DNA from: Streptomyces sp. SCL15-4
Lineage (GTDB): Bacteria > Actinomycetota > Actinomycetes > Streptomycetales > Streptomycetaceae
DNA: 64,000 nt
Direction of reading: 5' to 3'
Assembly (NCBI RefSeq): GCF_033366695.1
Contig: NZ_JAOBTQ010000001.1
Location: 5,766,001-5,830,000 of the forward strand
The notes beneath the pieces are model-generated. The model saw nothing but the letters and a program-made list of their open reading frames with translations. It made no database searches and was not told where the DNA came from. Position 1 is the first letter of the stretch. Each line of letters begins with the position of its first letter. This document shows positions 1 through 64,000 of the stretch, one piece after another. The position numbers and the translations under genes are program-made.

Positions 1-1845
1 GCCGATGACGAACTCCCGGACCAGATAGGGCGTCCCGTCGGCGTGGCCGTGATCGAGGACGCGCGCGATCCCGGGATGGACCGGCTCGCGGAGCCGCCGG
101 CAGAGGTCCGCGAACGCGGCGGGGGACGGCCCGGGCGGATACCGGCGCACCACGACGAGGGCGCCGCCCTCCCGCGTGTCCTCCGCCAGCAGGCGCGTGT
201 CCCCGGCCGGCCCGACCAGCCGGTACCGGCCCGCGAACAGCTCCTCGGCGCCGTCCGCCGACAGCCGGCGCACGCTGTCCCGAAGGACCGTGGCGAACGG
301 ATCGTCCTCCACGGCCGTCCCCGCGCCCCGCGCGGACGGCACCGACGCCTCGAACTCGCCCGGCGCCCGGCCCGCCCTGCGGTCGATCAGCCCGCCGATC
401 CGGCCGAGGAGTTCGGTGGTGCGGTGGCGCTCGGTGCGGGGCAGGCCGAGCAGCAGCAGCTCGCGGACGCCGTCCCGGAACGCGTAGGCGCCGGGCGGGG
501 CGCCGGGCACGGTGGTGAGCATGCCGCTGAGGACGACCTCGGCCAGGTGCCGGGGCCGCGGGTCCGGTTCGACCGCGGCCTGTACCAGGCGCATGACCGG
601 CAGATCCGGGCGCCCCACCGCGAGATGGCCGGCCAGCCGGACCGCCTCGGGCGAGGCGGTCGCCCGGAACCGCAGCACCAGCTCCTCGGCGCCGAGCCGC
701 CCGACATCGGTACGGTCCTCGGCGTCCGCCGGCAGCGGACGGCCCAGCTCGGCGACCGCGGCGGGGAACTCGGCGCCGCCCGGCGTGGCCAGCAGCCCGG
801 CCCAGTGCGCCAGCCACCGCGGCTCCGGCTCCAGCACGGGCAGCGGCACGGCCCCGCGCGAGCGGACCTCCTCGTCCGGCCCCGGCTCGGCGCGCCGCTC
901 GTACGGCGTGAACGCGAGCGCCGCCGAGGGCGCCACGGGATGCGGGGCCGACAGGGTGCCGGGGCCGGCGGGCAGGGCCGTGTCCCGCCACAGGTGCTCC
1001 GGCAGCGGCTGTACGACGGCCAGCGGCATCCGGCGCGCCCAGCGGTGCAGGGTGGCGAACCAGCGCTCGCCGGCGGGGCCCTGACGCCACTGCGGGCCCG
1101 TGCAGTCGCTGATCAGGAGCGTGACGGTACGGCCGTCGGCGGGAGCGGGCGGGCCGGGGCCGCGTACTCGGCCGTCGGCGTCCGCGCGGTACAGGCCGAT
1201 CGTGCGGAACACGCCCGACTCGCCGAGCACCGTGTGCAGTTCGCGCACCAGCGGGCGCCAGACCGGCATGGTCGGCCCGGCGTCGTACACCAGGTTCAGC
1301 CGCAGCCAGCGCTCCCGGGCGGGCCGCAGCACCGGCAGCCACCACGCCGGGTCGGCGCCCAGCCGGGCGATGCGGTCGGCGGTGGCCCGCTCGTCCAGCT
1401 CCCGGCCCACGGGCGCCTCCGTCCGGCGGGCCAGCGGACGCAGCGCGCGGTGCAGGGCGAGCCGGTGGCGCAGCATCGGGGGCGCCGGTGCGAGGAGCGT
1501 GGCGTGGGGCCGGGCCGCCGCCGGGGCGGGCCGCCGGGCGGGCAGGTGCAGGGGCACCCGGGCGGGCGGCGCGGGAGGCCGGTCGGGCTGCGGCGGCGGC
1601 CCGGGCGGGGGCGCCGGCGGCTGGTGCGGGGACGGCGGTCGCGCGGGCGGCGGCGCGGCCGGGGCCGGTGGGGTGCGGGCTCCGGCCTCCTGTCCGGTGG
1701 TGCCGGTCTGCGGCCGCATGTGCCGGGCCAGCCACAGCACCTCGGCCAGTTCCAGCGGGGTCGGGCGCGCGCCGTCGGCCGCCCGGGCGAGCACGTCGGC
1801 CAGGCGGACCACGAGGTCCGGGGCGCCGGCCGGCTCAGAAGACAT
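1..1845 (-). CDS. vWA-like/SAV_2336-type protein with C-terminal protein-kinase-like domain (3' part off window)
   Basis: Open minus-strand frame of 615 codons running off the window at base 1. The ATG at 1845 overlaps the MoxR gene stop by 11 bp. The N-terminus (about residues 9-40) resembles the SAV_2336 N-terminal domain. A proline-rich linker follows to about residue 110. About residues 183-270 look like a degenerate von Willebrand factor A fold, with a DxGxT in place of the DxSxS metal site and a later strand LLISDCTG. From about residue 538 the sequence resembles a protein-kinase N-lobe (YRLVGPAGDTRLLAED, then HPGIARVLDHG and YLVREF). The usual beta-3 lysine position reads VVVRR, so an arginine may replace it. 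The rest of the kinase-like domain lies outside. It is the presumed vWA partner of the MoxR ATPase. The frame and context are firm; the domain calls rest on motif reading. Confidence 0.8.
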   Translation of the reverse strand, partial: MSSEPAGAPDLVVRLADVLARAADGARPTPLELAEVLWLARHMRPQTGTTGQEAGARTPPAPAAPPPARPPSPHQPPAPPPGPPPQPDRPPAPPARVPLHLPARRPAPAAARPHATLLAPAPPMLRHRLALHRALRPLARRTEAPVGRELDERATADRIARLGADPAWWLPVLRPARERWLRLNLVYDAGPTMPVWRPLVRELHTVLGESGVFRTIGLYRADADGRVRGPGPPAPADGRTVTLLISDCTGPQWRQGPAGERWFATLHRWARRMPLAVVQPLPEHLWRDTALPAGPGTLSAPHPVAPSAALAFTPYERRAEPGPDEEVRSRGAVPLPVLEPEPRWLAHWAGLLATPGGAEFPAAVAELGRPLPADAEDRTDVGRLGAEELVLRFRATASPEAVRLAGHLAVGRPDLPVMRLVQAAVEPDPRPRHLAEVVLSGMLTTVPGAPPGAYAFRDGVRELLLLGLPRTERHRTTELLGRIGGLIDRRAGRAPGEFEASVPSARGAGTAVEDDPFATVLRDSVRRLSADGAEELFAGRYRLVGPAGDTRLLAEDTREGGALVVVRRYPPGPSPAAFADLCRRLREPVHPGIARVLDHGHADGTPYLVREFVIG

Positions 1846-2866
1846 CGGACTGCGCGCTCTGCCCCAGATACGGCATCAGCCGCTCGGCCAGCCGGTCCAG
1901 GGAATCGGCGTCCAGGCCGGCGGAGCGGGCCAGGTAGATCGCGTTCAGCAGCTGGTCGGTGGCCAGCTCGCCGGCGCCCGACCGGGTCAGGAAACGGTCG
2001 ATCAGGGTCCGCGCGTAGGTGTCGGGCTCGCCGAGGTGGGCGCGGACGATCCCGGCGAGGTGCCGGTCGTCCGGCTGCCTGAGGTGCAGCGTGACACAGC
2101 GGCGCAGGAAGGCGGGCGGGAACTCGCGCTCGCCGTTGCTGGTGAGGACGACGAACGGGAAGGCCCGGCAGCGCACCCGGCCGCGGACCACCGGCACCCG
2201 CTCCTCGGCGCCGTCGGCCAGCACCTCGGCCACGCCGTCCGGGGTCAGCCGGGAGGCGCGCACCAGCTCGGGGATCTCGTACTGGCCCTCCTCCAGCACG
2301 TTCAGCAGGTCGTTGGGCAGGTCGAGGTCGCTCTTGTCGATCTCGTCGATGAGCAGCGCGCGGGGCCGGGCGTACGGCAGCAGCGCGGTGCCCAGCGGGC
2401 CGAGCCGCAGATGGTCCTCGATGCCCGACCCGTCGGCCGCGGCTTCCGCCCGCCGCTCCGTGGCCGCCTCCTGCCGGGCCGCGTACAGCCGGGAGAGCGG
2501 GTCGTACTGGTAGAGGCCGTCGTGCAGCGTGCTGCGGCTGGTGATGTTCCAGCGCAGCACCGGGCCGAGCCGCAGCTCCCGGGCCACCGCGTACGCCAGC
2601 GAGGACTTGCCGGTGCCGGGCGGGCCGGTGACCAGCAGCGGGCGGCGCAGGTAGAGGGCCGCGTTGACCAGCTCGACCGTCTCCTCGGTGGCCTGGTAGG
2701 TCTCGGCGCGGTGGGCACGGTCGGGGGAGACGGCGGCGGTGCCGGCGGCGTCCGGGGCCGGCAGCACCGGCCCGCCGTCGAAGGCCCGCCAGGGCGGCGG
2801 CGCGGGCAGCTCGGTGATGCCGTCGTGCGGCTCGTTCGTACCGGTGTAGACGGGCCACAGGGGCAT
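1835..2866 (-). CDS. MoxR-type AAA ATPase
   Basis: 343 aa. Walker A GPPGTGKSS at residues 81-89, Walker B ALLIDEIDK at 170-178 and a sensor/arginine-finger stretch LTSNGEREFPPAFLRRC give a MoxR/RavA-like AAA+ ATPase. It should remodel partner proteins at the expense of ATP and, as for MoxR proteins generally, act with a vWA-domain protein, which is the next gene and overlaps it by 11 bp. The ATG at 2866 starts MPLWPVY; longer upstream reading in this frame lacks family character. It is encoded 41 bp downstream of the VMAP-like gene, in one apparent operon. The C-terminal lid ends MPYLGQSAQSDVF. The assignment to the superfamily is secure. The cellular substrate is unknown. Confidence 0.92.
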   Translation of the reverse strand: MPLWPVYTGTNEPHDGITELPAPPPWRAFDGGPVLPAPDAAGTAAVSPDRAHRAETYQATEETVELVNAALYLRRPLLVTGPPGTGKSSLAYAVARELRLGPVLRWNITSRSTLHDGLYQYDPLSRLYAARQEAATERRAEAAADGSGIEDHLRLGPLGTALLPYARPRALLIDEIDKSDLDLPNDLLNVLEEGQYEIPELVRASRLTPDGVAEVLADGAEERVPVVRGRVRCRAFPFVVLTSNGEREFPPAFLRRCVTLHLRQPDDRHLAGIVRAHLGEPDTYARTLIDRFLTRSGAGELATDQLLNAIYLARSAGLDADSLDRLAERLMPYLGQSAQSDVF

Positions 2867-2907
2867 GGGCTCTTCTTCTCCGTGGGGGCGGTCGGGCGTG
2901 CGGTCGG

Positions 2908-4698
2908 TCAGGCGACGGGCGAGTGCAGGCTCGCGCCGGTCTCGGGGAAGCAGCGCGGGTCGTCCCAGAGCAGCTGCAGGTGTCTCGCCCAGTGCCCCTC
3001 GGGATCGTCGGCGGCCTCCGCGGTCAGCCGCAACTCCATTACATGGCGTGGCAGTTCGGCGGGCGGCACGTCGGCGACGGAGGCGGTGAGCCGGTCCAGG
3101 AACGCGGTGCCGGGACAGGACGCGTCCGGGCCCTCGCGGCCGGAACCGGACGCGTCCGGGGCCGGGCCCTCGGCGCCGGAAGCCTCCTGCCGCGCGGTCC
3201 CGGCGCGGTGCGCGTCCCCGTGCACCGCGCACGGAGCGCCGCCGCGGGGCCACAGCAGGACCGGCACGGGCACGGTGAGACCGACCTCGAAGTGCGGGCG
3301 GGCCACCGTGGGCGGGGCGGCGAAGCCCGCCAGCCGGGCGTCGCCGTCCCACAGCCGTTTGCGCAGGCTCGGCGGGCGCTCCCGGGTGCCGCACTCCACG
3401 CGGTGCACCTCGACCCCGCCCCCGGTGTCCAGCTTCTGCCACTTCTTGCGCAACTGGTGGCGCAGCCGCCCGCTGTGGTGACGGGCGCGGTCGGTGACCA
3501 CCAAGGGGTAGGCGCAGCCCAGGGGCGTGCTGTCGTCCGCGCCGCACTCCCAGTGCGCCACCGCCTCGTTGAGCCACTCGCGCGGCAGCACGAACGTCAC
3601 CAGCTCGTCGGCGTCCGGGGCGAGGTGGGCGACGGCCTCGTCGATGCGGCTCTGGACGTAGGCCCGCACCGCGGTGCGGGGCAGCCGGCGGGCGCCCACC
3701 GGCCGGCGCCGGCCGTCGCGGTACGCGGACACCTCCACGGTCACCTGGTCGGGTCCGGCGCCGCTGTGGTCGATCTCCACGACCACCGGCGACCAGGCGG
3801 GCCCGGCCGGGCCGTCCGGCGCCGCCGGCGGCGGTGGCACCCGCTCTCCGCCGAGCAGTTCGCCGAGCCGGTCGGTGAACCGGCGCACCGCCTCCGGGTC
3901 CGGGACCTCCCAGCGCACATAGTCCGCCGCCGCCCGCAGGGTCGCGAAACCGCCCGGAGGCAGGGGCGGTCCGAAGGGGCCCACCGCGTCCAGGTACAGC
4001 CGGTTCGGATCGCCCGCCGCGCCGGGGCCGGCCTCGGCGCGGCGCAGCAGGTCGTACAGGCGCGGACGGCCGTCGTCGCCGGGGTCCGGGCCGGGCACCA
4101 GCTCGCCCAGGTCGGGCCAGTACCGGGTCAGCACGTCCAGCGGCAGCATCCGGCCCTTGCGCACCTCCGGCGACGAGCCCAGGGCCGCGGTGACCATGCC
4201 GGCCACCCTGCCGTCCGGGAGCGTCGCCGCCGCACCGCTGAACCCGTCCGCGATCGGCTGGCCGTGCCCGTGCCAGGCCACCAGCTCCAGCCACTCGCCC
4301 GCGATCAACTGCGGTGAGACGGCCCGGTATTCGGCGAGCGTGCCCTCGTCGTAGCCCTCGGGGAAGCCGTAGGCGACCAGTTTCGGGTACGGCTCGGTGT
4401 ACGCGGCGCCGGGCGGGGCGAAACGGGCCGGGGCGAGCGGAATGTCGTGGTCCACCGCGAGTTCGAGCACGGCCACGTCGCCGGGGTCGGTGACCCCGCC
4501 CGCCCAGCCGCCGTGGGCGACGACCGTGGCGGGCACCTCGCCCAGCTCCCTGGCGTGCGGAAAGCTCACGGTCACCGCGGCCCGGTCGACGGCCCGGACG
4601 ACGTGGGCGCAGGTGAGCACCCGGCGGCCGGTCACCAGGAAGCCGGCCCCCACCGCGTCGCCGCAGGCGATCCGGGCGTGCCAGGCGGCGCCGCCCAT
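2908..4698 (-). CDS. VMAP-type protein: trypsin-like peptidase domain plus VMAP-C domain
   Basis: 596 aa. Residues about 1-205 form a trypsin-like fold with the triad in TCAHVV (His), GDVAVLEL (Asp) and DGFSGAA (Ser). The motif before the serine reads GFSG, not the usual GDSG. A short helical middle section is followed by a region matching the VMAP C-terminal domain pattern: VVVEID, FVLPREWLN, PLGCAYPLVV, VPVLLW, and near the end PRHVMELRL and LLWDDP. VMAP is the vWA-MoxR-associated protein of predicted ternary conflict systems, thought to sense or transmit a signal to the effector. The TGATG junction with the upstream gene indicates translational coupling; a TTG three bases further upstream is in frame but the ATG at 4698 is preferred. 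No signal peptide is seen, so it is probably cytoplasmic. An alanine/glycine-rich insert around residues 480-530 is species-specific-looking. Confidence 0.85.
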   Translation of the reverse strand: MGGAAWHARIACGDAVGAGFLVTGRRVLTCAHVVRAVDRAAVTVSFPHARELGEVPATVVAHGGWAGGVTDPGDVAVLELAVDHDIPLAPARFAPPGAAYTEPYPKLVAYGFPEGYDEGTLAEYRAVSPQLIAGEWLELVAWHGHGQPIADGFSGAAATLPDGRVAGMVTAALGSSPEVRKGRMLPLDVLTRYWPDLGELVPGPDPGDDGRPRLYDLLRRAEAGPGAAGDPNRLYLDAVGPFGPPLPPGGFATLRAAADYVRWEVPDPEAVRRFTDRLGELLGGERVPPPPAAPDGPAGPAWSPVVVEIDHSGAGPDQVTVEVSAYRDGRRRPVGARRLPRTAVRAYVQSRIDEAVAHLAPDADELVTFVLPREWLNEAVAHWECGADDSTPLGCAYPLVVTDRARHHSGRLRHQLRKKWQKLDTGGGVEVHRVECGTRERPPSLRKRLWDGDARLAGFAAPPTVARPHFEVGLTVPVPVLLWPRGGAPCAVHGDAHRAGTARQEASGAEGPAPDASGSGREGPDASCPGTAFLDRLTASVADVPPAELPRHVMELRLTAEAADDPEGHWARHLQLLWDDPRCFPETGASLHSPVA

Positions 4699-5078
4699 CA
4701 ACGGGCCCCGGGCTCCGGCCCCGACGCGCTCTGTCCCGGCACCACGGGCGCCGGTCCGGTCCGTTCCGGGGACCAGCTGAGCTTCACCACCAGGTGGCCC
4801 TCCGTCGATCCCTTCGCGATGACCGCGCCGGCCTCCGCGGACAGCCGTACGCCGAACTCGATCTCCACCGCGTCGGGGCGCAGGCTGCCGTCCCGGAAGA
4901 CCCGCAGCGCCGCTGCCGCCGCCGCCCGTACGCCGTCCAGGGCGCCCTCGAAGGTGCGCGCGGCCTGTGCCGGGCCGTCGCCGCGCGAGACGAGGCGGGC
5001 CCCCGACCTCGTGTTCACGCCGTCCACCACGACGAGCGCGCCGTCCTCGGTTCTGAACTCCACCAGTCCGTCGTCCAT
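4698..5078 (-). CDS. trypco1 (CU044_2847-family) trypsin-co-occurring domain protein
   Basis: 126 aa. It begins MDDGLVEFRTEDG and carries VEIEFGVRLSAEAGAVIAKG followed by a beta strand HLVVKLSW, the signature of the CU044_2847 family, also named trypsin-co-occurring domain 1. These small proteins sit beside trypsin-domain genes in conflict loci and are thought to act as adaptors or regulators of the peptidase. The ATG at 5078 has a GGGGGAG ribosome site 8-10 nt upstream; an earlier in-frame start at 5126 has no such site. Its stop overlaps the VMAP gene start by one base, so it is the first gene of the four-gene cassette. Function is inferred from family and context only. Confidence 0.82.
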   Translation of the reverse strand: MDDGLVEFRTEDGALVVVDGVNTRSGARLVSRGDGPAQAARTFEGALDGVRAAAAAALRVFRDGSLRPDAVEIEFGVRLSAEAGAVIAKGSTEGHLVVKLSWSPERTGPAPVVPGQSASGPEPGAR

Positions 5079-5182
5079 GACGCGCCCGCTCCCCCTCGTG
5101 TCGTGCGTGATCCGTGCAACCCCCATGGTACGTACGGTGCTTGGCCCGTCACCCCGCCGAGCGGACGCGGCGCGGCGGCGGA

Positions 5183-5208
5183 CGCCCTGGCGAGAACCCG
5201 CCAGGGCG
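5183..5208 (+). terminator. Hairpin in the trypco1/subtilase intergenic region
   Basis: Perfect 10-bp inverted repeat (CGCCCTGGCG / CGCCAGGGCG, 6-nt loop) followed by CCTTTCC on the plus strand. It sits about 95 bp upstream of the subtilase start, between divergent genes, so it may act as an attenuator in the subtilase leader and not as a gene-end terminator. Confidence 0.45.
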
Positions 5209-5304
5209 CCTTTCCGTCAGCGGCGGCCGACTCCCGTGCGCGGCCGCCCCCACCACACTCGTCCCAGCACCCGACAGGCGCGGCCCACACGAGATGAGGC
5301 GTGG

Positions 5305-8300
5305 ATGAGCACAGGACCAGTCAGACGCGGGACGGCGCTGCTGGCGGCGGCGCTGGTGAGCACCCTGCTGCCGGCCGGCCCGGCGGTCGCGCGGGCGGCC
5401 CCCGCCGCCGCGCCCGCACCGGCCGCCGCCACCCCAGCGACCGTCACCCTGGTCACCGGCGACCGGGTGACCGTCACCGACCTCGGACACGGCAGGCGGA
5501 CCGTCACCGTCCGGCGGCCCCAGGGCGCCACCGGGGCCGTCCGCATCCAGCGGAGCGACGGGCACCTGAGCGTCGTACCGGACGAGGCGCTGCCGTATCT
5601 GCGGGCCGGCACCCTGGACCGGCGGCTGTTCGACATCGGTGGGCTGATCCGGCAGGGGCTCACCGACACCGAGGCGGACGCGCTGCCGCTGATCGTGGCC
5701 TACGGCAAGGGCGTCCGGACCGCCACCCCGGCCGGGACGAAGCGGACGCGAGCGCTGCCCAGCCTGCGCGGGGCCGCCGTCGCCGCGGACCGGGGCCGTA
5801 CCTTCTGGCGGTCGTTCACCCGCGGCGACGGCGTCGACAAGGTGTGGCTGGACGGGCGGGTGACGGCCGACCTGGCGCTCAGCAACGCCCAGATCGGCAC
5901 GGCGGCGGCCTGGGACGCGGGACTGACCGGCGAGGGCGTCACCGTCGCCGTCCTGGACACCGGCGCCGACCTCGGCCATCCCGACCTGGCCGGCCGGGTC
6001 GGCACCAGCCGCAGCTTCGTCGAGGGGGAGGAGGTCGCCGACCGCAACGGGCACGGCACCCACGTGGCCTCCACCGTCGGCGGCAGCGGCGCCGCCTCCG
6101 ACGGCACCGAGAAAGGGGTCGCGCCCGGCGCCACGCTCGCCGTCGGCAAGGTGCTCGGCGACCAGGGCTCGGGCAGCGAGTCCCAGATCATCGCCGGAAT
6201 GGAGTGGGCCGCCCGGGACGTGCGCGCCCGGATCGTCTCCATGAGCCTCGGCTCGACGGAACCGAGCGACGGCACCGACCCGATGGCCCAGGCGGTGAAC
6301 ACCCTCTCCAGGCAGACCGGGGCGCTGTTCGTGGTCGCCGCCGGCAACACCGGCGCGCCCTCCTCGATCGGCTCGCCCGGCGCCGCCGACGGCGCCCTCA
6401 CCGTCGGCGCGGTCGACTCCGCCGACCAGCCGGCCTACTTCACCTCCGCCGGACCCCGCTCCGGCGACAACGCACTCAAACCGGACCTCTCCGCGCCCGG
6501 CGTCGACATCCTCGCCGCCCGCTCCCGGCTCGCCCCCGGCACCGGCGACTACACCTCCATGAGCGGCACCTCCATGGCGACCCCGCAGATCGCCGGCGTG
6601 GCCGCGCTGCTCGCGCAGAGGCATCCCGACTGGAGCGGCGCCGAACTGAAGGACGCGCTGCTGTCCACCTCCCGGCGGCTCGACACCTCCGCCTACGTCG
6701 TGGGCGCGGGCCGGGTGAGCGTCCCCGACGCGGTGCGCGCCGACCTCACCGCCACCGGCAGCGCCGACCTCGGCTTCCACCGCTGGCCCTACGACACCGA
6801 CCGGCCCGTCACCCGGACCCTCGCCTACCGCAACACCTCCGGCACCGGCATCCGGCTGAAGCTGTCCGTCCAGGGCGCTCCGGACGGCGTGGTCACCCTC
6901 GCCGGTGACACCCTCACCGTGCCCGCGCACTCCACCGCCACCACCACCGTCACCGCGGACGCCGCCCAGGCGCCCGCCGGCGAGACCACCGGCCGGGTCG
7001 TGGCCTGCGCCGAGGACGGCACGCCCCTCGCGCACACCGTGTTCGGGCTGGTCAAGGAGGAGGAGCGGTACACGCTCACCGTCCACGTGAAGGACCGCGA
7101 CGGCGCCCCGGTGCCCGCCGACCTCACCGTGCAGCGGCTCGCCGCGGGCGAGGACGCCCGGCCCGCGCACGTCGGTGACTCCGGCACCCTGCGACTGCGC
7201 CTGAAGCCGGGCACCTACACCCTCGCCACCTTCCTCGACGTGCGCGGCGCCCACGGCGCCGACTCGCTCGGCCTCGGCTTCCTCACGGCCCCCGAGATCC
7301 GCCTCGACCACGACCAGGACGTCACCCTCGACGGCCGGAGGCTGCGCGAGGTGAAGGCCGCCGTCGACCGGCGCACCGAGCCCCGCCAGCTGCTGATGGA
7401 GTACGACCGCCAGGCCGACGGCGCCGACCTGTTCGGCGCGGTCCAGGTCCCCCTCGCCTACGACAGCGTCTTCGCCGCGCCCACCGCCAAGGTCACCCGG
7501 GGCACCTTCGAGTACCGCACCGTGTGGCGGCTGGCCAAGCCCCGGCTGGAGGTGAAGGGCGTCGGCGAGGCGACCGTCCAGCCGGGCGGCACCCTCGTCG
7601 AGGGCCGCACCCGGCTGCCGCTGGCCGACGTCGGCGACGGGCCGCTGACCGGGGTGTCCGGCAAGGCGGTCCTCGCCCGCCTCGCCGCCGGCGCCGACCC
7701 GGCCGCGCTCGCCCGGGCCGCCCAGGACGCCGGCGCCAAGGCCCTGTTCGTCACGGACGAGGCACCCGGCCGGCTGATGGCCTGGTGGGGCACGGACGAC
7801 AACGCCGACCGGCCGCTGACGGTCGCCACCGTGAACCGCGCCGACGCCGCCCGGCTGCGCGCGGCGGGCCGGGTCGACATGACCGGCACGGCCGACTCGC
7901 CGTACGTCTACGACCTGTCCGAGGGCCACCCGGGCGCGATCCCCGACCGGGACCTCGCCTACGCGCCCGGCAAGCGTCGGCTGGCCGCCGTACAGGCGCG
8001 GTTCCACGCGGCCGAGCCGTCAACCGGCGGCGAGTTCCGCTACTCCCTGACCGGCACCTTCTCCCTCGGCATCGGCTTCCAGGAACGCGTCTTGCTGCCC
8101 GCCGAGCGCACCGACTACGTCTCCACCGGCCCCGGCCAGCTGTGGCACGAGTCCGTCACCGTCCGCGACGGCGCGCTGGAGGAGCGCGGCGGGCTGGTCG
8201 AGTACACCGGCGGCACCCGGCCGGAGCTGGACTGGTTCCGCCCGGTGTGGCACCCGTGGCTGGGCACCGGGCTCGGCTGGGGACAGCAGCGCGCCGGCGA

Positions 8301-8925
8301 CCGGCTCCGGTTCAACACCCCCGGCTGGGGCGACTCCGGGCCCGACCACACCGGCTTCGGCGACGTGTGGAGCGACGGCAGCGGCCTCGGCCAGACCACG
8401 GCCGTCTACCTGGACGGCACCCTCGTGGACCGGAACACCGGCTCCACCGCCTACGTCTTCGGCGCGCCCGCCGACGAGCACACCTACAAGGTCGTCACCG
8501 ACACCGCCCTGGACGCCGCCCGGTGGCGGCCCGCCACCCGCGGCCACGCCGAGTGGACCGTCCGGTCGGCGGCCGTCGAGGAGGACCGCTGGACGTACCT
8601 GCCACTGGTCAACCTCGCCTTCGACCTCGACACCGGCCTGTCCGGCCGGGTGCCCGCGGGCCGGCGCGTGCCGGTCGGGATCGCCGCCGGGTACGTGGCG
8701 GGCGCGGCCGGCACCGGGACCCTCGGCGGCGGCCGGCTGGAGGTGTCCTACGACGACGGCACCACCTGGCGGACGGTCCCGCTGACCGCCGGCCGGGGCG
8801 CCTCCTGGCACGGCACGCTCACCGTGCCGCGCGGCACCGCCCACCTCTCCCTGCGGGCCTTTGCCCACGACGACCGGGGCGGCTCGGTCACCCAGGAGAT
8901 CATCCGGGCGGCGGCCGTCGGATAG
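5305..8925 (+). CDS. Large secreted S8 family serine peptidase (subtilase)
   Basis: 1206 aa, exported. The N-terminus MSTGPVRRGTALLAAALVST followed by an Ala/Pro-rich stretch is a signal peptide, and a propeptide-like region follows. The catalytic Asp is in VLDTGAD (about residue 218), His in NGHGTHVA (about 250), the oxyanion Asn in AAGNTG and Ser in SGTSMATP (about 423). The remaining ~750 residues are beta-rich accessory domains, including a PA-like segment near residues 800-870. Such proteins degrade extracellular protein. The ATG at 5305 lies 4 bp after a GGC-rich weak ribosome site. Reading further upstream only extends into the intergenic region. It is convergent with the carboxyltransferase gene, and their 3' ends overlap by 26 bp. 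No functional link to the adjacent conflict cassette is evident. Confidence 0.93.
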   Translation: MSTGPVRRGTALLAAALVSTLLPAGPAVARAAPAAAPAPAAATPATVTLVTGDRVTVTDLGHGRRTVTVRRPQGATGAVRIQRSDGHLSVVPDEALPYLRAGTLDRRLFDIGGLIRQGLTDTEADALPLIVAYGKGVRTATPAGTKRTRALPSLRGAAVAADRGRTFWRSFTRGDGVDKVWLDGRVTADLALSNAQIGTAAAWDAGLTGEGVTVAVLDTGADLGHPDLAGRVGTSRSFVEGEEVADRNGHGTHVASTVGGSGAASDGTEKGVAPGATLAVGKVLGDQGSGSESQIIAGMEWAARDVRARIVSMSLGSTEPSDGTDPMAQAVNTLSRQTGALFVVAAGNTGAPSSIGSPGAADGALTVGAVDSADQPAYFTSAGPRSGDNALKPDLSAPGVDILAARSRLAPGTGDYTSMSGTSMATPQIAGVAALLAQRHPDWSGAELKDALLSTSRRLDTSAYVVGAGRVSVPDAVRADLTATGSADLGFHRWPYDTDRPVTRTLAYRNTSGTGIRLKLSVQGAPDGVVTLAGDTLTVPAHSTATTTVTADAAQAPAGETTGRVVACAEDGTPLAHTVFGLVKEEERYTLTVHVKDRDGAPVPADLTVQRLAAGEDARPAHVGDSGTLRLRLKPGTYTLATFLDVRGAHGADSLGLGFLTAPEIRLDHDQDVTLDGRRLREVKAAVDRRTEPRQLLMEYDRQADGADLFGAVQVPLAYDSVFAAPTAKVTRGTFEYRTVWRLAKPRLEVKGVGEATVQPGGTLVEGRTRLPLADVGDGPLTGVSGKAVLARLAAGADPAALARAAQDAGAKALFVTDEAPGRLMAWWGTDDNADRPLTVATVNRADAARLRAAGRVDMTGTADSPYVYDLSEGHPGAIPDRDLAYAPGKRRLAAVQARFHAAEPSTGGEFRYSLTGTFSLGIGFQERVLLPAERTDYVSTGPGQLWHESVTVRDGALEERGGLVEYTGGTRPELDWFRPVWHPWLGTGLGWGQQRAGDRLRFNTPGWGDSGPDHTGFGDVWSDGSGLGQTTAVYLDGTLVDRNTGSTAYVFGAPADEHTYKVVTDTALDAARWRPATRGHAEWTVRSAAVEEDRWTYLPLVNLAFDLDTGLSGRVPAGRRVPVGIAAGYVAGAAGTGTLGGGRLEVSYDDGTTWRTVPLTAGRGASWHGTLTVPRGTAHLSLRAFAHDDRGGSVTQEIIRAAAVG

Positions 8926-10279
8926 CGCGGGAGCGGGGGCGGTCCGCGGGTCCCACGATGCCCCGGACCACCCCCAGCTCCACCAGGTCCTGCGGCCGGA
9001 TGCGCAACTGCCCGGCCGTCGGCTCCGCCTCCTCGGGCGGACGCTTGAGGATCATCGCCGCGAGTTCGGGAGCGATCACCGAAAAGTAACTGTCCGGCGT
9101 GGCCCAGGTGTTGCCCGGCGCGGCCAGCGCCAGCGCGCCGCCCGAGCCGCCCTCGCCGATCACCAGGGTCGTCAGGGGCACCCGAGCGTCGGCCACCGCC
9201 CCGAACACCTCGGCGATCGCGGCCCCCGCACCCTGCCGCTCCGCCTCCGCGCCGTTGGCGGCGCCCGGGGTGTCCACCAGCGTCAGCACCGGGATGCCGA
9301 GCCGGTCCGCGAGCCGGATCAGCCGGGCGGCGGTGCGGTACCCGGCGGGCCGGGTCGCCGTCCCCGTCTGCGCCGCGAACGCCACGCCGCGGCCGTCCCG
9401 CTCGCCGAACCCGCACAGCATCCCGCCGGGATCCGTGCCGCCGCACCGGTCGCCGCCGATCAGCACCCGGCGGTCGAAGAGGGCGTCCAGATAGGCGTGC
9501 GCCCGCGGCCGCCCGGGGTCCCGGGCGCGTACGACGGCCTCCCAGCCGGTGGCGGGCAGCCCGGCCCCGCCCAGGGCCGGCGGCACGGGTGCCTCGGCGG
9601 CCGGTGCCGTCAGCAGCCGCAGCCAGGTGCCGAGCACCTCCCGCAGCCGCTCCGGCTCCACCACCGCGTCCGCCGCGCCCGCCGCCACCTGCGCCTCGGC
9701 GGTGTACGCGGCCGGGTCGGCGTCCGGCGGACGGACCCGGGAGCCGGCGAAGCCCACCTGGGCGCCGGGCAGGGCCAGCACCACGTCCGCGCCCGCGCCG
9801 AGCGTGGCCCAGCCGCCGCCGGTCGTCGGGTCCCTGAGAACCGCGATCTGCGGCAGTCCCGCCCGCCAGGTGAGCGCGGACTCGCGGGCCACCCGCTGGA
9901 GCTGGGTGAGCGCGAGCATGCCCTCCTGCATCCGGCTGCCGCCCGTCGCGATCAGCGGCACCACCGGCAGGCGCTGCGCGCGGGCCCGGGTGTACGCCGC
10001 CACCAGCCGGTCCCCGGTGCGTTCGCCCAGCGAGCCGCCGAGGAAGCCGAACTCGAAGGCGATCAGCACGGCCTCGGTGCCCGCGACGCGCGCGGTGCCG
10101 CAGACGACCGACTCCACCTCGCCGGTGCGCTCGGCGGCGCGGGCGCGCGAGGCGTCGTAGCCCTGCCAGCCCAGCGGGCCGTCCGGTGCCGACTCCGCGT
10201 CCGGCGCGGAAAGTTCACGGAAGCTGCCCGGGTCGGCCAGCAGCGCCAGGACTTCCCGCGCCGAGCGCCGCTCAGGCAT
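8900..10279 (-). CDS. Fused acyl-CoA carboxylase carboxyltransferase (beta+alpha)
   Basis: 459 aa. The N-terminal half has the AccD-like crotonase core (FEFGFLGGSLGERTG, GGSRMQEGML), the C-terminal half an AccA-like core (LVDTPGAANGAEAE, VIGEGGSGGALALA). It therefore combines both carboxyltransferase subunits, which move CO2 from biotin to an acyl-CoA. It lacks the N-terminal zinc ribbon of bacterial AccD, and no biotin carrier or biotin carboxylase gene is adjacent. The ATG at 10279 overlaps the matB stop by 8 bp, so the two are co-translated. With MatB it presumably handles malonyl- or methylmalonyl-CoA supply. The acyl-CoA substrate cannot be read from the sequence. In S. coelicolor the equivalent pair is, as I recall, SCO2445-SCO2444. 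Confidence 0.9.
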   Translation of the reverse strand: MPERRSAREVLALLADPGSFRELSAPDAESAPDGPLGWQGYDASRARAAERTGEVESVVCGTARVAGTEAVLIAFEFGFLGGSLGERTGDRLVAAYTRARAQRLPVVPLIATGGSRMQEGMLALTQLQRVARESALTWRAGLPQIAVLRDPTTGGGWATLGAGADVVLALPGAQVGFAGSRVRPPDADPAAYTAEAQVAAGAADAVVEPERLREVLGTWLRLLTAPAAEAPVPPALGGAGLPATGWEAVVRARDPGRPRAHAYLDALFDRRVLIGGDRCGGTDPGGMLCGFGERDGRGVAFAAQTGTATRPAGYRTAARLIRLADRLGIPVLTLVDTPGAANGAEAERQGAGAAIAEVFGAVADARVPLTTLVIGEGGSGGALALAAPGNTWATPDSYFSVIAPELAAMILKRPPEEAEPTAGQLRIRPQDLVELGVVRGIVGPADRPRSRAIRRPPPG

Positions 10280-11741
10280 CGGCGAGGGCCCGCTTCATGA
10301 TCTTCCCCATGTCGTTGCGGGGCAGCGCGTCCCGGTAGCGGACGACCCGGGGGCGCTTGTGCGGGGCCAGCCGCCGGGCCACGTGGTCCGCCAGCTCCTC
10401 GGCGCCGGGCGGGGATCCGGGGTCGGCCGGGACGATCCAGGCCACGATCCGCTCGCCCAGGTCCGCGTCCGGCTCCCCGGTGACCGCCGCCTCCCGCACC
10501 CCCGGATGCTCCAGCAGCGCGTTCTCGATCTCCCCGGCCCCGATCTTGTAACCGCCGCTCTTGATCAGGTCGGTGGCCTTGCGTCCGACGATGCGGACAT
10601 AGCCGTCGGGCTCCCGTACGGCCATGTCCCCGGTGCGGAAGAAGCCGTCGGCGGTGAACGCGGCGACGGTGGCGTCGGGCCGGTTCAGGTACCCGGTGAA
10701 CAGGTTCGGGCCGCGCACCTGGATCTCGCCGACGCTCTCCCCGTCCCAGGCGGTGATCTCCGTGCCGTCCTCCTCCACCAGCCGCAGCTCCACCCCCGGC
10801 AGCGGCACCCCGACCGTGCCGGCCCGGGCCTCGCCGTCGGCCCGCACACTGGTGTTCATCAGCGTCTCGGTCATCCCGTACCGCTCGATCACCCGCCGGC
10901 CGGTGGCCGCCGCGATCCGCTCGTGGTCGTGGACCGGCAGCGCGGCCGAGCCCGAGACCAGCAGCCGGGCCCGGGCCAGCGCCCCGGCCAGCTCCGCGTC
11001 GCCGGGCAGGGCCTCGGCGAGGCGGTGGTACATCGTCGGCACCCCGAACAGCATGGTCGCGCCGTCGTTCAGCTCGCGGGCCACGCCCTCGGGCGAGAAC
11101 CGGCCCAGGTGCCGCACGCTCCCGCCGCGCCGCAGCGGGCCGAGGACGCCCAGCACCAGCCCGTGCACATGGAACAGCGGCAGCCCGTGCACCAGCACGT
11201 CGTCCCCGGTCCACCGCCAGGCGTCGGCGAGCGCGTCCAGGGTGGTCGCCAGGGCCCGGCGGGGCAGGACCGCGCCCTTGGGCGGGCCGGTGGTGCCGGA
11301 GGTGTACACGATCAGCGCCGGGTCGCCGTCCGCCGCCCGCTCCTCGGGAAGGGGGCCGGTGGCGAAGGCGTCCACGTCGATCCTGGGCAGGGCGGCGGCC
11401 ACGGGCGGCAGTTCGGCACCGGGGGCGGCGAGGACCAGGGACGGCGCGCTGTCGGCGAGGATGTGCGCGAGTTCCTTCTCGCCCGACTTCGGGTTGAGCG
11501 GCACCGCGGCCACTCCGGCGAGCAGCGCGCCGGTCACCGCGACGGCGGTCTCCAGCTCCGGCGTGGCCCACACCGCGACCCGGCCCGCCCCCTCGATCCG
11601 GGCGGCGAGGGCGCCCGCGGCGCCCGCGAGGGAGCGGTACGTCAGGGTCCGGGGCCCGAACCGCAGGGCGACCTTCGGGGGGACCGCCGTCTCGCTGGGC
11701 TCGCCGGAACCGTCCGCCAGGGCGGGGAAGAGAGAGGACAC
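10272..11741 (-). CDS. matB: Malonyl/methylmalonyl-CoA synthetase
   Basis: 489 aa acyl-adenylate-forming enzyme. The P-loop-like YTSGTTGPPKGA, the A5 motif RYGMTETLMNT, GDMAV and the C-terminal lysine region PRNDMGKIMKRAL are all present. The whole sequence closely matches what I recall of Streptomyces MatB (MSSLFPAL... start), which converts malonate or methylmalonate, ATP and CoA to the CoA thioester for fatty-acid and polyketide synthesis. The start is set to the GTG at 11741, which has AAGGAG 8 nt upstream and gives MSSLFPAL. The GTG at 11750 directly abuts that ribosome site and is unlikely. It is the first gene of a two-gene operon with the fused carboxyltransferase. Confidence 0.93.
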   Translation of the reverse strand: MSSLFPALADGSGEPSETAVPPKVALRFGPRTLTYRSLAGAAGALAARIEGAGRVAVWATPELETAVAVTGALLAGVAAVPLNPKSGEKELAHILADSAPSLVLAAPGAELPPVAAALPRIDVDAFATGPLPEERAADGDPALIVYTSGTTGPPKGAVLPRRALATTLDALADAWRWTGDDVLVHGLPLFHVHGLVLGVLGPLRRGGSVRHLGRFSPEGVARELNDGATMLFGVPTMYHRLAEALPGDAELAGALARARLLVSGSAALPVHDHERIAAATGRRVIERYGMTETLMNTSVRADGEARAGTVGVPLPGVELRLVEEDGTEITAWDGESVGEIQVRGPNLFTGYLNRPDATVAAFTADGFFRTGDMAVREPDGYVRIVGRKATDLIKSGGYKIGAGEIENALLEHPGVREAAVTGEPDADLGERIVAWIVPADPGSPPGAEELADHVARRLAPHKRPRVVRYRDALPRNDMGKIMKRALADA

Positions 11742-11885
11742 GCGGCGCACTCCTTACTGTCGACGGCTGCCGGCCGCCGGGGACGGCAGCACACCCTTCC
11801 TACACCAGCGGAACGGTGCGTGGCGGGCCTTGTTAGCCTCGCCACCGCACCCCTCATCGAACCCGCGCACGACAGGGAGTCAGCC

Positions 11886-12758
11886 GTGCCCCGTATCGCC
11901 CTCGCCACCTACGACCCCGGACCCGGACGCAGCGAGGACACCGATCTGCCGGTGCTGGTACGGGCGTTGCGGGACGCGGGAGCCGACGCGGAGGCCCGGC
12001 ACTGGGACGACCCGGCGGCCGACTGGGCCGGGTACGACCTCGTGGTGATCCGCTCGACCTGGGACTACAGCTGGCGGGCCGCCGAATTCGCCGCCTGGGT
12101 GGAGCGCACCGGCACGCTGACCCGGCTGGCCAACCCGGCCCCCGTCGTGCGCTGGAACACCGACAAGCGCTACCTCGGCGAGCTGGCGGCGGCCGGGGTG
12201 CCCACCGTCCCCACCCGCTACATAGCGCCCGGCGAGTCCGCCGGCCTGCCCGGCCACGAGTTCGTCGTCAAGCCGGCCTCGGGCGCGGGCGCCCGGTTCG
12301 CCGCCCGCTACACCCCCGCCGAGCACGACACCGCGCTGCGGCAGCTCGCCCGGATGCACGCCGAGGGCCTCACCGCGATGGTGCAGCCGTACATGCCGGG
12401 CATCGACGCGCGCGGGGAACGGGCCCTGCAGTTCTTCGGCGGACGGCTGCTGCACGCCAGCCGCAAGGGCGCCGTGCTGGCCCCCGGCACCCCCTACGAC
12501 GCCGACAAGGTCGCCCACCCCGGCCTGGAGCGCTGGCGGCCCACCGAGGCCGAACTCGCCGTGGCCGAGCGCGCGCTGGCCGCCGTACCCGGCACGCCGG
12601 AGCTGCTGTACGCGCGCGTGGACCTGGTCGACGGCGAGGACGGCGAGCCGCGCCTGATGGAACTGGAACTGGTCGAACCGAACCTGTTCCTGTGGCTGCA
12701 CCCGGACTCGCTGCCGCGGGTGGCGGAGGCGATCCTCGCGGCGGCCGGGGACGCCTGA
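11886..12758 (+). CDS. ATP-grasp domain protein, unknown substrate
   Basis: 290 aa. An N-terminal Rossmann-like segment (VVIRSTWDYSW) precedes ATP-grasp hallmarks: FVVKPASGAGARFAARY, VQPYMPGIDARGERALQFF and a metal-site stretch ARVDLVDGEDGEPRLMELELVEPNLFLW. ATP-grasp ligases couple a carboxylate to an amine or thiol through an acyl-phosphate. This glutathione-synthetase-like subgroup is widespread in Streptomyces but uncharacterised. The GTG at 11886 has GGGAG 7 nt upstream. It is divergent from matB and appears monocistronic. No partner supplying a substrate is visible nearby. Confidence 0.85.
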   Translation: MPRIALATYDPGPGRSEDTDLPVLVRALRDAGADAEARHWDDPAADWAGYDLVVIRSTWDYSWRAAEFAAWVERTGTLTRLANPAPVVRWNTDKRYLGELAAAGVPTVPTRYIAPGESAGLPGHEFVVKPASGAGARFAARYTPAEHDTALRQLARMHAEGLTAMVQPYMPGIDARGERALQFFGGRLLHASRKGAVLAPGTPYDADKVAHPGLERWRPTEAELAVAERALAAVPGTPELLYARVDLVDGEDGEPRLMELELVEPNLFLWLHPDSLPRVAEAILAAAGDA

Positions 12759-12861
12759 ACCCGGTCCGGCTGCCGGACGGTTCGCCGTCGCCACTGGACG
12801 CCGCAGGGCCCCGTACCGCAGGCTGATGCCGTCAAGATCAATACACGATGGGGGAGTTGAC

Positions 12862-13692
12862 GTGTCCAAGGTATGGCTGGTGACCGGCGCGAGCAGCGGA
12901 TTCGGCCGGGCGATCACCGAGGCCGCCGTCGCCGCCGGGGACGTGGTGGTCGGCGCGGCCCGCCGCACGGAGGCGCTGGACGACCTGGTGGCCGCCCACC
13001 CGGGCACGGTGGAGGCGCTGCACCTCGACGTGACGGACGGCGCGCAGATCGAGGCGGCCGTGGCGGACGTCGTGGCCCGGCACGGCCGGATCGACGTGCT
13101 GGTCAACAACGCGGGCCGCACGCACGTCGGCGCGGTCGAGGAGACCACGGACCGGGAACTGCGGGAGCTGTTCGACGTGCACGTGTTCGGCCCGACCGCG
13201 CTGGTGCGGGCGGTGCTGCCGCACATGCGCGAGCGGCGCTCGGGCGCGATCGTGCAGATGAGCAGCATGGGCGGGCAGATGTCCTTCGCGGGCTTCGGGG
13301 CCTACAGCGGCACCAAGTTCGCCCTGGAGGGCATCTCCGAGGCGCTCGCCGACGAGGTGGCGGAGTTCGGCATCAAGGTGCTGATCGTGGAGCCGGGTGC
13401 GTTCCGGACCTCCTTGTTCGGCACCGGGCGGGCCGGGGCCAGCGCCGACAGCGGGGTGTACGCCAAGGTGAGCGAGACCCGCGGGTTCATCTCCGGCGGC
13501 GACGGCACCCAGCCGGGCGATCCGGCCAAGGCGGCGGCCGTCATCCTGGCCGCGCTGGAGGCCGAGCGGACCCCGCTGCACCTGCCGCTGGGCGACGACG
13601 GGGTGAGCGCGGTCCTGGACCACCTCGACCGGGTCCGCGCGGAGGTCACCGAGTGGGAGAAGCAGACCCGGGCGACCGCCTTCGGCGCCTAG
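12862..13692 (+). CDS. Short-chain dehydrogenase/reductase
   Basis: 276 aa classical SDR. Cofactor motif TGASSGFG at about residues 8-15, NNAG at 86-89, Ser in MSSMGG and the active-site YSGTK (about residues 151-155) are intact. It probably oxidises or reduces a small alcohol/carbonyl with NAD(P)H; the substrate is not predictable. The GTG at 12862 has a GGGGGAG site 5-6 nt upstream; an in-frame ATG at 12826 has none. A strong hairpin follows nine bases after the stop, so it is probably a single-gene unit. Confidence 0.9.
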   Translation: MSKVWLVTGASSGFGRAITEAAVAAGDVVVGAARRTEALDDLVAAHPGTVEALHLDVTDGAQIEAAVADVVARHGRIDVLVNNAGRTHVGAVEETTDRELRELFDVHVFGPTALVRAVLPHMRERRSGAIVQMSSMGGQMSFAGFGAYSGTKFALEGISEALADEVAEFGIKVLIVEPGAFRTSLFGTGRAGASADSGVYAKVSETRGFISGGDGTQPGDPAKAAAVILAALEAERTPLHLPLGDDGVSAVLDHLDRVRAEVTEWEKQTRATAFGA

Positions 13693-13700
13693 GAAGTCCG

Positions 13701-13729
13701 CGCCCCGCCGTGCGCCGCGCGGCGGGGCG
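13701..13729 (+). terminator. Hairpin terminator after the SDR gene
   Basis: Perfect 10-bp arms CGCCCCGCCG and CGGCGGGGCG nine bases after the stop codon at 13692. No T-run follows, which is usual for Streptomyces terminators. Two copies of a 19-bp near-repeat (CGTCCGCCGGAGYGGCTCG at 13762 and 13808) lie just beyond it. Confidence 0.65.
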
Positions 13730-13839
13730 ACGGCCGCCGACCCCTTCCGCGCGACGGCGGCCGTCCGCCGGAGCGGCTCGCGGGGCCGGGGCTCAAGTGG
13801 TGGCGGTCGTCCGCCGGAGTGGCTCGGGTCGGTGAGTGT

Positions 13840-14406
13840 TCAGGTGGCGAGTGCCGTGCGCTGGAGCAGGCCCCAGGTGAACTCGGCGACCAACTCGTGC
13901 CGCCGGCCCTCCCGGTCCGGGGCGGTCAGGGCCAGGCCCGAGCGGGTGGGGGCCGTGCCCTGGAGCGGCCGGACGGGGGCGAAGGCGCGGGCGGCCTCGT
14001 CCACCGTGCACGACCAGGGCGTCAGGTCCTCCAGGGTGGCGAGGCGCGGGCCCGGCGCGTCCGGCGCCCGCACCAGCCACTCGTGCCACACCCCGCCGTC
14101 CGGCCCGACCAGCACCTCGAACCGCAGGTCGGGCCAGAGCGGCAGGGCCCACCGCCGGGCCTCGCAGTCCAGGTCGCCGACCCGGCGCGGCGCCACGGAC
14201 TCCGGGGCGCCGAGGACGGCCCGGTACCGGGCGGCGGCGCCCCGGCCGCGCGGCGAACGGACCATCGCCTGCCACCGCTTGTTGGCCTCCCGCATGTCCG
14301 CCGCCGACGCGCCGAGCCGGCGCCGCGCCTCGTCGACGAGGTCCGGGTTGTGGTCGGCCATGCGGCGCAGCAGCACCAGCTGGAAGTCGGGTCCCATGCC
14401 GTCCAT
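13840..14406 (-). CDS. Hypothetical protein
   Basis: 188 aa, not recognised. It begins [20 protein letters not shown] and has an acidic/helical N-terminal third and a mixed C-terminal part ending [14 protein letters not shown]. There is no signal peptide or membrane segment, so it is predicted to be cytoplasmic. The ATG at 14406 has GGAGGGAG 7-8 nt upstream; an ATG eight codons earlier has none. Codon bias is normal for the region. It is divergent from the IclR regulator gene, and the short region between them holds the IclR operator candidate, but nothing else ties it to sugar metabolism. Confidence 0.72.
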
Positions 14407-14480
14407 GGTGCCCGGCTCCCTCCCGCCCATTGCCCGCGCAACTTTCCCTGACTAGCCTGTGTTCGTCATGCCGATCGCCT

Positions 14481-14513
14481 GTTGATATCTCGAACATCTC
14501 GACGCGGATATCA
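14481..14513 (+). promoter_or_regulatory. Candidate operator upstream of the IclR gene
   Basis: TGTTGATATCTCGAACA (14480-14496) is a near-palindrome and differs by one missing base from the TGTTCG-N6-CGAACA sites at other sugar promoters in the window. It is also bracketed by an inverted TGATATC/GATATCA pair (14483-14489 and 14507-14513). Location 38-70 bp before the IclR start suggests autoregulation. This is inferred from pattern only. Confidence 0.5.
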
Positions 14514-14550
14514 CCGACGGGCGCCTAACACCCAAGGGAGGGGGCCGGAC

Positions 14551-15324
14551 GTGGGACGCCTCGTGCCTGCCGTGACCCGGGCTCTCGACATTCTTGAGCT
14601 GTTCCTCGACGGGGACGGGACGCTCTCCGCCCCCGACATCGTGCGCAGGCTCCAGCTGCCGCGCACCACCGTGCACGAGCTGGTCACCACGCTCGCCGCC
14701 CGCTCGTACATCGTGCAGGTGCCCGGCCAGCCCGGACGGTACCGGCTCGGCGTACGCCCGTACCAGCTCGGCAGCCGCTACGCCGAGCAGCTCGACCTCG
14801 CCGCCGAGGGCCAGCAGGTGGCCCGCTCGGTCGCCGAGACCTGTGACGAGACGGTGCACGTGGCGATCCTGGAGGGCACCGACGTCATCTACATCGCCAA
14901 GGTCGACTCCACGCACGCCGTCCGCATGGTCTCCGCCGCCGGCCGCCGGCTGCCCGCCCACTGCACCTCGGTCGGCAAGATGCTGCTGGCCTCGCTGCCC
15001 GGCCCGGAGCTGACCGCCCGGATCCCCGACGACGCCGAGCTGGCCGGGATGACCCCGAACAGCATCACCGACCCGGCCGCACTGCGCGAGGCCCTGGCGG
15101 AGATCCGGCAGCGCGGGATCGCGGTGGAGAGCCGTGAGTCCAACCCCGACGTCTCCTGTGTCGCCGCGCCGGTCCGCGACCGCACCGGCCAGGTCGTCGC
15201 CGCGTTGTCCATTTCCGTCCCTATGATTCGCTGGAGCGACGAGCGCCGGGCCGAGCTGGAGCAGCTGGCCGCCAAGGGCGCGGCGGAACTGTCGGAGCGG
15301 CTGGGACACAGGAGCGCGGCATGA
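14551..15324 (+). CDS. IclR family transcriptional regulator
   Basis: 257 aa. An N-terminal winged helix-turn-helix (VPAVTRALDILELF, then LSAPDIVRRLQLPRTTVHELVTTL) precedes the IclR ligand-binding domain with its HCTSVGKMLLASLP and AVESRESNPDVSCVAAPV motifs. The GTG at 14551 follows AAGGGAGGGGG, giving a typical IclR start. It is fused by a 4-bp ATGA overlap to an SMP-30-type lactonase, so the ligand is probably a sugar or sugar acid. The recurring TTCG-N6-CGAA sites at the sugar promoters of this window are its likely targets, which would make it the local repressor. That regulon assignment is inference. Confidence 0.92.
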   Translation: MGRLVPAVTRALDILELFLDGDGTLSAPDIVRRLQLPRTTVHELVTTLAARSYIVQVPGQPGRYRLGVRPYQLGSRYAEQLDLAAEGQQVARSVAETCDETVHVAILEGTDVIYIAKVDSTHAVRMVSAAGRRLPAHCTSVGKMLLASLPGPELTARIPDDAELAGMTPNSITDPAALREALAEIRQRGIAVESRESNPDVSCVAAPVRDRTGQVVAALSISVPMIRWSDERRAELEQLAAKGAAELSERLGHRSAA

Positions 15325-16166
15325 CGGCGTACGAGGTGGCGGTGGCGGCGGAGGCGACGCTCGGTGAGGGCCCGACCTGGGACCCGTTGACCGGCCGGCT
15401 CCTGTGGCTGGACATCCTGGGCATGCGGCTGCACACGTACGACCCGGTCACCGGCCGCCGTACGGTCCGTACGACGCCCCAGCACGTCGGCGCCGCCAAG
15501 CCCCGCGCGGGCGGCGGCCTGGTGCTGAACCTGCGCGACGGCATCGGACTGCTGGACCCCGACGACACGTTCCGCTGGCTGCACCACGAACCGGTCCCGG
15601 GCCGCCGCGGCAACGACGCCGCCGTGGCCCCGGACGGCTCCCTGTGGGCGGGCACGATGCGCTACGACGAGGCGGCCGGCGGCGGCACGCTGTCCCGGCT
15701 GACCGGGGACGGCACCGCGCGCACGGTGCTGGACGACGTCACGGTCAGCAACGGCACCGGCTGGAGTCCCGACGGCCGCCTCATGTACTACGTCGACACT
15801 CCCACGCGCCGCGTGGACGTCTTCGACCACGACTCCGACGGCGTCCGCAACCGCCGCCCGCTGGCCCAGATCGAGGAGGGCGCGGGCTACCCGGACGGCC
15901 TCACGGTCGACGCCGACGGCTGCGTGTGGGTGGCCCTGTGGGACGGCGGAGCGGTCCGCCGCTACACGCCCGACGGCACCCTGGACCGCGTCATCGCGCT
16001 GCCCACCCCCCGCACGACGGCCTGCGCGTTCGGCGGCCCCGCGCTGACCGACCTCTACATCACCACGGCCCGCACGGGCCTCGAGGCCCCTCACCCGCTG
16101 TCGGGCTCGCTCCTGGTCGTCCCGAACGCGGGCAAGGGCGTGCCGCAGCCGGCGTTCGAGGGCTGA
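15321..16166 (+). CDS. SMP-30/gluconolactonase family sugar lactonase
   Basis: 281 aa six-bladed propeller of the SMP-30/regucalcin family. Metal-site motifs are visible: GEGPTWD near residue 16 (Glu), RGNDAAV (Asn), SNGTGWSPD (Asn) and YPDGLTVDADG (Asp). Such enzymes hydrolyse aldonolactones to aldonic acids. Overlapping the IclR stop (ATGA) it is translationally coupled. Together with the dehydrogenase and enolase-superfamily dehydratase at 38-40 kb it could serve an oxidative arabinose or galactose route, for example an arabinonolactonase. Substrate is not proven by sequence. Confidence 0.88.
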   Translation: MTAYEVAVAAEATLGEGPTWDPLTGRLLWLDILGMRLHTYDPVTGRRTVRTTPQHVGAAKPRAGGGLVLNLRDGIGLLDPDDTFRWLHHEPVPGRRGNDAAVAPDGSLWAGTMRYDEAAGGGTLSRLTGDGTARTVLDDVTVSNGTGWSPDGRLMYYVDTPTRRVDVFDHDSDGVRNRRPLAQIEEGAGYPDGLTVDADGCVWVALWDGGAVRRYTPDGTLDRVIALPTPRTTACAFGGPALTDLYITTARTGLEAPHPLSGSLLVVPNAGKGVPQPAFEG

Positions 16167-16285
16167 GGTCACCTTCCACCTCCGCGAGGTGCGGCGCGCC
16201 CCGCAAGGACCGCGGGGCCGCACCGACACCCGCCTCCACCACATGCACGCCCCCAGCCCGCACACCCCCCGGCGCACGCCCCTCC

Positions 16286-17485
16286 TCACACCCGAGTCTC
16301 CACCCGCGCCCCCGCCACCCGGGCCCGCACCGCCTCGATGTCGGCAGACCTGCGCAGCGCACGCGACACGGCGCCGATCTCCCGCAGCAGGTCCGCCGCG
16401 TCCGCCCCGCCGCCCGGCCCGGGCCGCGCGCGCGTCCCCGTCTCGACGGCGTCCAGCACGCACACCGCCGCGGCCAGTGCCCGGGCCCGCTCGGGCGGAT
16501 GGCCGAGCCCGAGCGCCGCGTCGTAGGCGCGTCCGCCCAGACCGGTGTCGATGCGCCGCGCCAGCGGCAGCAGCACGTCCCGGATGAACGTCTCGCGCCG
16601 GGTGAGGCGCAGTTCCGGCGTGGCGCGCAGCACGAACGGCAGGCCCGCGCCGCTCACCGAACGCAACAGCCGGTAGAGCGGCCGCAGTTCACTGTGCGCG
16701 AGCCGGACCCGCCACCGGTCGCGCAGATACTGGCCGGCGTGCGGCAGGACGAACCCGGCGGCGACGAGGATCGCGGCGACGCCGGCCGCGGCCGGCGCCA
16801 GGTCGGTGCTCAGCCAGTCCGCGTCGCGCCCGGCCCAGCGCGCGCCGACGGCGGTCAGCTTGGCCACGCTGTACACCAGGTCCAGCGCGTACCCCGCGCC
16901 CAGCAGTCTGAGGCCCCGCCGCAGCCAGGCGTCCAGGCCCGGCACGCGCACCCAGGCCCGGATCAGCCGGGAGCTGACCAGGCAGGCCACCGCGTGCGCG
17001 ACCAGGTAGAGCAGGATGCCCTCGCGGATGAACGGCGTGGTGGCGTAGTAGGTGTCCAGGTCGCGCAGCCGCTCCGCGGGCGCGTCGGCGAGCGGGAACA
17101 GCACCCACAGGGCGACGATCACGCTTGAGTACACCGAGAGCACCCAGTACCGCGTCCGGCGGGCGGCCGGACGGCCGCAGGGCCCGTTGCGCCAGGTGGT
17201 GAGCAGCAGCAGACCGTTCGCGCACAGCGCGGTGATCAGCGAGTAGCACCAGGGCGCCGAGATGTTGGGCACGCCGGTCAGCCGGTTGACCAGGGCCACG
17301 GTGGACGGGGCGCTGAAGACGAACACCGCGCAGGCGAGCAGCAGCAGCGTGCCGACCGCGCGCAGCAGCGGGTCCCGCCACAGCCGGATGATGGTCGGCA
17401 GCTTGATCGCCAGGGCGGTGACGAGCACGGCCGCGGGGAGCCAGAAGGAGACGGAGAACGCGCAGAGGAAGCCCGGCGGTGTCAC
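16286..17485 (-). CDS. MAB_1171c-type multipass membrane protein
   Basis: 399 aa. About seven hydrophobic segments fill the first ~260 residues (AAVLVTALAIKLP, LLLLACAVFVFSAP, CYSLITALCANGLLLL, VYSSVIVALWVLFPL and others), followed by a soluble helical C-terminal part. The pattern matches proteins annotated as MAB_1171c putative transporters, which have no demonstrated substrate. The GTG at 17485 overlaps the upstream metallopeptidase stop by 4 bp (GTGA), so the pair is coupled. The family often travels with such metallopeptidase genes in actinomycetes. The transport role is only a database label; a sensor or signalling function is equally possible. Confidence 0.78.
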   Translation of the reverse strand: MTPPGFLCAFSVSFWLPAAVLVTALAIKLPTIIRLWRDPLLRAVGTLLLLACAVFVFSAPSTVALVNRLTGVPNISAPWCYSLITALCANGLLLLTTWRNGPCGRPAARRTRYWVLSVYSSVIVALWVLFPLADAPAERLRDLDTYYATTPFIREGILLYLVAHAVACLVSSRLIRAWVRVPGLDAWLRRGLRLLGAGYALDLVYSVAKLTAVGARWAGRDADWLSTDLAPAAAGVAAILVAAGFVLPHAGQYLRDRWRVRLAHSELRPLYRLLRSVSGAGLPFVLRATPELRLTRRETFIRDVLLPLARRIDTGLGGRAYDAALGLGHPPERARALAAAVCVLDAVETGTRARPGPGGGADAADLLREIGAVSRALRRSADIEAVRARVAGARVETRV

Positions 17486-18144
17486 CGCGCGGCTCCCCCC
17501 TTCCCGGCCGGCCGGTCGGCCGCCGGCGCGGCGCGCCCCTCGGGGCCGCCCGTCCGTTCGCGTCCGCGGTAGCCGAGGGAGCGCTGGACGGGGTCCGGCG
17601 GGGCGGGCCGGGTTCCGGACAGCTGGTCGCGGAACAGGGTGGCCAGGCGGTGCCCGAAGTCGTCCGCCTCGGCCTCGTCGGTCTCCCGGGAGCCGTTGCG
17701 GGCGGCCACCGTGAGGGCCGCCTCCCGCCAGCCGGGCGCGTCGGCGAGGGCGCGGGCCGCGGCGGCGCCGGCCAGGTGGTGGTGCCGGTGGCCGGCGTGC
17801 AGATGCCACAGCTCGTGTCCGAGGATGACCAGTTGCTGCACGTCCTGCGCCCGCTCCTCCACGATGACCAGGTCGAAGTCGGCGAACTCCACCCACAGCC
17901 CGGTCACTTCGATCTCGTCCGGGAACCGTTCGAACCGCAGCTCCACCGGCCGTCCGCGGCGCAGCGCGCTCATCTCCTCGCACAGCGCGCGGCACAACTG
18001 CCGTACATCGTCCGGCTGTTCGGGACGGGCGCGGACGGCGGCGGCGAGGTCGGCGGCCAGGGTGCGCATGGCCGGGCCGGAGCGGGGGCGGCGCAGCCGT
18101 GAGGCGAGCCCCGCGACCCGCCGACGCGCGTCCGCGATGCCCAT
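17482..18144 (-). CDS. ImmA/IrrE-like zinc metallopeptidase (toxin-like)
   Basis: 220 aa. A HELWH zinc-peptidase motif (about residue 110, ILGHELWHLHAGH) with a downstream EAEADDFGHRLA supplies the third ligand, the arrangement of ImmA/IrrE-type regulatory peptidases. The family is often labelled toxin component of a toxin-antitoxin system. The ATG at 18144 has GGAGGGGG 7-9 nt upstream. The gene is the first of a pair with the membrane protein. The XRE-type DNA-binding partner usually encoded next to such peptidases is not present here, because the upstream neighbour is a divergent sugar importer. The C-terminal 45 residues are disordered and charged. Confidence 0.78.
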   Translation of the reverse strand: MGIADARRRVAGLASRLRRPRSGPAMRTLAADLAAAVRARPEQPDDVRQLCRALCEEMSALRRGRPVELRFERFPDEIEVTGLWVEFADFDLVIVEERAQDVQQLVILGHELWHLHAGHRHHHLAGAAAARALADAPGWREAALTVAARNGSRETDEAEADDFGHRLATLFRDQLSGTRPAPPDPVQRSLGYRGRERTGGPEGRAAPAADRPAGKGGAAR

Positions 18145-18276
18145 CCGGTTCCCCCCTCCGTGCCGTGTTCCGCCCGGTCATGGCTGGTCCGAGGGTACGC
18201 GCACGAATGTGCCCGCGTCATGCGTTCCCCCGGCCGTCGTTCAACACGGAACGACCTATGAGCTTTGTCCAACCCA

Positions 18277-18343
18277 TTGACGCACACGCGTCGGGAATCT
18301 ACGGTCCCGTTCGAAGTTACGGGCAGCATTCGACATATCGAAC
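18277..18343 (+). promoter_or_regulatory. Promoter and IclR-type operator of the sugar importer operon
   Basis: -35 TTGACG (18277-18282), 17-bp spacer, -10 TACGGT (18300-18305). Directly downstream lie CGTTCGAA (18309-18316) and the palindrome ATTCGACATATCGAAC (18328-18343). The 18-bp stretch starting at -10 is shared with the arabinanase promoter at 28.8 kb. Operators just downstream of the start point fit repression by blocking RNA polymerase. Confidence 0.72.
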
Positions 18344-18356
18344 GTAGGGGCAAGGT

Positions 18357-19715
18357 ATGGGACAACCTGGCCTGAACCGCAGGCACTTCCTCGGGGCCGC
18401 GGGCGGCTTGGTGACGGCCGCGAGCCTCGGATTCGCGGCCCTCGGCAGCGGGGCGGACGCACTGGCCACCGGCGCCCGCACCCGGGTGCGCTACTGGAAC
18501 CTCTTCCAGGGCGGCGACGGCGCCAACCAGGTCGCCATGGTCGACGCGTTCCGCACGGCGCATCCGGGCATCGCGGTGAAGGACTCCACCCTCACCTGGG
18601 GCGGCCCCTACTACACCAAGCTCGCCATGGCCGCCGCCGGCAACCGCGCCCCCGACCTCGCCGTCATGCATCAGGGCCGCATCCCCGGCTTCGCCCCCGG
18701 ACGCCTGCTGGACCCCTGGGACACCGGGCTGCTGGCCAAGTACGGCGTGCGCGAGGCCGACTTCAACCCGGTGCTGTGGAAGCGCGGCATCGTCGACGGC
18801 AAGCTCTACGCCCTGCCCCTCGACATCCACGTCCAGCTCTGCTTCTACCGCAAGGACGTGTGCGGCAAGGCCGGACTGCTCGACTCCGCCGGCCGGCTCC
18901 CCGCGGCCACCTCCACCGACGACTGGTTCGCCCTCCTGAAGGAGGCCCGCAAGCAGCTGAAGAAGGGCCGGCAGACCCTCGGCCTGCACGCCAACGACCA
19001 GAACTTCTGCTGGTGGTTCTTCGTCGCCTTCTACCAGCAGCTCGGCGGCACCTACTTCGACGCCGCCCAGACCGGCCTGACCTTCGACACCGACAAGGCC
19101 ACCGAGGTCCTGGAGTTCTTCCGCAAGCACGTCACCGACGGCTACGTCACCCCGGGCGAGACCGACGCCGAGGCGTTCCTCGCCGGCTCCCCCTTCACCT
19201 GGGAGGGCAACTGGTCGGTGCCCTACTTCAACGACGAGAAGGTCGACTACGGCGCCCAGCCCCTCCCGCCGGTCTTCGGCACCCCGGCCACCCACGCCGA
19301 GTCCCACTCCTTCGTCCTGCCCCACCAGGCCGGCCGCGGCGGCGCCGCCGACGAGGGCGCGTACCGGCTCGCCGCCTACATGGTCACGCACGCCACCACC
19401 TGGGCCCACGGCGGTCACATCCCCGCCTACCTGCCCACCTTCGAGGACCCGGGCTACCGCGAACTCAACCCGCAGAGCGAGTACTCCCGGCCCGCCATGG
19501 ACCACCAGGCCAACGAGCCGCACATCTGGTTCGCGGGCTCCACCGGCATCCTCGCCCAGCGCCTCGGCCCGGTCATCGCCTCCTCCAACCTCGGCTCCAC
19601 CGCCCCCGACAAGGCGGCCCGCCGCATGAAGTCACTGCTGGAGCGGCTGCTCGCGGCGAAGAACCCGATGACCGGGCGCACCGCCGCCCAGGAGCTGAAG
19701 GGAGCCGCCGCATGA
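18357..19715 (+). CDS. Tat-exported ABC sugar substrate-binding protein
   Basis: 452 aa, family 1 solute-binding protein of CUT1 importers. The N-terminus GLNRRHFLGAAGGLVTAAS carries a twin-arginine signal. A mature part starting near TRVRYWNLFQGGDG has the WEGNWSVPYF and TVRYW-like features of oligosaccharide binders. No lipobox cysteine follows the signal, which is unusual for a Gram-positive binding protein and leaves its anchoring unclear. It is the first gene of an operon of five (binding protein, two permeases, GH43, GH51), with 4-bp overlaps into the permeases. Context indicates arabino-oligosaccharides as ligand. No ATPase is encoded; a shared MsiK-type ATPase elsewhere is typical in Streptomyces. 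Confidence 0.92.
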   Translation: MGQPGLNRRHFLGAAGGLVTAASLGFAALGSGADALATGARTRVRYWNLFQGGDGANQVAMVDAFRTAHPGIAVKDSTLTWGGPYYTKLAMAAAGNRAPDLAVMHQGRIPGFAPGRLLDPWDTGLLAKYGVREADFNPVLWKRGIVDGKLYALPLDIHVQLCFYRKDVCGKAGLLDSAGRLPAATSTDDWFALLKEARKQLKKGRQTLGLHANDQNFCWWFFVAFYQQLGGTYFDAAQTGLTFDTDKATEVLEFFRKHVTDGYVTPGETDAEAFLAGSPFTWEGNWSVPYFNDEKVDYGAQPLPPVFGTPATHAESHSFVLPHQAGRGGAADEGAYRLAAYMVTHATTWAHGGHIPAYLPTFEDPGYRELNPQSEYSRPAMDHQANEPHIWFAGSTGILAQRLGPVIASSNLGSTAPDKAARRMKSLLERLLAAKNPMTGRTAAQELKGAAA

Positions 19716-20659
19716 GCAGTACGACACTGGCCACGGCCGGCCGCACGGCCCGCCCCCGCGCCGCCGCCGGCACCGACTCCGCCCGGCTGCGCTGGTCCCG
19801 CCGCCTCCAGCACGGCGGCTGGTTCGTCGCCCCGTTCCTCGTCCTCTACGGCCTGTTCGTCATCCTGCCCGTCGTCCGCGGCCTGTACCTCAGCTTCACG
19901 GACGCCAACATCTCCGGCGACCACACCGGCTTCGTGGGCCTCGCCAACTACCGCGAGGCGCTGAAGGACCCGCTCGTCTGGGACTCCCTGTGGCACAGCA
20001 CGCAGTTCACGCTGTACGTCGTCCCGCTGATCGTCCTCGTGGCCCTGCTGATGGCCCTGATCGCGCACCACACCGTGCACTTCAAGTGGCTGTGGCGGCT
20101 GTGCTTCTTCGCGCCCTTCCTGCTGCCGTCGGCCGTCGTGGGCAACCTGTGGTGGTGGCTGTTCCAGCCCACCAACGGCATGGTCAACCACGTCCTCGGC
20201 CTGGACACGCCCTGGCTCACCCAGAAGTCCACGGCCATGCTCGCCGTCGTCGTCGCCACCCTGTGGTGGACGGTCGGCTTCTCCTTCCTCCTCTACCTGG
20301 CCGCCCTGCAGAACATCCCGCAGCACCTGTACGAGGCCGCCGAACTGGACGGCGCCAACGCCCTCCAGCGAATGCTGTACATCACCGTGCCCAACCTGCG
20401 CTCCATCACCGGCCTGGTCGTCGCCCTCCAGGTCCTCGCCTCGCTCCAGGTCTTCGACCAGGCCGTGGTCATGTACCAGTTCGGCCCGGGGCCGGAGGAA
20501 TCGACCCGCACCTTCGTCCAGTACACCCTCGAACAGGGCTTCACCACGTACCGCGTGGGCTACGCCTCGGCGATCTCCTTCGTCCTGTTCGTCATCATCG
20601 CGGCCGTGGCGCTCGCCCGGATGTGGCTGCTGAAGAGCCGCGAGGAGGCCACCCGATGA
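19712..20659 (+). CDS. ABC sugar transporter permease (CUT1, MalF-like)
   Basis: 315 aa with six membrane segments, from FVAPFLVLYGLFVILPVV at about residue 40 to ISFVLFVIIAAVALARMWLL near the end. The cytoplasmic EAA loop EAAELDGANALQRMLYITVP, which contacts the ATPase, is intact. It forms a heterodimeric channel with the next gene and takes sugar from the preceding binding protein. ATGA overlaps join it to both neighbours, so the three are co-translated. The basic N-terminal 30 residues are cytoplasmic. Confidence 0.95.
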   Translation: MSSTTLATAGRTARPRAAAGTDSARLRWSRRLQHGGWFVAPFLVLYGLFVILPVVRGLYLSFTDANISGDHTGFVGLANYREALKDPLVWDSLWHSTQFTLYVVPLIVLVALLMALIAHHTVHFKWLWRLCFFAPFLLPSAVVGNLWWWLFQPTNGMVNHVLGLDTPWLTQKSTAMLAVVVATLWWTVGFSFLLYLAALQNIPQHLYEAAELDGANALQRMLYITVPNLRSITGLVVALQVLASLQVFDQAVVMYQFGPGPEESTRTFVQYTLEQGFTTYRVGYASAISFVLFVIIAAVALARMWLLKSREEATR

Positions 20660-21495
20660 CCACCCGCTCCGCCCGCCGCTGGCCCCCCGCCCAGATCGCG
20701 CTGACGGCCCTCGCCGCCACCCTCTCCCTGATCTGGCTCGCCCCGCTGGCCTGGGCCCTGTCCACGTCCCTGAAGACCCCGACGGAATCGGTCACCTCAC
20801 CGCACTGGATACCCGACCACGTCACGCTGGACTCCTGGAAGAAGGTCCTCCAGGCGGGCAACATCCCGAACTGGTTCGTGAACTCCGTCGTCGTCTCCGT
20901 GTGCGTCACGGTGATCGTGCTGCTGGTCGCGTCCCTGGCCGGATACGGCTTCGCCCGCACCGAGTTCCGCGGCAAGAACGCCCTCATGGGCCTGACCATG
21001 GCCGGCCTGATGTTCTCCCCGGCGATCCTCGGCGTCCCGCTGTTCACCACGGTCCAGTCACTCGGCATGGTCGACACCTACTGGGGCATGATCCTGCCCC
21101 AGTGCGCCCCGGCCGCCATGGTCTACATCCTCTACAAGTTCTTCCAGGGCCTGCCCAGGGAGCTGGAGGAGGCCGCGTTCATCGACGGCGCCGGCCGCTG
21201 GCGGATCTTCTTCACCATCGTGCTGCCGCTGTCGAAGCCCTCGCTGTCCGCGGTCGGCATCTTCACCTTCATCGCGTCCTGGAACAACTTCCTGTGGCCG
21301 TACATGGTGACCAACAACCCCGACCTGATGACCATGCCCAACGGCATCGCCACCGTGCAGAACGCCTTCGGCATCGTCTGGCCCCAGCTGATGGCCGGCG
21401 GACTCGTCGCCGGACTGCCGCTGATCGTCGTCTTCGTCTTCTTCCAGAGCCAGATCGTGCGGGGCGTGGCCCACACCGGCCTGGCCGGCCAGTGA
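20656..21495 (+). CDS. ABC sugar transporter permease (CUT1, MalG-like)
   Basis: 279 aa, six membrane segments starting IALTALAATLSLIWLAPLAWAL. The EAA loop reads EEAAFIDGAGRWRIFFTIVLP. It is the second half of the importer channel. A 4-bp ATGA overlap joins it to the MalF-like permease. Its stop at 21493-21495 overlaps a possible GTG start of the arabinanase gene, keeping the operon continuous. As in many Streptomyces CUT1 systems no ATPase gene accompanies it. Confidence 0.95.
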   Translation: MTTRSARRWPPAQIALTALAATLSLIWLAPLAWALSTSLKTPTESVTSPHWIPDHVTLDSWKKVLQAGNIPNWFVNSVVVSVCVTVIVLLVASLAGYGFARTEFRGKNALMGLTMAGLMFSPAILGVPLFTTVQSLGMVDTYWGMILPQCAPAAMVYILYKFFQGLPRELEEAAFIDGAGRWRIFFTIVLPLSKPSLSAVGIFTFIASWNNFLWPYMVTNNPDLMTMPNGIATVQNAFGIVWPQLMAGGLVAGLPLIVVFVFFQSQIVRGVAHTGLAGQ

Positions 21496-21512
21496 CGCGA
21501 GGAGCCTTCGCC

Positions 21513-22475
21513 TTGAGATCCGGACCAGCCGCCGTCCTCGCCGCCGCCGCCCTCGCCCTGCTGCCCGCCACCGCCTCGGCACGGACGGCGTACCCCGACC
21601 CGCTGCCCCTCACCGGCCAGCAGATCATCCACGACCCCACCGTCCACCAGCTGCCGAACGGCCGGTACGTCGCCTACTCCACCGGCGGCATCCTCGGCGC
21701 CCGCCTCTCCACCGACCTGACCCACTGGACGGACGCGGGCAACGCCTTCACCACCCCGCCCGCCTGGTGGTACGACTACAACTCCACCGCCGACCCCTGG
21801 GCCCCGGACCTGACCTACCGCGACGGCCGCTACTGGCTCTACTACGCCGTCTCCTCCTGGGGCACCAACCGCTCCGCGATCGGCGTCGCCACCTCGCCCA
21901 CCGGCCTGCCCGGCACCTGGACCGACCACGGCCCGGCGTTCACCTCGGAGAAGACCGACACCTGGAACGCCATCGACCCCGCCGTGATCCGGGCCGGCGG
22001 ACGGCTCTGGCTGGCGTTCGGCTCGTACTGGTCGGGCATCCGCATGACCGAGCTGGACCCGGCGACCGGCAAGGCCCTTGCGGACGCACCGGTCCACCAC
22101 CTGGCGACCCGCCCGGACGCCCCGTACGCCGTGGAGGGCCCGTCGATCCTCCACCACGGCGGCTACTACTACCTCTTCGCCTCCTACGACGCGTGCTGCG
22201 CGGGCGTGAACTCGACGTACAAGATCCGCGTGGGCCGCTCGAAGTCGGTGACGGGCCCGTACACCGACAGCACCGGCACCCCGATGCTGAACGGCGGCGG
22301 CGACCTCCTCCTGTCCGGCCACGGCCGCTACGCCGGCCCGGGCGGGGAGTCGACGTTCCGCACCCGCGGCAAGACCTGGCTGGCCTACCACTACTACGAC
22401 GCGACGGACGGCGGCACCCCGAAGCTGGGCCTCAACCAGCTCCGGTGGCGCGCGGGCCGGCCCGTCGTCAAGTGA
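21513..22475 (+). CDS. Secreted GH43 arabinan endo-1,5-alpha-L-arabinosidase
   Basis: 320 aa glycoside hydrolase family 43. Signal peptide MRSGPAAVLAAAALALLP ending TASA. The general base is in IIHDPTV, the pKa-modulating Asp in NAIDPAV and the general acid Glu in AVEGPSIL. It cleaves internal alpha-1,5 links of arabinan outside the cell. The TTG at 21513 is favoured because GAGGAG lies 8 nt upstream and it gives a clean signal peptide. A GTG at 21492 overlapping the permease stop is the alternative. It shares most motifs (GYYYLFASYDACC, DGGTPKLGLN) with the second arabinanase at 28.8 kb, so the two are likely paralogues. Confidence 0.92.
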   Translation: MRSGPAAVLAAAALALLPATASARTAYPDPLPLTGQQIIHDPTVHQLPNGRYVAYSTGGILGARLSTDLTHWTDAGNAFTTPPAWWYDYNSTADPWAPDLTYRDGRYWLYYAVSSWGTNRSAIGVATSPTGLPGTWTDHGPAFTSEKTDTWNAIDPAVIRAGGRLWLAFGSYWSGIRMTELDPATGKALADAPVHHLATRPDAPYAVEGPSILHHGGYYYLFASYDACCAGVNSTYKIRVGRSKSVTGPYTDSTGTPMLNGGGDLLLSGHGRYAGPGGESTFRTRGKTWLAYHYYDATDGGTPKLGLNQLRWRAGRPVVK

Positions 22476-22489
22476 CACGGAAGGAACCC

Positions 22490-24010
22490 ATGAGCAAGAG
22501 CACCGCCCGCTTCACCCTCGATCCCGCCTTCACCGTCGGCGAGGTCGACCCCCGTCTGTTCGGCTCCTTCGTGGAACACCTCGGCCGCTGTGTCTACACC
22601 GGCATCTACGAGCCCGGCCACCCCGCGGCCGACGCCGAGGGCATCCGCACCGACGTGCTGGACCTGGTCCGCGAACTCGGCGTCACCGCGCTGCGCTACC
22701 CCGGCGGCAACTTCGTCTCCGGCTACAAGTGGGAGGACTCCGTCGGCCCGGTCCAGGACCGCCCCCGCCGGCTCGACCTGGCCTGGCACTCCACGGAGAC
22801 CAACCGCTTCGGCCTGTCCGAGTACATGGCGTTCCTGAAGAAGATCGGCCCGCAGGCGCAGCCCATGATGGCGGTGAACCTCGGCACCCGGGGCGTCGCC
22901 GAGGCCCTGGAACTCCAGGAGTACGCCAACCACCCCGCCGGCACCGCCCTGTCCGACCTGCGTGCCGCCCACGGCGACAAGGACCCCTTCGGCATCCGGC
23001 TGTGGTGCCTCGGCAACGAGATGGACGGCCCCTGGCAGACCGGCCACAAGACGGCCGAGGAGTACGGCAGGATCGCCGCCGAGACCGCCCGCGCCATGCG
23101 CCAGCAGGACCCCGGCGTGGAACTGGTCGCCTGCGGCTCCTCCAGCCAGGCCATGCCGACCTTCGCCGAGTGGGAGGCGACCGTCCTCGCGGAGACCTAC
23201 GACCTGGTCGACTACATCTCGCTGCACGCCTACTACGAGCCCGTCGACGGCGACGTGGACTCCTTCCTCGCCTCGGCCGTCGACATGGAGTCCTTCATCG
23301 AGAACGTGGTCGCCACGGCCGACCACGTCGGCGCCCGGCTGAAGTCCAAGAAGAAGATCAACCTCTCCTTCGACGAGTGGAACGTCTGGTACCTCTCCCG
23401 GTGGGAGGAGTACTCCCGGACCCGCGACCAGTCCGGCTGGCCCGAGGCGCCCCGCCTGCTGGAGGACAACTACAGCGTCACCGACGCCGTCGTCTTCGGC
23501 TCGCTGCTGATCGCCCTGCTCCGGCACGCCGACCGGGTCACCGTCGCCTGCCTGGCCCAGCTCGTCAACGTCATCGCGCCGATCATGACCGAGCCGGGCG
23601 GCCCGGCCTGGCGGCAGACGACGTTCTTTCCGTTCGCGCAGGCGTCCCGGTACGGCCGCGGCCGGGTGCTGGACGTGCGCGTGGACTCGCCGACGTACGC
23701 GACGGAGAAGTACGGCGAGACGGACCTGCTGCACGCCACCGCCGTCCGCGCGGACGACGGCACGGTCACCGTGTTCGCCGTCAACCGCGACCGCACCGCG
23801 CCGCTGCCGCTCGAAGTCGCCCTGAACGGACTGGAACTGACCACCGTCACCGAGCACACCGCCCTCGCCGACGCCGACCCCGACGCCCGCAACACCCTGA
23901 CCGACCCCGAACGCGTCACCCCGCACCCGGTCGAGGGCACCGCCCTGGTGGACGGCACCCTCACCGCCGTACTGGAGCCGCTGTCCTGGAACGTGATCAG
24001 GCTGGCGTGA
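22490..24010 (+). CDS. GH51 alpha-L-arabinofuranosidase
   Basis: 506 aa, no signal peptide, so intracellular. The (beta/alpha)8 domain carries the acid/base Glu in CLGNEMDGPW (about residue 174) and the nucleophile Glu in SFDEWNVWY (about 298). A C-terminal beta-sandwich closes the protein. It releases arabinose from imported arabino-oligosaccharides. The ATG at 22490 has GAAGGA 4-5 nt upstream, 14 bp after the arabinanase stop. It is the last gene of the importer operon. Its stop TGA directly abuts the stop of the convergent beta-galactosidase gene, with no intergenic base and no terminator. Confidence 0.95.
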   Translation: MSKSTARFTLDPAFTVGEVDPRLFGSFVEHLGRCVYTGIYEPGHPAADAEGIRTDVLDLVRELGVTALRYPGGNFVSGYKWEDSVGPVQDRPRRLDLAWHSTETNRFGLSEYMAFLKKIGPQAQPMMAVNLGTRGVAEALELQEYANHPAGTALSDLRAAHGDKDPFGIRLWCLGNEMDGPWQTGHKTAEEYGRIAAETARAMRQQDPGVELVACGSSSQAMPTFAEWEATVLAETYDLVDYISLHAYYEPVDGDVDSFLASAVDMESFIENVVATADHVGARLKSKKKINLSFDEWNVWYLSRWEEYSRTRDQSGWPEAPRLLEDNYSVTDAVVFGSLLIALLRHADRVTVACLAQLVNVIAPIMTEPGGPAWRQTTFFPFAQASRYGRGRVLDVRVDSPTYATEKYGETDLLHATAVRADDGTVTVFAVNRDRTAPLPLEVALNGLELTTVTEHTALADADPDARNTLTDPERVTPHPVEGTALVDGTLTAVLEPLSWNVIRLA

Positions 24011-26962
24011 TCACACCGGCCGGACCGGGATGCCGCCGGCCGCCTTGCCGAGCAGCGTCAGCCGTACCGACCCGGGGCCCGACAGCGTGGTGAACTCCGA
24101 CAGGACCGCCAGCGCCAGGGTGTTGGTGCCCCGGGTGCGCAGGATGCCGTTCGGCAGCACGAACGTGTGCTGCGGGCCGACGTTGTTGATGTACTGGCCG
24201 AGGTTCCAGCCGTTCAGGAAGATCTGCGCGCGGTAGGCCCGGTACGGGTCGTCGTCCAGGGTCAGGCCGATCGACGCGTCGACATCGGCCGGCACCGACA
24301 GCCGGAACGTGGTCCGGTACCAGGTGACGCCCTGGTACCGCTCCGCGCGCGGCAGGTCCGTCTTCTCCCAGTCCCGGTCCCGGAAGCCGGGCAGGTGCCA
24401 GCCGTGCCGCTCGCCGTACAGGCCGCCGTTGTTCAGCGGCCCGCGCACCGGGTCGGCCGGACCCTCGCCCTGGATGCGCCAGCGCACCCGCGGCGACGCG
24501 CCCTTGAAGGTGACCGCCGTCAGGCCGCGGGCCACCTTGTGCGTGTCGAGCGCCTTGCCGTCCTGGTCGTGCTGCATGCGCCGGACCAGCACGGACAGCA
24601 CGTGCCGGCCGGGTGAGCGCAGCCGCTCGCGCACCGGCAGGACGGCGGTGTCCGCCCAGCTGCCCTGCCGGACCGTGCTCTTGTCCGGCACGGGCATCCG
24701 GTGCGTGCCCAGCGGCTCGCCGTCCAGCCAGGCCATCAGCAGGCCCTGGGTGCCGGTGCTGTAGGCGAGCGCGACCTCCTCGACGCCGGAGCTGTCGTCG
24801 AACGTGCCCCGGTACCAGACGTCGCCGTAGTGGAAGCCGTAGTCGTCGGCGAACAGCACCGGCCGGCCCTCGGGGACGGCCGTGGTGGAGAACGAGGAGG
24901 TCTTGTCGGCCTTCTTCCACGACGAGTCGTCGAAGCCCGGGCCCGCCTCCGGGTTCTCCCGCCGCGTCCGCCAGCCGCCCAGCCGCGGCAGCCGCACCTC
25001 AGGGGCCCCCGGCAGCGGGCCGGTGGACATCAGGCTGCCCGACAGGGTCACCCGGGTGGGCACCCGGCGCCCGTTCCACACCACGGTGTCGATCCCGCGC
25101 GGCCCCCACACCTCCAGGCCCGCCGGCTCCTTCAGGTCACCGGTCAGGTGCACCCGCGAGCCGCGCAGCTCCGCGTGGCGCAGCAGCGCCGGGCCGTACA
25201 CCAGGAGAGTGCCGGACGGCGTGTCGTACGGGAAGAGGCGTACGGCGGTGGCGTCGTCGGCGAAGAGCAGCACCAGCGGCGTGTCGCTGCCGCCCTTGCG
25301 CACCAGCACCCGCGTCAGCCCGGCCTCGCCCAGGGGCGCGTTGACGTGCAGCTCGCCGCGGTCGTAGGCCCAGCCGCCCTCCGGGTCCAGCCGCTGGACC
25401 TGCGGTTCGTCGGGGGAGTCCAGCACCAGCTCGGCCATCTCGCCGCGGCGCCCGGTGAACACGGCGATGTCCTGCCGGCCCGCCGTCAGGCACAGCATGG
25501 GCGAGGCGGTGGAGTACTTCAGCTTCCGCCCGCCCAGCGCCAGCCCGGTGGTCAGCAGCTTGGCGTCCCGGCCGGGCACGGTGACGCGCAGCTTCCCGGC
25601 CTCGGTCGGCAGATCGGTGGTGACCGCCTCCGCGCCGTCGTTGCGCGCGACGTACACGTGCGTGCCGGTGTCCTGGTTGGCGAGGTGGTAGACCTTCAGC
25701 CCCTCGGCCGTCACGTCCGCCGCCCGGTCCAGCTTGGCGAAATCGGGCACGCGCTGGAGCAGATGCCCGAGCTGGTGCATCGGCGCGATCTTGCCGGTGA
25801 CGTTCCGGGCCTCGTCGATGGCGGCGCCGTAGTCGTAGGAGGTGTAGACGACCGGCGCGGGCAGCCAGCCCCACGAGGTCCCGCCGAACGTCATGTACAC
25901 GTTGTGCAGGGTGAGGCCGTTGGCCAGGTTGGTCAGGTAGAAGCGGCGCTCGTAGGCCGCGTCCCGGGTGCGCCGCGACTCGGCGTACCCCAGGCCGTCG
26001 AACTCCGCCCCGCCCCACGGGTCGAACCAGCCGCCGCCGAACTCGGGCACGAACCCGGGCGTGGCCGGCGAGGCGGTGGCACCGCCCTTCGGTCCGCCGG
26101 GCCCGTAGTGCCCCCAGTCCGGCGGGGTCTTGAAGGGCGAGGGATATCCGTCGAACCCGTACAGCCAGCCGCCCTTCTCCCCGCCGGTGTCGAAGGAGCC
26201 GGGGACCCAGTGGCCGTTCCTGCCCTTGTCGTTGTGGAACAGCGGGACGTCGATCCCGTCGGCCCGGACCTTCCGGTACAGGTGGGACATGTACGTCCGG
26301 CCGGTCGCGTCGGCGGGGTGGGCGTCGTACTCGTTCTCGATCTGGTACAGCAGGACCGTGCCGGCGCCCCGGGTGAACAGGTGCCTCCGGGCGATCCGGT
26401 TGACCTGGGTCAGCCACTCGTCGGCGTACGCCAGATACACCGGGTCGTCGGTGCGGGCCGTGCCCTCGGTCGCGGTCAGCCAGCCGGGGAAGCCGCCGCC
26501 GTCGACCTCGGCGTTGATGTACGGGCCCGGCCGCAGGATGACGTACAGCCCGGTTTCGGCCGCCGTGCGCAGGAACAGGTCGAGGTCCCGGACGCCGGAG
26601 AAGTCGTACCGGCCGGGCGCGGGGGAGTGGTAGTTCCAGGCGACGTAGACGCTGACCGCGTTGTAGCCGTGCGCCCGCATCTTCTGCAGGACGTCCCGCC
26701 ACAGGTCCGGGCTCGGCAGCCGGAAGGGGTGCAGCTCGCCCGACCACACCACGAGCCGCCGCCCGTCCACGAGCAGCGAGTAGCGGTCGTACCCGATGGT
26801 GTGCCGCACGCCGTCGGCGCGCGGCGGGGCCGGCGCGGGCCCGGTCGGCGCGCTGCCGCCCGCGTACGCCGAGGGCGCCCCGGGGCCGCCGCTGCCGCCC
26901 AGGGCCAGCCCGAGCGCGGCGGAGCCGGCCAGGGCACTGAAGGAACGTCTGCTGAGCGCCAA
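24011..26962 (-). CDS. Tat-exported GH35 beta-galactosidase
   Basis: 983 aa. The signal MALSRRSFSALAGSAALGLAL has a twin-arginine SRRSF motif. The GH35 barrel holds acid/base Glu in YQIENEYD (about residue 199) and the nucleophile Glu in FVPEFGGGWFDPWGG (about 298). Beta-sandwich and galactose-binding-like domains follow, ending with IFLNGWNLGQYINNVGPQ. It removes terminal beta-galactose from extracellular galactans or arabinogalactan. It is monocistronic, divergent from the Rrf2 gene and convergent with the GH51 gene. No TTCG-N6-CGAA operator is visible in the 75-bp upstream gap, so regulation may differ from the arabinanases. Confidence 0.95.
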   Translation of the reverse strand: MALSRRSFSALAGSAALGLALGGSGGPGAPSAYAGGSAPTGPAPAPPRADGVRHTIGYDRYSLLVDGRRLVVWSGELHPFRLPSPDLWRDVLQKMRAHGYNAVSVYVAWNYHSPAPGRYDFSGVRDLDLFLRTAAETGLYVILRPGPYINAEVDGGGFPGWLTATEGTARTDDPVYLAYADEWLTQVNRIARRHLFTRGAGTVLLYQIENEYDAHPADATGRTYMSHLYRKVRADGIDVPLFHNDKGRNGHWVPGSFDTGGEKGGWLYGFDGYPSPFKTPPDWGHYGPGGPKGGATASPATPGFVPEFGGGWFDPWGGAEFDGLGYAESRRTRDAAYERRFYLTNLANGLTLHNVYMTFGGTSWGWLPAPVVYTSYDYGAAIDEARNVTGKIAPMHQLGHLLQRVPDFAKLDRAADVTAEGLKVYHLANQDTGTHVYVARNDGAEAVTTDLPTEAGKLRVTVPGRDAKLLTTGLALGGRKLKYSTASPMLCLTAGRQDIAVFTGRRGEMAELVLDSPDEPQVQRLDPEGGWAYDRGELHVNAPLGEAGLTRVLVRKGGSDTPLVLLFADDATAVRLFPYDTPSGTLLVYGPALLRHAELRGSRVHLTGDLKEPAGLEVWGPRGIDTVVWNGRRVPTRVTLSGSLMSTGPLPGAPEVRLPRLGGWRTRRENPEAGPGFDDSSWKKADKTSSFSTTAVPEGRPVLFADDYGFHYGDVWYRGTFDDSSGVEEVALAYSTGTQGLLMAWLDGEPLGTHRMPVPDKSTVRQGSWADTAVLPVRERLRSPGRHVLSVLVRRMQHDQDGKALDTHKVARGLTAVTFKGASPRVRWRIQGEGPADPVRGPLNNGGLYGERHGWHLPGFRDRDWEKTDLPRAERYQGVTWYRTTFRLSVPADVDASIGLTLDDDPYRAYRAQIFLNGWNLGQYINNVGPQHTFVLPNGILRTRGTNTLALAVLSEFTTLSGPGSVRLTLLGKAAGGIPVRPV

Positions 26963-27037
26963 GGTGGATCCTCCCGGGCGGTCCTAGGGGGCGCGGGTCC
27001 GGCCATTCTCCATGGCGGGACGCCCCACAATGGATCC

Positions 27038-27496
27038 ATGAGGATCTCGGCGCGGGCGGATTACGCGGTACGGGCGGTACTGGAGCTGGCCGTACGGCAG
27101 GGTAACGGCCCGGTGAAGGCGGAGGAAATCGCCGCCGTGCAGGACATCCCGCACAAGTTCCTGGAGGGCATCCTGGGCGATCTCAGGCGGGCCGGGATCG
27201 TGGACAGCCGGCGTGGCGGGGGCGGCGGTTACCGGCTGGCGCGGGCGGCGGCCTCGCTCACCGTGGCCGACGTCATCCGGGCGGTGGACGGCCCGATCGT
27301 GTCGGTACGCGGCGAACGCCCGACGCATCTCGCCTACACGGGCACGGCCCGGCCGCTGCTGCCGCTGTGGATCGCCCTGCGCGCGAACGTCCGCCGCATC
27401 CTGGAGGGCGTCACCGTGGCCGACCTCGCGGCGGACGCGCTGCCGGAGCCGGTCCGGGCGCTGGCGGCGGAACCGGCGGCGTGGGAGAACCCGTGA
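27038..27496 (+). CDS. Rrf2 family transcriptional regulator
   Basis: 152 aa. It has the Rrf2 winged-helix signature MRISARADYAVRAVLELA, IPHKFLEGILGDLRRAGIV and RGGGGGYRLARAA at residues 1-75. There is no cysteine in the protein, so it cannot hold the Fe-S cluster of IscR/NsrR and must sense by another means or act constitutively. No clear ribosome site precedes the ATG at 27038. It is divergent from the beta-galactosidase gene, which may be one target, but no dyad is evident in the 75-bp gap. Confidence 0.92.
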   Translation: MRISARADYAVRAVLELAVRQGNGPVKAEEIAAVQDIPHKFLEGILGDLRRAGIVDSRRGGGGGYRLARAAASLTVADVIRAVDGPIVSVRGERPTHLAYTGTARPLLPLWIALRANVRRILEGVTVADLAADALPEPVRALAAEPAAWENP

Positions 27497-27601
27497 GGGA
27501 ACACGCCGGGCAGGCGCCGTGTCGTCCCCGGGGCTGCGGGCGCTCGGCCGACCGGGGGACCGGCGCGTTGCCCGCGCGGGGCGCCGGTCGTTAGGGCGGA
27601 C

Positions 27602-27814
27602 ATGATCAAGAAGCTCGCCTGTGCCTCCGCTCTGGCCGCCACGCTGCTGGCCGCCGCTCCCGCCGCCGAGGCCGCCGACGCGGCCCGGCTTCCCGCGCCC
27701 GACGCCGCCGTCCCCGGCAGCGCCCTCCTGCGGAGCCTGCTCGGTTCGCTGGAGGCGGGAAACCCGGTCACCTCCCTGACCACCCTGCTCCCGGAGGGCG
27801 TCCGGGGCCGCTGA
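27602..27814 (+). CDS. Small secreted protein
   Basis: 70 aa. The N-terminus MIKKLACASALAATLLAAAPA is a signal peptide with likely cleavage after AEAA. The mature peptide of about 45 residues is not recognised. A strong hairpin just after the stop supports a real transcript end. The ribosome site is weak (AGGGCGG). No partner gene is evident; it lies between Rrf2 and a convergent dioxygenase. Confidence 0.62.
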   Translation: MIKKLACASALAATLLAAAPAAEAADAARLPAPDAAVPGSALLRSLLGSLEAGNPVTSLTTLLPEGVRGR

Positions 27815-27830
27815 ACGGGTGCCGCCGGCC

Positions 27831-27866
27831 GGTGCGGGAGGAGGCGGGGCCGCCTCCTCCCGCACC
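27831..27866. terminator. Bidirectional terminator between small secreted protein and dioxygenase
   Basis: Inverted repeat GGTGCGGGAGGAGGCGG / CCGCCTCCTCCCGCACC, 17 complementary positions with an effective 4-nt loop, 16 bp after the plus-strand stop and 6 bp before the minus-strand stop. Confidence 0.85.
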
Positions 27867-27872
27867 CTGCCG

Positions 27873-28619
27873 TCAGCCCCGGACGCCGAGCGTGAGCGTG
27901 CCGGTGTAGCCGGACGACGCGGAGCCGCCGAGGGCGGTGAGGGTGAGCAGACCGGAGGCGGCGCCCCGGCCGTCGTAGACCGAGTCCCGCGCGAGGGTGG
28001 TGCGCGCGACGGTGTTGGCGGAGTACGGCGAGATCCTGGCCACGGCCGCCGTGACCGTCTCGTCGAAGAAGAGCTGGCCGGTGTGGACGGTCGAGCCGCC
28101 GGTGAAGTGGCCGTCCGCCGTGACGGTGACACCGGTGTGCACCTTGACGTGGACGTGCACGCAGCGGCCCCGGTACCAGCCCGGGTAGGCGGTCGTGATC
28201 CTGGCGAGCCCGCCGGAGTCCGTGAGGACACCGCCGCGCAGGAAGGTGCGGTCGTCGGGCTCGTGGTGCCCGTTGTCGCCGACGTAGCCCGAGTACTCGC
28301 CGAGCGCGTCGGCGTGCCACAGCTCCACGAGGGCACCGGCGAGCGGGGCGCAGGCGGCGTCGACGACGGTCAGGGCGAGCTTCAGCGGGATGCCGGGCTT
28401 GCCTTCGGTGATGTCGGAGCGGACGAGCGCGCCGTCGAGGTAGTAGGGGCCCTGGGTCATCTCGGTCGTGAGCGCGCACACCGCGGCCGCGGCGTCCGGC
28501 GTGCCGCCGGCGTCCTTCGGCGGAGCCGCGGCTCCCACGGTCAAGGCGGCGGCGGCACCGCCGGCGGCGGCCAGCACGGTACGGCGCCCGATCTTCCGGG
28601 CATCAGAGGTGTCTGTCAT
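27873..28619 (-). CDS. Tat-exported intradiol ring-cleavage dioxygenase-like protein
   Basis: 248 aa. The signal KIGRRTVLAAAGGAAAALTVG suggests Tat export. The fold matches intradiol dioxygenases: MTQGPYYLDGALVRSDITEG (first Tyr ligand), LTVVDAAC, GALVELWHADALGEYSGY, and the PGWYRGRCVHVHVKV segment supplying the second Tyr and two His iron ligands. Known members open catechol rings; exported Streptomyces members may act on lignin-derived aromatics. The ATG at 28619 gives the normal signal length. It has a poor ribosome site, and a TTG at 28670 is an alternative. It sits alone, divergent from the second arabinanase gene. Confidence 0.88.
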   Translation of the reverse strand: MTDTSDARKIGRRTVLAAAGGAAAALTVGAAAPPKDAGGTPDAAAAVCALTTEMTQGPYYLDGALVRSDITEGKPGIPLKLALTVVDAACAPLAGALVELWHADALGEYSGYVGDNGHHEPDDRTFLRGGVLTDSGGLARITTAYPGWYRGRCVHVHVKVHTGVTVTADGHFTGGSTVHTGQLFFDETVTAAVARISPYSANTVARTTLARDSVYDGRGAASGLLTLTALGGSASSGYTGTLTLGVRG

Positions 28620-28756
28620 GAGCACGGCACCGTAGGGGCGCTTCCTGTCGGCGAGCTGTCGGTTCGGCAAAGTGAGGAGCCGTCAAGCGGGCGGTCCGGC
28701 CGACCTGGCGGGGCGCCCGAGCGGCGGGGCCTCCCCGTGAGTTCGTGCGAGAACCG

Positions 28757-28824
28757 TTGACTCGTTAACCGTTCGCTTCTACGGTCCCGTTCGAACCGGC
28801 GATCGCTGTTCGGTATCACGAACA
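28757..28824 (+). promoter_or_regulatory. Promoter and IclR-type operator of the second arabinanase
   Basis: -35 TTGACT (28757-28762), 17-bp spacer, -10 TACGGT (28780-28785). CGTTCGAA (28789-28796) follows and then the near-perfect palindrome TGTTCGGTATCACGAACA (28807-28824). Same architecture and partly identical bases as the importer promoter at 18.3 kb. Confidence 0.75.
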
Positions 28825-28846
28825 CGCCTGGAAGAGGGAGCCCGCA

Positions 28847-29803
28847 ATGAAGCGCACCGCACTCCTCGCCGTCCCCGCCGCCCTGCTGCTCGCGCTCGTG
28901 CCGGGCACCGCCTCCGCGTACCCCAACCCCGGCACGGTCACCGGCAGTACCGTCGTGCACGACCCGACGATGATCCGCACCTCCGGCGGCCGTTACCTGC
29001 TCTACGCCACCGGTGGCGGCCTGGCCTACAAGACCTCCACCGACCGGATCTCCTTCACCGCCGGCGGCGACGCCTTCGCCACCAGGCCGGGCTGGTGGTC
29101 GTCGTACGCCACCGAGGCCTGGGCACCGGACATCTCGTACGCCGGCGGGAAGTACCTGATGTACTACGCCGTCTCCAAGTTCGGCGAGAACACCTCGGCG
29201 ATCGGACTGGCCGGCTCGACGACCGGGCTGCCCGGCTCCTGGACCGACTACGGCGTCGTCTACACCTCCACCTCCGGCAGCGACTACAACGCCATCGACC
29301 CCAACCTCTTCGTGGACGACGACGGCAAGTGGTGGCTGTCCTTCGGAAGCTGGTGGACCGGCATCAAGATGATCCGGATCGACCCCGCGACCGGCAAGCA
29401 GTACGCGGGCGACACCAGGCGCTACTCCCTCGCCGCCCGGCCCACCGGCAGCAAGGCGGTCGAGGCGCCGTACGTCGTCAAGCGCAACGGCTACTACTAC
29501 CTCTTCGCCTCGTACGACGTCTGCTGCCAGGGCACCGGCTCGACGTACAAGGTGAAGGTCGGCCGGGCGACCTCGGTGACCGGGCCGTACTACGACAAGA
29601 ACGGCGTGGCGATGACCAACAACGGCGGCACGCCGGTGCTGGAGTCCCACGGCAGCGTCATCGGGCCCGGCGGGCAGTCCGTCATGCACGACACCGACGG
29701 CGACCTGATCGTCTACCACTACTACGACGGCAACGCGGGCGGCACCCCGAAACTCGGCGTCAACCTGCTGAACTGGTCGTCGGGCTGGCCGGTGGCCTAC
29801 TGA
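28847..29803 (+). CDS. Secreted GH43 arabinan endo-1,5-alpha-L-arabinosidase (second copy)
   Basis: 318 aa, GH43. Signal peptide MKRTALLAVPAALLLALVPG ending TASA. Catalytic acids: base in VVHDPTM, modulator in NAIDPNLF and general acid in AVEAPYVV. Closely similar in layout to the arabinanase at 21.5 kb (both contain GYYYLFASYD followed by a CC pair) but with a different sequence around the acid, so the two may differ in cleavage position. The ATG at 28847 has GAAGAGGGAG 7 nt upstream. It is transcribed alone from a promoter with the shared IclR-type operator. Confidence 0.93.
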   Translation: MKRTALLAVPAALLLALVPGTASAYPNPGTVTGSTVVHDPTMIRTSGGRYLLYATGGGLAYKTSTDRISFTAGGDAFATRPGWWSSYATEAWAPDISYAGGKYLMYYAVSKFGENTSAIGLAGSTTGLPGSWTDYGVVYTSTSGSDYNAIDPNLFVDDDGKWWLSFGSWWTGIKMIRIDPATGKQYAGDTRRYSLAARPTGSKAVEAPYVVKRNGYYYLFASYDVCCQGTGSTYKVKVGRATSVTGPYYDKNGVAMTNNGGTPVLESHGSVIGPGGQSVMHDTDGDLIVYHYYDGNAGGTPKLGVNLLNWSSGWPVAY

Positions 29804-29814
29804 ACCCCACGGCC

Positions 29815-30067
29815 AGCCGCGCTGCGCCGCCTTCAGGCCCGCCTCGACGGGGACGACCGCGGTGCGCCGGTCGAAGACCAGCATGCGGGGCGGCAGCACC
29901 GGGCTGGTGCGCACCTGCCCGCCCTGCTCGCCGAGCCAGCGCGCGTAGGCGAACGTGGCCGGGTCGTCGCGGGCGTTGTCCTGGTAGACGGTCGGCAGCT
30001 GCACCCCTTCGTCCGCGCCGCGTCCGGCGCCGAGGCCGTCACCGGCGTACGGCACCTGACGCACCAC
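29815..30067 (-). pseudogene. Remnant of a LuxR-type regulator with phospholipase D-like sensor
   Basis: A minus-strand frame encodes about 84 residues including LPTVYQDNARDDPATFAYAR, GGQVRTSPVLPPRMLVFDRR and AVVPVE. This matches the conserved sensor segment of Streptomyces helix-turn-helix/LuxR regulators (YQDxxRNDP... VRTxPxLPPRMLxFDR). Both the upstream N-terminus and the downstream DNA-binding domain are missing, and no start codon with a ribosome site is present. It fills the whole gap between the arabinanase gene and cutA, so it is a decayed fragment. Confidence 0.65.
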
Positions 30068-30079
30068 CTCTTTCTGGGC

Positions 30080-30412
30080 CTACTCGGCAGGCCTGGTCTC
30101 CTCCTCCAGCCACGCCAGGTAGGCCGCGCTGCCGGTCACGATCGGAGTCGCGATGATCTCCGGGGTGTCGTAGGTGTGGGCTTCCTTGAGGTAGGTCTCC
30201 AGGTCGGCGTAGCGCGCCGTGGTGGTCTTGAACAGGATCTGCCACTCCCGCTCGGTCCGTGTCGCCCCCTGCCAGCGGTACACGCTGGTGACGAGGCCGC
30301 CGATCTGTGCGCACGCGGCGACCCGGGCCTCCACCGCGCCGGCGGCGAGGGCCTTCGCCTCCTCCTCGGTGTCCGTGGTCGTCAGTACGGTCAGGTGCCG
30401 GTGCTCTGCCAT
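30080..30412 (-). CDS. cutA: Divalent-cation tolerance protein CutA
   Basis: 110 aa, usual CutA length. Family motifs LTVLTTTDTEEEAKALA, RVAACAQI, YRWQGATRTEREWQILFKTT and HTYDTPEIIATPI are all present. CutA is a small ferredoxin-like trimer linked to copper tolerance in E. coli; its actual role in Streptomyces is unknown. The gene seems transcribed alone. The regulator remnant lies immediately downstream. Confidence 0.95.
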   Translation of the reverse strand: MAEHRHLTVLTTTDTEEEAKALAAGAVEARVAACAQIGGLVTSVYRWQGATRTEREWQILFKTTTARYADLETYLKEAHTYDTPEIIATPIVTGSAAYLAWLEEETRPAE

Positions 30413-30491
30413 GGTCGGTGTCCTTCCGCGGGCGGGTCTGTCCCGGAAGGACGGTACCGAGGCCCCCGGCCCCGCTGCCGGCGCCCGGACC

Positions 30492-31952
30492 TCAGCCCGC
30501 CGCCGGGGCCTGGGCGAGGGCCGGGCCGGGAGCCGTCGTCCCGCGCACCTGCGCCGCGGTGAGCCCGCCCCGTGCCGGGACCCCGGGAGGAGTGGCCGCG
30601 GCGGGCGCCGGAGGCGCGGCCGGCGGCGGAGGCACGGCGGCGGGGAGCGGCACGCCGGTGCCGACGGCCGGGGCGGGGACGGCCGGGGCGGGGACGGGCG
30701 GTGCGGGGACGGGCGGTGCGGGGACGGGCGGTGCGGGGACGGGCGGTGCGAGGCGCGGGGCCGGTCCGTGGGGTGCCGGTCCGGGGGCGGTCAGCCGCAG
30801 GCCGGACCCGCTCGTCTCGCCGATCAGGCGGTCCACCGTCGCCGTGCCCGAGGTGTAGCCGGTCCCGGAGGCGGCACCGGAGTCGTAGAGCACCCGCTCC
30901 AGGCCGGACACCAGGCGGCGCACGTCGGCCTGCGGACGCACCGCGAGGCGCAGGAAGCGGCTGGAGGAGCCGATCTTGTCGCCGCACTCGCGGACCAGGA
31001 TCCGGTGCTCGGTGAGCATGCGGTCGCGGACCACCGTGCCCTCGGCGCCGACGGGCAGGCGGACGAAGAGGAAGTTGGCCTGGGAGGGATAGACGGTGAG
31101 GCCGGGGAGCGCGGACAGCCGGGCGGTCATGTCCCGGCGGTCGCGGCGCAACTGCTCCAGGCCGCGCGCGTACTGCGGCCCGTGGTCCCGGAGCATGAAC
31201 ACCACCTGCTCGGCCAGGAAGTCGAGGTTCCGCCTCGGCAGCGCGGAGCGGACCCGGCCGGCCAGCGCGGGGCCGGCGACGAGGTAGCCGAAGCGGACGC
31301 CGCGCAGGCCGAGGCTCTCGTCGAGGCCGCGCAGGACGATCACGTTCGGGCGGAGCAGGGCCTCCTGGACGACGCTCGCCTCGGCCCCGGCGTCGGCGAA
31401 CTCCAGGAACGACTCGTCGACGACCACCACGTCCAGGTCCGCCATGGCGTCCAGGAACCGCACCAGCCGCTCGCGCCGCAGCCGGCCGCCGTCGGGGCTG
31501 TTCGGGTTGCAGACCACGGCCGCCCGGGCGCCCCGGGCCCGGATGAAGCCGGCGTACCGGTCGAGGTCCAGGGCGAAGCCGTCCGCCTCCTGGAGCGGGA
31601 ACATGTCGACCCGCTTGCCGGTCCGCACCGGCTGGTCGGTCCAGCGGCCGGACGTGGGCACCGGGACCGCCAGGGACTGCCGGACCAGCAGATGGTCGAT
31701 CCAGGTGATCAGTTCCGTGGAGCCGTTGCCCGTCGCCACGCACTGCGGCGGGAGACCGAGCAGGGAGCACAGCTCGCCGGTGATCGTGCCGGCGTCGCTC
31801 GGGCAGGACGTGACGATCTCACGCAACCGGTCCGCCAGTTCGTCGAACATGGCGGGCGTCGGGAAGTACGGGTTGCGCGGGACGCGGAAGTCCACCGGGC
31901 CGGTCCCGCCGCCGCCCTGACCGCGGAACAACGAGGTGACGTTGCCGACCAA
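30492..31952 (-). CDS. Aminotransferase class I/II-fold protein lacking the PLP lysine, with Pro/Ala-rich repeat tail
   Basis: 486 aa. Residues about 20-365 have the fold-type I layout of HisC/CobC-like aminotransferases: GNGSTELI, NPNSPDGG (149-156), VVDESFLEF (177-185) and FLRLAVRP near 350. At the position of the Schiff-base lysine (normally SKxxGLxGxR) the sequence is DESLGLRGVR at 211-220, with Glu212 in place of Lys. It may therefore be a non-catalytic PLP-fold protein. The C-terminal ~120 residues are disordered and rich in Pro/Ala, with PAPPV tandem repeats. The TTG at 31952 has GGAGGT 6 nt upstream, and that site is locked in a long hairpin. It follows the exported aldose epimerase on the same strand. 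Confidence 0.82.
   Translation of the reverse strand: MVGNVTSLFRGQGGGGTGPVDFRVPRNPYFPTPAMFDELADRLREIVTSCPSDAGTITGELCSLLGLPPQCVATGNGSTELITWIDHLLVRQSLAVPVPTSGRWTDQPVRTGKRVDMFPLQEADGFALDLDRYAGFIRARGARAAVVCNPNSPDGGRLRRERLVRFLDAMADLDVVVVDESFLEFADAGAEASVVQEALLRPNVIVLRGLDESLGLRGVRFGYLVAGPALAGRVRSALPRRNLDFLAEQVVFMLRDHGPQYARGLEQLRRDRRDMTARLSALPGLTVYPSQANFLFVRLPVGAEGTVVRDRMLTEHRILVRECGDKIGSSSRFLRLAVRPQADVRRLVSGLERVLYDSGAASGTGYTSGTATVDRLIGETSGSGLRLTAPGPAPHGPAPRLAPPVPAPPVPAPPVPAPPVPAPAVPAPAVGTGVPLPAAVPPPPAAPPAPAAATPPGVPARGGLTAAQVRGTTAPGPALAQAPAAG
30676..30750. repeat. 15-bp tandem repeat in the aminotransferase-like gene
   Basis: Four exact copies of GGGACGGGCGGTGCG at 30691-30750, preceded by one variant copy (GGGACGGCCGGGGCG, 30676-30690). 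In the minus-strand frame each unit encodes a five-residue APPVP-type repeat. Copy number is likely to vary between strains. Confidence 0.9.
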
Positions 31953-31960
31953 AAGGAGAC

Positions 31961-32006
31961 CTCCGTATCCGGGCGCGGCCCGTGCGGGCCGCTCTTGGAT
32001 ACGGAG
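31961..32006 (-). promoter_or_regulatory. Long hairpin enclosing the ribosome site of the aminotransferase-like gene
   Basis: Outer perfect 10-bp arms (CTCCGTATCC at 31961-31970, GGATACGGAG at 31997-32006) and inner 7-bp arms GCGGCCC/GGGCCGC around a GTGC loop, separated by a 4x4 internal loop. In the minus-strand transcript the 3' outer arm contains the GGAG of the ribosome site and pairs it with CUCC. It could block translation, or attenuate readthrough from the upstream epimerase operon. No poly-U tract directly follows. Confidence 0.7.
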
Positions 32007-32048
32007 GTGTCTCCGGGTGCGTTCAGCTCACCCGGCCGCGAGCGGACG

Positions 32049-33197
32049 TCAGACCCCGAAGCGGTGGATCGTGCTCGTCCGGTACGTCTCGCCGGGTCGC
32101 AGCACCGTCGACGGGAACGCCGGGTGGTTCGGCGAGTCCGGGAAGTGCTGGGTCTCCAGGCACAGGGCGTCGCCCTGCCGGTAGGTGCGGCCGCCGGTGC
32201 CGGTGAGCGTGCCGTCGAGGAAGTTGCCGGAGTAGAACTGCAGGCCCGGCTGGTCGGTGGCGATCTTCAGGGTGCGGCCGGACCGCGGGTCGCGCAGGGT
32301 CGCGATGTGCTCGGGCCGGGCCGTGATCCCCTTGTCCAGCACCCAGTTGTGGTCGTATCCCTTGGCCAGCACCAGCTGCTCGTGGCCCGCCCGCAGGTCC
32401 CGGCCGATGGGCTTGGCGTGCCGGAAGTCGAACGGGCTGCCCGCGACCCGGGCCAGCTCGCCGGTGGGGATCAGACCGGAGTCGGTCGGGGTGTAGCGGG
32501 CGGCGGCGATGGACAGTTCGTGGTCCTCGATGCTGCCGGTGCCCTCGCCGGCCAGGTTCCAGTACACGTGACTGGTGAGGTTGACGACGGTGGCCCGGTC
32601 GGTGGTGGCCTCGTAGTCGATGCGCCAGTCGCCGTGCCGGGTGAGCGTGTACGTCACCTGGGTGCGCAGCGTGCCCGGGTAGCCCATCTCGCCGTCGGCG
32701 CTGGTGCGGCGCAGCCGCAGGCCGACGTCGGTGCCGTGGGTGAACGGCTCCACGTCCCACACGCGCTTGTCGAAGCCCTGTGCGCCGCCGTGCAGGCTGT
32801 TGTCGCCGTCGTTCACGGAGAGCTGGTACGGCTTCCCGTCCAGGGTGAACCGGCCCTTGCCGATGCGGTTGCCGTAGCGGCCGATCAGCGCGCCGAAGTA
32901 CGGGCTGCCGGCGACGTAGTCGGCGATGTTGTCGAAGCCGGCCACGACGTTGGCGTACCGGCCGTGGCGGTCGGGTGTCTCCAGGGTCTGGACGACACCG
33001 CCGTAGGACAGCACCTTCATCCGGGTGCCGCCGTTCTCCAGCGACCAGCGGTGGACCTCGGTGCCGTCGGCGAGCGTGCCGAAGGGTTCCGCCACCGGCT
33101 TCCTTCCCGAGGCGGCCTGTGCCGTACCGCCGAGCGCGGTGGCGGCGAGTCCCGCCGCCGCGGCCGAGGCGATGACCGTGCGTCTGTTCAGTTCCAT
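32049..33197 (-). CDS. Tat-exported aldose 1-epimerase
   Basis: 382 aa. MELNRRTVIASAAAAGLAAT is a twin-arginine signal ending TAQAA. The galactose-mutarotase domain has its catalytic residues in NSLHGGAQGFDKR (His), NLTSHVYWNL (His) and LCLETQHFPDSPN (Glu). It interconverts alpha and beta anomers of galactose or arabinose, here outside the cell. It lies 25 bp downstream of the MmsB-type permease gene and is probably the last sugar gene of that operon. It would supply the anomer preferred by the importer. A cytosolic paralogue is encoded at 46 kb. Confidence 0.93.
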   Translation of the reverse strand: MELNRRTVIASAAAAGLAATALGGTAQAASGRKPVAEPFGTLADGTEVHRWSLENGGTRMKVLSYGGVVQTLETPDRHGRYANVVAGFDNIADYVAGSPYFGALIGRYGNRIGKGRFTLDGKPYQLSVNDGDNSLHGGAQGFDKRVWDVEPFTHGTDVGLRLRRTSADGEMGYPGTLRTQVTYTLTRHGDWRIDYEATTDRATVVNLTSHVYWNLAGEGTGSIEDHELSIAAARYTPTDSGLIPTGELARVAGSPFDFRHAKPIGRDLRAGHEQLVLAKGYDHNWVLDKGITARPEHIATLRDPRSGRTLKIATDQPGLQFYSGNFLDGTLTGTGGRTYRQGDALCLETQHFPDSPNHPAFPSTVLRPGETYRTSTIHRFGV

Positions 33198-33222
33198 GGA
33201 TGCGGCTCCGTTTCCTGGATGC

Positions 33223-34460
33223 TTACGAACCGGACTTGCGCTTGTTCCACACGTCGAACCCGACGGCCACCAGCAGGGCCAGGCCCTTGATGACCTGCTG
33301 CCACTCGGTGCCGACGCCGAGGAGGTTCATGCCGTTGTTCAGCACGCCGAGGACCAGGCCGCCGATGATGGCGCCGAGGACGGTGCCGACACCGCCGCTC
33401 ATGGACGCGCCGCCGATGAACGAGGAGGCGATCGCCTCCAGTTCGAAGTTGACGCCCGCCTTCGGCGAGGCCGCGTCCAGCCGGGCGGCGACCACCAGGC
33501 CCGCCAGGGCCGCGAGCACGCCCATGTTCAGGAAGACGTAGAAGGTGACCTTCTTGTCCTTCACACCGGACAGCTTGGCCGCCGGCAGGTTGCCGCCGAC
33601 CGCGTAGATGTGCCGGCCGAAGACCGCGTTGCGCATGACGTAGCCGTAGCCGACGACCAGCGCGCCGAGGACGATCAGCACGATCGGTGCGCCCTTGTAG
33701 CTGGCGAGCAGGAGGGTGAGGACGAGGATGGCCGCTACCATGGCCGTCAGCTTGAGCAGGAACAGCCGGACCGGTACGACGTCCAGGGAGAACTCCTGCT
33801 GGCGGCGGCGGTCGCGGAACTCCTGCCACAGCACGGCCGCGATCAGCACCAGCCCGAGGAGCAGGGTGAGGTTGTGGTAGTTGGTGTTCGGGCCGGTCTC
33901 GGGCAGGAAGCCGTTGCCGAGTTTCTGCAGGCCGTGCGGGAACGGGCCGAGGGTCTGGCCCTTGAGCATGATCTCGGTCAGGCCGCGGAAGATCAGCATT
34001 CCGGCGAGGGTGACGATGAAGGACGGTATGCCGAAGTAGGCGATGAGATAGCCCTGGATCGCGCCCGCGGCGGCGCCCATCAGCAGGCACAGCACCAGTG
34101 CCACGGGCCAGGGCAGCCCGTGCTGCACGGTCAGCACGGCCGCGAAGGCGCCGGTGAACGCCGTGAGCGAGCCGACCGACAGGTCGATGTGCCCGGCGAT
34201 GATGACCAGCATCATGCCGATCGCGAGGATCAGGATGTAGCTGTTCTGGAGTACCAGGTTGGACACGTTGCGCGGCAGCAGCAGGTTGCCGTCGGTCCAG
34301 ATCGCGAAGACGACCACGATCAGGCCGAGCGCGATCAGCATGCCGTACTGGCGCATGTTGCGGCGCAGGCCGGTCAGTACCAGGCCGAGCAGGCCCCCGT
34401 CCGCCCCCGCTCCGCCGCCCGGCGGCGCGGGGGCCGGGCTCTTGGCGGTCACATCCGTGC

Positions 34461-34464
<4 letters not shown>
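33223..34464 (-). CDS. Monosaccharide ABC transporter permease (MmsB/XylH type)
   Basis: 413 aa with about ten membrane segments starting [16 protein letters not shown]. The CUT2 permease signature appears at [19 protein letters not shown], and the EAA-like cytoplasmic loop near [16 protein letters not shown]. It forms the channel for the ChvE-like binding protein. ATGA overlap (34461-34464) couples it to the ATPase gene. The ~25-residue Pro/Gly-rich N-terminus is cytoplasmic. Sequence character and neighbours match multiple-monosaccharide (arabinose, galactose, xylose, glucose) importers of the ChvE-GguAB type. Confidence 0.95.
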
Positions 34465-36023
<1,559 letters not shown>

Positions 36024-36057
36024 GGTCGTGCCTTCCAATCCGTAGGAAAAGGGCGGG

Positions 36058-37167
36058 TTACTTCAGGTCGGCCTCGGTGTAGTAACCGCCGTCGACCAGC
36101 ACCTTCCGGTAATTGCTCTTGTCGACGCTCACCGGCTGGAGCAGATAGGAGGGCACCACCTTGTTGCCGTTGTCGTACGTCTTGGTGTCGTTGACCTGCG
36201 GCTTCTTGCCCTTCAGGGAGTCGTCCACCATCGTGGCGGCGACCTCGGCGAGCTTGCGCAGGTCCTTGTAGACGGTCTGCGTCTGCTGCCCGGCGATGAT
36301 CGACTTCACCGAGGCCAGCTCGGCGTCCTGGCCGGTGAGGACCGGCAGCGGCTTGTCGCCCGAGCCGTAGCCGTCGGACTTCAGCGCGGACAGGATGCCG
36401 ATGGAGATGCCGTCGTACGGCGAGAGGACCGCGTCGACCCGGCCGCTCTTGTAGGACGAGGTGAGGATGTCCTCCATGCGCTTCTGCGCGGTGGTGCCGT
36501 CCCAGCGCAGGGTGGTGACCTGGTTCAGGTTGGTCTGCCCGGACTTGACGACCAGCTGCTTCTTGTCGATGTACGGCTGGAGCACCTTCATGGCCCCGCC
36601 GAAGAAGTACTTGGTGTTGTTGTCGTCGTTGGAGCCGGCGAACAGCTCCAGGTTGAACGGGCCCTTCTTGCCGCTGTCCAGGCCGAGTCCGTGCACGATG
36701 TACGAGCCCTGGAGCGCGCCGACCTTCTCGTTGTCGAACGAGGCGTAGTAGTCGACGTTCTCGGTGCCGAGGATCAGCCGGTCGTAGGAGATGACCGGGA
36801 TGTGGGCGTCCGCCGCCTCCTGGAGGACGTTGTTCAGCGACTTGTTGTCGATCGCCGCGATGATCAGGCCCTTCACGCCCTGCGTGATGAGGTTCTCGAT
36901 CTGCGAGACCTGGGTGTCCGGGTCGTCCTCGCCGTAGACCAGCTTGGTCTTGTAGCCCTTGGCCTGGAGGTCCTTGACGACGTTGTTGCCGTCGGAGATC
37001 CAGCGCTCGGAGGACTTGGTCGGCATGGCGATGCCGATGGTGGCGTCCTTGACGTCGCCCGACTTCTCCTTGCTGCCGCCTTCGCTGTTCTGCCCGCAGG
37101 CGGTCAGGGCGAGCGCGAGCGAGGCGGCTCCGGCTATGGAGGCGAGTGCGGCTCTGCGGTTGCGCAT
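36058..37167 (-). CDS. ChvE-type multiple sugar-binding lipoprotein
   Basis: 369 aa. Signal [20 protein letters not shown] with lipobox LTAC predicts a membrane-anchored lipoprotein. The mature part resembles ChvE/Xyl[64 protein letters not shown] and VVKSGQTN. ChvE proteins bind arabinose, galactose, glucose and xylose. The gene is five bases downstream of the TIM-barrel-like gene and 34 bp upstream of the ATPase, in one operon under the 38.2 kb promoter region. Confidence 0.95.
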
Positions 37168-37172
37168 GGGGA

Positions 37173-38174
37173 TCAGTCCTTGTCGTTCTCGTCGTTGAGA
37201 GGGGAGGACGCTTCGACGGGGAAGCGGTGGAGCGTCCCGGGCAGCCGGGACCCGAGCGGCGCCATGTCGCCGTCCGCGCCGTGCCGGGCGAGCAGGTCCA
37301 GGGCGAGCCGGCCGCGCCGCACCCGCTCCCGGGCGGTGTCCAGGGTCACGTCCCGCAGGTGCCGGCCCCACGGGTAGATGCCGGGCGCCTTGGACAGGCC
37401 GAACTTCAGGTAGAGCGGCGCGCCGCGCCGGATCAGCTCGGCGACCTCGTACATCCGGATGTAGCCGCCGAGGTCGTCCGGGGCCTCGATGTACATGTCC
37501 ATCGGGGCGGCGGACACCCGGCGGATCTCGGTGAGGTGGTCCAGCGTCAGATCGCTGGGCACGTTGACGGAGTCGGCGCCGAGCCGCTCGTAGACGGCGT
37601 ACGAGGCGGGGTTGACCGGTCCGATGAGCGCGGAGACCTTCAGCGTGGTGTCGGCCGGGATGATCCCCGCGGTGCGGGCCCGGTGCAGGGTCCACAGCAC
37701 GCCTTCGTCGGCGACGAGCAGGCACTTGACGCCCAGTTCGGTGGCCCGGACGGCGTCCTCCACACAGCCGGCGACCGCGTCGTGGCCCCGGGCGCGCAGC
37801 CCGGCCCCCCGCGAGTCGGAGCGTACCGAGCCGCCGATGTCCCAGGTGCCGCGCGGGCCGGTGAACAGGCACAGTTCGATGTCGCGTTCACCGGTGGCCT
37901 CGACCATCTCGGTGATCTCGGCGTCGGTGAGCATCCACACGCCGCTGCCCTGGCTGATCCGGTGGATCGGCACGTCCAGGCGGGAGGCCTCCTTGAGGAC
38001 GACCGCCAGCGCTTCGGGACCCTCGCACGAGGGGATCTCGGTGCGCCAGCGACCGCCGCCCGGGAAGGTGTGGACGGAGGCGTCGGCGGGGTCGAGGGCG
38101 GGCGCGCCCAGGCCGAGTGCGGCGAGCACCTGCTCGCCGGGCCTGCGGGCTGCCGGGGCGGAAGCGTCGGTCAC
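37173..38174 (-). CDS. Uncharacterised protein, probable TIM barrel, first gene of the monosaccharide importer operon
   Basis: 333 aa, soluble, no signal peptide. Repeating strand-helix units ([81 protein letters not shown]) suggest a TIM barrel, distantly like U32-type proteins, but the U32 signature is not evident. I do not assign a reaction. The GTG at 38174 has AAGGAC 5 nt upstream. It is five bases from the binding-protein gene, so it belongs to the sugar operon and may act on the imported sugar or its derivative. An operator-like site lies 14-31 bp upstream. Confidence 0.78.
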
Positions 38175-38187
38175 AAGCTGTCCTTCG

Positions 38188-38205
38188 TGTTCGGTATGTC
38201 GGACG
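38188..38205 (-). promoter_or_regulatory. Candidate IclR-type operator upstream of the monosaccharide importer operon
   Basis: TGTTCGGTATGTCGGACG matches the TGTTCG-N6-CGAACA pattern with one half degraded (CGGAC). It lies 14-31 bp before the first gene of the operon on the minus strand, downstream of any likely promoter. No clear -35/-10 pair was found here. Confidence 0.5.
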
Positions 38206-38238
38206 AGGTTCGCGGCTCTGGGAAACGAAAACGTGGGT

Positions 38239-38283
38239 GTACGCCGGTCAGGGCGTCGTCAGGGAACACCCTGACCGGCGTAC
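38239..38283 (-). terminator. Rho-independent terminator of the dehydratase/dehydrogenase operon
   Basis: 15-bp arms (GTACGCCGGTCAGGG / CCCTGACCGGCGTAC, 15-nt loop) begin 3 bases after the dehydrogenase stop. On the minus strand they are followed by ACCCACGTTTTCGTTTCC, a T-rich tail. It separates this operon from the importer operon that starts at 38174. Confidence 0.88.
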
Positions 38284-38285
38284 GT

Positions 38286-39290
38286 TCAGGGGCGGAGCAG
38301 CACCTTGCCCACCGTGGGATCACCGGCCCCCACCAGCTCGATGGCGCGCGGGAACTCGGTCAGCGGCAGCTCGTGCGTGACCAGCGGCAGCGGGGTGAGC
38401 AGTCCGGCGCCGAACACCCGCACGGCGTGCGCCCAGGCGTCCGGCGGCGCCCCGAAGACGGTGTGCACCTCCAGCTGCCGCACGACGAGATCGGTCGGGT
38501 CGAGCCCGTCCGCGCCCGGCGCCGGGATCCCGGTGAGGACCAGGCGCCCGCCGCGCCGCAGCAGCGCGGCGGCGGTGCGGGCGGCGGACGCGGACCCGGC
38601 GGTCTCGATCACCACGTCGAAGCCGCCGGGCAGCTCGCCGTCCTTCAGCCGGAAGTCGCTCGCCCCGAACCGCCGGGCCAGTGCCTCCCGGTCGTCGCGG
38701 GTGCCCACCACCAGCAGCTCGGCCGGCGAGGTGGCCGCGAGGAACTGCACGGCGAACATCCCGAGGGTGCCGGTGCCGACCACCGCGACCCGCTCGCCCG
38801 GCAGGGCCCGGGCCTTCAGCGCGGCGGCGGCGATACAGGCGGCCGGCTCCAGCAGCGCGGCGGCGGTGAGGTCGGCGTCGTCCGGCAGGACGTGCAGCAA
38901 CCGGGCGGGCAGGGTGAGGGTGGCCGCCATGGCGCCCGGCCGGGTGAACCCGGTCTCCTCGTATCCGGCGGTGCAGAGCGTGGTCTCGCCGGCGTGGCAG
39001 CGGTCGCACACCTGGCAGTTGCGGAAGCCCTCGCCGACCACCTTGCGGCCGGCCAGCGAGCCGGGCACCCCGGGGCCCACCGCCGACACCGTCCCCGACC
39101 ACTCGTGCCCGGGCACCAGCGGGTACGTCACGTACCCCTCGGGCCGGTTGCCCTGGTACACCTCGCGGTCGCTGCCGCAGATGCCGACCGCGTGCACGGC
39201 CACCAGCGCCTCGCCGGGGCCGGGCTCGCGCGGCGTGTGGGCCTCGACCCGGTGTGCGCCGGGCGCCTCGACGAGGACCTGGGAAGTCAC
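38286..39290 (-). CDS. Zinc-dependent alcohol/polyol dehydrogenase (MDR family)
   Basis: 334 aa medium-chain dehydrogenase. Catalytic zinc site: Cys in VGICGSD, HE in PGHEWSG and Glu in LLEPAAC. Structural zinc site: four cysteines in NCQVCDRCHAGETTLC. The nucleotide fold reads VAVVGTGTLGMFAVQ. It probably oxidises a sugar or sugar alcohol with NAD(P). The GTG at 39290 overlaps the dehydratase stop by 4 bp (GTGA), so both are co-translated. With the enolase-superfamily dehydratase and the SMP-30 lactonase it could provide the first step of an oxidative pentose/galactose route. Substrate is inferred from context. Confidence 0.9.
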   Translation of the reverse strand: MTSQVLVEAPGAHRVEAHTPREPGPGEALVAVHAVGICGSDREVYQGNRPEGYVTYPLVPGHEWSGTVSAVGPGVPGSLAGRKVVGEGFRNCQVCDRCHAGETTLCTAGYEETGFTRPGAMAATLTLPARLLHVLPDDADLTAAALLEPAACIAAAALKARALPGERVAVVGTGTLGMFAVQFLAATSPAELLVVGTRDDREALARRFGASDFRLKDGELPGGFDVVIETAGSASAARTAAALLRRGGRLVLTGIPAPGADGLDPTDLVVRQLEVHTVFGAPPDAWAHAVRVFGAGLLTPLPLVTHELPLTEFPRAIELVGAGDPTVGKVLLRP

Positions 39291-40444
39291 TCGGTGCCCT
39301 TGGGGTTGCGCTTCTCCCAGCCCTCGGCCCACAGGTCGAAGTGGGCGCGCTGCTGCGGGAACTCGGCCGCCGCGTCGACGTCCAGCTCGACACCGAGACC
39401 GGGCGCGTCGGACAGGTGGAAGTAGCCGTCCACGACCTGCGGGGCGCCCTTGACCACCTTCTTGATCTCCGCGTCCGCGAAGTCGTTGAAGTGTTCGAGG
39501 ATCTTGAAGTTCGGAGAGGTGAAGCCGACCTGGAGGGAGGCGGCGGTGAGCACGGAACCGCCCACGTTGTGCGGGGCGACCAGCATGTAGTGGGTCTCGG
39601 CGGTGGCGGCCAGCTTGCGGGTCTCCCAGATGCCGCCGATGTGGCCGACGTCGGGCTGGATGATGTCCACGGCCTGGCTGTCGAACAGCTCGCGGAACTC
39701 GATGCGGTCGTGGATGCGCTCACCGGTGGCGACCGGGATGTCGACCTTGGCGGCGACCTTCTCCAGCGCCTTCAGGTTCTCCGGCGGCACCGGCTCCTCC
39801 AGCCAGGCCGGCTTGAACGGCGCCATCTCCTTCGCCAGCCGGACGGCGGTGGCGGGGGAGAAGCGGCCGTGCATCTCCAGCATCAGCTCGGCGTCCGGGC
39901 CGATGGCGTCCCGTACGGCCTCGATGAGCGAGACGGCGTACAGGGTCTCCTTGTGGTCCAGCTCGAAGTGGCCGGTGCCGAACGGGTCGATCTTCAGCGC
40001 CTTGTAGCCGCGCTCCACGACTCCCTGGGCGGCCTTGTGGTACGCCTCCGGCGTCCGCTCGGTCGTGTACCAGCCGTTGGCGTACGCCTTGACCTTGTCG
40101 GTGACCTTCCCGCCGAGCAGCTGCCACACCGGCACGCCCAGCGCCTTGCCCTTGATGTCCCAGCACGCCATCTCGACCACCGCGATGCCGGACATGACGA
40201 TCTCGCCGGCGCGGCCGTAGTCGCCGTACTTCATCCGGCGGACCAGGTCCTCGACGGCGAACGGGTCCGACCCGAGAATGTGGTTGGCCTCGGCCTCCCG
40301 CAGATAGCCGATCAGCGCGTCGGTGTGACCGAGCATCCGGGTCTCGCCGACTCCCGTGATCCCCTCGTCGGTGTGCACCTGGACGTAGGTCAGGTTGCGC
40401 CACGGCGTGCCGACCACGTGTGTGCTGATTCCGGTGATGCGCAC
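39287..40444 (-). CDS. Enolase-superfamily sugar-acid dehydratase (mandelate racemase/galactonate dehydratase type)
   Basis: 385 aa. An N-terminal capping domain (MRITGISTHVVGTPWRNLTY) and a barrel with the metal and acid/base residues of the mandelate-racemase group: KALKIDPFG (Lys motif), MLEMHGRFSP, LEEPVPPENL, IPVATGERI, DIIQPDVGHIGG and APHNVGGSV. Such enzymes remove water from aldonic acids such as galactonate or fuconate. It leads the two-gene operon with the zinc dehydrogenase, from a strong promoter with IclR-type operators. The exact substrate cannot be read; arabinonate or galactonate fits the neighbouring arabinan and galactan genes. Confidence 0.92.
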   Translation of the reverse strand: MRITGISTHVVGTPWRNLTYVQVHTDEGITGVGETRMLGHTDALIGYLREAEANHILGSDPFAVEDLVRRMKYGDYGRAGEIVMSGIAVVEMACWDIKGKALGVPVWQLLGGKVTDKVKAYANGWYTTERTPEAYHKAAQGVVERGYKALKIDPFGTGHFELDHKETLYAVSLIEAVRDAIGPDAELMLEMHGRFSPATAVRLAKEMAPFKPAWLEEPVPPENLKALEKVAAKVDIPVATGERIHDRIEFRELFDSQAVDIIQPDVGHIGGIWETRKLAATAETHYMLVAPHNVGGSVLTAASLQVGFTSPNFKILEHFNDFADAEIKKVVKGAPQVVDGYFHLSDAPGLGVELDVDAAAEFPQQRAHFDLWAEGWEKRNPKGTE

Positions 40445-40460
40445 GGCAGTTGCCCCTCAG

Positions 40461-40529
40461 CTGTTCGATATTTCGTCGCACGTTCGAAATGCTGGCGTGA
40501 CAGTAAGGACGGGGCGGCGGGGGTGTCAA
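40461..40529 (-). promoter_or_regulatory. Promoter and IclR-type operators of the dehydratase operon
   Basis: On the minus strand: -35 TTGACA (40529-40524), 18-bp spacer, -10 TACTGT (40505-40500). Downstream lie ATTTCGAACG (40490-40481) and GACGAAATATCGAACAG (40477-40461), overlapping TTCG/CGAA elements like those at 18.3 and 28.8 kb. An extra half-site TGTTCGA lies just upstream of the -35. Confidence 0.75.
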
Positions 40530-40645
40530 TGGGTCGAACAGGTAACGGTTTCGGCACGGCTTTCGAAAGTTGTTTCGCTCTCGCACGGAACCTTCACAGC
40601 CGAGCCTGGTACCCCGGCCCGCGCGGACTCTAGTCTTCCCGCGTC

Positions 40646-42079
40646 ATGGACTACTGCCACCCCTGCCGACGCCACCTGAACGGCGCCCTGGCCTGCCCCG
40701 GCTGCGGCACACCCGCCTCCGCCGCCCCGCCACGGGACGAGCCGGCCGGCGGGTCGGGGCCTTCGGGGGCCGCCGAGCGCGGCCAGGGAGTTGCCGAGGC
40801 CGGCTGGAACGGCCAGGATGCCGTCCGGGACGGCCGGGGGTTTGCCGTGGACGGCCGGGCTGAGGGGTCCTTCGGGGACGGACGGGCGTCTGCGGGGAGT
40901 GGCTGGGGTTCTGCCGGCGATGGCCGCACGCCCGCCGGTACTGCCGAGGGCGCCAATGGATGGGCTGCGGGCGACCGGGGCGGCTGGGGGTTTGCCGAGG
41001 GCAGCCATGCGCCCGCCGGGACTGGTGAGGGGTCCGCCGGGGACGGGTCGGCGTTCGCCGGGGACGGACGGGCGTCTGCGGGGAGTGGCTGGGGTTCTGC
41101 CGGTGATGGCCGCGCGCCCGCCGGTGCTGCCGAGGTTGCCTATGGATGGGCTGCGGGCGACCGGTACGGCCGGGAACCCGGGCGGGACGGCTGGGGAGTC
41201 GCCGAGGGCAGCCATGCGCCCGCCGGGGCTGGTGAGGGGTCCGTCGGGGACGGGCAGGCGTCTGCCGGCGATGGCCGTACGCCGGCTGGGGCCGGTCGGG
41301 GGCCCACCGGGGACGGGTCGGCGTTCGCCGGCGACGGGCAGGCGCCGGCCGGGAACCGGTACGTGTCTGACGAGGTCGGCCGCGTGTCCGCGCGCGGTGG
41401 CCATGGTCCCGCCGGGGCCGGCCGTGAACCTGCCGCAGCGTCCGGGGAGTTCGCCGACGACCACCTCGCGCCCGTCGGGGCCGGCGCCTCCGCCGGTGAG
41501 GGTGCCGGTGACGGGCGGGGCGCCGGGGGGAGCCGGCGGGAGCGTAAGGCGGTCGGGCATCGGCGGCGCCGGCGGCGGGTCGTCGTGGTCGTCGCCGGGT
41601 TCGTGCTCGCGGCCGGTGGGCTCAGCCTGGCGGAGCTGGGTGCCGACGCGCCCTTCTCGCCGTTCGCCGACGACCCCTCGGCCACGGCCGCCGAGACCGA
41701 GGAGACGGACGGCGGCGCCGGCTCCGCGGCGCCGGACCGTACGGCCGAACCGGTCGGCGCGACCTCCGCCGCCCTCCCGCCGGGCTCGGCCTCCGCCTCT
41801 CCGCACGCCTCGGCGTCGGGCTCCGCGTCCGCCTCGCCGTCCGCGCGGGACGAGGGCGACAAGGATTCCGCTTCCGCCTCGCCCCGCGAGTCCGGCGAAC
41901 CGGGACAGTCGGCCACCACGGGGGCCACGGATTCCGGTACGCCGGCGACGACCTCCGCCGCCCCGGCTCCCACCACGCCCTCGACCACCGCCTCCACCGC
42001 GGCCCCGACGACCTCCGCCCCCACCCCCCGGCCCTCGCCCGTGAAGACCTGCGACCGCTTCCTGTGGTGGTGCGCCTGA
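40646..42079 (+). CDS. SCO2400-family protein with zinc ribbon and internal repeats
   Basis: 477 aa. The N-terminus MDYCHPCRRHLNGALACPGCG has two CxxC pairs (Cys4, 7, 17, 20), a zinc ribbon. Residues about 40-300 are low-complexity Gly/Ala/Asp repeats (GDGRASAGSGWGSAGDGR type). A basic RRRRRR stretch precedes one membrane segment (VVVVVAGFVLAAGGLSL, about 310-330). The outside part is Ser/Ala/Thr/Pro-rich and ends KTCDRFLWWCA. The ends match the SCO2400 family of Streptomyces as I recall it; the long repeat insert looks expanded here. Function unknown. The layout (cytoplasmic zinc ribbon, one TM, extracellular tail) suggests a membrane-anchored sensor or scaffold. Confidence 0.85.
   Translation: MDYCHPCRRHLNGALACPGCGTPASAAPPRDEPAGGSGPSGAAERGQGVAEAGWNGQDAVRDGRGFAVDGRAEGSFGDGRASAGSGWGSAGDGRTPAGTAEGANGWAAGDRGGWGFAEGSHAPAGTGEGSAGDGSAFAGDGRASAGSGWGSAGDGRAPAGAAEVAYGWAAGDRYGREPGRDGWGVAEGSHAPAGAGEGSVGDGQASAGDGRTPAGAGRGPTGDGSAFAGDGQAPAGNRYVSDEVGRVSARGGHGPAGAGREPAAASGEFADDHLAPVGAGASAGEGAGDGRGAGGSRRERKAVGHRRRRRRVVVVVAGFVLAAGGLSLAELGADAPFSPFADDPSATAAETEETDGGAGSAAPDRTAEPVGATSAALPPGSASASPHASASGSASASPSARDEGDKDSASASPRESGEPGQSATTGATDSGTPATTSAAPAPTTPSTTASTAAPTTSAPTPRPSPVKTCDRFLWWCA
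40874..41266 (+). repeat. In-frame internal duplication of about 62 codons
   Basis: A block starting GGGGACGGACGGGCG at 40874 recurs at 41060 (186 bp apart) with about 90% identity. The second copy carries a 21-bp in-frame insertion before GCAGCCATGCGCCCGCCGGG (41001 versus 41208). A further partial, diverged copy follows near 41255. Confidence 0.85.
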
Positions 42080-42102
42080 GCACACCCGCGGCACGCGAAC
42101 GA

Positions 42103-42137
42103 GGCGGCCGCATCCCATGTCCGGGGATGCGGCCGCC
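42103..42137. terminator. Bidirectional terminator between SCO2400-family gene and ohr
   Basis: Perfect 14-bp arms GGCGGCCGCATCCC / GGGATGCGGCCGCC with a 7-nt loop, lying 23 bp after the plus-strand stop and 20 bp before the minus-strand stop. Confidence 0.88.
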
Positions 42138-42157
42138 GTCGTGGCCGGCGGTGCGGG

Positions 42158-42577
42158 TCAGGCCAGCGTCACGGTGATGTCGCCGCGCGTCGCCTTGGAG
42201 TACGGGCACACCTGGTGCGCCTTCTCCACCAGGCCCCGCGCGGTCGCCGCGTCGACGTTCGGGATGTTCGCGGAGATCTCCACGATGATCCCGAACCCGT
42301 CGGCGTTCTTGCCGATACCGACCTTGGCGGTGACCGTCGACCCGGAGATGTCGGCGCCCTCCTCCCGGGCGACGACCCCCAGCGCCCCCTGGAAGCAGGC
42401 GCTGTATCCCGCGGCGAACAGCTGCTCCGGGTTGGTGCCGGCGCCGCTGCCGCCCATCTCCTCGGGCGGGTTGACGACCACGTCGAGCTTGCCGTCGTCG
42501 GTGGCGACCCGCCCGTCGCGGCCGTTCTCGGCGGTGGCGACGGCGGTGTACAGGACGTCGGACTGCGTGATGGGCAT
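42158..42577 (-). CDS. ohr: Organic hydroperoxide resistance protein (OsmC/Ohr family)
   Basis: 139 aa, usual Ohr length. Redox cysteines in GYSACFQGAL (about residue 60) and QVCPYSKATRG (about 125), with NPEQLFAAGYSACF typical of Ohr. It is a thiol peroxidase that reduces organic hydroperoxides in the cytoplasm. The ATG at 42577 has GAGGAGG about 10 nt upstream. No OhrR gene is adjacent; the nearest MarR gene (43.8 kb) pairs with the oxidoreductase next to it. Confidence 0.93.
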   Translation of the reverse strand: MPITQSDVLYTAVATAENGRDGRVATDDGKLDVVVNPPEEMGGSGAGTNPEQLFAAGYSACFQGALGVVAREEGADISGSTVTAKVGIGKNADGFGIIVEISANIPNVDAATARGLVEKAHQVCPYSKATRGDITVTLA

Positions 42578-42672
42578 GCGGTTGTCTTCCTCCTCGGTCC
42601 GCGGCGACTCGCGCCCACGATCGCCGTCGGATTTTGGAAAGAAGTTACCGCATCGCGAAAAAACCGGAAAGG

Positions 42673-43707
42673 CTAGAGCTTGACGACCATCTTGCCGATG
42701 TTGTCGCCGCGCAGGACCCCGAGGAACGCCTCCAGGGTGTTCTCGACGCCCTCGACCACGGTCTCGCGGTACTTCAGCGCGCCCGAGGCCACCCACGGGC
42801 CGACCTCCTGGACGAACTGCGGCTGGAGGTCGTAGTGGTCGCCGACGAGGAAGCCCTCGATCCGGCCGCGGGTCTGGATCAGCCGGGCCAGGTTCTTCGG
42901 GCCGGGCGCGGGCTCGGTGTTGTTGTAGACCGAGATCATGCCGCAGACCGCGATCCGGCCGCCCTGGTTGAGCGACCCGATGGCCGCCTCCAGGTGGTCC
43001 CCGCCGACGTTGTCGAAGTAGACGTCGACGCCGTCGGGCGCCGCCTTGCGCAGCTGCTCGGCGACCGGACCGTTCTTGTAGTTGAACGCGGCGTCGAAGC
43101 CGTACTCGTCCACCAGCAGCTTGACCTTCTCGTCGGACCCGGCCGAGCCGATGACCCGGGAGGCGCCCTTGAGCCTGGCGATCTGGCCCACCTGGCTGCC
43201 CACGGCGCCGGCCGCGCCCGACACGAACACGCTGTCGCCCTCCTTGAAGGAGGCGGTGCGCAGCAGGCCGGCGTAGGCGGTCAGGCCGGTCATGCCGAGG
43301 ACGCCGAGGTACGCCGACAGCGGCACGCCCTCGGCGGCGGCGTCGACCTTGACGGCGGGCACGGCCGTCGGCCCGACCTTGACGGCGTTCTTCGCGTCCA
43401 CGACCGCGTACTCGCGCCAGCCGAAGAAGTGCAGCACGTGGTCGCCGGCCTCGATCCCCTCGGCCCGGGACTCGACCACCTCGCCGACCGCGCCGCCCTG
43501 CATGACCTTGCCCAGCTCGAACGGGGCGACGTACGACTTGGCCGCGCTCATCCGGCCGCGCATATACGGATCGACGGAGAGGTACTTGTTCCGCACCAGC
43601 ACCTGGCCCTCGCCCGGGGCCGGGACGGGCGACTCGACGAGCGCGAAGTCCTCGGGCTTCGGCCAGCCGACGGGACGGCTGAGAAGGTGCCACTCGCGGT
43701 TGATCAT
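42673..43707 (-). CDS. NADP-dependent oxidoreductase (MDR, leukotriene B4 12-hydroxydehydrogenase/CurA-like)
   Basis: 344 aa, zinc-free medium-chain reductase. SVDPYMRGRM near the N-terminus, the NADP-binding AAGAVGSQVGQIARLKG, FDNVGGDHLEAAI and GRIAVCGMISVYNNT are class-typical. It reduces alpha,beta-unsaturated ketones or aldehydes. It is divergent from a MarR regulator across a 91-bp gap, the usual arrangement of a repressor and its detoxification target. The ATG at 43707 has an AAGG site. Confidence 0.93.
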   Translation of the reverse strand: MINREWHLLSRPVGWPKPEDFALVESPVPAPGEGQVLVRNKYLSVDPYMRGRMSAAKSYVAPFELGKVMQGGAVGEVVESRAEGIEAGDHVLHFFGWREYAVVDAKNAVKVGPTAVPAVKVDAAAEGVPLSAYLGVLGMTGLTAYAGLLRTASFKEGDSVFVSGAAGAVGSQVGQIARLKGASRVIGSAGSDEKVKLLVDEYGFDAAFNYKNGPVAEQLRKAAPDGVDVYFDNVGGDHLEAAIGSLNQGGRIAVCGMISVYNNTEPAPGPKNLARLIQTRGRIEGFLVGDHYDLQPQFVQEVGPWVASGALKYRETVVEGVENTLEAFLGVLRGDNIGKMVVKL

Positions 43708-43798
43708 GTCAGAGCCTTTCAGGGTGGTACTTCACTATCTGAAACAACCATGCGCCTTAATATTTCATGGTGTCAAGTAACCGGGTATCCTGGTCGGC

Positions 43799-44236
43799 AT
43801 GTCCACCCCATCGAACGCCCGCCGCCCCGACCCCCTGACCATGGAGGTCGTCGAGCTGATCGGTGAGGTCGTGGCCCGCTTCTACGCGGACTACGAGGAG
43901 GCGGCGGGCGCGCACACCCTGACCGGCCCGCAGGCCAGGCTGCTCAGCCTGCTCTCCCTGGAGCCGCTGCCCATGCGCAAACTGGCCCAGAAGCTCAAGT
44001 GCGAGCCGTCGAACGTGACCGGGATCGTGGACCGGCTGGAGTCCCGGGGCCTGGTGGAGCGCCGCCCCGACCCGGCCGACCGCCGGGTGAAGGTGGCCGC
44101 CGCCACCGAGCGGGGCCGCGAGGTGGCCCGGGACCTGCGCGAGGGCCTGCGCTTCGCCCGCGAACCCCTCGCCGGCCTGTCCGAACAGGAGCGCCGCTCC
44201 CTGCGCGACCTGCTGCGCCGCATGCTCGGCGGCTGA
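43799..44236 (+). CDS. MarR family transcriptional regulator
   Basis: 145 aa winged helix. LTGPQARLLSLLSLEPLPMRKLAQKL, CEPSNVTGIVDRLESRGLV and RRPDPADRRVKVAAATERG cover the recognition helix and wing. It probably controls the divergent oxidoreductase and itself in response to an electrophile or phenolic. The AT-rich gap (TTAATATTTCATGG) contains the divergent promoters. No Shine-Dalgarno site precedes the ATG at 43799, consistent with a leaderless transcript. Confidence 0.92.
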   Translation: MSTPSNARRPDPLTMEVVELIGEVVARFYADYEEAAGAHTLTGPQARLLSLLSLEPLPMRKLAQKLKCEPSNVTGIVDRLESRGLVERRPDPADRRVKVAAATERGREVARDLREGLRFAREPLAGLSEQERRSLRDLLRRMLGG

Positions 44237-44274
44237 GCCCCGCACCCTCCCGCGGAGCCAGTAAAGTCCTCCGC

Positions 44275-45081
44275 ATGCGCGATCTCGGGGTGGGTTTCGG
44301 TTATCTGCTGAAGGGCCAGCGGTGGGTGACCCGGCACGGGCGCCGGTACGGCTTCGGCCTGCTGCCCGGGCTGATCACACTGGTGCTGTACGCCGCCGCG
44401 CTGGTCGCGCTGGCCCTGTGGGGCGACGACGCCGTCGGCTGGGCCACCCCGTTCGCCGACGACTGGTCCAGCCCCTGGCAGGGCCTGTTCCGCGGCTTCC
44501 TGACGGCCGTCCTGTTCGCGCTCGGCCTGCTGCTGGCCGTGCTCACCTTCACGGCCGTCACCCTGCTGGTCGGCCAGCCCTTCTACGAGTCCCTCTCCGA
44601 GCAGGTCGACGCCGACGTCTCGCCCGACGGCACCGCTCCCGAGTCCGGCCTGCCGCTCTGGCGCGAGCTGTGGATATCGGCGCGGGACAGCCTGCGCGTC
44701 CTGGTCCGGGCCGGGCTGTGGGGCGTGCTGCTCTTCGCGCTCGGGTTCCTGCCGTTCGTCGGGCAGACCGTCGTCCCCGTGATCGGCTTCTTCGTCACCG
44801 GCTTCTTCCTCACCGAGGAACTCGCCGCCGTCGCACTCCAGCGCCGGGACGTCGACCTGCGCGCCCGGCTCGCCCTGCTGCGCTCCCGCAAGACGCTGGT
44901 CTGGGGCTTCGGCACGCCCCTGGGCCTGGCCTTCCTGGTTCCGTTCGTCGCGGTGTTCCTGATGCCGGGCGCGGTCGCGGGCGCCACGCTCCTCGCCCGT
45001 GACCTGCTCGGCGAGGAGAACGCCGGCGACGGCTCCGCCGCCCCGGGCGGGCGGCCCGAAACGGAGGACGTGACCTCGTGA
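44275..45081 (+). CDS. EI24 domain membrane protein
   Basis: 268 aa with four to five hydrophobic segments (LLPGLITLVLYAAALVALAL, FLTAVLFALGLLLAVLTFTAVTLL, LWGVLLFALGFLPFVG, VIGFFVTGFFLTEELAA, LAFLVPFVAVFLMPGAVAGA). VGQPFYESLSEQVD is the CysZ/EI24 family motif. Members are thought to be transporters or membrane organisers; CysZ moves sulfate. The specific substrate here is unknown. The stop overlaps the LysE gene start by 4 bp (GTGA). The ATG at 44275 has only a weak ribosome site. Confidence 0.88.
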   Translation: MRDLGVGFGYLLKGQRWVTRHGRRYGFGLLPGLITLVLYAAALVALALWGDDAVGWATPFADDWSSPWQGLFRGFLTAVLFALGLLLAVLTFTAVTLLVGQPFYESLSEQVDADVSPDGTAPESGLPLWRELWISARDSLRVLVRAGLWGVLLFALGFLPFVGQTVVPVIGFFVTGFFLTEELAAVALQRRDVDLRARLALLRSRKTLVWGFGTPLGLAFLVPFVAVFLMPGAVAGATLLARDLLGEENAGDGSAAPGGRPETEDVTS

Positions 45082-45692
45082 CCCAGCTGCTCGCCGTCGC
45101 CGTCATCACGGTCCTCGCCGTGATCGCCCCCGGCGCCGACTTCGCGATGATCGTGCGCAACAGCTATCTGCACGGCCGCCGCACCGGCCTGTTCGCCGCC
45201 GCGGGGGTGGCGGCCGGCGTACTGGTCCACGTCTCCTACACCCTGCTCGGCGTCGGCCTGCTGATCGCCTCGTCCACCGTGGTGTTCACGGCCGTCAAGC
45301 TGATCGGCGCGGCCTACCTGGTCTACGTCGGCGTCCGCACCTTCCGCGCCCGCGGCGACGTCGAGGTCGACCTCGGGAACAAGACGGAGCTGTCCCCGTT
45401 CGCCGCGCTGCGCACCGGCTTCCTCACCAACGTCCTCAACCCCAAGACGACCCTGTTCGTCGTCTCCACCTTCGCCCAGGTCCTCGGCCCCGGCACCCCG
45501 CTGTACCGGCAGGTCGGCTACGGCCTGTTCATGTCGCTGGCCCACCTGGTGTGGTTCGGCGTGGTCGCCGCGTTCTTCTCGCACTCCCGGATGCGCTCCG
45601 TGATGCTGCGCGGCCAGAAGATCCTCAACAAGGCGATCGGCTCCGTCCTGGCCGGCCTCGGCGTCAGCCTCGCCCTGACCCCCTCGCACTGA
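45078..45692 (+). CDS. LysE family amino-acid exporter
   Basis: 204 aa, six membrane segments, usual LysE/RhtB length. The first helix LLAVAVITVLAVIAPGADFAMIVRNS has the family PGAD motif. NVLNPKTTLFVVSTF at about 115-129 is the second signature. It exports an amino acid or related compound; substrate not predictable. The GTG at 45078 overlaps the EI24 stop, so it is co-translated with it. Confidence 0.92.
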   Translation: MTQLLAVAVITVLAVIAPGADFAMIVRNSYLHGRRTGLFAAAGVAAGVLVHVSYTLLGVGLLIASSTVVFTAVKLIGAAYLVYVGVRTFRARGDVEVDLGNKTELSPFAALRTGFLTNVLNPKTTLFVVSTFAQVLGPGTPLYRQVGYGLFMSLAHLVWFGVVAAFFSHSRMRSVMLRGQKILNKAIGSVLAGLGVSLALTPSH

Positions 45693-45900
45693 CCGCCCGG
45701 CGGGCCCTCGGCCTCGCCGGCTCCGGCTCACTGCCCTCGCCGACGCCCCGGCGCGCCGCCGGGACGCGGGACGGCACGACGAAGTCGTGGGCGTTTGTGA
45801 AGGGTTCGTACGAGATCTCCGCCGGCCGCTCGATCACCGGCCGCGGAGTCACCGCACCGATTAACGTCTGATCCGGGACACTCCCCGCACACCGCGGACA
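45693..45900. other. Unassigned 208-bp intergenic stretch
   Basis: Lies between the LysE stop and the terminator at 45916. A segment near 45780-45870 is lower in GC than its surroundings. Open frames cross it on both strands (plus strand ending GRGVTAPINV at 45871, minus strand with RPAEISYEPFTNAHDF), but neither has a ribosome site or a recognisable relative. It may be a decayed gene fragment. I assign no function. Confidence 0.3.
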
Positions 45901-45915
45901 AAGTCCCCCACGAAC

Positions 45916-45951
45916 AGCCCCGGTCCGGGACCTGACCCCTGGACCGGGGCT
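45916..45951. terminator. Terminator between lysE-type gene and aldose epimerase
   Basis: Perfect 11-bp arms AGCCCCGGTCC / GGACCGGGGCT with a 14-nt loop, 9 bp before the minus-strand epimerase stop. It can serve both converging transcripts. Confidence 0.78.
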
Positions 45952-45959
45952 CACTGCTC

Positions 45960-46940
45960 TCAGCCGCGCACCCCGAAGCCGAACACCGTCTCCGAGCGGT
46001 AGGTCTCGCCGGGACGCAGGGTCGTGGTGGGGAAGTCGGGGCGGTTGGGGGAGTCCGGGAAGTGCTGGGTCTCCAGGGCCGTGCCGGCGTTCGGGGCGAA
46101 CGGGCCGGACAGGTGGTCGCCCGTGTAGAGCTGGAGGCCCGGCTCGGTCGTGGACACCGTCAGGGTGCGGCCGGAGACCGGGTCGTGCAGCTCCGCCACC
46201 TCCTCGGGCGCCTCGGTCACGCCCTTGTCCAGCACGAAGTTGTGGTCGTAGCCGGCGCCGGCCGGGCGGGCCGCGCGGAAGTCGAAACGGGAACCCGACA
46301 CGTCCGCCGGCGCCCCGGCGGGAATCAGGCCCGCGTCCACCGGCGTGTACCGGGACGCCGCGAGCCGCAGCTCGTGCCCGGCCGTGGCACCGGAACCGGC
46401 ACCGCCCAGGTTCCAGTACGTGTGGTTGGTCAGGTTCACCACCGTCGGCGCGTCGGTGACCGCCTCGTAGGCGATCCGCAGCGCCCCCGACGCCGCCAGC
46501 GTGTACGTCACCGTCACCGCCAGCCGCCCCGGGAACCCCTCCTCGCCGTCGGGACTGACCCGGCTCAGCCGCAGCCCGTGCTCCACCGGCGTCACCTCCC
46601 ACACGCGCTTGTCGAAGCCCCGCTCGCCGCCGTGCAGCGAGCCCGTGCCCTCGTTGCGCGTCACCGCGTACGTCCGGCCGTCCAGCGGGAACCGGCCGCC
46701 GCCGATCCGGTTGGCGTACCGCCCGATCACCGCGCCCAGATACGGCTCCGGATGCCTCAGATAGCCGTCCAGGTCCGGAAAGCCCAGCACCACGTCGGCC
46801 GTCCGTCCCGCCCGGTCCGGGACCTCGACCGACTGCACGATCCCGCCGTACGACAGCACCCGCACCCGCACCCCGCCGCGCTCCAGCGTCCAGCGACGCA
46901 CCGGGGTGCCGTCGGAAAGTGTGCCGAAAAGTTCGTTCAT
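45960..46940 (-). CDS. Aldose 1-epimerase (cytosolic)
   Basis: 326 aa galactose mutarotase without a signal peptide. Catalytic residues in GSLHGGERGFDKR (His), NLTNHTYWNL (His) and ALETQHFPDSPN (Glu). It converts anomers of intracellular aldoses. It is about 55 residues shorter than the exported paralogue at 32 kb, mainly through lack of the signal and of one loop near residue 240. It lies 15 bp downstream of the SGNH hydrolase gene on the same strand, so the two may be co-transcribed. The ATG at 46940 precedes MNELFGTL. Confidence 0.93.
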   Translation of the reverse strand: MNELFGTLSDGTPVRRWTLERGGVRVRVLSYGGIVQSVEVPDRAGRTADVVLGFPDLDGYLRHPEPYLGAVIGRYANRIGGGRFPLDGRTYAVTRNEGTGSLHGGERGFDKRVWEVTPVEHGLRLSRVSPDGEEGFPGRLAVTVTYTLAASGALRIAYEAVTDAPTVVNLTNHTYWNLGGAGSGATAGHELRLAASRYTPVDAGLIPAGAPADVSGSRFDFRAARPAGAGYDHNFVLDKGVTEAPEEVAELHDPVSGRTLTVSTTEPGLQLYTGDHLSGPFAPNAGTALETQHFPDSPNRPDFPTTTLRPGETYRSETVFGFGVRG

Positions 46941-46955
46941 GCGGGAAACCCTAGG

Positions 46956-47837
46956 TCACGGATTTCTGGCCGTGACCCTGCGGTACGCGATCTCCGCCAG
47001 CCGCGCCTGCCCGTCCTTGCTGGGGTGGAACCAGTCCCAGTGGCTGAGCTGGTCCGTGCCGAAGCGGTAGTCGTACACCGCGCCGCCGTCGAAGCGGCAG
47101 CGGCGGTCCTTGGCGCAGACCTCCTTCAGCACCTTGTTGTACTCCACCACCCGCTGCTGCACGGTGTCCCGGCGCAGCATCGCCGCGCTGGTCAGATCGT
47201 CCGCGTCGCCCAGCATCGACGGGCAGATGCCCAGCTTCCACACCTGCTTGCCCAGCACGTTCGACCGGCCCTCGGACCACAGCCGCTTCAGGTTCGGCAC
47301 GCTCGACACGTACACCTGCGTCTTCGGCAGTGCCGAGCGCAGCGTGCGCATCGACTCCTCGAAGCCCGCGCGGAAGTCGGCCACCGACGTCATCGCCGAC
47401 GCCGTGGCCCGGCAGGCGTCGTTCCCGCCGGCCATCACCGTCACCAACTCCGGTCGGCGCGCCACCGCCTGCGCCATCTGCCCCGGCAGGTCGGCCATGC
47501 GGGCCCCGGTCACCGCGTAGTTCCAGCTGTGCTCCGCCGCTCCCGTCGCGCCGAGCAGCCGCACCGCCAGGCTCTCCACCTCGGCGTCGCCGCCCGTCGC
47601 CCACGACGCCTCCGGACAGTCCGACAGCACCGTGCACGCGTCGAAGCCGCGGGTGATGGAATCGCCCACCGCCGCGACCGAGTTCGGACTGCGGTCCCAC
47701 ACCGGCGGCCGGGCCGCACGCGCCTTCGTGCCCTCGGACGCCGGCGAACCGCCGTCGCCCTGGCAGCCGGCGGCCCCCAGCACCACGGCCGCCGCGACGG
47801 CGAGAGCGGCTCGCACACGGTGGCTTCGCTTCCGCAT
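46956..47837 (-). CDS. Exported SGNH/GDSL hydrolase
   Basis: 293 aa. The N-terminus MRKRSHRVRAALAVAAAVVL ends in GAAGC, a possible but non-ideal lipobox, so it may be a lipoprotein. Catalytic blocks: AAVGDSITRG (Ser), MAGGNDACRA (Gly-Asn) and DWFHPSKDG (Asp-His). SGNH enzymes hydrolyse ester bonds of lipids or acetylated sugars. Six cysteines in the mature part fit disulfides outside the cell. It stands upstream of the cytosolic aldose epimerase gene. Confidence 0.9.
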   Translation of the reverse strand: MRKRSHRVRAALAVAAAVVLGAAGCQGDGGSPASEGTKARAARPPVWDRSPNSVAAVGDSITRGFDACTVLSDCPEASWATGGDAEVESLAVRLLGATGAAEHSWNYAVTGARMADLPGQMAQAVARRPELVTVMAGGNDACRATASAMTSVADFRAGFEESMRTLRSALPKTQVYVSSVPNLKRLWSEGRSNVLGKQVWKLGICPSMLGDADDLTSAAMLRRDTVQQRVVEYNKVLKEVCAKDRRCRFDGGAVYDYRFGTDQLSHWDWFHPSKDGQARLAEIAYRRVTARNP

Positions 47838-48091
47838 CCCTGCTGTTCCCCTCGCTCGACGGTCCGGCCTTCCGCTATGACAACGACTGAGGGTTCCCGG
47901 CCCGGCGCCCGGGAACGGCCGACCCCCGTACAAGCGTCCCCCTGGGTGAATGGCGGCGGTTTCCTGGCATCGGGACCGACGGTACGTCACACTCCTTGCC
48001 CCGCCGCAAGGTAGCCTCGCCATCAACGCGGCCGTCCTGCCACTGCCGCCCAGCCAGTCCGCAAGATGTCCCGCTCTGCCCGGAGGTTCCG

Positions 48092-48586
48092 GTGACGACA
48101 CGTGGAGTTCTGTACGTGCACTCCGCGCCGCGCGCGCTGTGCCCGCACGTCGAGTGGGCCATCGCGGGGGTGCTCGGCACGCGCGTCAGCCTCGACTGGA
48201 TCCGGCAGCCCGCGTCCCCCGGCACCTGGCGCTCGGAGTTCTCCTGGCAGGGCCAGGCCGGCACCGCCTCCAAACTCGCCTCCGCGCTGCGCGGCTGGTC
48301 CCTGCTGCGCTTCGAGGTCACCGCCGAGCCGTGCCCGACCGCCGAGGGCGAGCGCTACAGCTGCACTCCCGACCTCGGCATCTTCCACGCCGTCACCGGC
48401 ATCCACGGCGACATCCTGATCCCCGAGGACCGTCTGCGCGCCGCCCTGACCCGCTCCCAGCGCGGCGAGACCGACCTGGAGGCCGAGATCGCCAAACTCC
48501 TGGGCAAGCCCTGGGACGACGAACTGGAACCCTTCAGATACGCGGGCGAGGGCGCCCCGGTCCGCTGGCTGCACCAGGTGGTGTGA
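48092..48586 (+). CDS. DUF3145 domain protein
   Basis: 164 aa. The protein starts VTTRGVLYVHSAPRALCPHVEWAI and contains WIRQPASPGTWRSEFSW and SALRGWSLLRFEVTAEP, the DUF3145 pattern conserved across actinomycetes. Function unknown. The GTG at 48092 has GGAGG 5-6 nt upstream. It is convergent with fabF across a strong terminator, and this linkage to the fatty-acid genes is, as I recall, conserved in Streptomyces. Confidence 0.9.
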   Translation: MTTRGVLYVHSAPRALCPHVEWAIAGVLGTRVSLDWIRQPASPGTWRSEFSWQGQAGTASKLASALRGWSLLRFEVTAEPCPTAEGERYSCTPDLGIFHAVTGIHGDILIPEDRLRAALTRSQRGETDLEAEIAKLLGKPWDDELEPFRYAGEGAPVRWLHQVV

Positions 48587-48633
48587 AGCTCCCCGGGCCA
48601 GTCCGCTCCCGGCGACGGGAGTCACCGGCAACG

Positions 48634-48673
48634 GCGAGGGCCCGGTCTCCACACCAGGAGACCGGGCCCTCGC
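48634..48673. terminator. Bidirectional terminator between the DUF3145 gene and fabF
   Basis: Perfect 17-bp arms GCGAGGGCCCGGTCTCC / GGAGACCGGGCCCTCGC with a 6-nt loop. It ends the fab transcript on the minus strand and the DUF3145 transcript on the plus strand. Confidence 0.95.
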
Positions 48674-48686
48674 ACGTCACGGAAAC

Positions 48687-49949
48687 TCAGACCGTACGGA
48701 ACGCCAGCACCACGTTGTGCCCGCCGAACCCGAACGAGTCGTTCAGCACGGCGATCCGGCCCTCGGGCAGCGCCCGCGCCTCGCCGCTCACGATGTCCGC
48801 GTTGACCTCGGGGTCCAGGTCGTCCAGGTTGATGGTCGGCGGAGCCGTGCGGTGCACCAGCGCCAGGATCGACGCGACGGTCTCCACGCCACCGGCGCCA
48901 CCGAGCAGATGACCGGTCATCGACTTGGTCGCGGAGATCGCCATGTGGTCGACGTCGTCGCCGAACACCTTCCGCAGTGCCTTGATCTCGGCCACGTCGC
49001 CCTGCGGCGTGGACGTGGCGTGCGCGTTGACGTGCACGATCTCGGCCGGCTTCAGGTCGGTGTTGTCCAGCAGGTTCTGCAGCGCGTGCGCGATCCCGTT
49101 GCCGGACGGCTCCGGCTGCGTGATGTGGTGCGCGTCGGCGGAGATGCCCTGTCCGACCGCCTCGGCGTAGATCCGGGCACCGCGCGCCTTCGCGTGCTCC
49201 TCGGACTCCAGGACGATCACACCGGCGCCCTCGCCTAGCACGAAGCCGTCACGGCCGGCGTCGTAGGGACGCGAGGCGCCCTGCGGGTCGTCGTTGTTCT
49301 TGGACATCGCCATCATGTTGCCGAACGCGGCGATCGGCAGCGGATGGATGGCGGCCTCGGTGCCACCGGCCACGACCACGTCGGCACGCCCGGTGCGGAT
49401 CATCTCGACCGCGTACCCGATGGCCTCCGCGCCCGAGGCGCAGGCCGAGACGGGAGTGTGCACACCGGCGCGGGCACCCAGCTCGATCCCGACGTTGGCC
49501 GCCGGGGAGTTGGGCATCAGCATCGGCACGGTGTGCGGGGAGACGCGGCGTACGCCCTTCTCCTTGAGTACGTCGTACTGGTCCAGCAGGGTCGTCACGC
49601 CGCCGATGCCGGAGGCGATGACCGCACCGAGACGGTCGGGGTTCACGGACGCGTCCACCCCGGCCTTGGCGGTGAAACCGGCGTCCTTCCAGGCCTCCTG
49701 GGCGGCGATCAGCGCGAACTGCGCGGACCGGTCCAGCTTGCGGGCCTGCGGCCGGGGGATGATCTCGCCCGGCTCCACGGCGATCTGCGCGGCGATGCGG
49801 ACCGGCAGCTGAGCCGCCCATTCCTGCTCCAGCGGGCTGACACCGGACGTGCCGGCGACCAGGGCCTCCCAGGACGAGGCTGCGTCGCCACCCAGCGGTG
49901 TGGTTGCGCCGATACCGGTGACGACCACGGTGCGATTGGTCGGGCTCAC
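48687..49949 (-). CDS. fabF: Beta-ketoacyl-ACP synthase II
   Basis: 420 aa. The active-site Cys lies in PVSACASGAEAIGYA, the two His in NAHATSTPQGD and SMTGHLLGGAG, and the glycine-rich end is NDSFGFGGHN. It condenses malonyl-ACP with acyl-ACP in fatty-acid elongation. The GTG at 49949 has GGAGAAAG 8-9 nt upstream. It is the last gene of fabD-fabH-acpP-fabF, 107 bp after acpP, and ends in a 17-bp hairpin. Confidence 0.98.
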   Translation of the reverse strand: MSPTNRTVVVTGIGATTPLGGDAASSWEALVAGTSGVSPLEQEWAAQLPVRIAAQIAVEPGEIIPRPQARKLDRSAQFALIAAQEAWKDAGFTAKAGVDASVNPDRLGAVIASGIGGVTTLLDQYDVLKEKGVRRVSPHTVPMLMPNSPAANVGIELGARAGVHTPVSACASGAEAIGYAVEMIRTGRADVVVAGGTEAAIHPLPIAAFGNMMAMSKNNDDPQGASRPYDAGRDGFVLGEGAGVIVLESEEHAKARGARIYAEAVGQGISADAHHITQPEPSGNGIAHALQNLLDNTDLKPAEIVHVNAHATSTPQGDVAEIKALRKVFGDDVDHMAISATKSMTGHLLGGAGGVETVASILALVHRTAPPTINLDDLDPEVNADIVSGEARALPEGRIAVLNDSFGFGGHNVVLAFRTV

Positions 49950-50056
49950 GGGAATTCTTTCTCCAACGGATACGGGGGAGGACTACCCCCGCCGGTGCGG
50001 GGATTACGGCGCCACCGCCGGGTGGCGGGGCCTTGCGCGCGGCCTACGCGGTGGTT

Positions 50057-50305
50057 TTAGTTCTGGTGCTTGAGGATGTAGTCGGTCGCGTCGCCGACGG
50101 TCTTGAGGTTCTTGACGTCCTCGTCCGGGATCTTCACGTCGAAGCGCTCCTCGGCGGCGACGACGACCTCGACCATGGACAGCGAGTCGACGTCCAGGTC
50201 ATCGGTGAAGGACTTGTCCAGCTGGACGTCCTCGACCGGGATCCCGGCGATCTCGTTCACGATCTCGGCGAGACCGGCGACGATCTCTTCCTGAGTGGCG
50301 GCCAT
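50057..50305 (-). CDS. acpP: Acyl carrier protein (fatty-acid type)
   Basis: 82 aa, acidic, usual ACP size. The phosphopantetheine serine is in DLDVDSLSMVEVV (Ser41 or nearby). It carries the growing acyl chain between FabD, FabH and FabF, encoded around it. The ATG at 50305 has GAAGGAG 7 nt upstream. Confidence 0.98.
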   Translation of the reverse strand: MAATQEEIVAGLAEIVNEIAGIPVEDVQLDKSFTDDLDVDSLSMVEVVVAAEERFDVKIPDEDVKNLKTVGDATDYILKHQN

Positions 50306-50385
50306 GTCAGGCGCTCCTTCTTGATATCCAGACGGGTTAATGGCATTTGTATCCGAACCGGACCGCATGATCCGGCACGGAGTGC

Positions 50386-51453
50386 CTAGGGGAGGGTAAC
50401 GACCGTGGCGGCGTAGACGAGACCCGCCCCGAATCCGATGACGAGCGCGGTGTCGCCGCTCTTCGCCTCCCCGGTCGCCAGAAGCCGCTCCATCGCGAGC
50501 GGGATCGAGGCGGCCGAGGTGTTGCCGGTGGTGCGGATGTCACGGGCGACCGTGACGTGCTCCGGCAGTTTCAGCGTCTTCACCATCGAGTCGATGATCC
50601 GCACGTTGGCCTGGTGCGGGATGAAGACGTCCAGGTCGTCCGCGGTGATTCCGGCCGCGTCCAGCGCCTGCTGGGCGACCTTCGCCATCTCGAACACGGC
50701 CCAGCGGAACACCGCCTGGCCCTCCTGCGTGATCGCAGGGAACTTGATGTTGCCCTCGCTGTCGACGGGCAGTTCCGACAGGTCGCCGGAGGGGGTCCCC
50801 CCGCCCGAGCGGAGCCGAGGGTGGGGGAGGAACCGGTCCCAGGAGACGGTCTGCTTGATCGTCTCGGCCTTGTCGCCCTCGGAGCCCCACACGGTCGGCC
50901 CGATGGCCGGCTCCTGCGAGGGGCCCACGACGACCGCGCCGGCGCCGTCGCCGAACAGGAAGGCGGTGGCCCGGTCCTCCAGGTCGGTGAGGTCGCTCAG
51001 CCGTTCCACGCCGATCACCAGAACATGCTCGGCGGAACCTTCCACCACCATGCCCTTGGCGAGGGTGAGGCCGTAGCCGAAGCCCGCGCAGCCGGCCGAG
51101 ATGTCGAAGGCGGCGGCCTTGGCGGTGCCGAGCTTGTCGGCGATCTCGGTGGCGATGGCCGGCGTCTGGCTGAAGTGCGAGACGGTCGAGACGACCACCG
51201 CGCCGATCTGCTCCGCGTCGATGCCGGCGTCCGCGATCGCCTTCCCGGAGGCCTCGATGGCCATCGCGGCCACGGTCTCCTCGGGACCGGCCCAGTGCCG
51301 GGTCTCGATGCCGGAGCGGGAGCGGATCCACTCGTCGGACGAGTCGATCTTCTCCAGGATCACCTCGTTCGGCACGACCCGGGTCGGCCGGTAACCGCCG
51401 ACGCCGAGGATGCGCGCGTACGGGGCGCCCTTGCTGGGCTTGATCTTCGCCAT
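50386..51453 (-). CDS. fabH: Beta-ketoacyl-ACP synthase III, with an in-frame insertion
   Basis: 355 aa. Active-site Cys in SAGCAGFGYGL (about residue 122), His in IPHQANVRIID and Asn in RTTGNTSAASIP. It starts fatty-acid synthesis by condensing an acyl-CoA (branched starters in Streptomyces) with malonyl-ACP. The ATG at 51453 begins MAKIKPSKGAPYARILGVGG, the expected Streptomyces start. Residues about 209-222 (LPHPRLRSGGGTP) are absent from the FabH sequences I remember, and the DNA there is a palindromic repeat element. The insertion falls in the variable segment after KQTVSWDR, away from catalytic residues, so the enzyme should remain active. Confidence 0.97.
   Translation of the reverse strand: MAKIKPSKGAPYARILGVGGYRPTRVVPNEVILEKIDSSDEWIRSRSGIETRHWAGPEETVAAMAIEASGKAIADAGIDAEQIGAVVVSTVSHFSQTPAIATEIADKLGTAKAAAFDISAGCAGFGYGLTLAKGMVVEGSAEHVLVIGVERLSDLTDLEDRATAFLFGDGAGAVVVGPSQEPAIGPTVWGSEGDKAETIKQTVSWDRFLPHPRLRSGGGTPSGDLSELPVDSEGNIKFPAITQEGQAVFRWAVFEMAKVAQQALDAAGITADDLDVFIPHQANVRIIDSMVKTLKLPEHVTVARDIRTTGNTSAASIPLAMERLLATGEAKSGDTALVIGFGAGLVYAATVVTLP
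50790..50830. repeat. Palindromic repeat element inserted within fabH
   Basis: Plus-strand bases 50792-50829 contain CCCCCGCCC and GGGTGGGGG arms flanking GAGCGGAGCCGA, itself with CGG/CCG pairing. This resembles the short GGGGTCCCCCC...CGGAGCC...GGTGGGGGAG element scattered in Streptomyces intergenic regions. Here it lies in a coding gene and preserves the reading frame. Confidence 0.65.
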
Positions 51454-51463
51454 GTACGGCTCC

Positions 51464-52390
51464 TTAGGCGCCGGTGTGCTCTGCGAACAGGGCACGGGCC
51501 GCTTCGAGGTCGTCGGGGGTCTTCAGCGCCAGCGTCGCGACACCGGGCAGGGCCCGCTTGGCCAGGCCGGTCAGCGTGCCGCCGGGGCACACCTCGACGA
51601 TCGCGGTGACGCCCAGCTCCTTGAAGGTCTCCATGCACAGGTCCCAGCGGACCGGGTTGGCGACCTGGCCGACCAGCCGCTGGAGCACCTCGGCACCGGA
51701 GTCGACGGCGCGGCCGTCCTTGTTGGAGACGTAGGTCACCTTCGGGTCGGCCGGCGACAGCTCGGCCGCGGCCTTCGCCAGGGTCTCCACGGCCGGGGCC
51801 ATGTGGTGGGTGTGGAAGGCGCCGGCCACCTTCAGCGCGACGACCTTGCGGACGCCCTCGGGCTTGTCCTCGTTCAGCGCGGCCAGCTGCTCCAGCGTGC
51901 CCGCGGCGACGATCTGGCCCGCGCCGTTGATGTTCGCCGGGGTCAGGCCCAGCCCCTCCAGGTGCGGGACGGTGACCTCGGGGTCACCGCCGAGCAGCGC
52001 CGCCATGCCGGTCTCGGTGACCGCGGCGGCGTCGGCCATGGCCAGACCCCGCTTGCGGACGAGACCGAGGGCGTCCGTGTCGTCCAGGACGCCCGCGAAG
52101 GCCGCGGCGGTGATCTCGCCGACGCTGTGGCCCGCGACCGCGCCCGGCGCGATCTCGGAGATGTCACCGAGTGCCGCGGCCGACAGCAGGCCCGCGGCGA
52201 CCAGCAGCGGCTGCGCCACCGCGGTGTCACGGATGGCGTCGGCGTCGGCCTCGGTTCCGTAGTGGACGAGGTCCAGTCCGATGGCGTCCGACCAGGCGGC
52301 CACGCGGTCCGCGGCGCCGGGCAGGTCGAGCCAGGGAGTCAGGAAGCCGGGCGTCTGGGCGCCCTGGCCGGGAGCGACGAGTACGAGCAC
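51464..52390 (-). CDS. fabD: Malonyl-CoA:ACP acyltransferase
   Basis: 308 aa from the GTG at 52390 (MLVLVAPGQGAQTPGF), the start seen in Streptomyces FabD as I recall it; the GTG at 52396 adds two residues and is equally possible. Nucleophile Ser in GHSVGEI (about residue 97), Arg in VRKRGLAM, His in KVAGAFHTHHM. It loads malonyl groups onto ACP. First gene of the fab operon, 10 bp before fabH and about 90 bp after the fasR stop. Confidence 0.97.
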   Translation of the reverse strand: MLVLVAPGQGAQTPGFLTPWLDLPGAADRVAAWSDAIGLDLVHYGTEADADAIRDTAVAQPLLVAAGLLSAAALGDISEIAPGAVAGHSVGEITAAAFAGVLDDTDALGLVRKRGLAMADAAAVTETGMAALLGGDPEVTVPHLEGLGLTPANINGAGQIVAAGTLEQLAALNEDKPEGVRKVVALKVAGAFHTHHMAPAVETLAKAAAELSPADPKVTYVSNKDGRAVDSGAEVLQRLVGQVANPVRWDLCMETFKELGVTAIVEVCPGGTLTGLAKRALPGVATLALKTPDDLEAARALFAEHTGA

Positions 52391-52456
52391 TCTCACACTC
52401 TCTCTTGGGGACGGCCGGGGCCGCCCGTGGGGACAGGGACGAAGAACACGAAGGGC

Positions 52457-52477
52457 TTTTGTGGAGCCCCGACAAAA
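52457..52477. promoter_or_regulatory. Candidate FasR-binding inverted repeat upstream of fabD
   Basis: TTTTGT (52457-52462) and ACAAAA (52472-52477) form an inverted repeat in the 89-bp gap between fasR and fabD. FasR is known to activate the fab operon by binding upstream of fabD in S. coelicolor. I do not remember the exact site, so the match is by position and symmetry only. Confidence 0.45.
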
Positions 52478-52479
52478 CC

Positions 52480-53685
52480 TTATGTCTGGGGTTCACCATC
52501 GGCCAGACGCCCCAGGATGAGCGCGATCCGTAGTGTGAACGCGGATCTTACATCCGAGGGGGACCAGCCGGTGACGTCAGTCACACGTCGGAGCCGGTAG
52601 CGCACGGTGTTCGGGTGAACGAAGAGCATTCTCGCCGCGCCTTCGAGACTGCTGGCCTGCTCCAGGTAGACACTCAGCGTTTCCAGCAGTGCCGAGCCCG
52701 CCTCCTCCAGCGGTCTGTAGATCTCCTCCACCAGTTGCTCGCGGGCGCTCGGATCGCCCGCGATGGCGCGCTCCGGGAGGAGGTCGTCGGCGAGCACCGG
52801 CCGCGGCGCGTCCTGCCAGGCGAAGCAGGCCTTCAGTCCGGCGGCGGCGGCCTGCGCGGACCGGGTGGCGGCCAGCAGGTCGGAGACCACGGGACCGGCG
52901 ACGACCGGTCCGGCGGCGAACGGCCCGATCAGCGAGCGGGCGACGGCCAGCGGGTTGTCGCTGCCGCCCGCGATGACCACGAGCCGGTCGCCGAGCACCC
53001 CGGTCAGCACCTGGAGCTTGGCGTGCCGGGCGGCCCGCCGGATGGCCTCCACGGTCAGCTCGCTGTCCCCGTCCGGCGCGGTCCCGAGCACCACGCACAC
53101 GTGCTCCGGCGAGTTCCAGCCGAGCGCGGCGGCCCGGCTGACGGCCCCCTCGTCGGCCTCCCCGCTCAGCACGGCGTTCACCACCAGCGACTCCAGTCGC
53201 GCGTCCCAGGCACCGCGTGCCTCGGCGGCCTGGGCGTAGACCTGGGCGGTGGCGAAGGCGATCTCCCGGGCGTACACGAGCAGCGCCTCGCGCAGCACGC
53301 TCTCGTCGCCCGGGGCGGCCACCTCGTCGATGGCGGACTCCATGACCTCGATGGTGGTGCGCACCATCTCCACGGTCTGCCGCAGGGTGATGGCCCGGGT
53401 CAGCTCGCGGGGCGCGGTCCCGAAGACGTCGGTGGAGATGGCCTGCGGGGCGTCCGGGCGCCGGAACCACTCGGTGAAGGCCGCGATGCCCGCCTGCGCG
53501 ACGAGCCCGATCCAGGAACGGTTCTCCGGAGGCATGGCCCGGTACCACGGCAGGGTCTCGTCCATCCGCGCGATGGCCTGCGCGGCGAGACTCCCGGAGG
53601 ACTTCTCCAGCCGCTTCAGGGTCGCGGTGTGCGGGTGGGCGGGACGGGCTGCGGGGTCACCGTGGTGGGATTCGGGTTCGGGCAC
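52480..53685 (-). CDS. fasR: Fatty-acid biosynthesis activator FasR (PucR/CdaR-type)
   Basis: 401 aa. An N-terminal sensory region with WYRAMPPENRSWIGLVAQAG and a GGDEF-like/PucR middle part lead to a C-terminal PucR helix-turn-helix (LSVYLEQASSLEGAARMLFVHPNTVRYRLRRV). Location directly upstream of fabD in the same direction identifies it as the orthologue of S. coelicolor FasR (SCO2386), an activator of fabD-fabH-acpP-fabF. The GTG at 53685 has no strong ribosome site; starts a little further in are possible. Confidence 0.92.
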   Translation of the reverse strand: MPEPESHHGDPAARPAHPHTATLKRLEKSSGSLAAQAIARMDETLPWYRAMPPENRSWIGLVAQAGIAAFTEWFRRPDAPQAISTDVFGTAPRELTRAITLRQTVEMVRTTIEVMESAIDEVAAPGDESVLREALLVYAREIAFATAQVYAQAAEARGAWDARLESLVVNAVLSGEADEGAVSRAAALGWNSPEHVCVVLGTAPDGDSELTVEAIRRAARHAKLQVLTGVLGDRLVVIAGGSDNPLAVARSLIGPFAAGPVVAGPVVSDLLAATRSAQAAAAGLKACFAWQDAPRPVLADDLLPERAIAGDPSAREQLVEEIYRPLEEAGSALLETLSVYLEQASSLEGAARMLFVHPNTVRYRLRRVTDVTGWSPSDVRSAFTLRIALILGRLADGEPQT

Positions 53686-53788
53686 GGGGACAAGACTGCC
53701 TTATCGGGACGGGGCCGTGCGCCGCCGGGTGCGGTCCCCGGCGGCCCGGCCCGTGGCCCGCCCGGCCGGCGGGACTACCGTGGGAGCC

Positions 53789-54445
53789 GTGACGACGGAC
53801 GTACGCCGCGCCGGTGAGCGCTATCGCGGAGGGGACCCGGAGGCCGGGATCGACACCCGGCACGCCTTCTCCTTCGGACCGCACTACGACCCCGACAACC
53901 TGCGGTTCGGCGCGCTGATCGCCTGCAACGAGGAGCGGCTGGCTCCCGGTGCCGGTTTCGACGAGCACCCGCACAGCCACACCGAGATCGTCACCTGGGT
54001 CGTCGAGGGCGAGCTGACCCACCGCGACTCGACGGGCCGCGAGACGAGGGTGCGCGCCGGTGACGTACAGCACCTCGGCGCCGCGGCGGGGGTGCGGCAC
54101 GTGGAGCGCAACGACGGCCCGGTCCCGCTGACCTTCCTCCAGATGTGGCTGACCCCCCGGGACCCCGGCGGCACCCCGTCCTACACCCTCGTCCCGGCCG
54201 GCGCGGACTCCTTCGCGTACCCGGTCCCGGCCGCGGACGCGGTGCTGCACGTACGGCGGCTGGGGCCCGGGGAGGAGACGGCGGTGCCGGACGCGCCGCG
54301 GGTGTACGTCCATGTGGTGCGCGGCGCGGTCCGGCTGGCCGGGGAGGAGCTGGGCCCCGGCGACGCGGCGCGGATCACCGGTGCCGAGGGACTCCGGGCG
54401 CTGGCGCCGGCCCCGGCGGAGCTGCTGCTCTGGGAGCTGACGTAG
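53789..54445 (+). CDS. Pirin family protein (quercetinase-like cupin)
   Basis: 218 aa bicupin. The N-terminal domain has the metal site in FDEHPHSHTEIVTWVVEGE (two His and Glu) and the later His in GVRHVERND. LTFLQMWLTPRDPGGTPSY is a pirin feature. Some bacterial pirins are quercetin dioxygenases, others regulate metabolic enzymes. The GTG at 53789 has GGGAG 3-7 nt upstream. Divergent from fasR; functional link not evident. Confidence 0.93.
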   Translation: MTTDVRRAGERYRGGDPEAGIDTRHAFSFGPHYDPDNLRFGALIACNEERLAPGAGFDEHPHSHTEIVTWVVEGELTHRDSTGRETRVRAGDVQHLGAAAGVRHVERNDGPVPLTFLQMWLTPRDPGGTPSYTLVPAGADSFAYPVPAADAVLHVRRLGPGEETAVPDAPRVYVHVVRGAVRLAGEELGPGDAARITGAEGLRALAPAPAELLLWELT

Positions 54446-54467
54446 CCCTCCGACCGTCGTGGCCCCG

Positions 54468-55289
54468 TCAGCCGCGCAGTTCCGCGAGCACCGCGTCCGT
54501 GAAGGCCGGCCACGCCTCGATGGCCCAAGGGCCGAACGCGCGGTCGGTCAGGGCGATCCCGGCCGCCCGGGCGTCGGGGTCGATCCACAGGAACGTACCG
54601 GACTGCCCGAAGTGTCCGAACGTGCGCGCCGAGGACGAGGAGCCCGTCCAGTGCGGGGACTTGCCGTCGCGGATCTCGAAGCCCAGCCCCCAGTCGTTGG
54701 GGTTCTGGTGCCCGTATCCCGGCAGCACGCCCTTGGTCCCCGGGTACTGCACGGTCATCGCCGCCGCCACCGTCCGCGGGTCCAGCAGCCGGGGCGCCTG
54801 CACCTCCGCCGCGAACCGCAGCAGGTCCTCGACCGTCGACACCCCGTCCTTCGCCGGCGAGCCCTCCAGCGACGTGGCCGTCATGCCCAGCGGCTCCAGC
54901 ACGGCCTGGCGCAGATACTCCGCGAACGGCATCCCGGCGGCCTCGGCGATGTGCTCCCCGAGCTGCTCGAACCCGGCGTTGGAGTACAGCCGCCGTTCCC
55001 CGGGCGGCGCCGTCACCCGGTGCTCGTCGAAGGCCAGACCCGAGGTGTGCGCGAGGAGATGACGGACCGTCGCTCCGGGCGGACCGGCCGGCTCGTCCAG
55101 TTCGATCGCGCCCTCCTCGTAGGCGACGAGCGCCGCGTAGGCCGCGAGCGGCTTGGTGACGGAGGCCAGCGGGAAGCGGTGCCCGACGGGACCGTGCGTC
55201 CCGAGGACGGTCCCGTCGGCTCGTACGACTCCCGCCGCGGCGGTGGGGACGGGCCAGTTCTCGATCAGCGCCAGACTCTGCAACGACAT
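54468..55289 (-). CDS. Serine hydrolase of the beta-lactamase/class C family
   Basis: 273 aa. Active-site SxxK in LASVTKPLA (about residue 43), YxN in RLYSNAGFE, and HFGQSG in place of the KTG box. It is likely a D-alanyl carboxypeptidase- or esterase-like hydrolase and not a resistance beta-lactamase. There is no signal peptide, so it is cytoplasmic. The ribosome site is weak. The gene is convergent with pirin, with a 22-bp gap. Confidence 0.9.
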   Translation of the reverse strand: MSLQSLALIENWPVPTAAAGVVRADGTVLGTHGPVGHRFPLASVTKPLAAYAALVAYEEGAIELDEPAGPPGATVRHLLAHTSGLAFDEHRVTAPPGERRLYSNAGFEQLGEHIAEAAGMPFAEYLRQAVLEPLGMTATSLEGSPAKDGVSTVEDLLRFAAEVQAPRLLDPRTVAAAMTVQYPGTKGVLPGYGHQNPNDWGLGFEIRDGKSPHWTGSSSSARTFGHFGQSGTFLWIDPDARAAGIALTDRAFGPWAIEAWPAFTDAVLAELRG

Positions 55290-55383
55290 GCGTCCGAGCC
55301 TATGCGGCCCACGGCGCCGGCCGCATCGACGGGTCCGGTCCCCGCTTCCGCGCCCGGTCCTGCGGATTTCTCACCGGAGCGGC

Positions 55384-55414
55384 TTGCTTCGAGTGCACTC
55401 CAAGGCCATAGCGT
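55384..55414 (+). promoter_or_regulatory. MerR-type promoter with 19-bp spacer and central palindrome
   Basis: -35 TTGCTT (55384-55389) and -10 TAGCGT (55409-55414) are 19 bp apart, the over-long spacing that MerR proteins correct by twisting DNA. The perfect palindrome GAGTGCACTC (55391-55400) occupies the spacer. The start point would fall at or next to the ATG at 55421, so the mRNA is probably leaderless. Confidence 0.75.
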
Positions 55415-55420
55415 GGAGGC

Positions 55421-55885
55421 ATGACGGTGATGCAGACCACGCCAGCGGCCACCGAGCACGCCACCCCCGCCGACATCTGCTCCGCCCCTCCCCGGCGCCA
55501 CCCCCGGCCCGACGGCCAGGACCGCTACACGATCAGCGAGGTCGTCGCGTTCACCGGCCTGACCGCGCACACCCTGCGGTGGTACGAGCGGATCGGGCTG
55601 ATGCCGCACGTCGACCGCTCGCACACCGGCCAGCGCCGCTACAGCAACCGCGACCTGGACTGGCTGGACTTCGTGACCAAGCTCCGGCTGACCGGCATGC
55701 CGGTGGCGGACATGGTGCGGTACGCGGAACTCGTCCGCCGTGGCGAGGACACGTACGCGGAGCGGCAGGCCCTGCTGGAGTCGACCCGCCGGGACGTCCT
55801 GAACAGGATCGCCGAACTGCGGGACACGCTCGCCGTACTCGACCGCAAGATCAGCTTTTACGCGATGGAGGGAACTTCTCGATGA
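55421..55885 (+). CDS. MerR family transcriptional regulator
   Basis: 154 aa. YTISEVVAFTGLTAHTLRWYERIGLM and GQRRYSNRDLDWLDFVTKLRLTGMP form the MerR winged helix at about residues 36-95, and a dimerisation coiled coil ends the protein. No metal-binding cysteines are in the C-terminal part; the single Cys20 is in the N-terminal extension. The effector is likely an organic compound or redox state. It sits behind the 19-bp-spacer promoter and overlaps the aldo/keto reductase gene (ATGA), so it regulates its own operon. Confidence 0.93.
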   Translation: MTVMQTTPAATEHATPADICSAPPRRHPRPDGQDRYTISEVVAFTGLTAHTLRWYERIGLMPHVDRSHTGQRRYSNRDLDWLDFVTKLRLTGMPVADMVRYAELVRRGEDTYAERQALLESTRRDVLNRIAELRDTLAVLDRKISFYAMEGTSR

Positions 55886-56898
55886 CCGACGCCAGGATTC
55901 CGACGGTACGACTCGGCGCGGACGGACCGGAGGTCGGCGTACAGGGCCTGGGCTGCATGGGCATGAACTTCGGCTACGGCCCGACGGACGCCGGCCAGGC
56001 CCGTGCCGCGCTGGACCGGGCGCTGGAGCTGGGCGTGACGCTGTACGACACGGCGGACGCCTACGGCGACGGGGAGAACGAGCGGTTCCTCTCCCCGTTC
56101 TTCAAGGCGCACCGGGACGAGGTGGTCGTCGCCACCAAGTTCGCCCTGTCGATTCCGCCGGACGACCCGACCAAGCGGATCATCCGCAACGACGCGCCCT
56201 ACATCCGCCAGGCGGTCGAGGCCAGCCTGAAGCGGCTGGACATCGACGTGATCGACCTCTACTACATGCACCGCCGCGATGTGAACGTCCCCATCGAGGA
56301 GACCGTCGGCACGATGGCGGAGCTGGTCCGCGAGGGCAAGGTCAAGCACCTCGGGCTCAGCGAGGTCACCGCGGACGAACTGCGCACCGCCCACGCCGTG
56401 CACCCGATCGCGGCCGTGCAGTCGGAATGGTCCCTGTTCAGCCGGGACATCGAGGCCAGGGTCGTACCGGCCGCGCGGGACCTGGGCGTGGCCCTGGTGC
56501 CGTACTCGCCGCTCGGTCGAGGCTTCCTCACCGGCTCCTTCACCAACGCCGAGCAGGACCTCACGTCCGACGACTTCCGCCGTCAGCACCCCCGCTTCAC
56601 CGGCGCCAACGCGTCCGCCAACGCGGCCCTGCTGGAGCCGATCCGGGCCGTCGCCGAGGCCCGCGGCGCCACTCTCGGCCAGATCGCCCTGGCCTGGGCG
56701 CAGCAGCGGGCGTCGGTCGCCGGCCTGACCGTGGTGCCGATCCCGGGCACCCGCAAGCCGGGCCGGGTCGAGGAGAACGTGGCGGCGACCCGCATCACCC
56801 TGACGGAAGAGGAGCTGACCGCACTGGAGCCGATCGCCGCCCACGTGGCAGGCGACCGCTACCCGGACATGCGCTTCGCCTCGGCGGGCCGCGAGTAA
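55882..56898 (+). CDS. Aldo/keto reductase
   Basis: 338 aa. Catalytic tetrad Asp and Tyr in YDTADAYGDGENE, Lys in VVATKFAL and His in YYMHRRD. It has the VPYSPLGRGFLTG and IPGTRKPGRVEENVAA cofactor motifs of NADPH-dependent AKRs. It reduces aldehydes or ketones. The ATG at 55882 overlaps the MerR stop by 4 bp, so both are induced together, probably by a reactive carbonyl. Confidence 0.95.
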   Translation: MTDARIPTVRLGADGPEVGVQGLGCMGMNFGYGPTDAGQARAALDRALELGVTLYDTADAYGDGENERFLSPFFKAHRDEVVVATKFALSIPPDDPTKRIIRNDAPYIRQAVEASLKRLDIDVIDLYYMHRRDVNVPIEETVGTMAELVREGKVKHLGLSEVTADELRTAHAVHPIAAVQSEWSLFSRDIEARVVPAARDLGVALVPYSPLGRGFLTGSFTNAEQDLTSDDFRRQHPRFTGANASANAALLEPIRAVAEARGATLGQIALAWAQQRASVAGLTVVPIPGTRKPGRVEENVAATRITLTEEELTALEPIAAHVAGDRYPDMRFASAGRE

Positions 56899-57039
56899 CG
56901 ACCCTTGGCCGGGCCGAGCGGGCGGCCGGTCTGGGCTGGTCAGCCGGTCTGGGCGGGCCGGATAGGCCGGCCGAATGAGCCTGACCGGGCGGCCCCGGGC
57001 GGACCCGCCGGTCCGGCTACGCCGGTCGCCTGGCCGCCG

Positions 57040-57066
57040 CGTGGGCCGTCGGCCGCGCGGCCCACG
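57040..57066. terminator. Hairpin in the GC-rich gap after the aldo/keto reductase
   Basis: 9-bp arms CGTGGGCCG / CGGCCCACG with a 9-nt loop. It lies in a 256-bp stretch (56899-57154) of degenerate GGCCGG- and GGTCTGGG-type short repeats that holds no supported gene. Confidence 0.5.
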
Positions 57067-57154
57067 GCCGTCGGTCGCGTGAGCCGGTCCGTCCGGGCGG
57101 CCGGTCACGCCGGCCGGTCTGCTCGGCCGGCGGGCTGGCGGGAGGCCCGAAGGG

Positions 57155-58003
57155 TCACAGCTCTGCCAGCAGTTCCGCCTTCTTGCTGGAGAATTCCTCG
57201 TCGGTGACCAGTCCGGCCTGGTGCAGTTCCCCCAGGTGCCGGATGCGTTCGGCGATGTCGGCGGGATCGCGCCGGGCCGGGGCCGGTATCGCGGGCACCG
57301 GCCCCCGGGTGCGCACGGCGGCGAGCACCGCCGCGGCGAACGGCAGCGACTCGTGCACCGGGCCGTAGCCCAGCCCGAAGACGACGGCCGCCGGGTCCTG
57401 GTCGGGCTGCGCGGGCGCCGCCGGATCGGCCGACCGCCTGATCAGCCGCAGGTGTCCCTCGAAGACCTCCGGCGACCGCCACTCCACCCCGCTCAGCTCG
57501 GTCACCGCGAAGCTCTGGTCGCCGGCCTTCCACTTCGCCGAGGACGCCCCCGTCCAGGACCAGCGGAACTGTACCGACGTCCCGTCGAAGGACGCCTTGC
57601 CGTCGTACGCCTTGAACTGGAGCGGTGCCCCGGGCGCCGCGACCAGGTGCCGGTCGGCGGGGCCCGACTCGGTGAGCAGCCCCTTCAGTTCGTCGGCGTA
57701 GTACTCCGCGAGGGTCTCCCGCTCGGCCGGCAGCACCAGCCGGTAGGGATCGGAGCCCTCCTTCAGCTGCCCGTCGGCCGCCTCCATCAGCGGATCGGCG
57801 CCTGCCCGCGGCCGCAGGCGCAGCACGACCGTCCCCCGCCTGCCCGGGTCCAGCGTCACGCCCTCGACCGCGGCCAGCGGGATCCGGCGCTCGCCCAGCG
57901 CCTGGAACAGCTTCGGTGTTCGAATCCCCCGTTCGTAACGGATGAGCACGGAGTCGGACTCGAACTCCCAGACGGCATGAAATCCCGCCAGTACGTCACC
58001 CAT
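57155..58003 (-). CDS. DUF4429/SHOCT domain protein
   Basis: 282 aa. Two DUF4429 repeats (ESDSVLIRYERGIRTPKLFQ with IPLAAVEGVTLDPGRRG, then AYDGKASFDGTSVQFRWSW) and a C-terminal SHOCT motif (RIRHLGELHQAGLVTDEEFSSKKAELL, about 250-280). SHOCT domains mediate oligomerisation. The function is unknown. The ATG at 58003 (MGDVLAGFHAVWEF) is the start I recall for relatives. A GTG at 58024 with a GGAGGG site five bases upstream is a reasonable alternative. The gene follows the alpha/beta hydrolase on the same strand. Confidence 0.9.
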   Translation of the reverse strand: MGDVLAGFHAVWEFESDSVLIRYERGIRTPKLFQALGERRIPLAAVEGVTLDPGRRGTVVLRLRPRAGADPLMEAADGQLKEGSDPYRLVLPAERETLAEYYADELKGLLTESGPADRHLVAAPGAPLQFKAYDGKASFDGTSVQFRWSWTGASSAKWKAGDQSFAVTELSGVEWRSPEVFEGHLRLIRRSADPAAPAQPDQDPAAVVFGLGYGPVHESLPFAAAVLAAVRTRGPVPAIPAPARRDPADIAERIRHLGELHQAGLVTDEEFSSKKAELLAEL

Positions 58004-58069
58004 GCGGCTCATCGTATGCGGCACGTGTCCCTCCGTCGCCACCCGCGCAGACCGCACTTCCCGCTGTTT

Positions 58070-59287
58070 CTACGCGCGTTCGGCCGTCGGCGTGCCGGAC
58101 AGACCGGACCGGCACGCATCGTCCTCCCGTGCGCACGTCACCTCGCTGTACGCGCCCGCCCCGACGGCGGCGAGATTGCGCAGGCTGTCCGTGCCGGGCT
58201 GGAAGTAGCCGCTGTGCCCCTCGGCGTCCCGGGCCGACAGCACCCGCGCCCCGAACCCCGCCGACACCGGGTCGGCGCCATGACCGAGGCCGCCCAGCTC
58301 CAGATAGGGCACGTCGCGCACCCAGTCGCTGGCGTCCCGCATGGCCCACACCCGGGCCGTCGTGCCGAGGCCGGCGGCGCCGGCGGCACGCATGCCGGGG
58401 CTCGCGGCCACCGCTATGTCGGCGACCCGGCGGGGCATGTCGCGTGCGGCGACCCCGCAGAGCACCGAGCCGTAGCTATGACAGAACATCGACACCGGGG
58501 CCCGGCCGGGCAGCGCGCGCAGCAGCGCGTTCAGCCGTACGGCGCCCTCCTCGGCGCGCAGTCCGGTGGCCGCGTCCACCCCGAGCCCGTCGGGCGAGGT
58601 GTAGTCGGCCCAGGCGATCACGGCCGTGCGGGTCGTGGGTCGCACCGTCCGCTCGGCCGCGTACAGCGCCTTGGCCATGCCGACCGGGGCGGTGTAGGGG
58701 CGGTTGGTCCGCTGGAAGGTGAGCAGGTCGGTGTCCACGCCGGGGACGACGACCGAGATCCGCCGGGCCGAGGCGAGGTCGCCGAACACCTCGGCGATCC
58801 GGCCCGATCCCTCGGGGTCGAAGGCCAGGATCTGCCGGCCCGCGCTCAGCAGGGATTCGTAGCGGTGCATCCGCCGGCCCGCGTCCTGCTGGCCGGCCGT
58901 GCTGAGCCGGCTGTCGTGCATGCGCCCGCGTTCGCTCTTGCGGGCCTGCTCCAGCGCGAGGTGGTTGGCCCGGTAGCGCAGCGACACCGGGGCGCCGTTC
59001 ATGTTGCCGACCGCGAGCGGATAGCGGCGGGCCAGCCGGTCGCGGTCGCCCGGGGTGAGCGAGCCGAAGAACCGGGCGAGCCGGGCCGGGGCGGCCTCGG
59101 GGTCCGGCAGCCTCAGGCCGTGCAGGTGGCCGTGCTGCCACTGGGCGAGCGAGGCCGCGAGCGCCGACGACTCCCGGTGGGTGCGCAGGGCGGTCCAGCC
59201 GGTGGTCGCGAGCATCACGAACACCACGGCCAGCGCCGGCAGGGCGCGCCAGATGTTGAGGTGCGGGGAGGTGTCGAAGGAAGTCAC
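58070..59287 (-). CDS. DUF1023-type alpha/beta hydrolase, membrane-anchored
   Basis: 405 aa. One N-terminal membrane helix (LPALAVVFVMLATTGWTAL, about 16-34), a helical lid region, then a hydrolase fold with nucleophile elbow FCHSYGSVLCG (about residue 274). Cys replaces the first Gly of the GxSxG motif. Asp and His candidates lie in GGLGHGADPVSAG and EGHSGYFQPGTDSL. Substrate unknown. The GTG at 59287 lacks a clear ribosome site. Confidence 0.87.
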   Translation of the reverse strand: MTSFDTSPHLNIWRALPALAVVFVMLATTGWTALRTHRESSALAASLAQWQHGHLHGLRLPDPEAAPARLARFFGSLTPGDRDRLARRYPLAVGNMNGAPVSLRYRANHLALEQARKSERGRMHDSRLSTAGQQDAGRRMHRYESLLSAGRQILAFDPEGSGRIAEVFGDLASARRISVVVPGVDTDLLTFQRTNRPYTAPVGMAKALYAAERTVRPTTRTAVIAWADYTSPDGLGVDAATGLRAEEGAVRLNALLRALPGRAPVSMFCHSYGSVLCGVAARDMPRRVADIAVAASPGMRAAGAAGLGTTARVWAMRDASDWVRDVPYLELGGLGHGADPVSAGFGARVLSARDAEGHSGYFQPGTDSLRNLAAVGAGAYSEVTCAREDDACRSGLSGTPTAERA

Positions 59288-59390
59288 TGGGAGGACACAC
59301 TAGGAGAGCGAGCGGGTCTCGGGGTAACCGAGTGACAGGGATCACGTTTCGGCGGTCGGCGGGCACGGAGCGGGCGCTCTGCCAACGATC

Positions 59391-60017
59391 TCAGGCGGTC
59401 CGCCAGTTTCCGGTCAGCGCCGAACCCACCTGATCGAGGTACGACGTGGTGAGCGTCCGAATCACCTCGGGTCCGGAGTCCTCGCTCGTGCACCACTGCC
59501 GTTCGGTGACCCGCATCACGCCGCCGAACACGGCCACCGCCAGCCGGGGCCGGGGGTCGGTGTCCATGTCGACGCCCTCCCGCTCGGCCAGCACCCGCGC
59601 GAGCGCCTCCTCCGTCGCGGCCAGCCGGCGCAGCCGGGCGGCGAGCAGCGGCGGCTCGGCCTCGATCGTCCGGTACATGCTCAGGTGCAGCTCGACCGGC
59701 ACCACCGACTCGACGGTCTCGCGCATCTCGTCCCAGCTGTCCAGGAACGCCTGGCGCAGGGCCCGCATCGGCGCCTCGTGCGGCGGGCGGGTCCGTACGG
59801 CCGCCACGAACGCCGCCTCGGCCATGTCCTGGACCGCGAAGGCCACGTCCTCCTTGCCCGCGAAGTAACGGAAGAAGGTGCGCTGCGAGACGTCGACGGC
59901 CTCGGCGATCTCGTCGACGGTCGTCCGCTCGTACCCCTGTGTGGTGAACAGTTCGAGAGCGGCCCGCAGCAGCGATTCCCGTGTGCGCCGCTTCTTGCGC
60001 TCGCGCAGCGTCTCCAT
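59391..60017 (-). CDS. TetR family transcriptional regulator
   Basis: 208 aa. N-terminal helix-turn-helix RESLLRAALELFTTQGYERTT, VDEIAEAVDVSQRTFFRYFAGKED at about 13-55, and a C-terminal ligand domain. Divergent from an EmrB/QacA exporter across a 126-bp region, the typical arrangement for a drug-responsive repressor. The ATG at 60017 has AGGAGAG 7 nt upstream. Confidence 0.95.
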   Translation of the reverse strand: METLRERKKRRTRESLLRAALELFTTQGYERTTVDEIAEAVDVSQRTFFRYFAGKEDVAFAVQDMAEAAFVAAVRTRPPHEAPMRALRQAFLDSWDEMRETVESVVPVELHLSMYRTIEAEPPLLAARLRRLAATEEALARVLAEREGVDMDTDPRPRLAVAVFGGVMRVTERQWCTSEDSGPEVIRTLTTSYLDQVGSALTGNWRTA

Positions 60018-60107
60018 CGGCCACTCTCCTGGTGAACGAGGGCGGAACGTCCGTCCGGCCCGGTCTGACCCCCATTTTTCGTGTCAGTAACCGACTAGTG
60101 AATTGGT

Positions 60108-60137
60108 TTGTCAACTGTCAGCGGCTGTCACTAATCT
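60108..60137 (+). promoter_or_regulatory. Promoter of the MFS exporter gene, with repeats likely bound by TetR
   Basis: -35 TTGTCA (60108-60113), 18-bp spacer, -10 TAATCT (60132-60137), six bases before the ATG at 60144. Flanking direct repeats TGTCAGTAACCGA (60082-60094) and TGTCACTAATCTGA (60126-60139) and two GACTAGT copies (60093, 60146) are candidate TetR-binding sites. Confidence 0.6.
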
Positions 60138-60143
60138 GAGTGT

Positions 60144-61763
60144 ATGACTAGTCAGACCACCATCGACGCGACGGGGCCGGGGGACGGGACGCCGGCCGCT
60201 CCGTCCGGGCCGCAGCCGGCCGCGGGCCTGCGCGGCCACCCGTGGCTCACGCTGATCACCGTCGCCGTAGGGGTCATGATGGTGGCCCTCGACGGCACCA
60301 TCGTGGCCATCGCCAACCCGGCCATCGGCAAGGACCTGCACGCCAGCTGGGCCCAGCTCCAGTGGATCACCAACGCCTACTTCCTGGCGCTCGCGGTCTC
60401 GCTGATCACCGCCGGCAAGCTGGGCGACCGCTTCGGCCACCGGCAGACGTTCCTCATCGGTGTCACCGGCTTCGCCGCCGCCTCCGGCGCCATCGGGCTG
60501 TCGGACAGCATCGCCGCGGTCGTCACCTTCCGTGTCTTCCAGGGCCTGTTCGGCGCGCTGCTGATGCCGGCCGCGCTCGGCCTGCTGCGGGCGACCTTCC
60601 CGGCCGAGAAGCTCAACATGGCGATCGGCATCTGGGGCATGGTGATCGGCGCCTCCACGGCCGGCGGCCCGATCCTCGGCGGTGTCCTCGTCGAGCACGT
60701 CAACTGGCAGTCGGTGTTCTTCATCAACGTGCCGGTCGGCGCCCTCGCCCTCGTGCTGGGCATGCTGATCCTGCTCGACCACCGCGCCGAGAACGCCCCG
60801 CGCTCCTTCGACCTGCTGGGCATCGCCCTGCTCTCCGGCGCGATGTTCTGCCTGGTCTGGGCCCTGATCAAGGCTCCGGCGTGGGGCTGGGGCGACGGCA
60901 AGACCTGGCTGTTCCTGATCGCCTCGGTCGTCGGCTTCGCCCTGTTCGCCCTCTGGGAGAAGCGGGTGCGAGAGCCGCTGATCCCGCTGGCGCTGTTCCG
61001 CTCGGTCGCGCTGTCCGCGGGTGTGGTGCTGATGGTCCTGATGGCCATCGCGTTCATGGGCGGTCTGTTCTTCGTCACCTTCTACCTGCAGAACGTCCAC
61101 GGCATGAGCCCGATCGACGCGGGCCTGCACCTGCTGCCGCTGACCGGCATGATGATCGTCGGCTCACCGCTGGCCGGCGTCCTCATCACCAAGGCCGGCC
61201 CGCGGATACCGCTGGCGGGCGGCATGGCCGTCACCGCGATCGCCATGTACGGCATGTCCACGCTGGAGGAGAACACCGGCAGCGGTCTGATGTCCGTGTG
61301 GTTCGCCCTGCTCGGCCTCGGTCTCGCCCCGGTCATGGTCGGCGCCACGGAGGTCATCGTCGGCAACGCCCCGATGGAGCTGTCCGGTGTCGCGGGCGGT
61401 CTCCAGCAGGCGGCCATGCAGATCGGCGGCAGCCTCGGTACGGCCGTGCTCGGCGCGGTGATGGCCTCCAAGGTCGACCACACGCTGGCCGGCAACTGGG
61501 CGGACGCCGGGCTGCCGGAGCTGCCCCCGCAGCAGCTGCACCAGGCGGCCGAGGCGGTTCAGCAGGGCGTCGCGCCGGTGGCCGAGGGCACTCCGGCACC
61601 CATCGCCGAGAAGATCACCGAGGTGGCGCACCACACCTTCATCGACGGCATGAGCCTCGCCTCCCTCGTGGCGGCGGGCGTGGCCGCGGTCGCCGTCCTC
61701 GTCGCGCTGCTCACCAAGCGCGGCACCAACGCGGAGGCGGGCGCGGGCGTGGGCCACATCTGA
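60144..61763 (+). CDS. MFS drug exporter, DHA2 (EmrB/QacA) type
   Basis: 539 aa, 14 predicted membrane segments. Motif C-like and motif A: LDGTIVAIANPAIG in TM1, AGKLGDRFGHRQTFLIG after TM2 and FQGLFGALLMPAALGLLRATFP. Proton-driven efflux of drugs or metabolites. Insertion of about 55 hydrophilic residues (near 460-510) precedes the last helix, normal for the DHA2 group. The start is leaderless or nearly so. It is controlled by the divergent TetR gene. Confidence 0.95.
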   Translation: MTSQTTIDATGPGDGTPAAPSGPQPAAGLRGHPWLTLITVAVGVMMVALDGTIVAIANPAIGKDLHASWAQLQWITNAYFLALAVSLITAGKLGDRFGHRQTFLIGVTGFAAASGAIGLSDSIAAVVTFRVFQGLFGALLMPAALGLLRATFPAEKLNMAIGIWGMVIGASTAGGPILGGVLVEHVNWQSVFFINVPVGALALVLGMLILLDHRAENAPRSFDLLGIALLSGAMFCLVWALIKAPAWGWGDGKTWLFLIASVVGFALFALWEKRVREPLIPLALFRSVALSAGVVLMVLMAIAFMGGLFFVTFYLQNVHGMSPIDAGLHLLPLTGMMIVGSPLAGVLITKAGPRIPLAGGMAVTAIAMYGMSTLEENTGSGLMSVWFALLGLGLAPVMVGATEVIVGNAPMELSGVAGGLQQAAMQIGGSLGTAVLGAVMASKVDHTLAGNWADAGLPELPPQQLHQAAEAVQQGVAPVAEGTPAPIAEKITEVAHHTFIDGMSLASLVAAGVAAVAVLVALLTKRGTNAEAGAGVGHI

Positions 61764-61889
61764 CGGTCCCTCCCGGCGGAGTTCGCCTATCAGGGTGACT
61801 CCTCTGAAGATCGCTGGATCCCGGCGCGCGCCGCAGGTCACAGTGGGTCAACTCCTGCGCAGGACAGGGGAGGGCCACGGGGCCGCGGC

Positions 61890-61916
61890 GCGCGCTGTCG
61901 GAGGGGGACAGCGCGC
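61890..61916 (+). terminator. Hairpin between the MFS exporter and DUF4190 genes
   Basis: 10-bp arms GCGCGCTGTC / GACAGCGCGC with a 7-nt loop, 126 bp after the exporter stop and 73 bp before the DUF4190 start. The rest of the 226-bp gap shows no supported gene. Confidence 0.6.
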
Positions 61917-61989
61917 CCGGTCTGCTCCGGCGGAACCGGGGTACCCGCACCGTGGAGCCGAACTGTCCATATGCCTCAGGGAGTTGATG

Positions 61990-62295
61990 ATGGCAGGCTT
62001 CGGGCAAGGAACACGCGGGTACCCCCGGTCGCGAGGCCGGACGTGGCAACGCACCGGGCCGGACCGCGCGACGCTCGGGATCATCGGCGCGATCTGCGCG
62101 GTGGCCGGCTTCTTCGCGCTGGGGATCGTCCTCGGTCCCGTGGCGATCTTCTGCGGCTGGCAGTCGATGGGCCGCAGCTGGTCCGGCGAACGCAATGTGC
62201 CGGCGCTGGTCGCCCTGATCCTGGGCGCGATCGACACCCTGCTCGCCGTCATCGCCCTCGCGGGCGCGGCGACCTGGGGCAACGGGCTCCTCTAG
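61990..62295 (+). CDS. DUF4190 small membrane protein
   Basis: 101 aa. Two membrane helices (ATLGIIGAICAVAGFFALGIVLGPVAIF split by a Gly hinge, and VALILGAIDTLLAVIALAGAA) around a short GWQSMGRSWSGERN loop fit DUF4190. No function is known. The ATG at 61990 is chosen over the preceding in-frame ATG (61987) because GGGAG is then 6 nt away. Its TAG lies on the palindrome CTAG that also forms the stop of the convergent channel gene, so the genes overlap by 4 bp. Confidence 0.85.
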   Translation: MAGFGQGTRGYPRSRGRTWQRTGPDRATLGIIGAICAVAGFFALGIVLGPVAIFCGWQSMGRSWSGERNVPALVALILGAIDTLLAVIALAGAATWGNGLL

Positions 62296-63092
62296 GGAGC
62301 TTGCGGCCCGTTGCCGGGCGCGGGTCCGCTGTGGCTGTCGGCACAGCCGCCCGCGCCCCTTCGGGGTGCCGCCTCCGTCAGCCGCGCCACCTCGGCGCGC
62401 AGCAGCCGCACCTCCTCGGCCAGGGAGGCGATCGCCTCCGTCTGCCGGCGCTCCTCCACGTCGTCCTTCTCGAAACGCGAGATGAACCACGCGGCGATGT
62501 TCGCGGTGACGACACCGAGCAGGGCGATCCCGGAGAGCATCAGACCGACCGCGATCATCCGCCCGAGCCCCGTCGTCGGCGCGTGGTCCCCGTATCCGAC
62601 GGTCGTCATCGTGGTGAACGACCACCACACCGCGTCACCCAGTGTCCTGATGTTCCCGCGCGGCGACTCCCGCTCCACGGACAGCACCGCCAGCGAGCCG
62701 AACATCAGCAGGCCGATCACGGAGCCGACGACATACGTGGTCAGCTTGATCTGCGGGGCCATCCGCGCCCGCCGGCCCACCAGCAGCAGCGTCGACACCA
62801 GCCGCAGCAGCCGCAGCGGCTGCAGGACCGGCAGCACGACCGCGCACAGGTCGACCCAGTGCCGTCGCACGAACGCCCTCCGTTGCGGGGCGAGCGCCAG
62901 CCGGACCAGGTAGTCCAAGGCGAACGCGCCCCACACCACCCACTCGACCCCGGTGCACAGGGCCGTCAGGGAGCGCCCGGCGGAGGCGTCCACGATGGGC
63001 ACCGCGTAGGCGACGGCGAACGCCACCGTGAGCGCCAGCAGCGGCCGTTCGCTATACCGCTCCCAGCGCGCCTGGGCGGACAGTTGCTCCAT
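62292..63092 (-). CDS. Voltage-gated-like potassium channel
   Basis: 266 aa. Four N-terminal voltage-sensor-like helices (with RRAFVRRHW and an arginine-bearing PLRLLRLVSTLLLVGRR segment), a pore loop with the selectivity filter TMTTVGYGDHAPTT (about residue 167) and the flanking S5-S6 helices. A C-terminal coiled coil (VEERRQTEAIASLAEEVRLLRAEVARL) should drive tetramer assembly. The ATG at 63092 precedes MEQLSAQARW. Convergent with the DUF4190 gene. Confidence 0.92.
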   Translation of the reverse strand: MEQLSAQARWERYSERPLLALTVAFAVAYAVPIVDASAGRSLTALCTGVEWVVWGAFALDYLVRLALAPQRRAFVRRHWVDLCAVVLPVLQPLRLLRLVSTLLLVGRRARMAPQIKLTTYVVGSVIGLLMFGSLAVLSVERESPRGNIRTLGDAVWWSFTTMTTVGYGDHAPTTGLGRMIAVGLMLSGIALLGVVTANIAAWFISRFEKDDVEERRQTEAIASLAEEVRLLRAEVARLTEAAPRRGAGGCADSHSGPAPGNGPQAP

Positions 63093-63115
63093 GGCCGCAT
63101 CGTAAAGAAACGGTA

Positions 63116-63145
63116 AGCCCCGCGCCCCGGGAGGGGCGCGGGGCT
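63116..63145 (-). terminator. Terminator downstream of aceE
   Basis: Perfect 13-bp arms AGCCCCGCGCCCC / GGGGCGCGGGGCT with a GGGA loop, 16 bp after the aceE stop on the minus strand. Confidence 0.85.
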
Positions 63146-63160
63146 GTGTCCGGAATGCGG

Positions 63161-64000
63161 CTACGCGTCGCCTCCGGCCGCGCCCGGGTCCGCCGCCGCG
63201 ACGTCCAGCAGCCGGTACCGGTCGATGGCCTGCTTCAGCGCGGACCGGTCGACCTTGCCCTCGCGCGCCAGCTCCGTGAGCACCGCCACCACGATCGACT
63301 GGGCGTCGATGTGGAAGAAGCGGCGCGCGGCGCCCCGGGTGTCGGCGAAGCCGAACCCGTCGGCACCGAGGGACTGGTACGTGCCGGGCACCCAGCGCGC
63401 GATCTGGTCCGGAACCGATCGCATCCAGTCGGACACGGCCACGAACGGACCCTCGGCGCCGCCGAGCTTGCGCGTCACGAACGGCACCCGCTGCTCCTCC
63501 TCCGGGTGGAGCAGGTTGTGCTCCTCGCAGGCCACGGCCTCGCGGCGCAGCTCGTTCCAGGAGGTCGCGGACCACACGTCCGCCCGGACGTTCCAGTCCT
63601 CGGCCAGGATCCGCTGGGCCTCCAGGGCCCACGGGACCGCCACGCCCGACGCCATGATCTGCGCCGGGATCGCGCCGCCGGTGGCCTCGCGGATCCGGTG
63701 GATGCCCTTGACGATGCCCTCGACGTCCACGTTCGGCGGCTCGGCCGGGTGCTGGATGGGCTCGTTGTAGACGGTGAGGTAGTAGAAGACGTCCTCGCCG
63801 TGCGGGTGCTCGGGCGAGCTGCCGTACATCCGGCGCAGGCCGTCCTGGACGATGTGCGCGATCTCGTAGGCGTACGCCGGGTCGTAGGCCACGCACGCCG
63901 GGTTGGTGGAGGCCAGCAGCTGGGAGTGGCCGTCCGCGTGCTGGAGGCCCTCGCCGGTCAGGGTCGTACGGCCGGCGGTCGCGCCCAGGACGAACCCGCG
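63161..64000 (-). CDS. aceE: Pyruvate dehydrogenase E1 component, C-terminal part (5' end off window)
   Basis: 280 codons of the homodimeric E1 (AceE) are visible. The first visible block, [21 protein letters not shown], is followed by [57 protein letters not shown] and [24 protein letters not shown], all typical of AceE. The enzyme decarboxylates pyruvate with thiamine diphosphate and passes acetyl to E2, feeding acetyl-CoA metabolism. The thiamine-binding N-terminal part is outside the window. A strong terminator follows the stop. Confidence 0.96.

Follow-up and report, generated by a model that had tools for sequence, protein, structure and literature searches.

A probable VMAP-type ternary conflict operon of Streptomyces combines an intact HtrA/Deg-like protease triad with degenerate vWA-borne enzyme modules

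Previous work by Kaur, Burroughs, Iyer and Aravind (2020; PMC7159879) predicted the VMAP vWA-MoxR ternary conflict systems. In the consulted part of that paper, the VMAP peptidase frees effectors fused to the vWA protein, and S/T kinase-wHTH and cyclase-Band7-HAD tails with lost catalytic residues are already named. Later work on the DGR systems of Thiohalocapsa PB-PSB1 proposed the protease as the effector (Dore et al. 2024, PMC10907252, as far as the consulted part goes). Those systems have a trypsin-VMAP, a MoxR, a vWA protein and a Trypco1 neighbour in common with the operon described here, but their vWA proteins bear retroelement-diversified C-type-lectin domains, and the vWA protein of our locus matched no lectin-domain family.

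The operon lies in a window of 64,000 nucleotides from Streptomyces sp. SCL15-4. The ORF list and sequence reading give four minus-strand genes, ordered Trypco1, VMAP, MoxR, vWA (Table 1). The first-pass annotation had listed co-directional trypco1, trypsin-VMAP-C, MoxR and vWA-like genes joined by a TGATG, a 41-bp gap and an 11-bp overlap, and all of this was borne out: in the TGATG at 4700-4696 the Trypco1 stop and the VMAP start have one base in common, VMAP ends at 2908 and the MoxR ATG lies at 2866, and MoxR ends at 1835 with the vWA ATG at 1845. It had also called the vWA-like protein truncated. The vWA identity stood, but a natural truncation did not; the window edge alone interrupts the gene, which runs on to G000:C1:5763418 (L009:9418-13845), so that 860 residues of the protein lie beyond the window. 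For that reason a natural pseudogene was rejected. Two neighbours were likewise rejected as parts of the system: the next gene, mreB/mbl-like with a GTG ~160 bp past the vWA stop, because 148 of 150 genomes, whether or not they carry the operon, have a match to it at E <= 1e-100, and a subtilisin gene at 5305-8925, which is divergently oriented and whose presence varies independently of the operon. A profile search of the whole genome returned one VMAP-C match and one SAV_2336_NTERM match.

The locus shares with the systems of Kaur et al. (PMC7159879, consulted part) the gene order VMAP-MoxR-vWA on one strand, a Trypco1 gene beside, and here overlapping, a trypsin-type VMAP, the MoxR N-terminal motifs, a two-Asp vWA domain and a multi-module tail. 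Profile matches to the VMAP-C, trypco1 and SAV_2336 N-terminal models, a check that the first-pass annotation had proposed, were well above cut-off (for PF20028, 141.2 bits against 27), and the Pfam scan also found Trypsin_2 in VMAP (4e-10). Read by eye, WPVYTG and PPWRAF at the MoxR N-terminus match the published WxhapG and PsWRxa, and Walker A (GPPGTGKS) and Walker B (LLIDEID) are both present. Among the defining features tested, one motif differed in spacing: ELAEVLW at the vWA N-terminus (Glu32, Glu35, Trp38) is conserved, with each spacing one residue under the published [D/E]xxx[D/E]xxxa. The operon is thus almost certainly a VMAP-type vWA-MoxR ternary conflict system of the trypsin/Trypco1 subtype, as had been claimed. 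Systems of this kind are already described, and a role for this operon in immunity or self-killing is a prediction from its sequence. No experimental study of any Streptomyces member was found among open-licence PMC papers, which fits the earlier statement that none has been studied.

Table 1. Features of the operon within the window
Feature	Position	Strand	Remarks
Trypco1 gene	4698..5078	-	126 aa, CU044_2847 family; first gene of the operon; PF19493 3.1e-25, NF041216 2.2e-22
VMAP gene	2908..4698	-	596 aa: HtrA/MarP-like protease domain, variable middle, VMAP-C
Catalytic triad span	4237..4605	-	His32 (4605-4603), Asp74 (4479-4477), Ser154 (4239-4237)
VMAP middle, residues 201-316, putative sensor	3751..4098	-	fastest-changing part of VMAP
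VMAP-C domain, residues 317-581	2956..3750	-	PF20028 6.2e-41
MoxR AAA+ ATPase gene	1835..2866	-	343 aa; AAA_5 4.8e-9
vWA protein gene, in-window part	1..1845	-	ORF open at window edge; first 615 of 1,475 residues
SAV_2336 N-terminal (vWA) region, residues 31-493	367..1755	-	NF041121 7.4e-130; MIDAS-type Asp188, Asp247
Pseudokinase module start	1..273	-	module ~residues 525-735, 525-615 in window; weak kinase-family matches to 590-651

Of 150 genomes of the genus, 124 had VMAP-C and 30, by hand count, the trypsin/Trypco1 subtype (46 genomes matched; 30 were judged by hand to carry the subtype, G101 and G128 in degraded form). Twenty-nine subtype loci were taken, G017 being left out for its short contig, and protein alignments comprised 26 loci including this one (L051, L063 and L069 left out); L048 was omitted from set A2 and L043, L048, L050, L057 and L059 from set A5, and sets A4, A7 and A8 cover part of the loci. 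A second set of 80 named loci, the best 80 of 169, has strains partly in common with the 150 genomes and the 26 aligned loci. Streptomyces griseofuscus DSM 40191 is one carrier of an orthologous operon (L107).

The protease triad was identical in all 26 aligned loci and intact in all 80 named loci, and the VMAP protease looks active on this sequence evidence. Asp194 is the zymogen-activation switch of true trypsins. It is absent here, since the residue preceding the catalytic Ser is Phe in 26/26 aligned loci. Structure searches showed a fold resembling the HtrA/Deg/MarP proteases. The VMAP protease is HtrA/Deg-like and lacks the trypsin Asp194; it differs from HtrA/Deg and MarP (Rv3671c) in being fused to VMAP-C, and no PDZ domain was matched in the Pfam scan (the protease took up the hits of the structure searches, which barely probed the rest of the chain, VMAP-C included). 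The AVAST type 1 protease Avs1b gave a weak match over the first ~90 residues of the protease (3.3e-4 and 2.1e-5), far below the NCBIfam cut-off and to a model of ~1,900 positions from another system. In all five pairs compared, residues 201-300 had a higher dN/dS (0.41-0.77) than the other two VMAP parts, and the middle region also had the lowest mean identity of the three among aligned loci.

The vWA Asp188 and Asp247 are invariant in 26 aligned sequences; we read their positions as strands 1 and 4. Behind them the tail carries a pseudokinase, a BTAD/AfsR-like module, two unassigned modules and a dead HAD. Judged by their order, the two at ~residues 915-1245 probably correspond to the cyclase-like and Band-7 modules that Kaur et al. 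describe, an identity for which no Pfam or PDB profile gave support. The pseudokinase's family profile matches StkP/PknA/PknB; at this locus the Lys, the HRD Asp and the DFG Asp are all absent, and 20 of 21 kinase modules lack the catalytic Asp. Some tails are not entirely dead, since the kinase of L060, an off-site relative, retains Lys, His, Asp and Asp, and those of L061 and L062 retain Lys. The HAD nucleophile position is Gly in 20/20 HAD modules, and Asp stands there in none of the 52 readable of 53 named HAD matches (named loci being the best 80 of 169). The HAD is dead but kept, as its dN/dS is 0.24-0.41 in the four pairs carrying it. Relatives bear other tail modules as well: NaeI in L060, AAA-TPR in L068 and EAD2 in one member. 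The single NaeI module seen has Val for the Lys of PD-(D/E)xK, at what we take to be the active-site positions. Among 26 loci the five tracked modules occur in 11 combinations, with at least 3 to 6 changes per module on the cassette tree, as scored by BLAST with the modules of this locus (by Pfam for the L062 kinase), a procedure that diverged modules may escape. In relatives without one or two tail modules the common vWA and HAD parts are still ~70-87% identical.

Because the triad is intact throughout and most vWA-borne enzymes are dead, yet with dN/dS <1, the comparison favours the protease as the putative catalytic output, with the vWA tail in a sensing or decoy role. At rest the complex would be off, with the VMAP protease domain, a conformationally gated serine protease of HtrA type, restrained by Trypco1 and by the docking of VMAP-C. 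An invader product would encounter the fast-changing VMAP middle and the vWA tail modules, which would serve as surfaces for binding or as decoys; the MoxR ring, together with the MIDAS-type vWA domain, would then spend ATP to remodel the complex and turn the protease on. The resulting proteolysis would either make the infected hyphal compartment dormant or kill it, or cut invader proteins. We put the chance that this mechanism, with its gated output and bait surfaces, is right as a whole at a little under even. The first-pass annotation had likewise proposed a trypsin effector held by Trypco1 or VMAP-C and released by MoxR/vWA. The comparative data lean toward that scheme. In the consulted parts of both papers, it agrees with the alternative that Dore et al. 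(2024, PMC10907252) put forward and not with the proposal of Kaur et al., whom the first-pass annotation cites.

In the model of Kaur et al., VMAP senses, MoxR and vWA rearrange, and the protease cuts the vWA protein, freeing C-terminal modules as decoy or dominant-negative effectors. The published reasoning (PMC7159879, consulted part), the highly variable tail architecture described above, the purifying selection that maintains dead modules and a fast-changing middle suited to a sensing VMAP all speak for it, and the dead tail modules also fit dominant-negative effectors. Catalysis is missing from most modules, however, the NaeI module included, and we think this model possible but the less probable one. 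A sharper version of our preferred reading, in which the tail is a set of integrated decoys (dead PASTA-type kinase, AfsR-like, HAD) that selection maintains as bait for invader proteins, the HtrA-type protease the sole executioner and Trypco1 a dedicated inhibitor that can outlive the deleted operon, is improbable in all its parts together.

Trypco1 dN/dS was 0.03-0.25 in four pairs and the lowest value in three; in the pair L042/L043 vWA, protease and HAD fell slightly below it. In 23 of the 24 loci that have Trypco1, its gene and VMAP share 1 or 4 bases. Elsewhere it adjoins a trypsin-nSTAND1-WD40 gene on a viral-collection contig and a trypsin-NB-ARC frame in G007, which makes the protease domain its apparent constant partner. 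Trypco1 is not a strict local antitoxin, being absent from 3/24 on-site cassettes (L051, L065, L067), whose genomes hold other Trypco1 genes. At 5 sites an open lone Trypco1 is left without the remaining operon, which may simply show which operon end was deleted; a 39-residue Trypco1-like match in L094 was dropped as chance. The Trypco1 structure model was poor (mean pLDDT 64.1), and a PDB profile search for Trypco1 found nothing (best E 1.5).

The subtype sits mostly at one chromosomal site, beside the mreB/mbl-like gene (MreB_Mbl 4e-108). The site survey took the best 115 of 148 mreB-like matches and most carboxyltransferase matches. Thirty-one of these 115 mreB-like matches had no partner on the contig, and 59 had no subtype VMAP: 28 in the gene order of this locus, 28 in the other order 1.7-10.3 kb apart, and 3 far apart. 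We read 25 of the 28 sites with this locus's gene order (not G002, G021 and G032), plus the G101 site; L153 was rejected as a locus without vWA, an assembly gap lying inside its vWA gene. The operon has been repeatedly lost from the site, leaving fragments or a lone Trypco1. On the flank tree, with the operon present in 20 and absent from 27, its distribution required 15 changes (9 of them forced by well-supported branches), and shuffled presence and absence gave a mean of 15.4-15.6; the operon is thus patchy and unclustered.

The mreB/mbl-like neighbour, together with the kinase-like and AfsR-like modules, would suit a housekeeping or developmental regulator, e.g., of cell-wall or spore maturation, instead of immunity, as would the correlation of flank with cassette distances (r 0.41 for MoxR and 0.34 for VMAP over 19 loci; L009, L050, L059 and L061 out, their flank missing) that partly vertical inheritance predicts. 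The patchiness counts against such a regulator, as do the near-universal mreB-like gene beside a subtype confined to 30/150 genomes, and module turnover and repeated loss, which better suit a costly conflict locus; we find it quite unlikely. A decaying, functionless relic is very unlikely in this strain. Several relatives have decayed at the same site, but here the four frames are intact, as are the triad, the Walker motifs and the MIDAS Asp, and dN/dS is <1 for every part compared in five pairs, this locus being a member of two (the BTAD value for L009/L052 was unused as misaligned, L052 having no BTAD module).

In sum, what is new is a single site with repeated loss, an intact protease set against dead HAD and kinase modules under dN/dS <1, and the HtrA/Deg-like nature of the protease; the consulted part of Kaur et al. 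(PMC7159879) does not describe the fixed mreB/mbl-side site or the repeated losses from it, nor a Trypco1 left alone or a protease of HtrA-like nature. The two published models disagree over which part of VMAP ternary systems senses and which kills, and no experimental test of them was found among open-licence PMC papers. The subtype suits a clean test, as it offers a single protease residue, a small candidate inhibitor and natural tail variants, and one site with many losses provides natural relatives with and without the operon.

The gene order claimed by the first-pass annotation for this four-gene operon was exactly reproduced on the minus strand, together with its TGATG, 41-bp and 11-bp-overlap junctions, and the Trypco1, VMAP-C and SAV_2336_NTERM models all matched in a domain-model search. 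The window covers contig positions 5,766,001-5,830,000. The vWA gene runs past its left edge; the complete product of that gene, taken from locus L009, has 1,475 residues. Kaur et al. 2020 (PMC7159879) defined the VMAP type of ternary system together with Trypco1 and the modules of the tail, which include kinase-wHTH, cyclase, Band-7 and HAD, with catalysis often lost. Dore et al. 2024 (PMC10907252) suggested that the flow runs the other way, the vWA protein sensing and the protease of the VMAP being the effector, and Altae-Tran et al. 2023 (PMC10910872) found modules of this kind in the neighbourhood of type III CRISPR loci. Membership of the operon in this known predicted family is well supported. 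No experimental study of a Streptomyces member was found in the open-licence PMC literature, which fits the first-pass annotation's statement that it knew of none.

Features of the locus, its relatives and its remnants (G, sampled genome; L, fetched locus)
Feature	Location	Strand	Domain-model match or content
Trypco1 gene	4698-5078	minus	Trypco1 3.1e-25
Protease-VMAP gene	2908-4698	minus	VMAP-C 6.2e-41; Trypsin_2 4e-10
MoxR gene	1835-2866	minus	AAA_5 4.8e-9
vWA gene, start	1845 to beyond left edge	minus	SAV_2336_NTERM 7.4e-130; in tail, BTAD 5.4e-7 and AfsR-like stretch 2e-26
Subtilisin-like gene	5305-8925	divergent	Peptidase_S8 1.1e-61; adjoins operon
Carboxyltransferase gene	8900-10279		ACCA 2.1e-46; Carboxyl_trans 1.6e-30
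Remnant	G124		59-residue VMAP piece
Remnants	G067, G040		HAD pieces, 146 and 109 residues respectively
Remnants	G013, G033, G101, G110, G117		open lone Trypco1; G117 also 40-residue VMAP stub
G013 site	L086:1488-4031		lone Trypco1, then unrelated FAD-oxidase-like frame (named by eye) replacing ternary genes
Off-site relative	L060:5989-9312		vWA-kinase-NaeI protein
IMG/VR contig	L179:7929-12464		Trypco1 frame, then trypsin-nSTAND1-WD40 gene (trypsin part identified by eye)

The operon's kind is ordinary for the genus: VMAP-C was present in 124 and Trypco1 in 117 of 150 sampled Streptomyces genomes, our own included, and in 0 and 1, respectively, of 14 control genomes. Our genome holds a single VMAP-C and a single SAV_2336_NTERM match. 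The close protease-VMAP subtype, assigned by hand among 46 genomes with matches, occurs in 30/150, including two degraded copies. Both flanks share a contig in 25 subtype genomes; in 22 of these the operon lies between an mreB/mbl-like gene (MreB_Mbl, 4e-108) and the carboxyltransferase gene, the exceptions being G101 and G128 (both degraded) and G053 (operon elsewhere). At least one flank gene was nearby in 78 of the best 80 of 169 named loci; the other two are L141, a 3.7-kb contig, and L148, where only the subtilisin gene adjoins and the contig stops soon past the match. The carboxyltransferase gene, the other border, has matches at E <= 1e-100 in 107/150 genomes, and the subtilisin-like gene is gained or lost in relatives independently of the operon.

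Among operon-free genomes, counted from 115 of 148 mreB-like matches, the flank genes stood in our order in 28, with matches 131-4,746 bp apart, in opposite order in 28 and far apart in 3. Remnants were found at 8 of 26 inspected sites (25 of the 28 same-order sites plus G101); in the other 18 none was accepted at E <= 1e-3. A 39-residue match in L094 was discarded as chance. The G117 genome has zero VMAP-C matches, and in G128 half a VMAP survives, along with a HAD piece and a Trypco1 that is split between two matches. On the flank tree (20 present and 27 absent rows) presence requires at least 15 changes, 9 forced by well-supported branches; 15 is about the number from shuffled labels. Across 19 loci, flank and cassette distances correlated for MoxR (r 0.41; reached in 0/5,000 permutations) and VMAP (r 0.34; 1/5,000). 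In our reading the operon is old, has been inherited in part vertically and has often been lost; it may also have been regained by exchange.

The protease triad, His-Asp-Ser, is intact in 26/26 aligned loci and in 80/80 named loci (the best 80 of 169), two overlapping sets. The tail, in contrast, is mostly dead. Gly stands at the HAD nucleophile position in 20/20 modules, 19 of which were compared a second time, and Asp was found in 0 of 52 readable among 53 named HAD matches. The kinase catalytic Asp is retained in 1 of 21 modules (20 plus L062), that of off-site L060, where Lys, His, Asp and Asp are all in place; the Lys is also kept in L061 and L062, which have lost the catalytic Asp. In the NaeI domain of L060, aligned to 1ev7, Val occupies the position of the active-site Lys. 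Simple Nei-Gojobori estimates from five pairs gave dN/dS of 0.24-0.41 for HAD and 0.20-0.64 for kinase (four pairs each), and therefore both modules are retained.

Whole modules turn over in the tail. The closest relatives, sharing vWA and HAD parts at 70-87% identity, lack kinase and BTAD (L052) or BTAD (L042-L044). Scored by similarity to our modules, 26 loci show 11 combinations, with minimum changes of 4 for kinase, 6 for BTAD, 6 for cyclase-like, 5 for Band-7-like and 3 for HAD.

Trypco1 and VMAP genes overlap by 1 or 4 bases in 23/24 loci, and the gap in the 24th may reflect start-codon choice. Trypco1 dN/dS is 0.03-0.25 (four pairs). It occurs at 79/80 named loci (best 80 of 169); 3/24 on-site cassettes have no adjoining Trypco1. 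All 28 genomes with a non-degraded subtype VMAP carry at least one somewhere, a weak point because of the base rate of 117/150. Trypco1 stands beside the trypsin-nSTAND1-WD40 gene of L179, so its pairing extends to protease domains from other conflict systems; VMAP-C was absent among the 25 best Pfam families for that gene. In L098 it adjoins a frame with trypsin and NB-ARC-like matches. These findings would suit Trypco1 as an inhibitor of the protease or as a folding partner; the predicted structure model was too poor to inform its role.

What is added here to the family is a fixed site with repeated loss, and a live protease set against a mostly dead tail; further, a role for each part of the operon is made testable.
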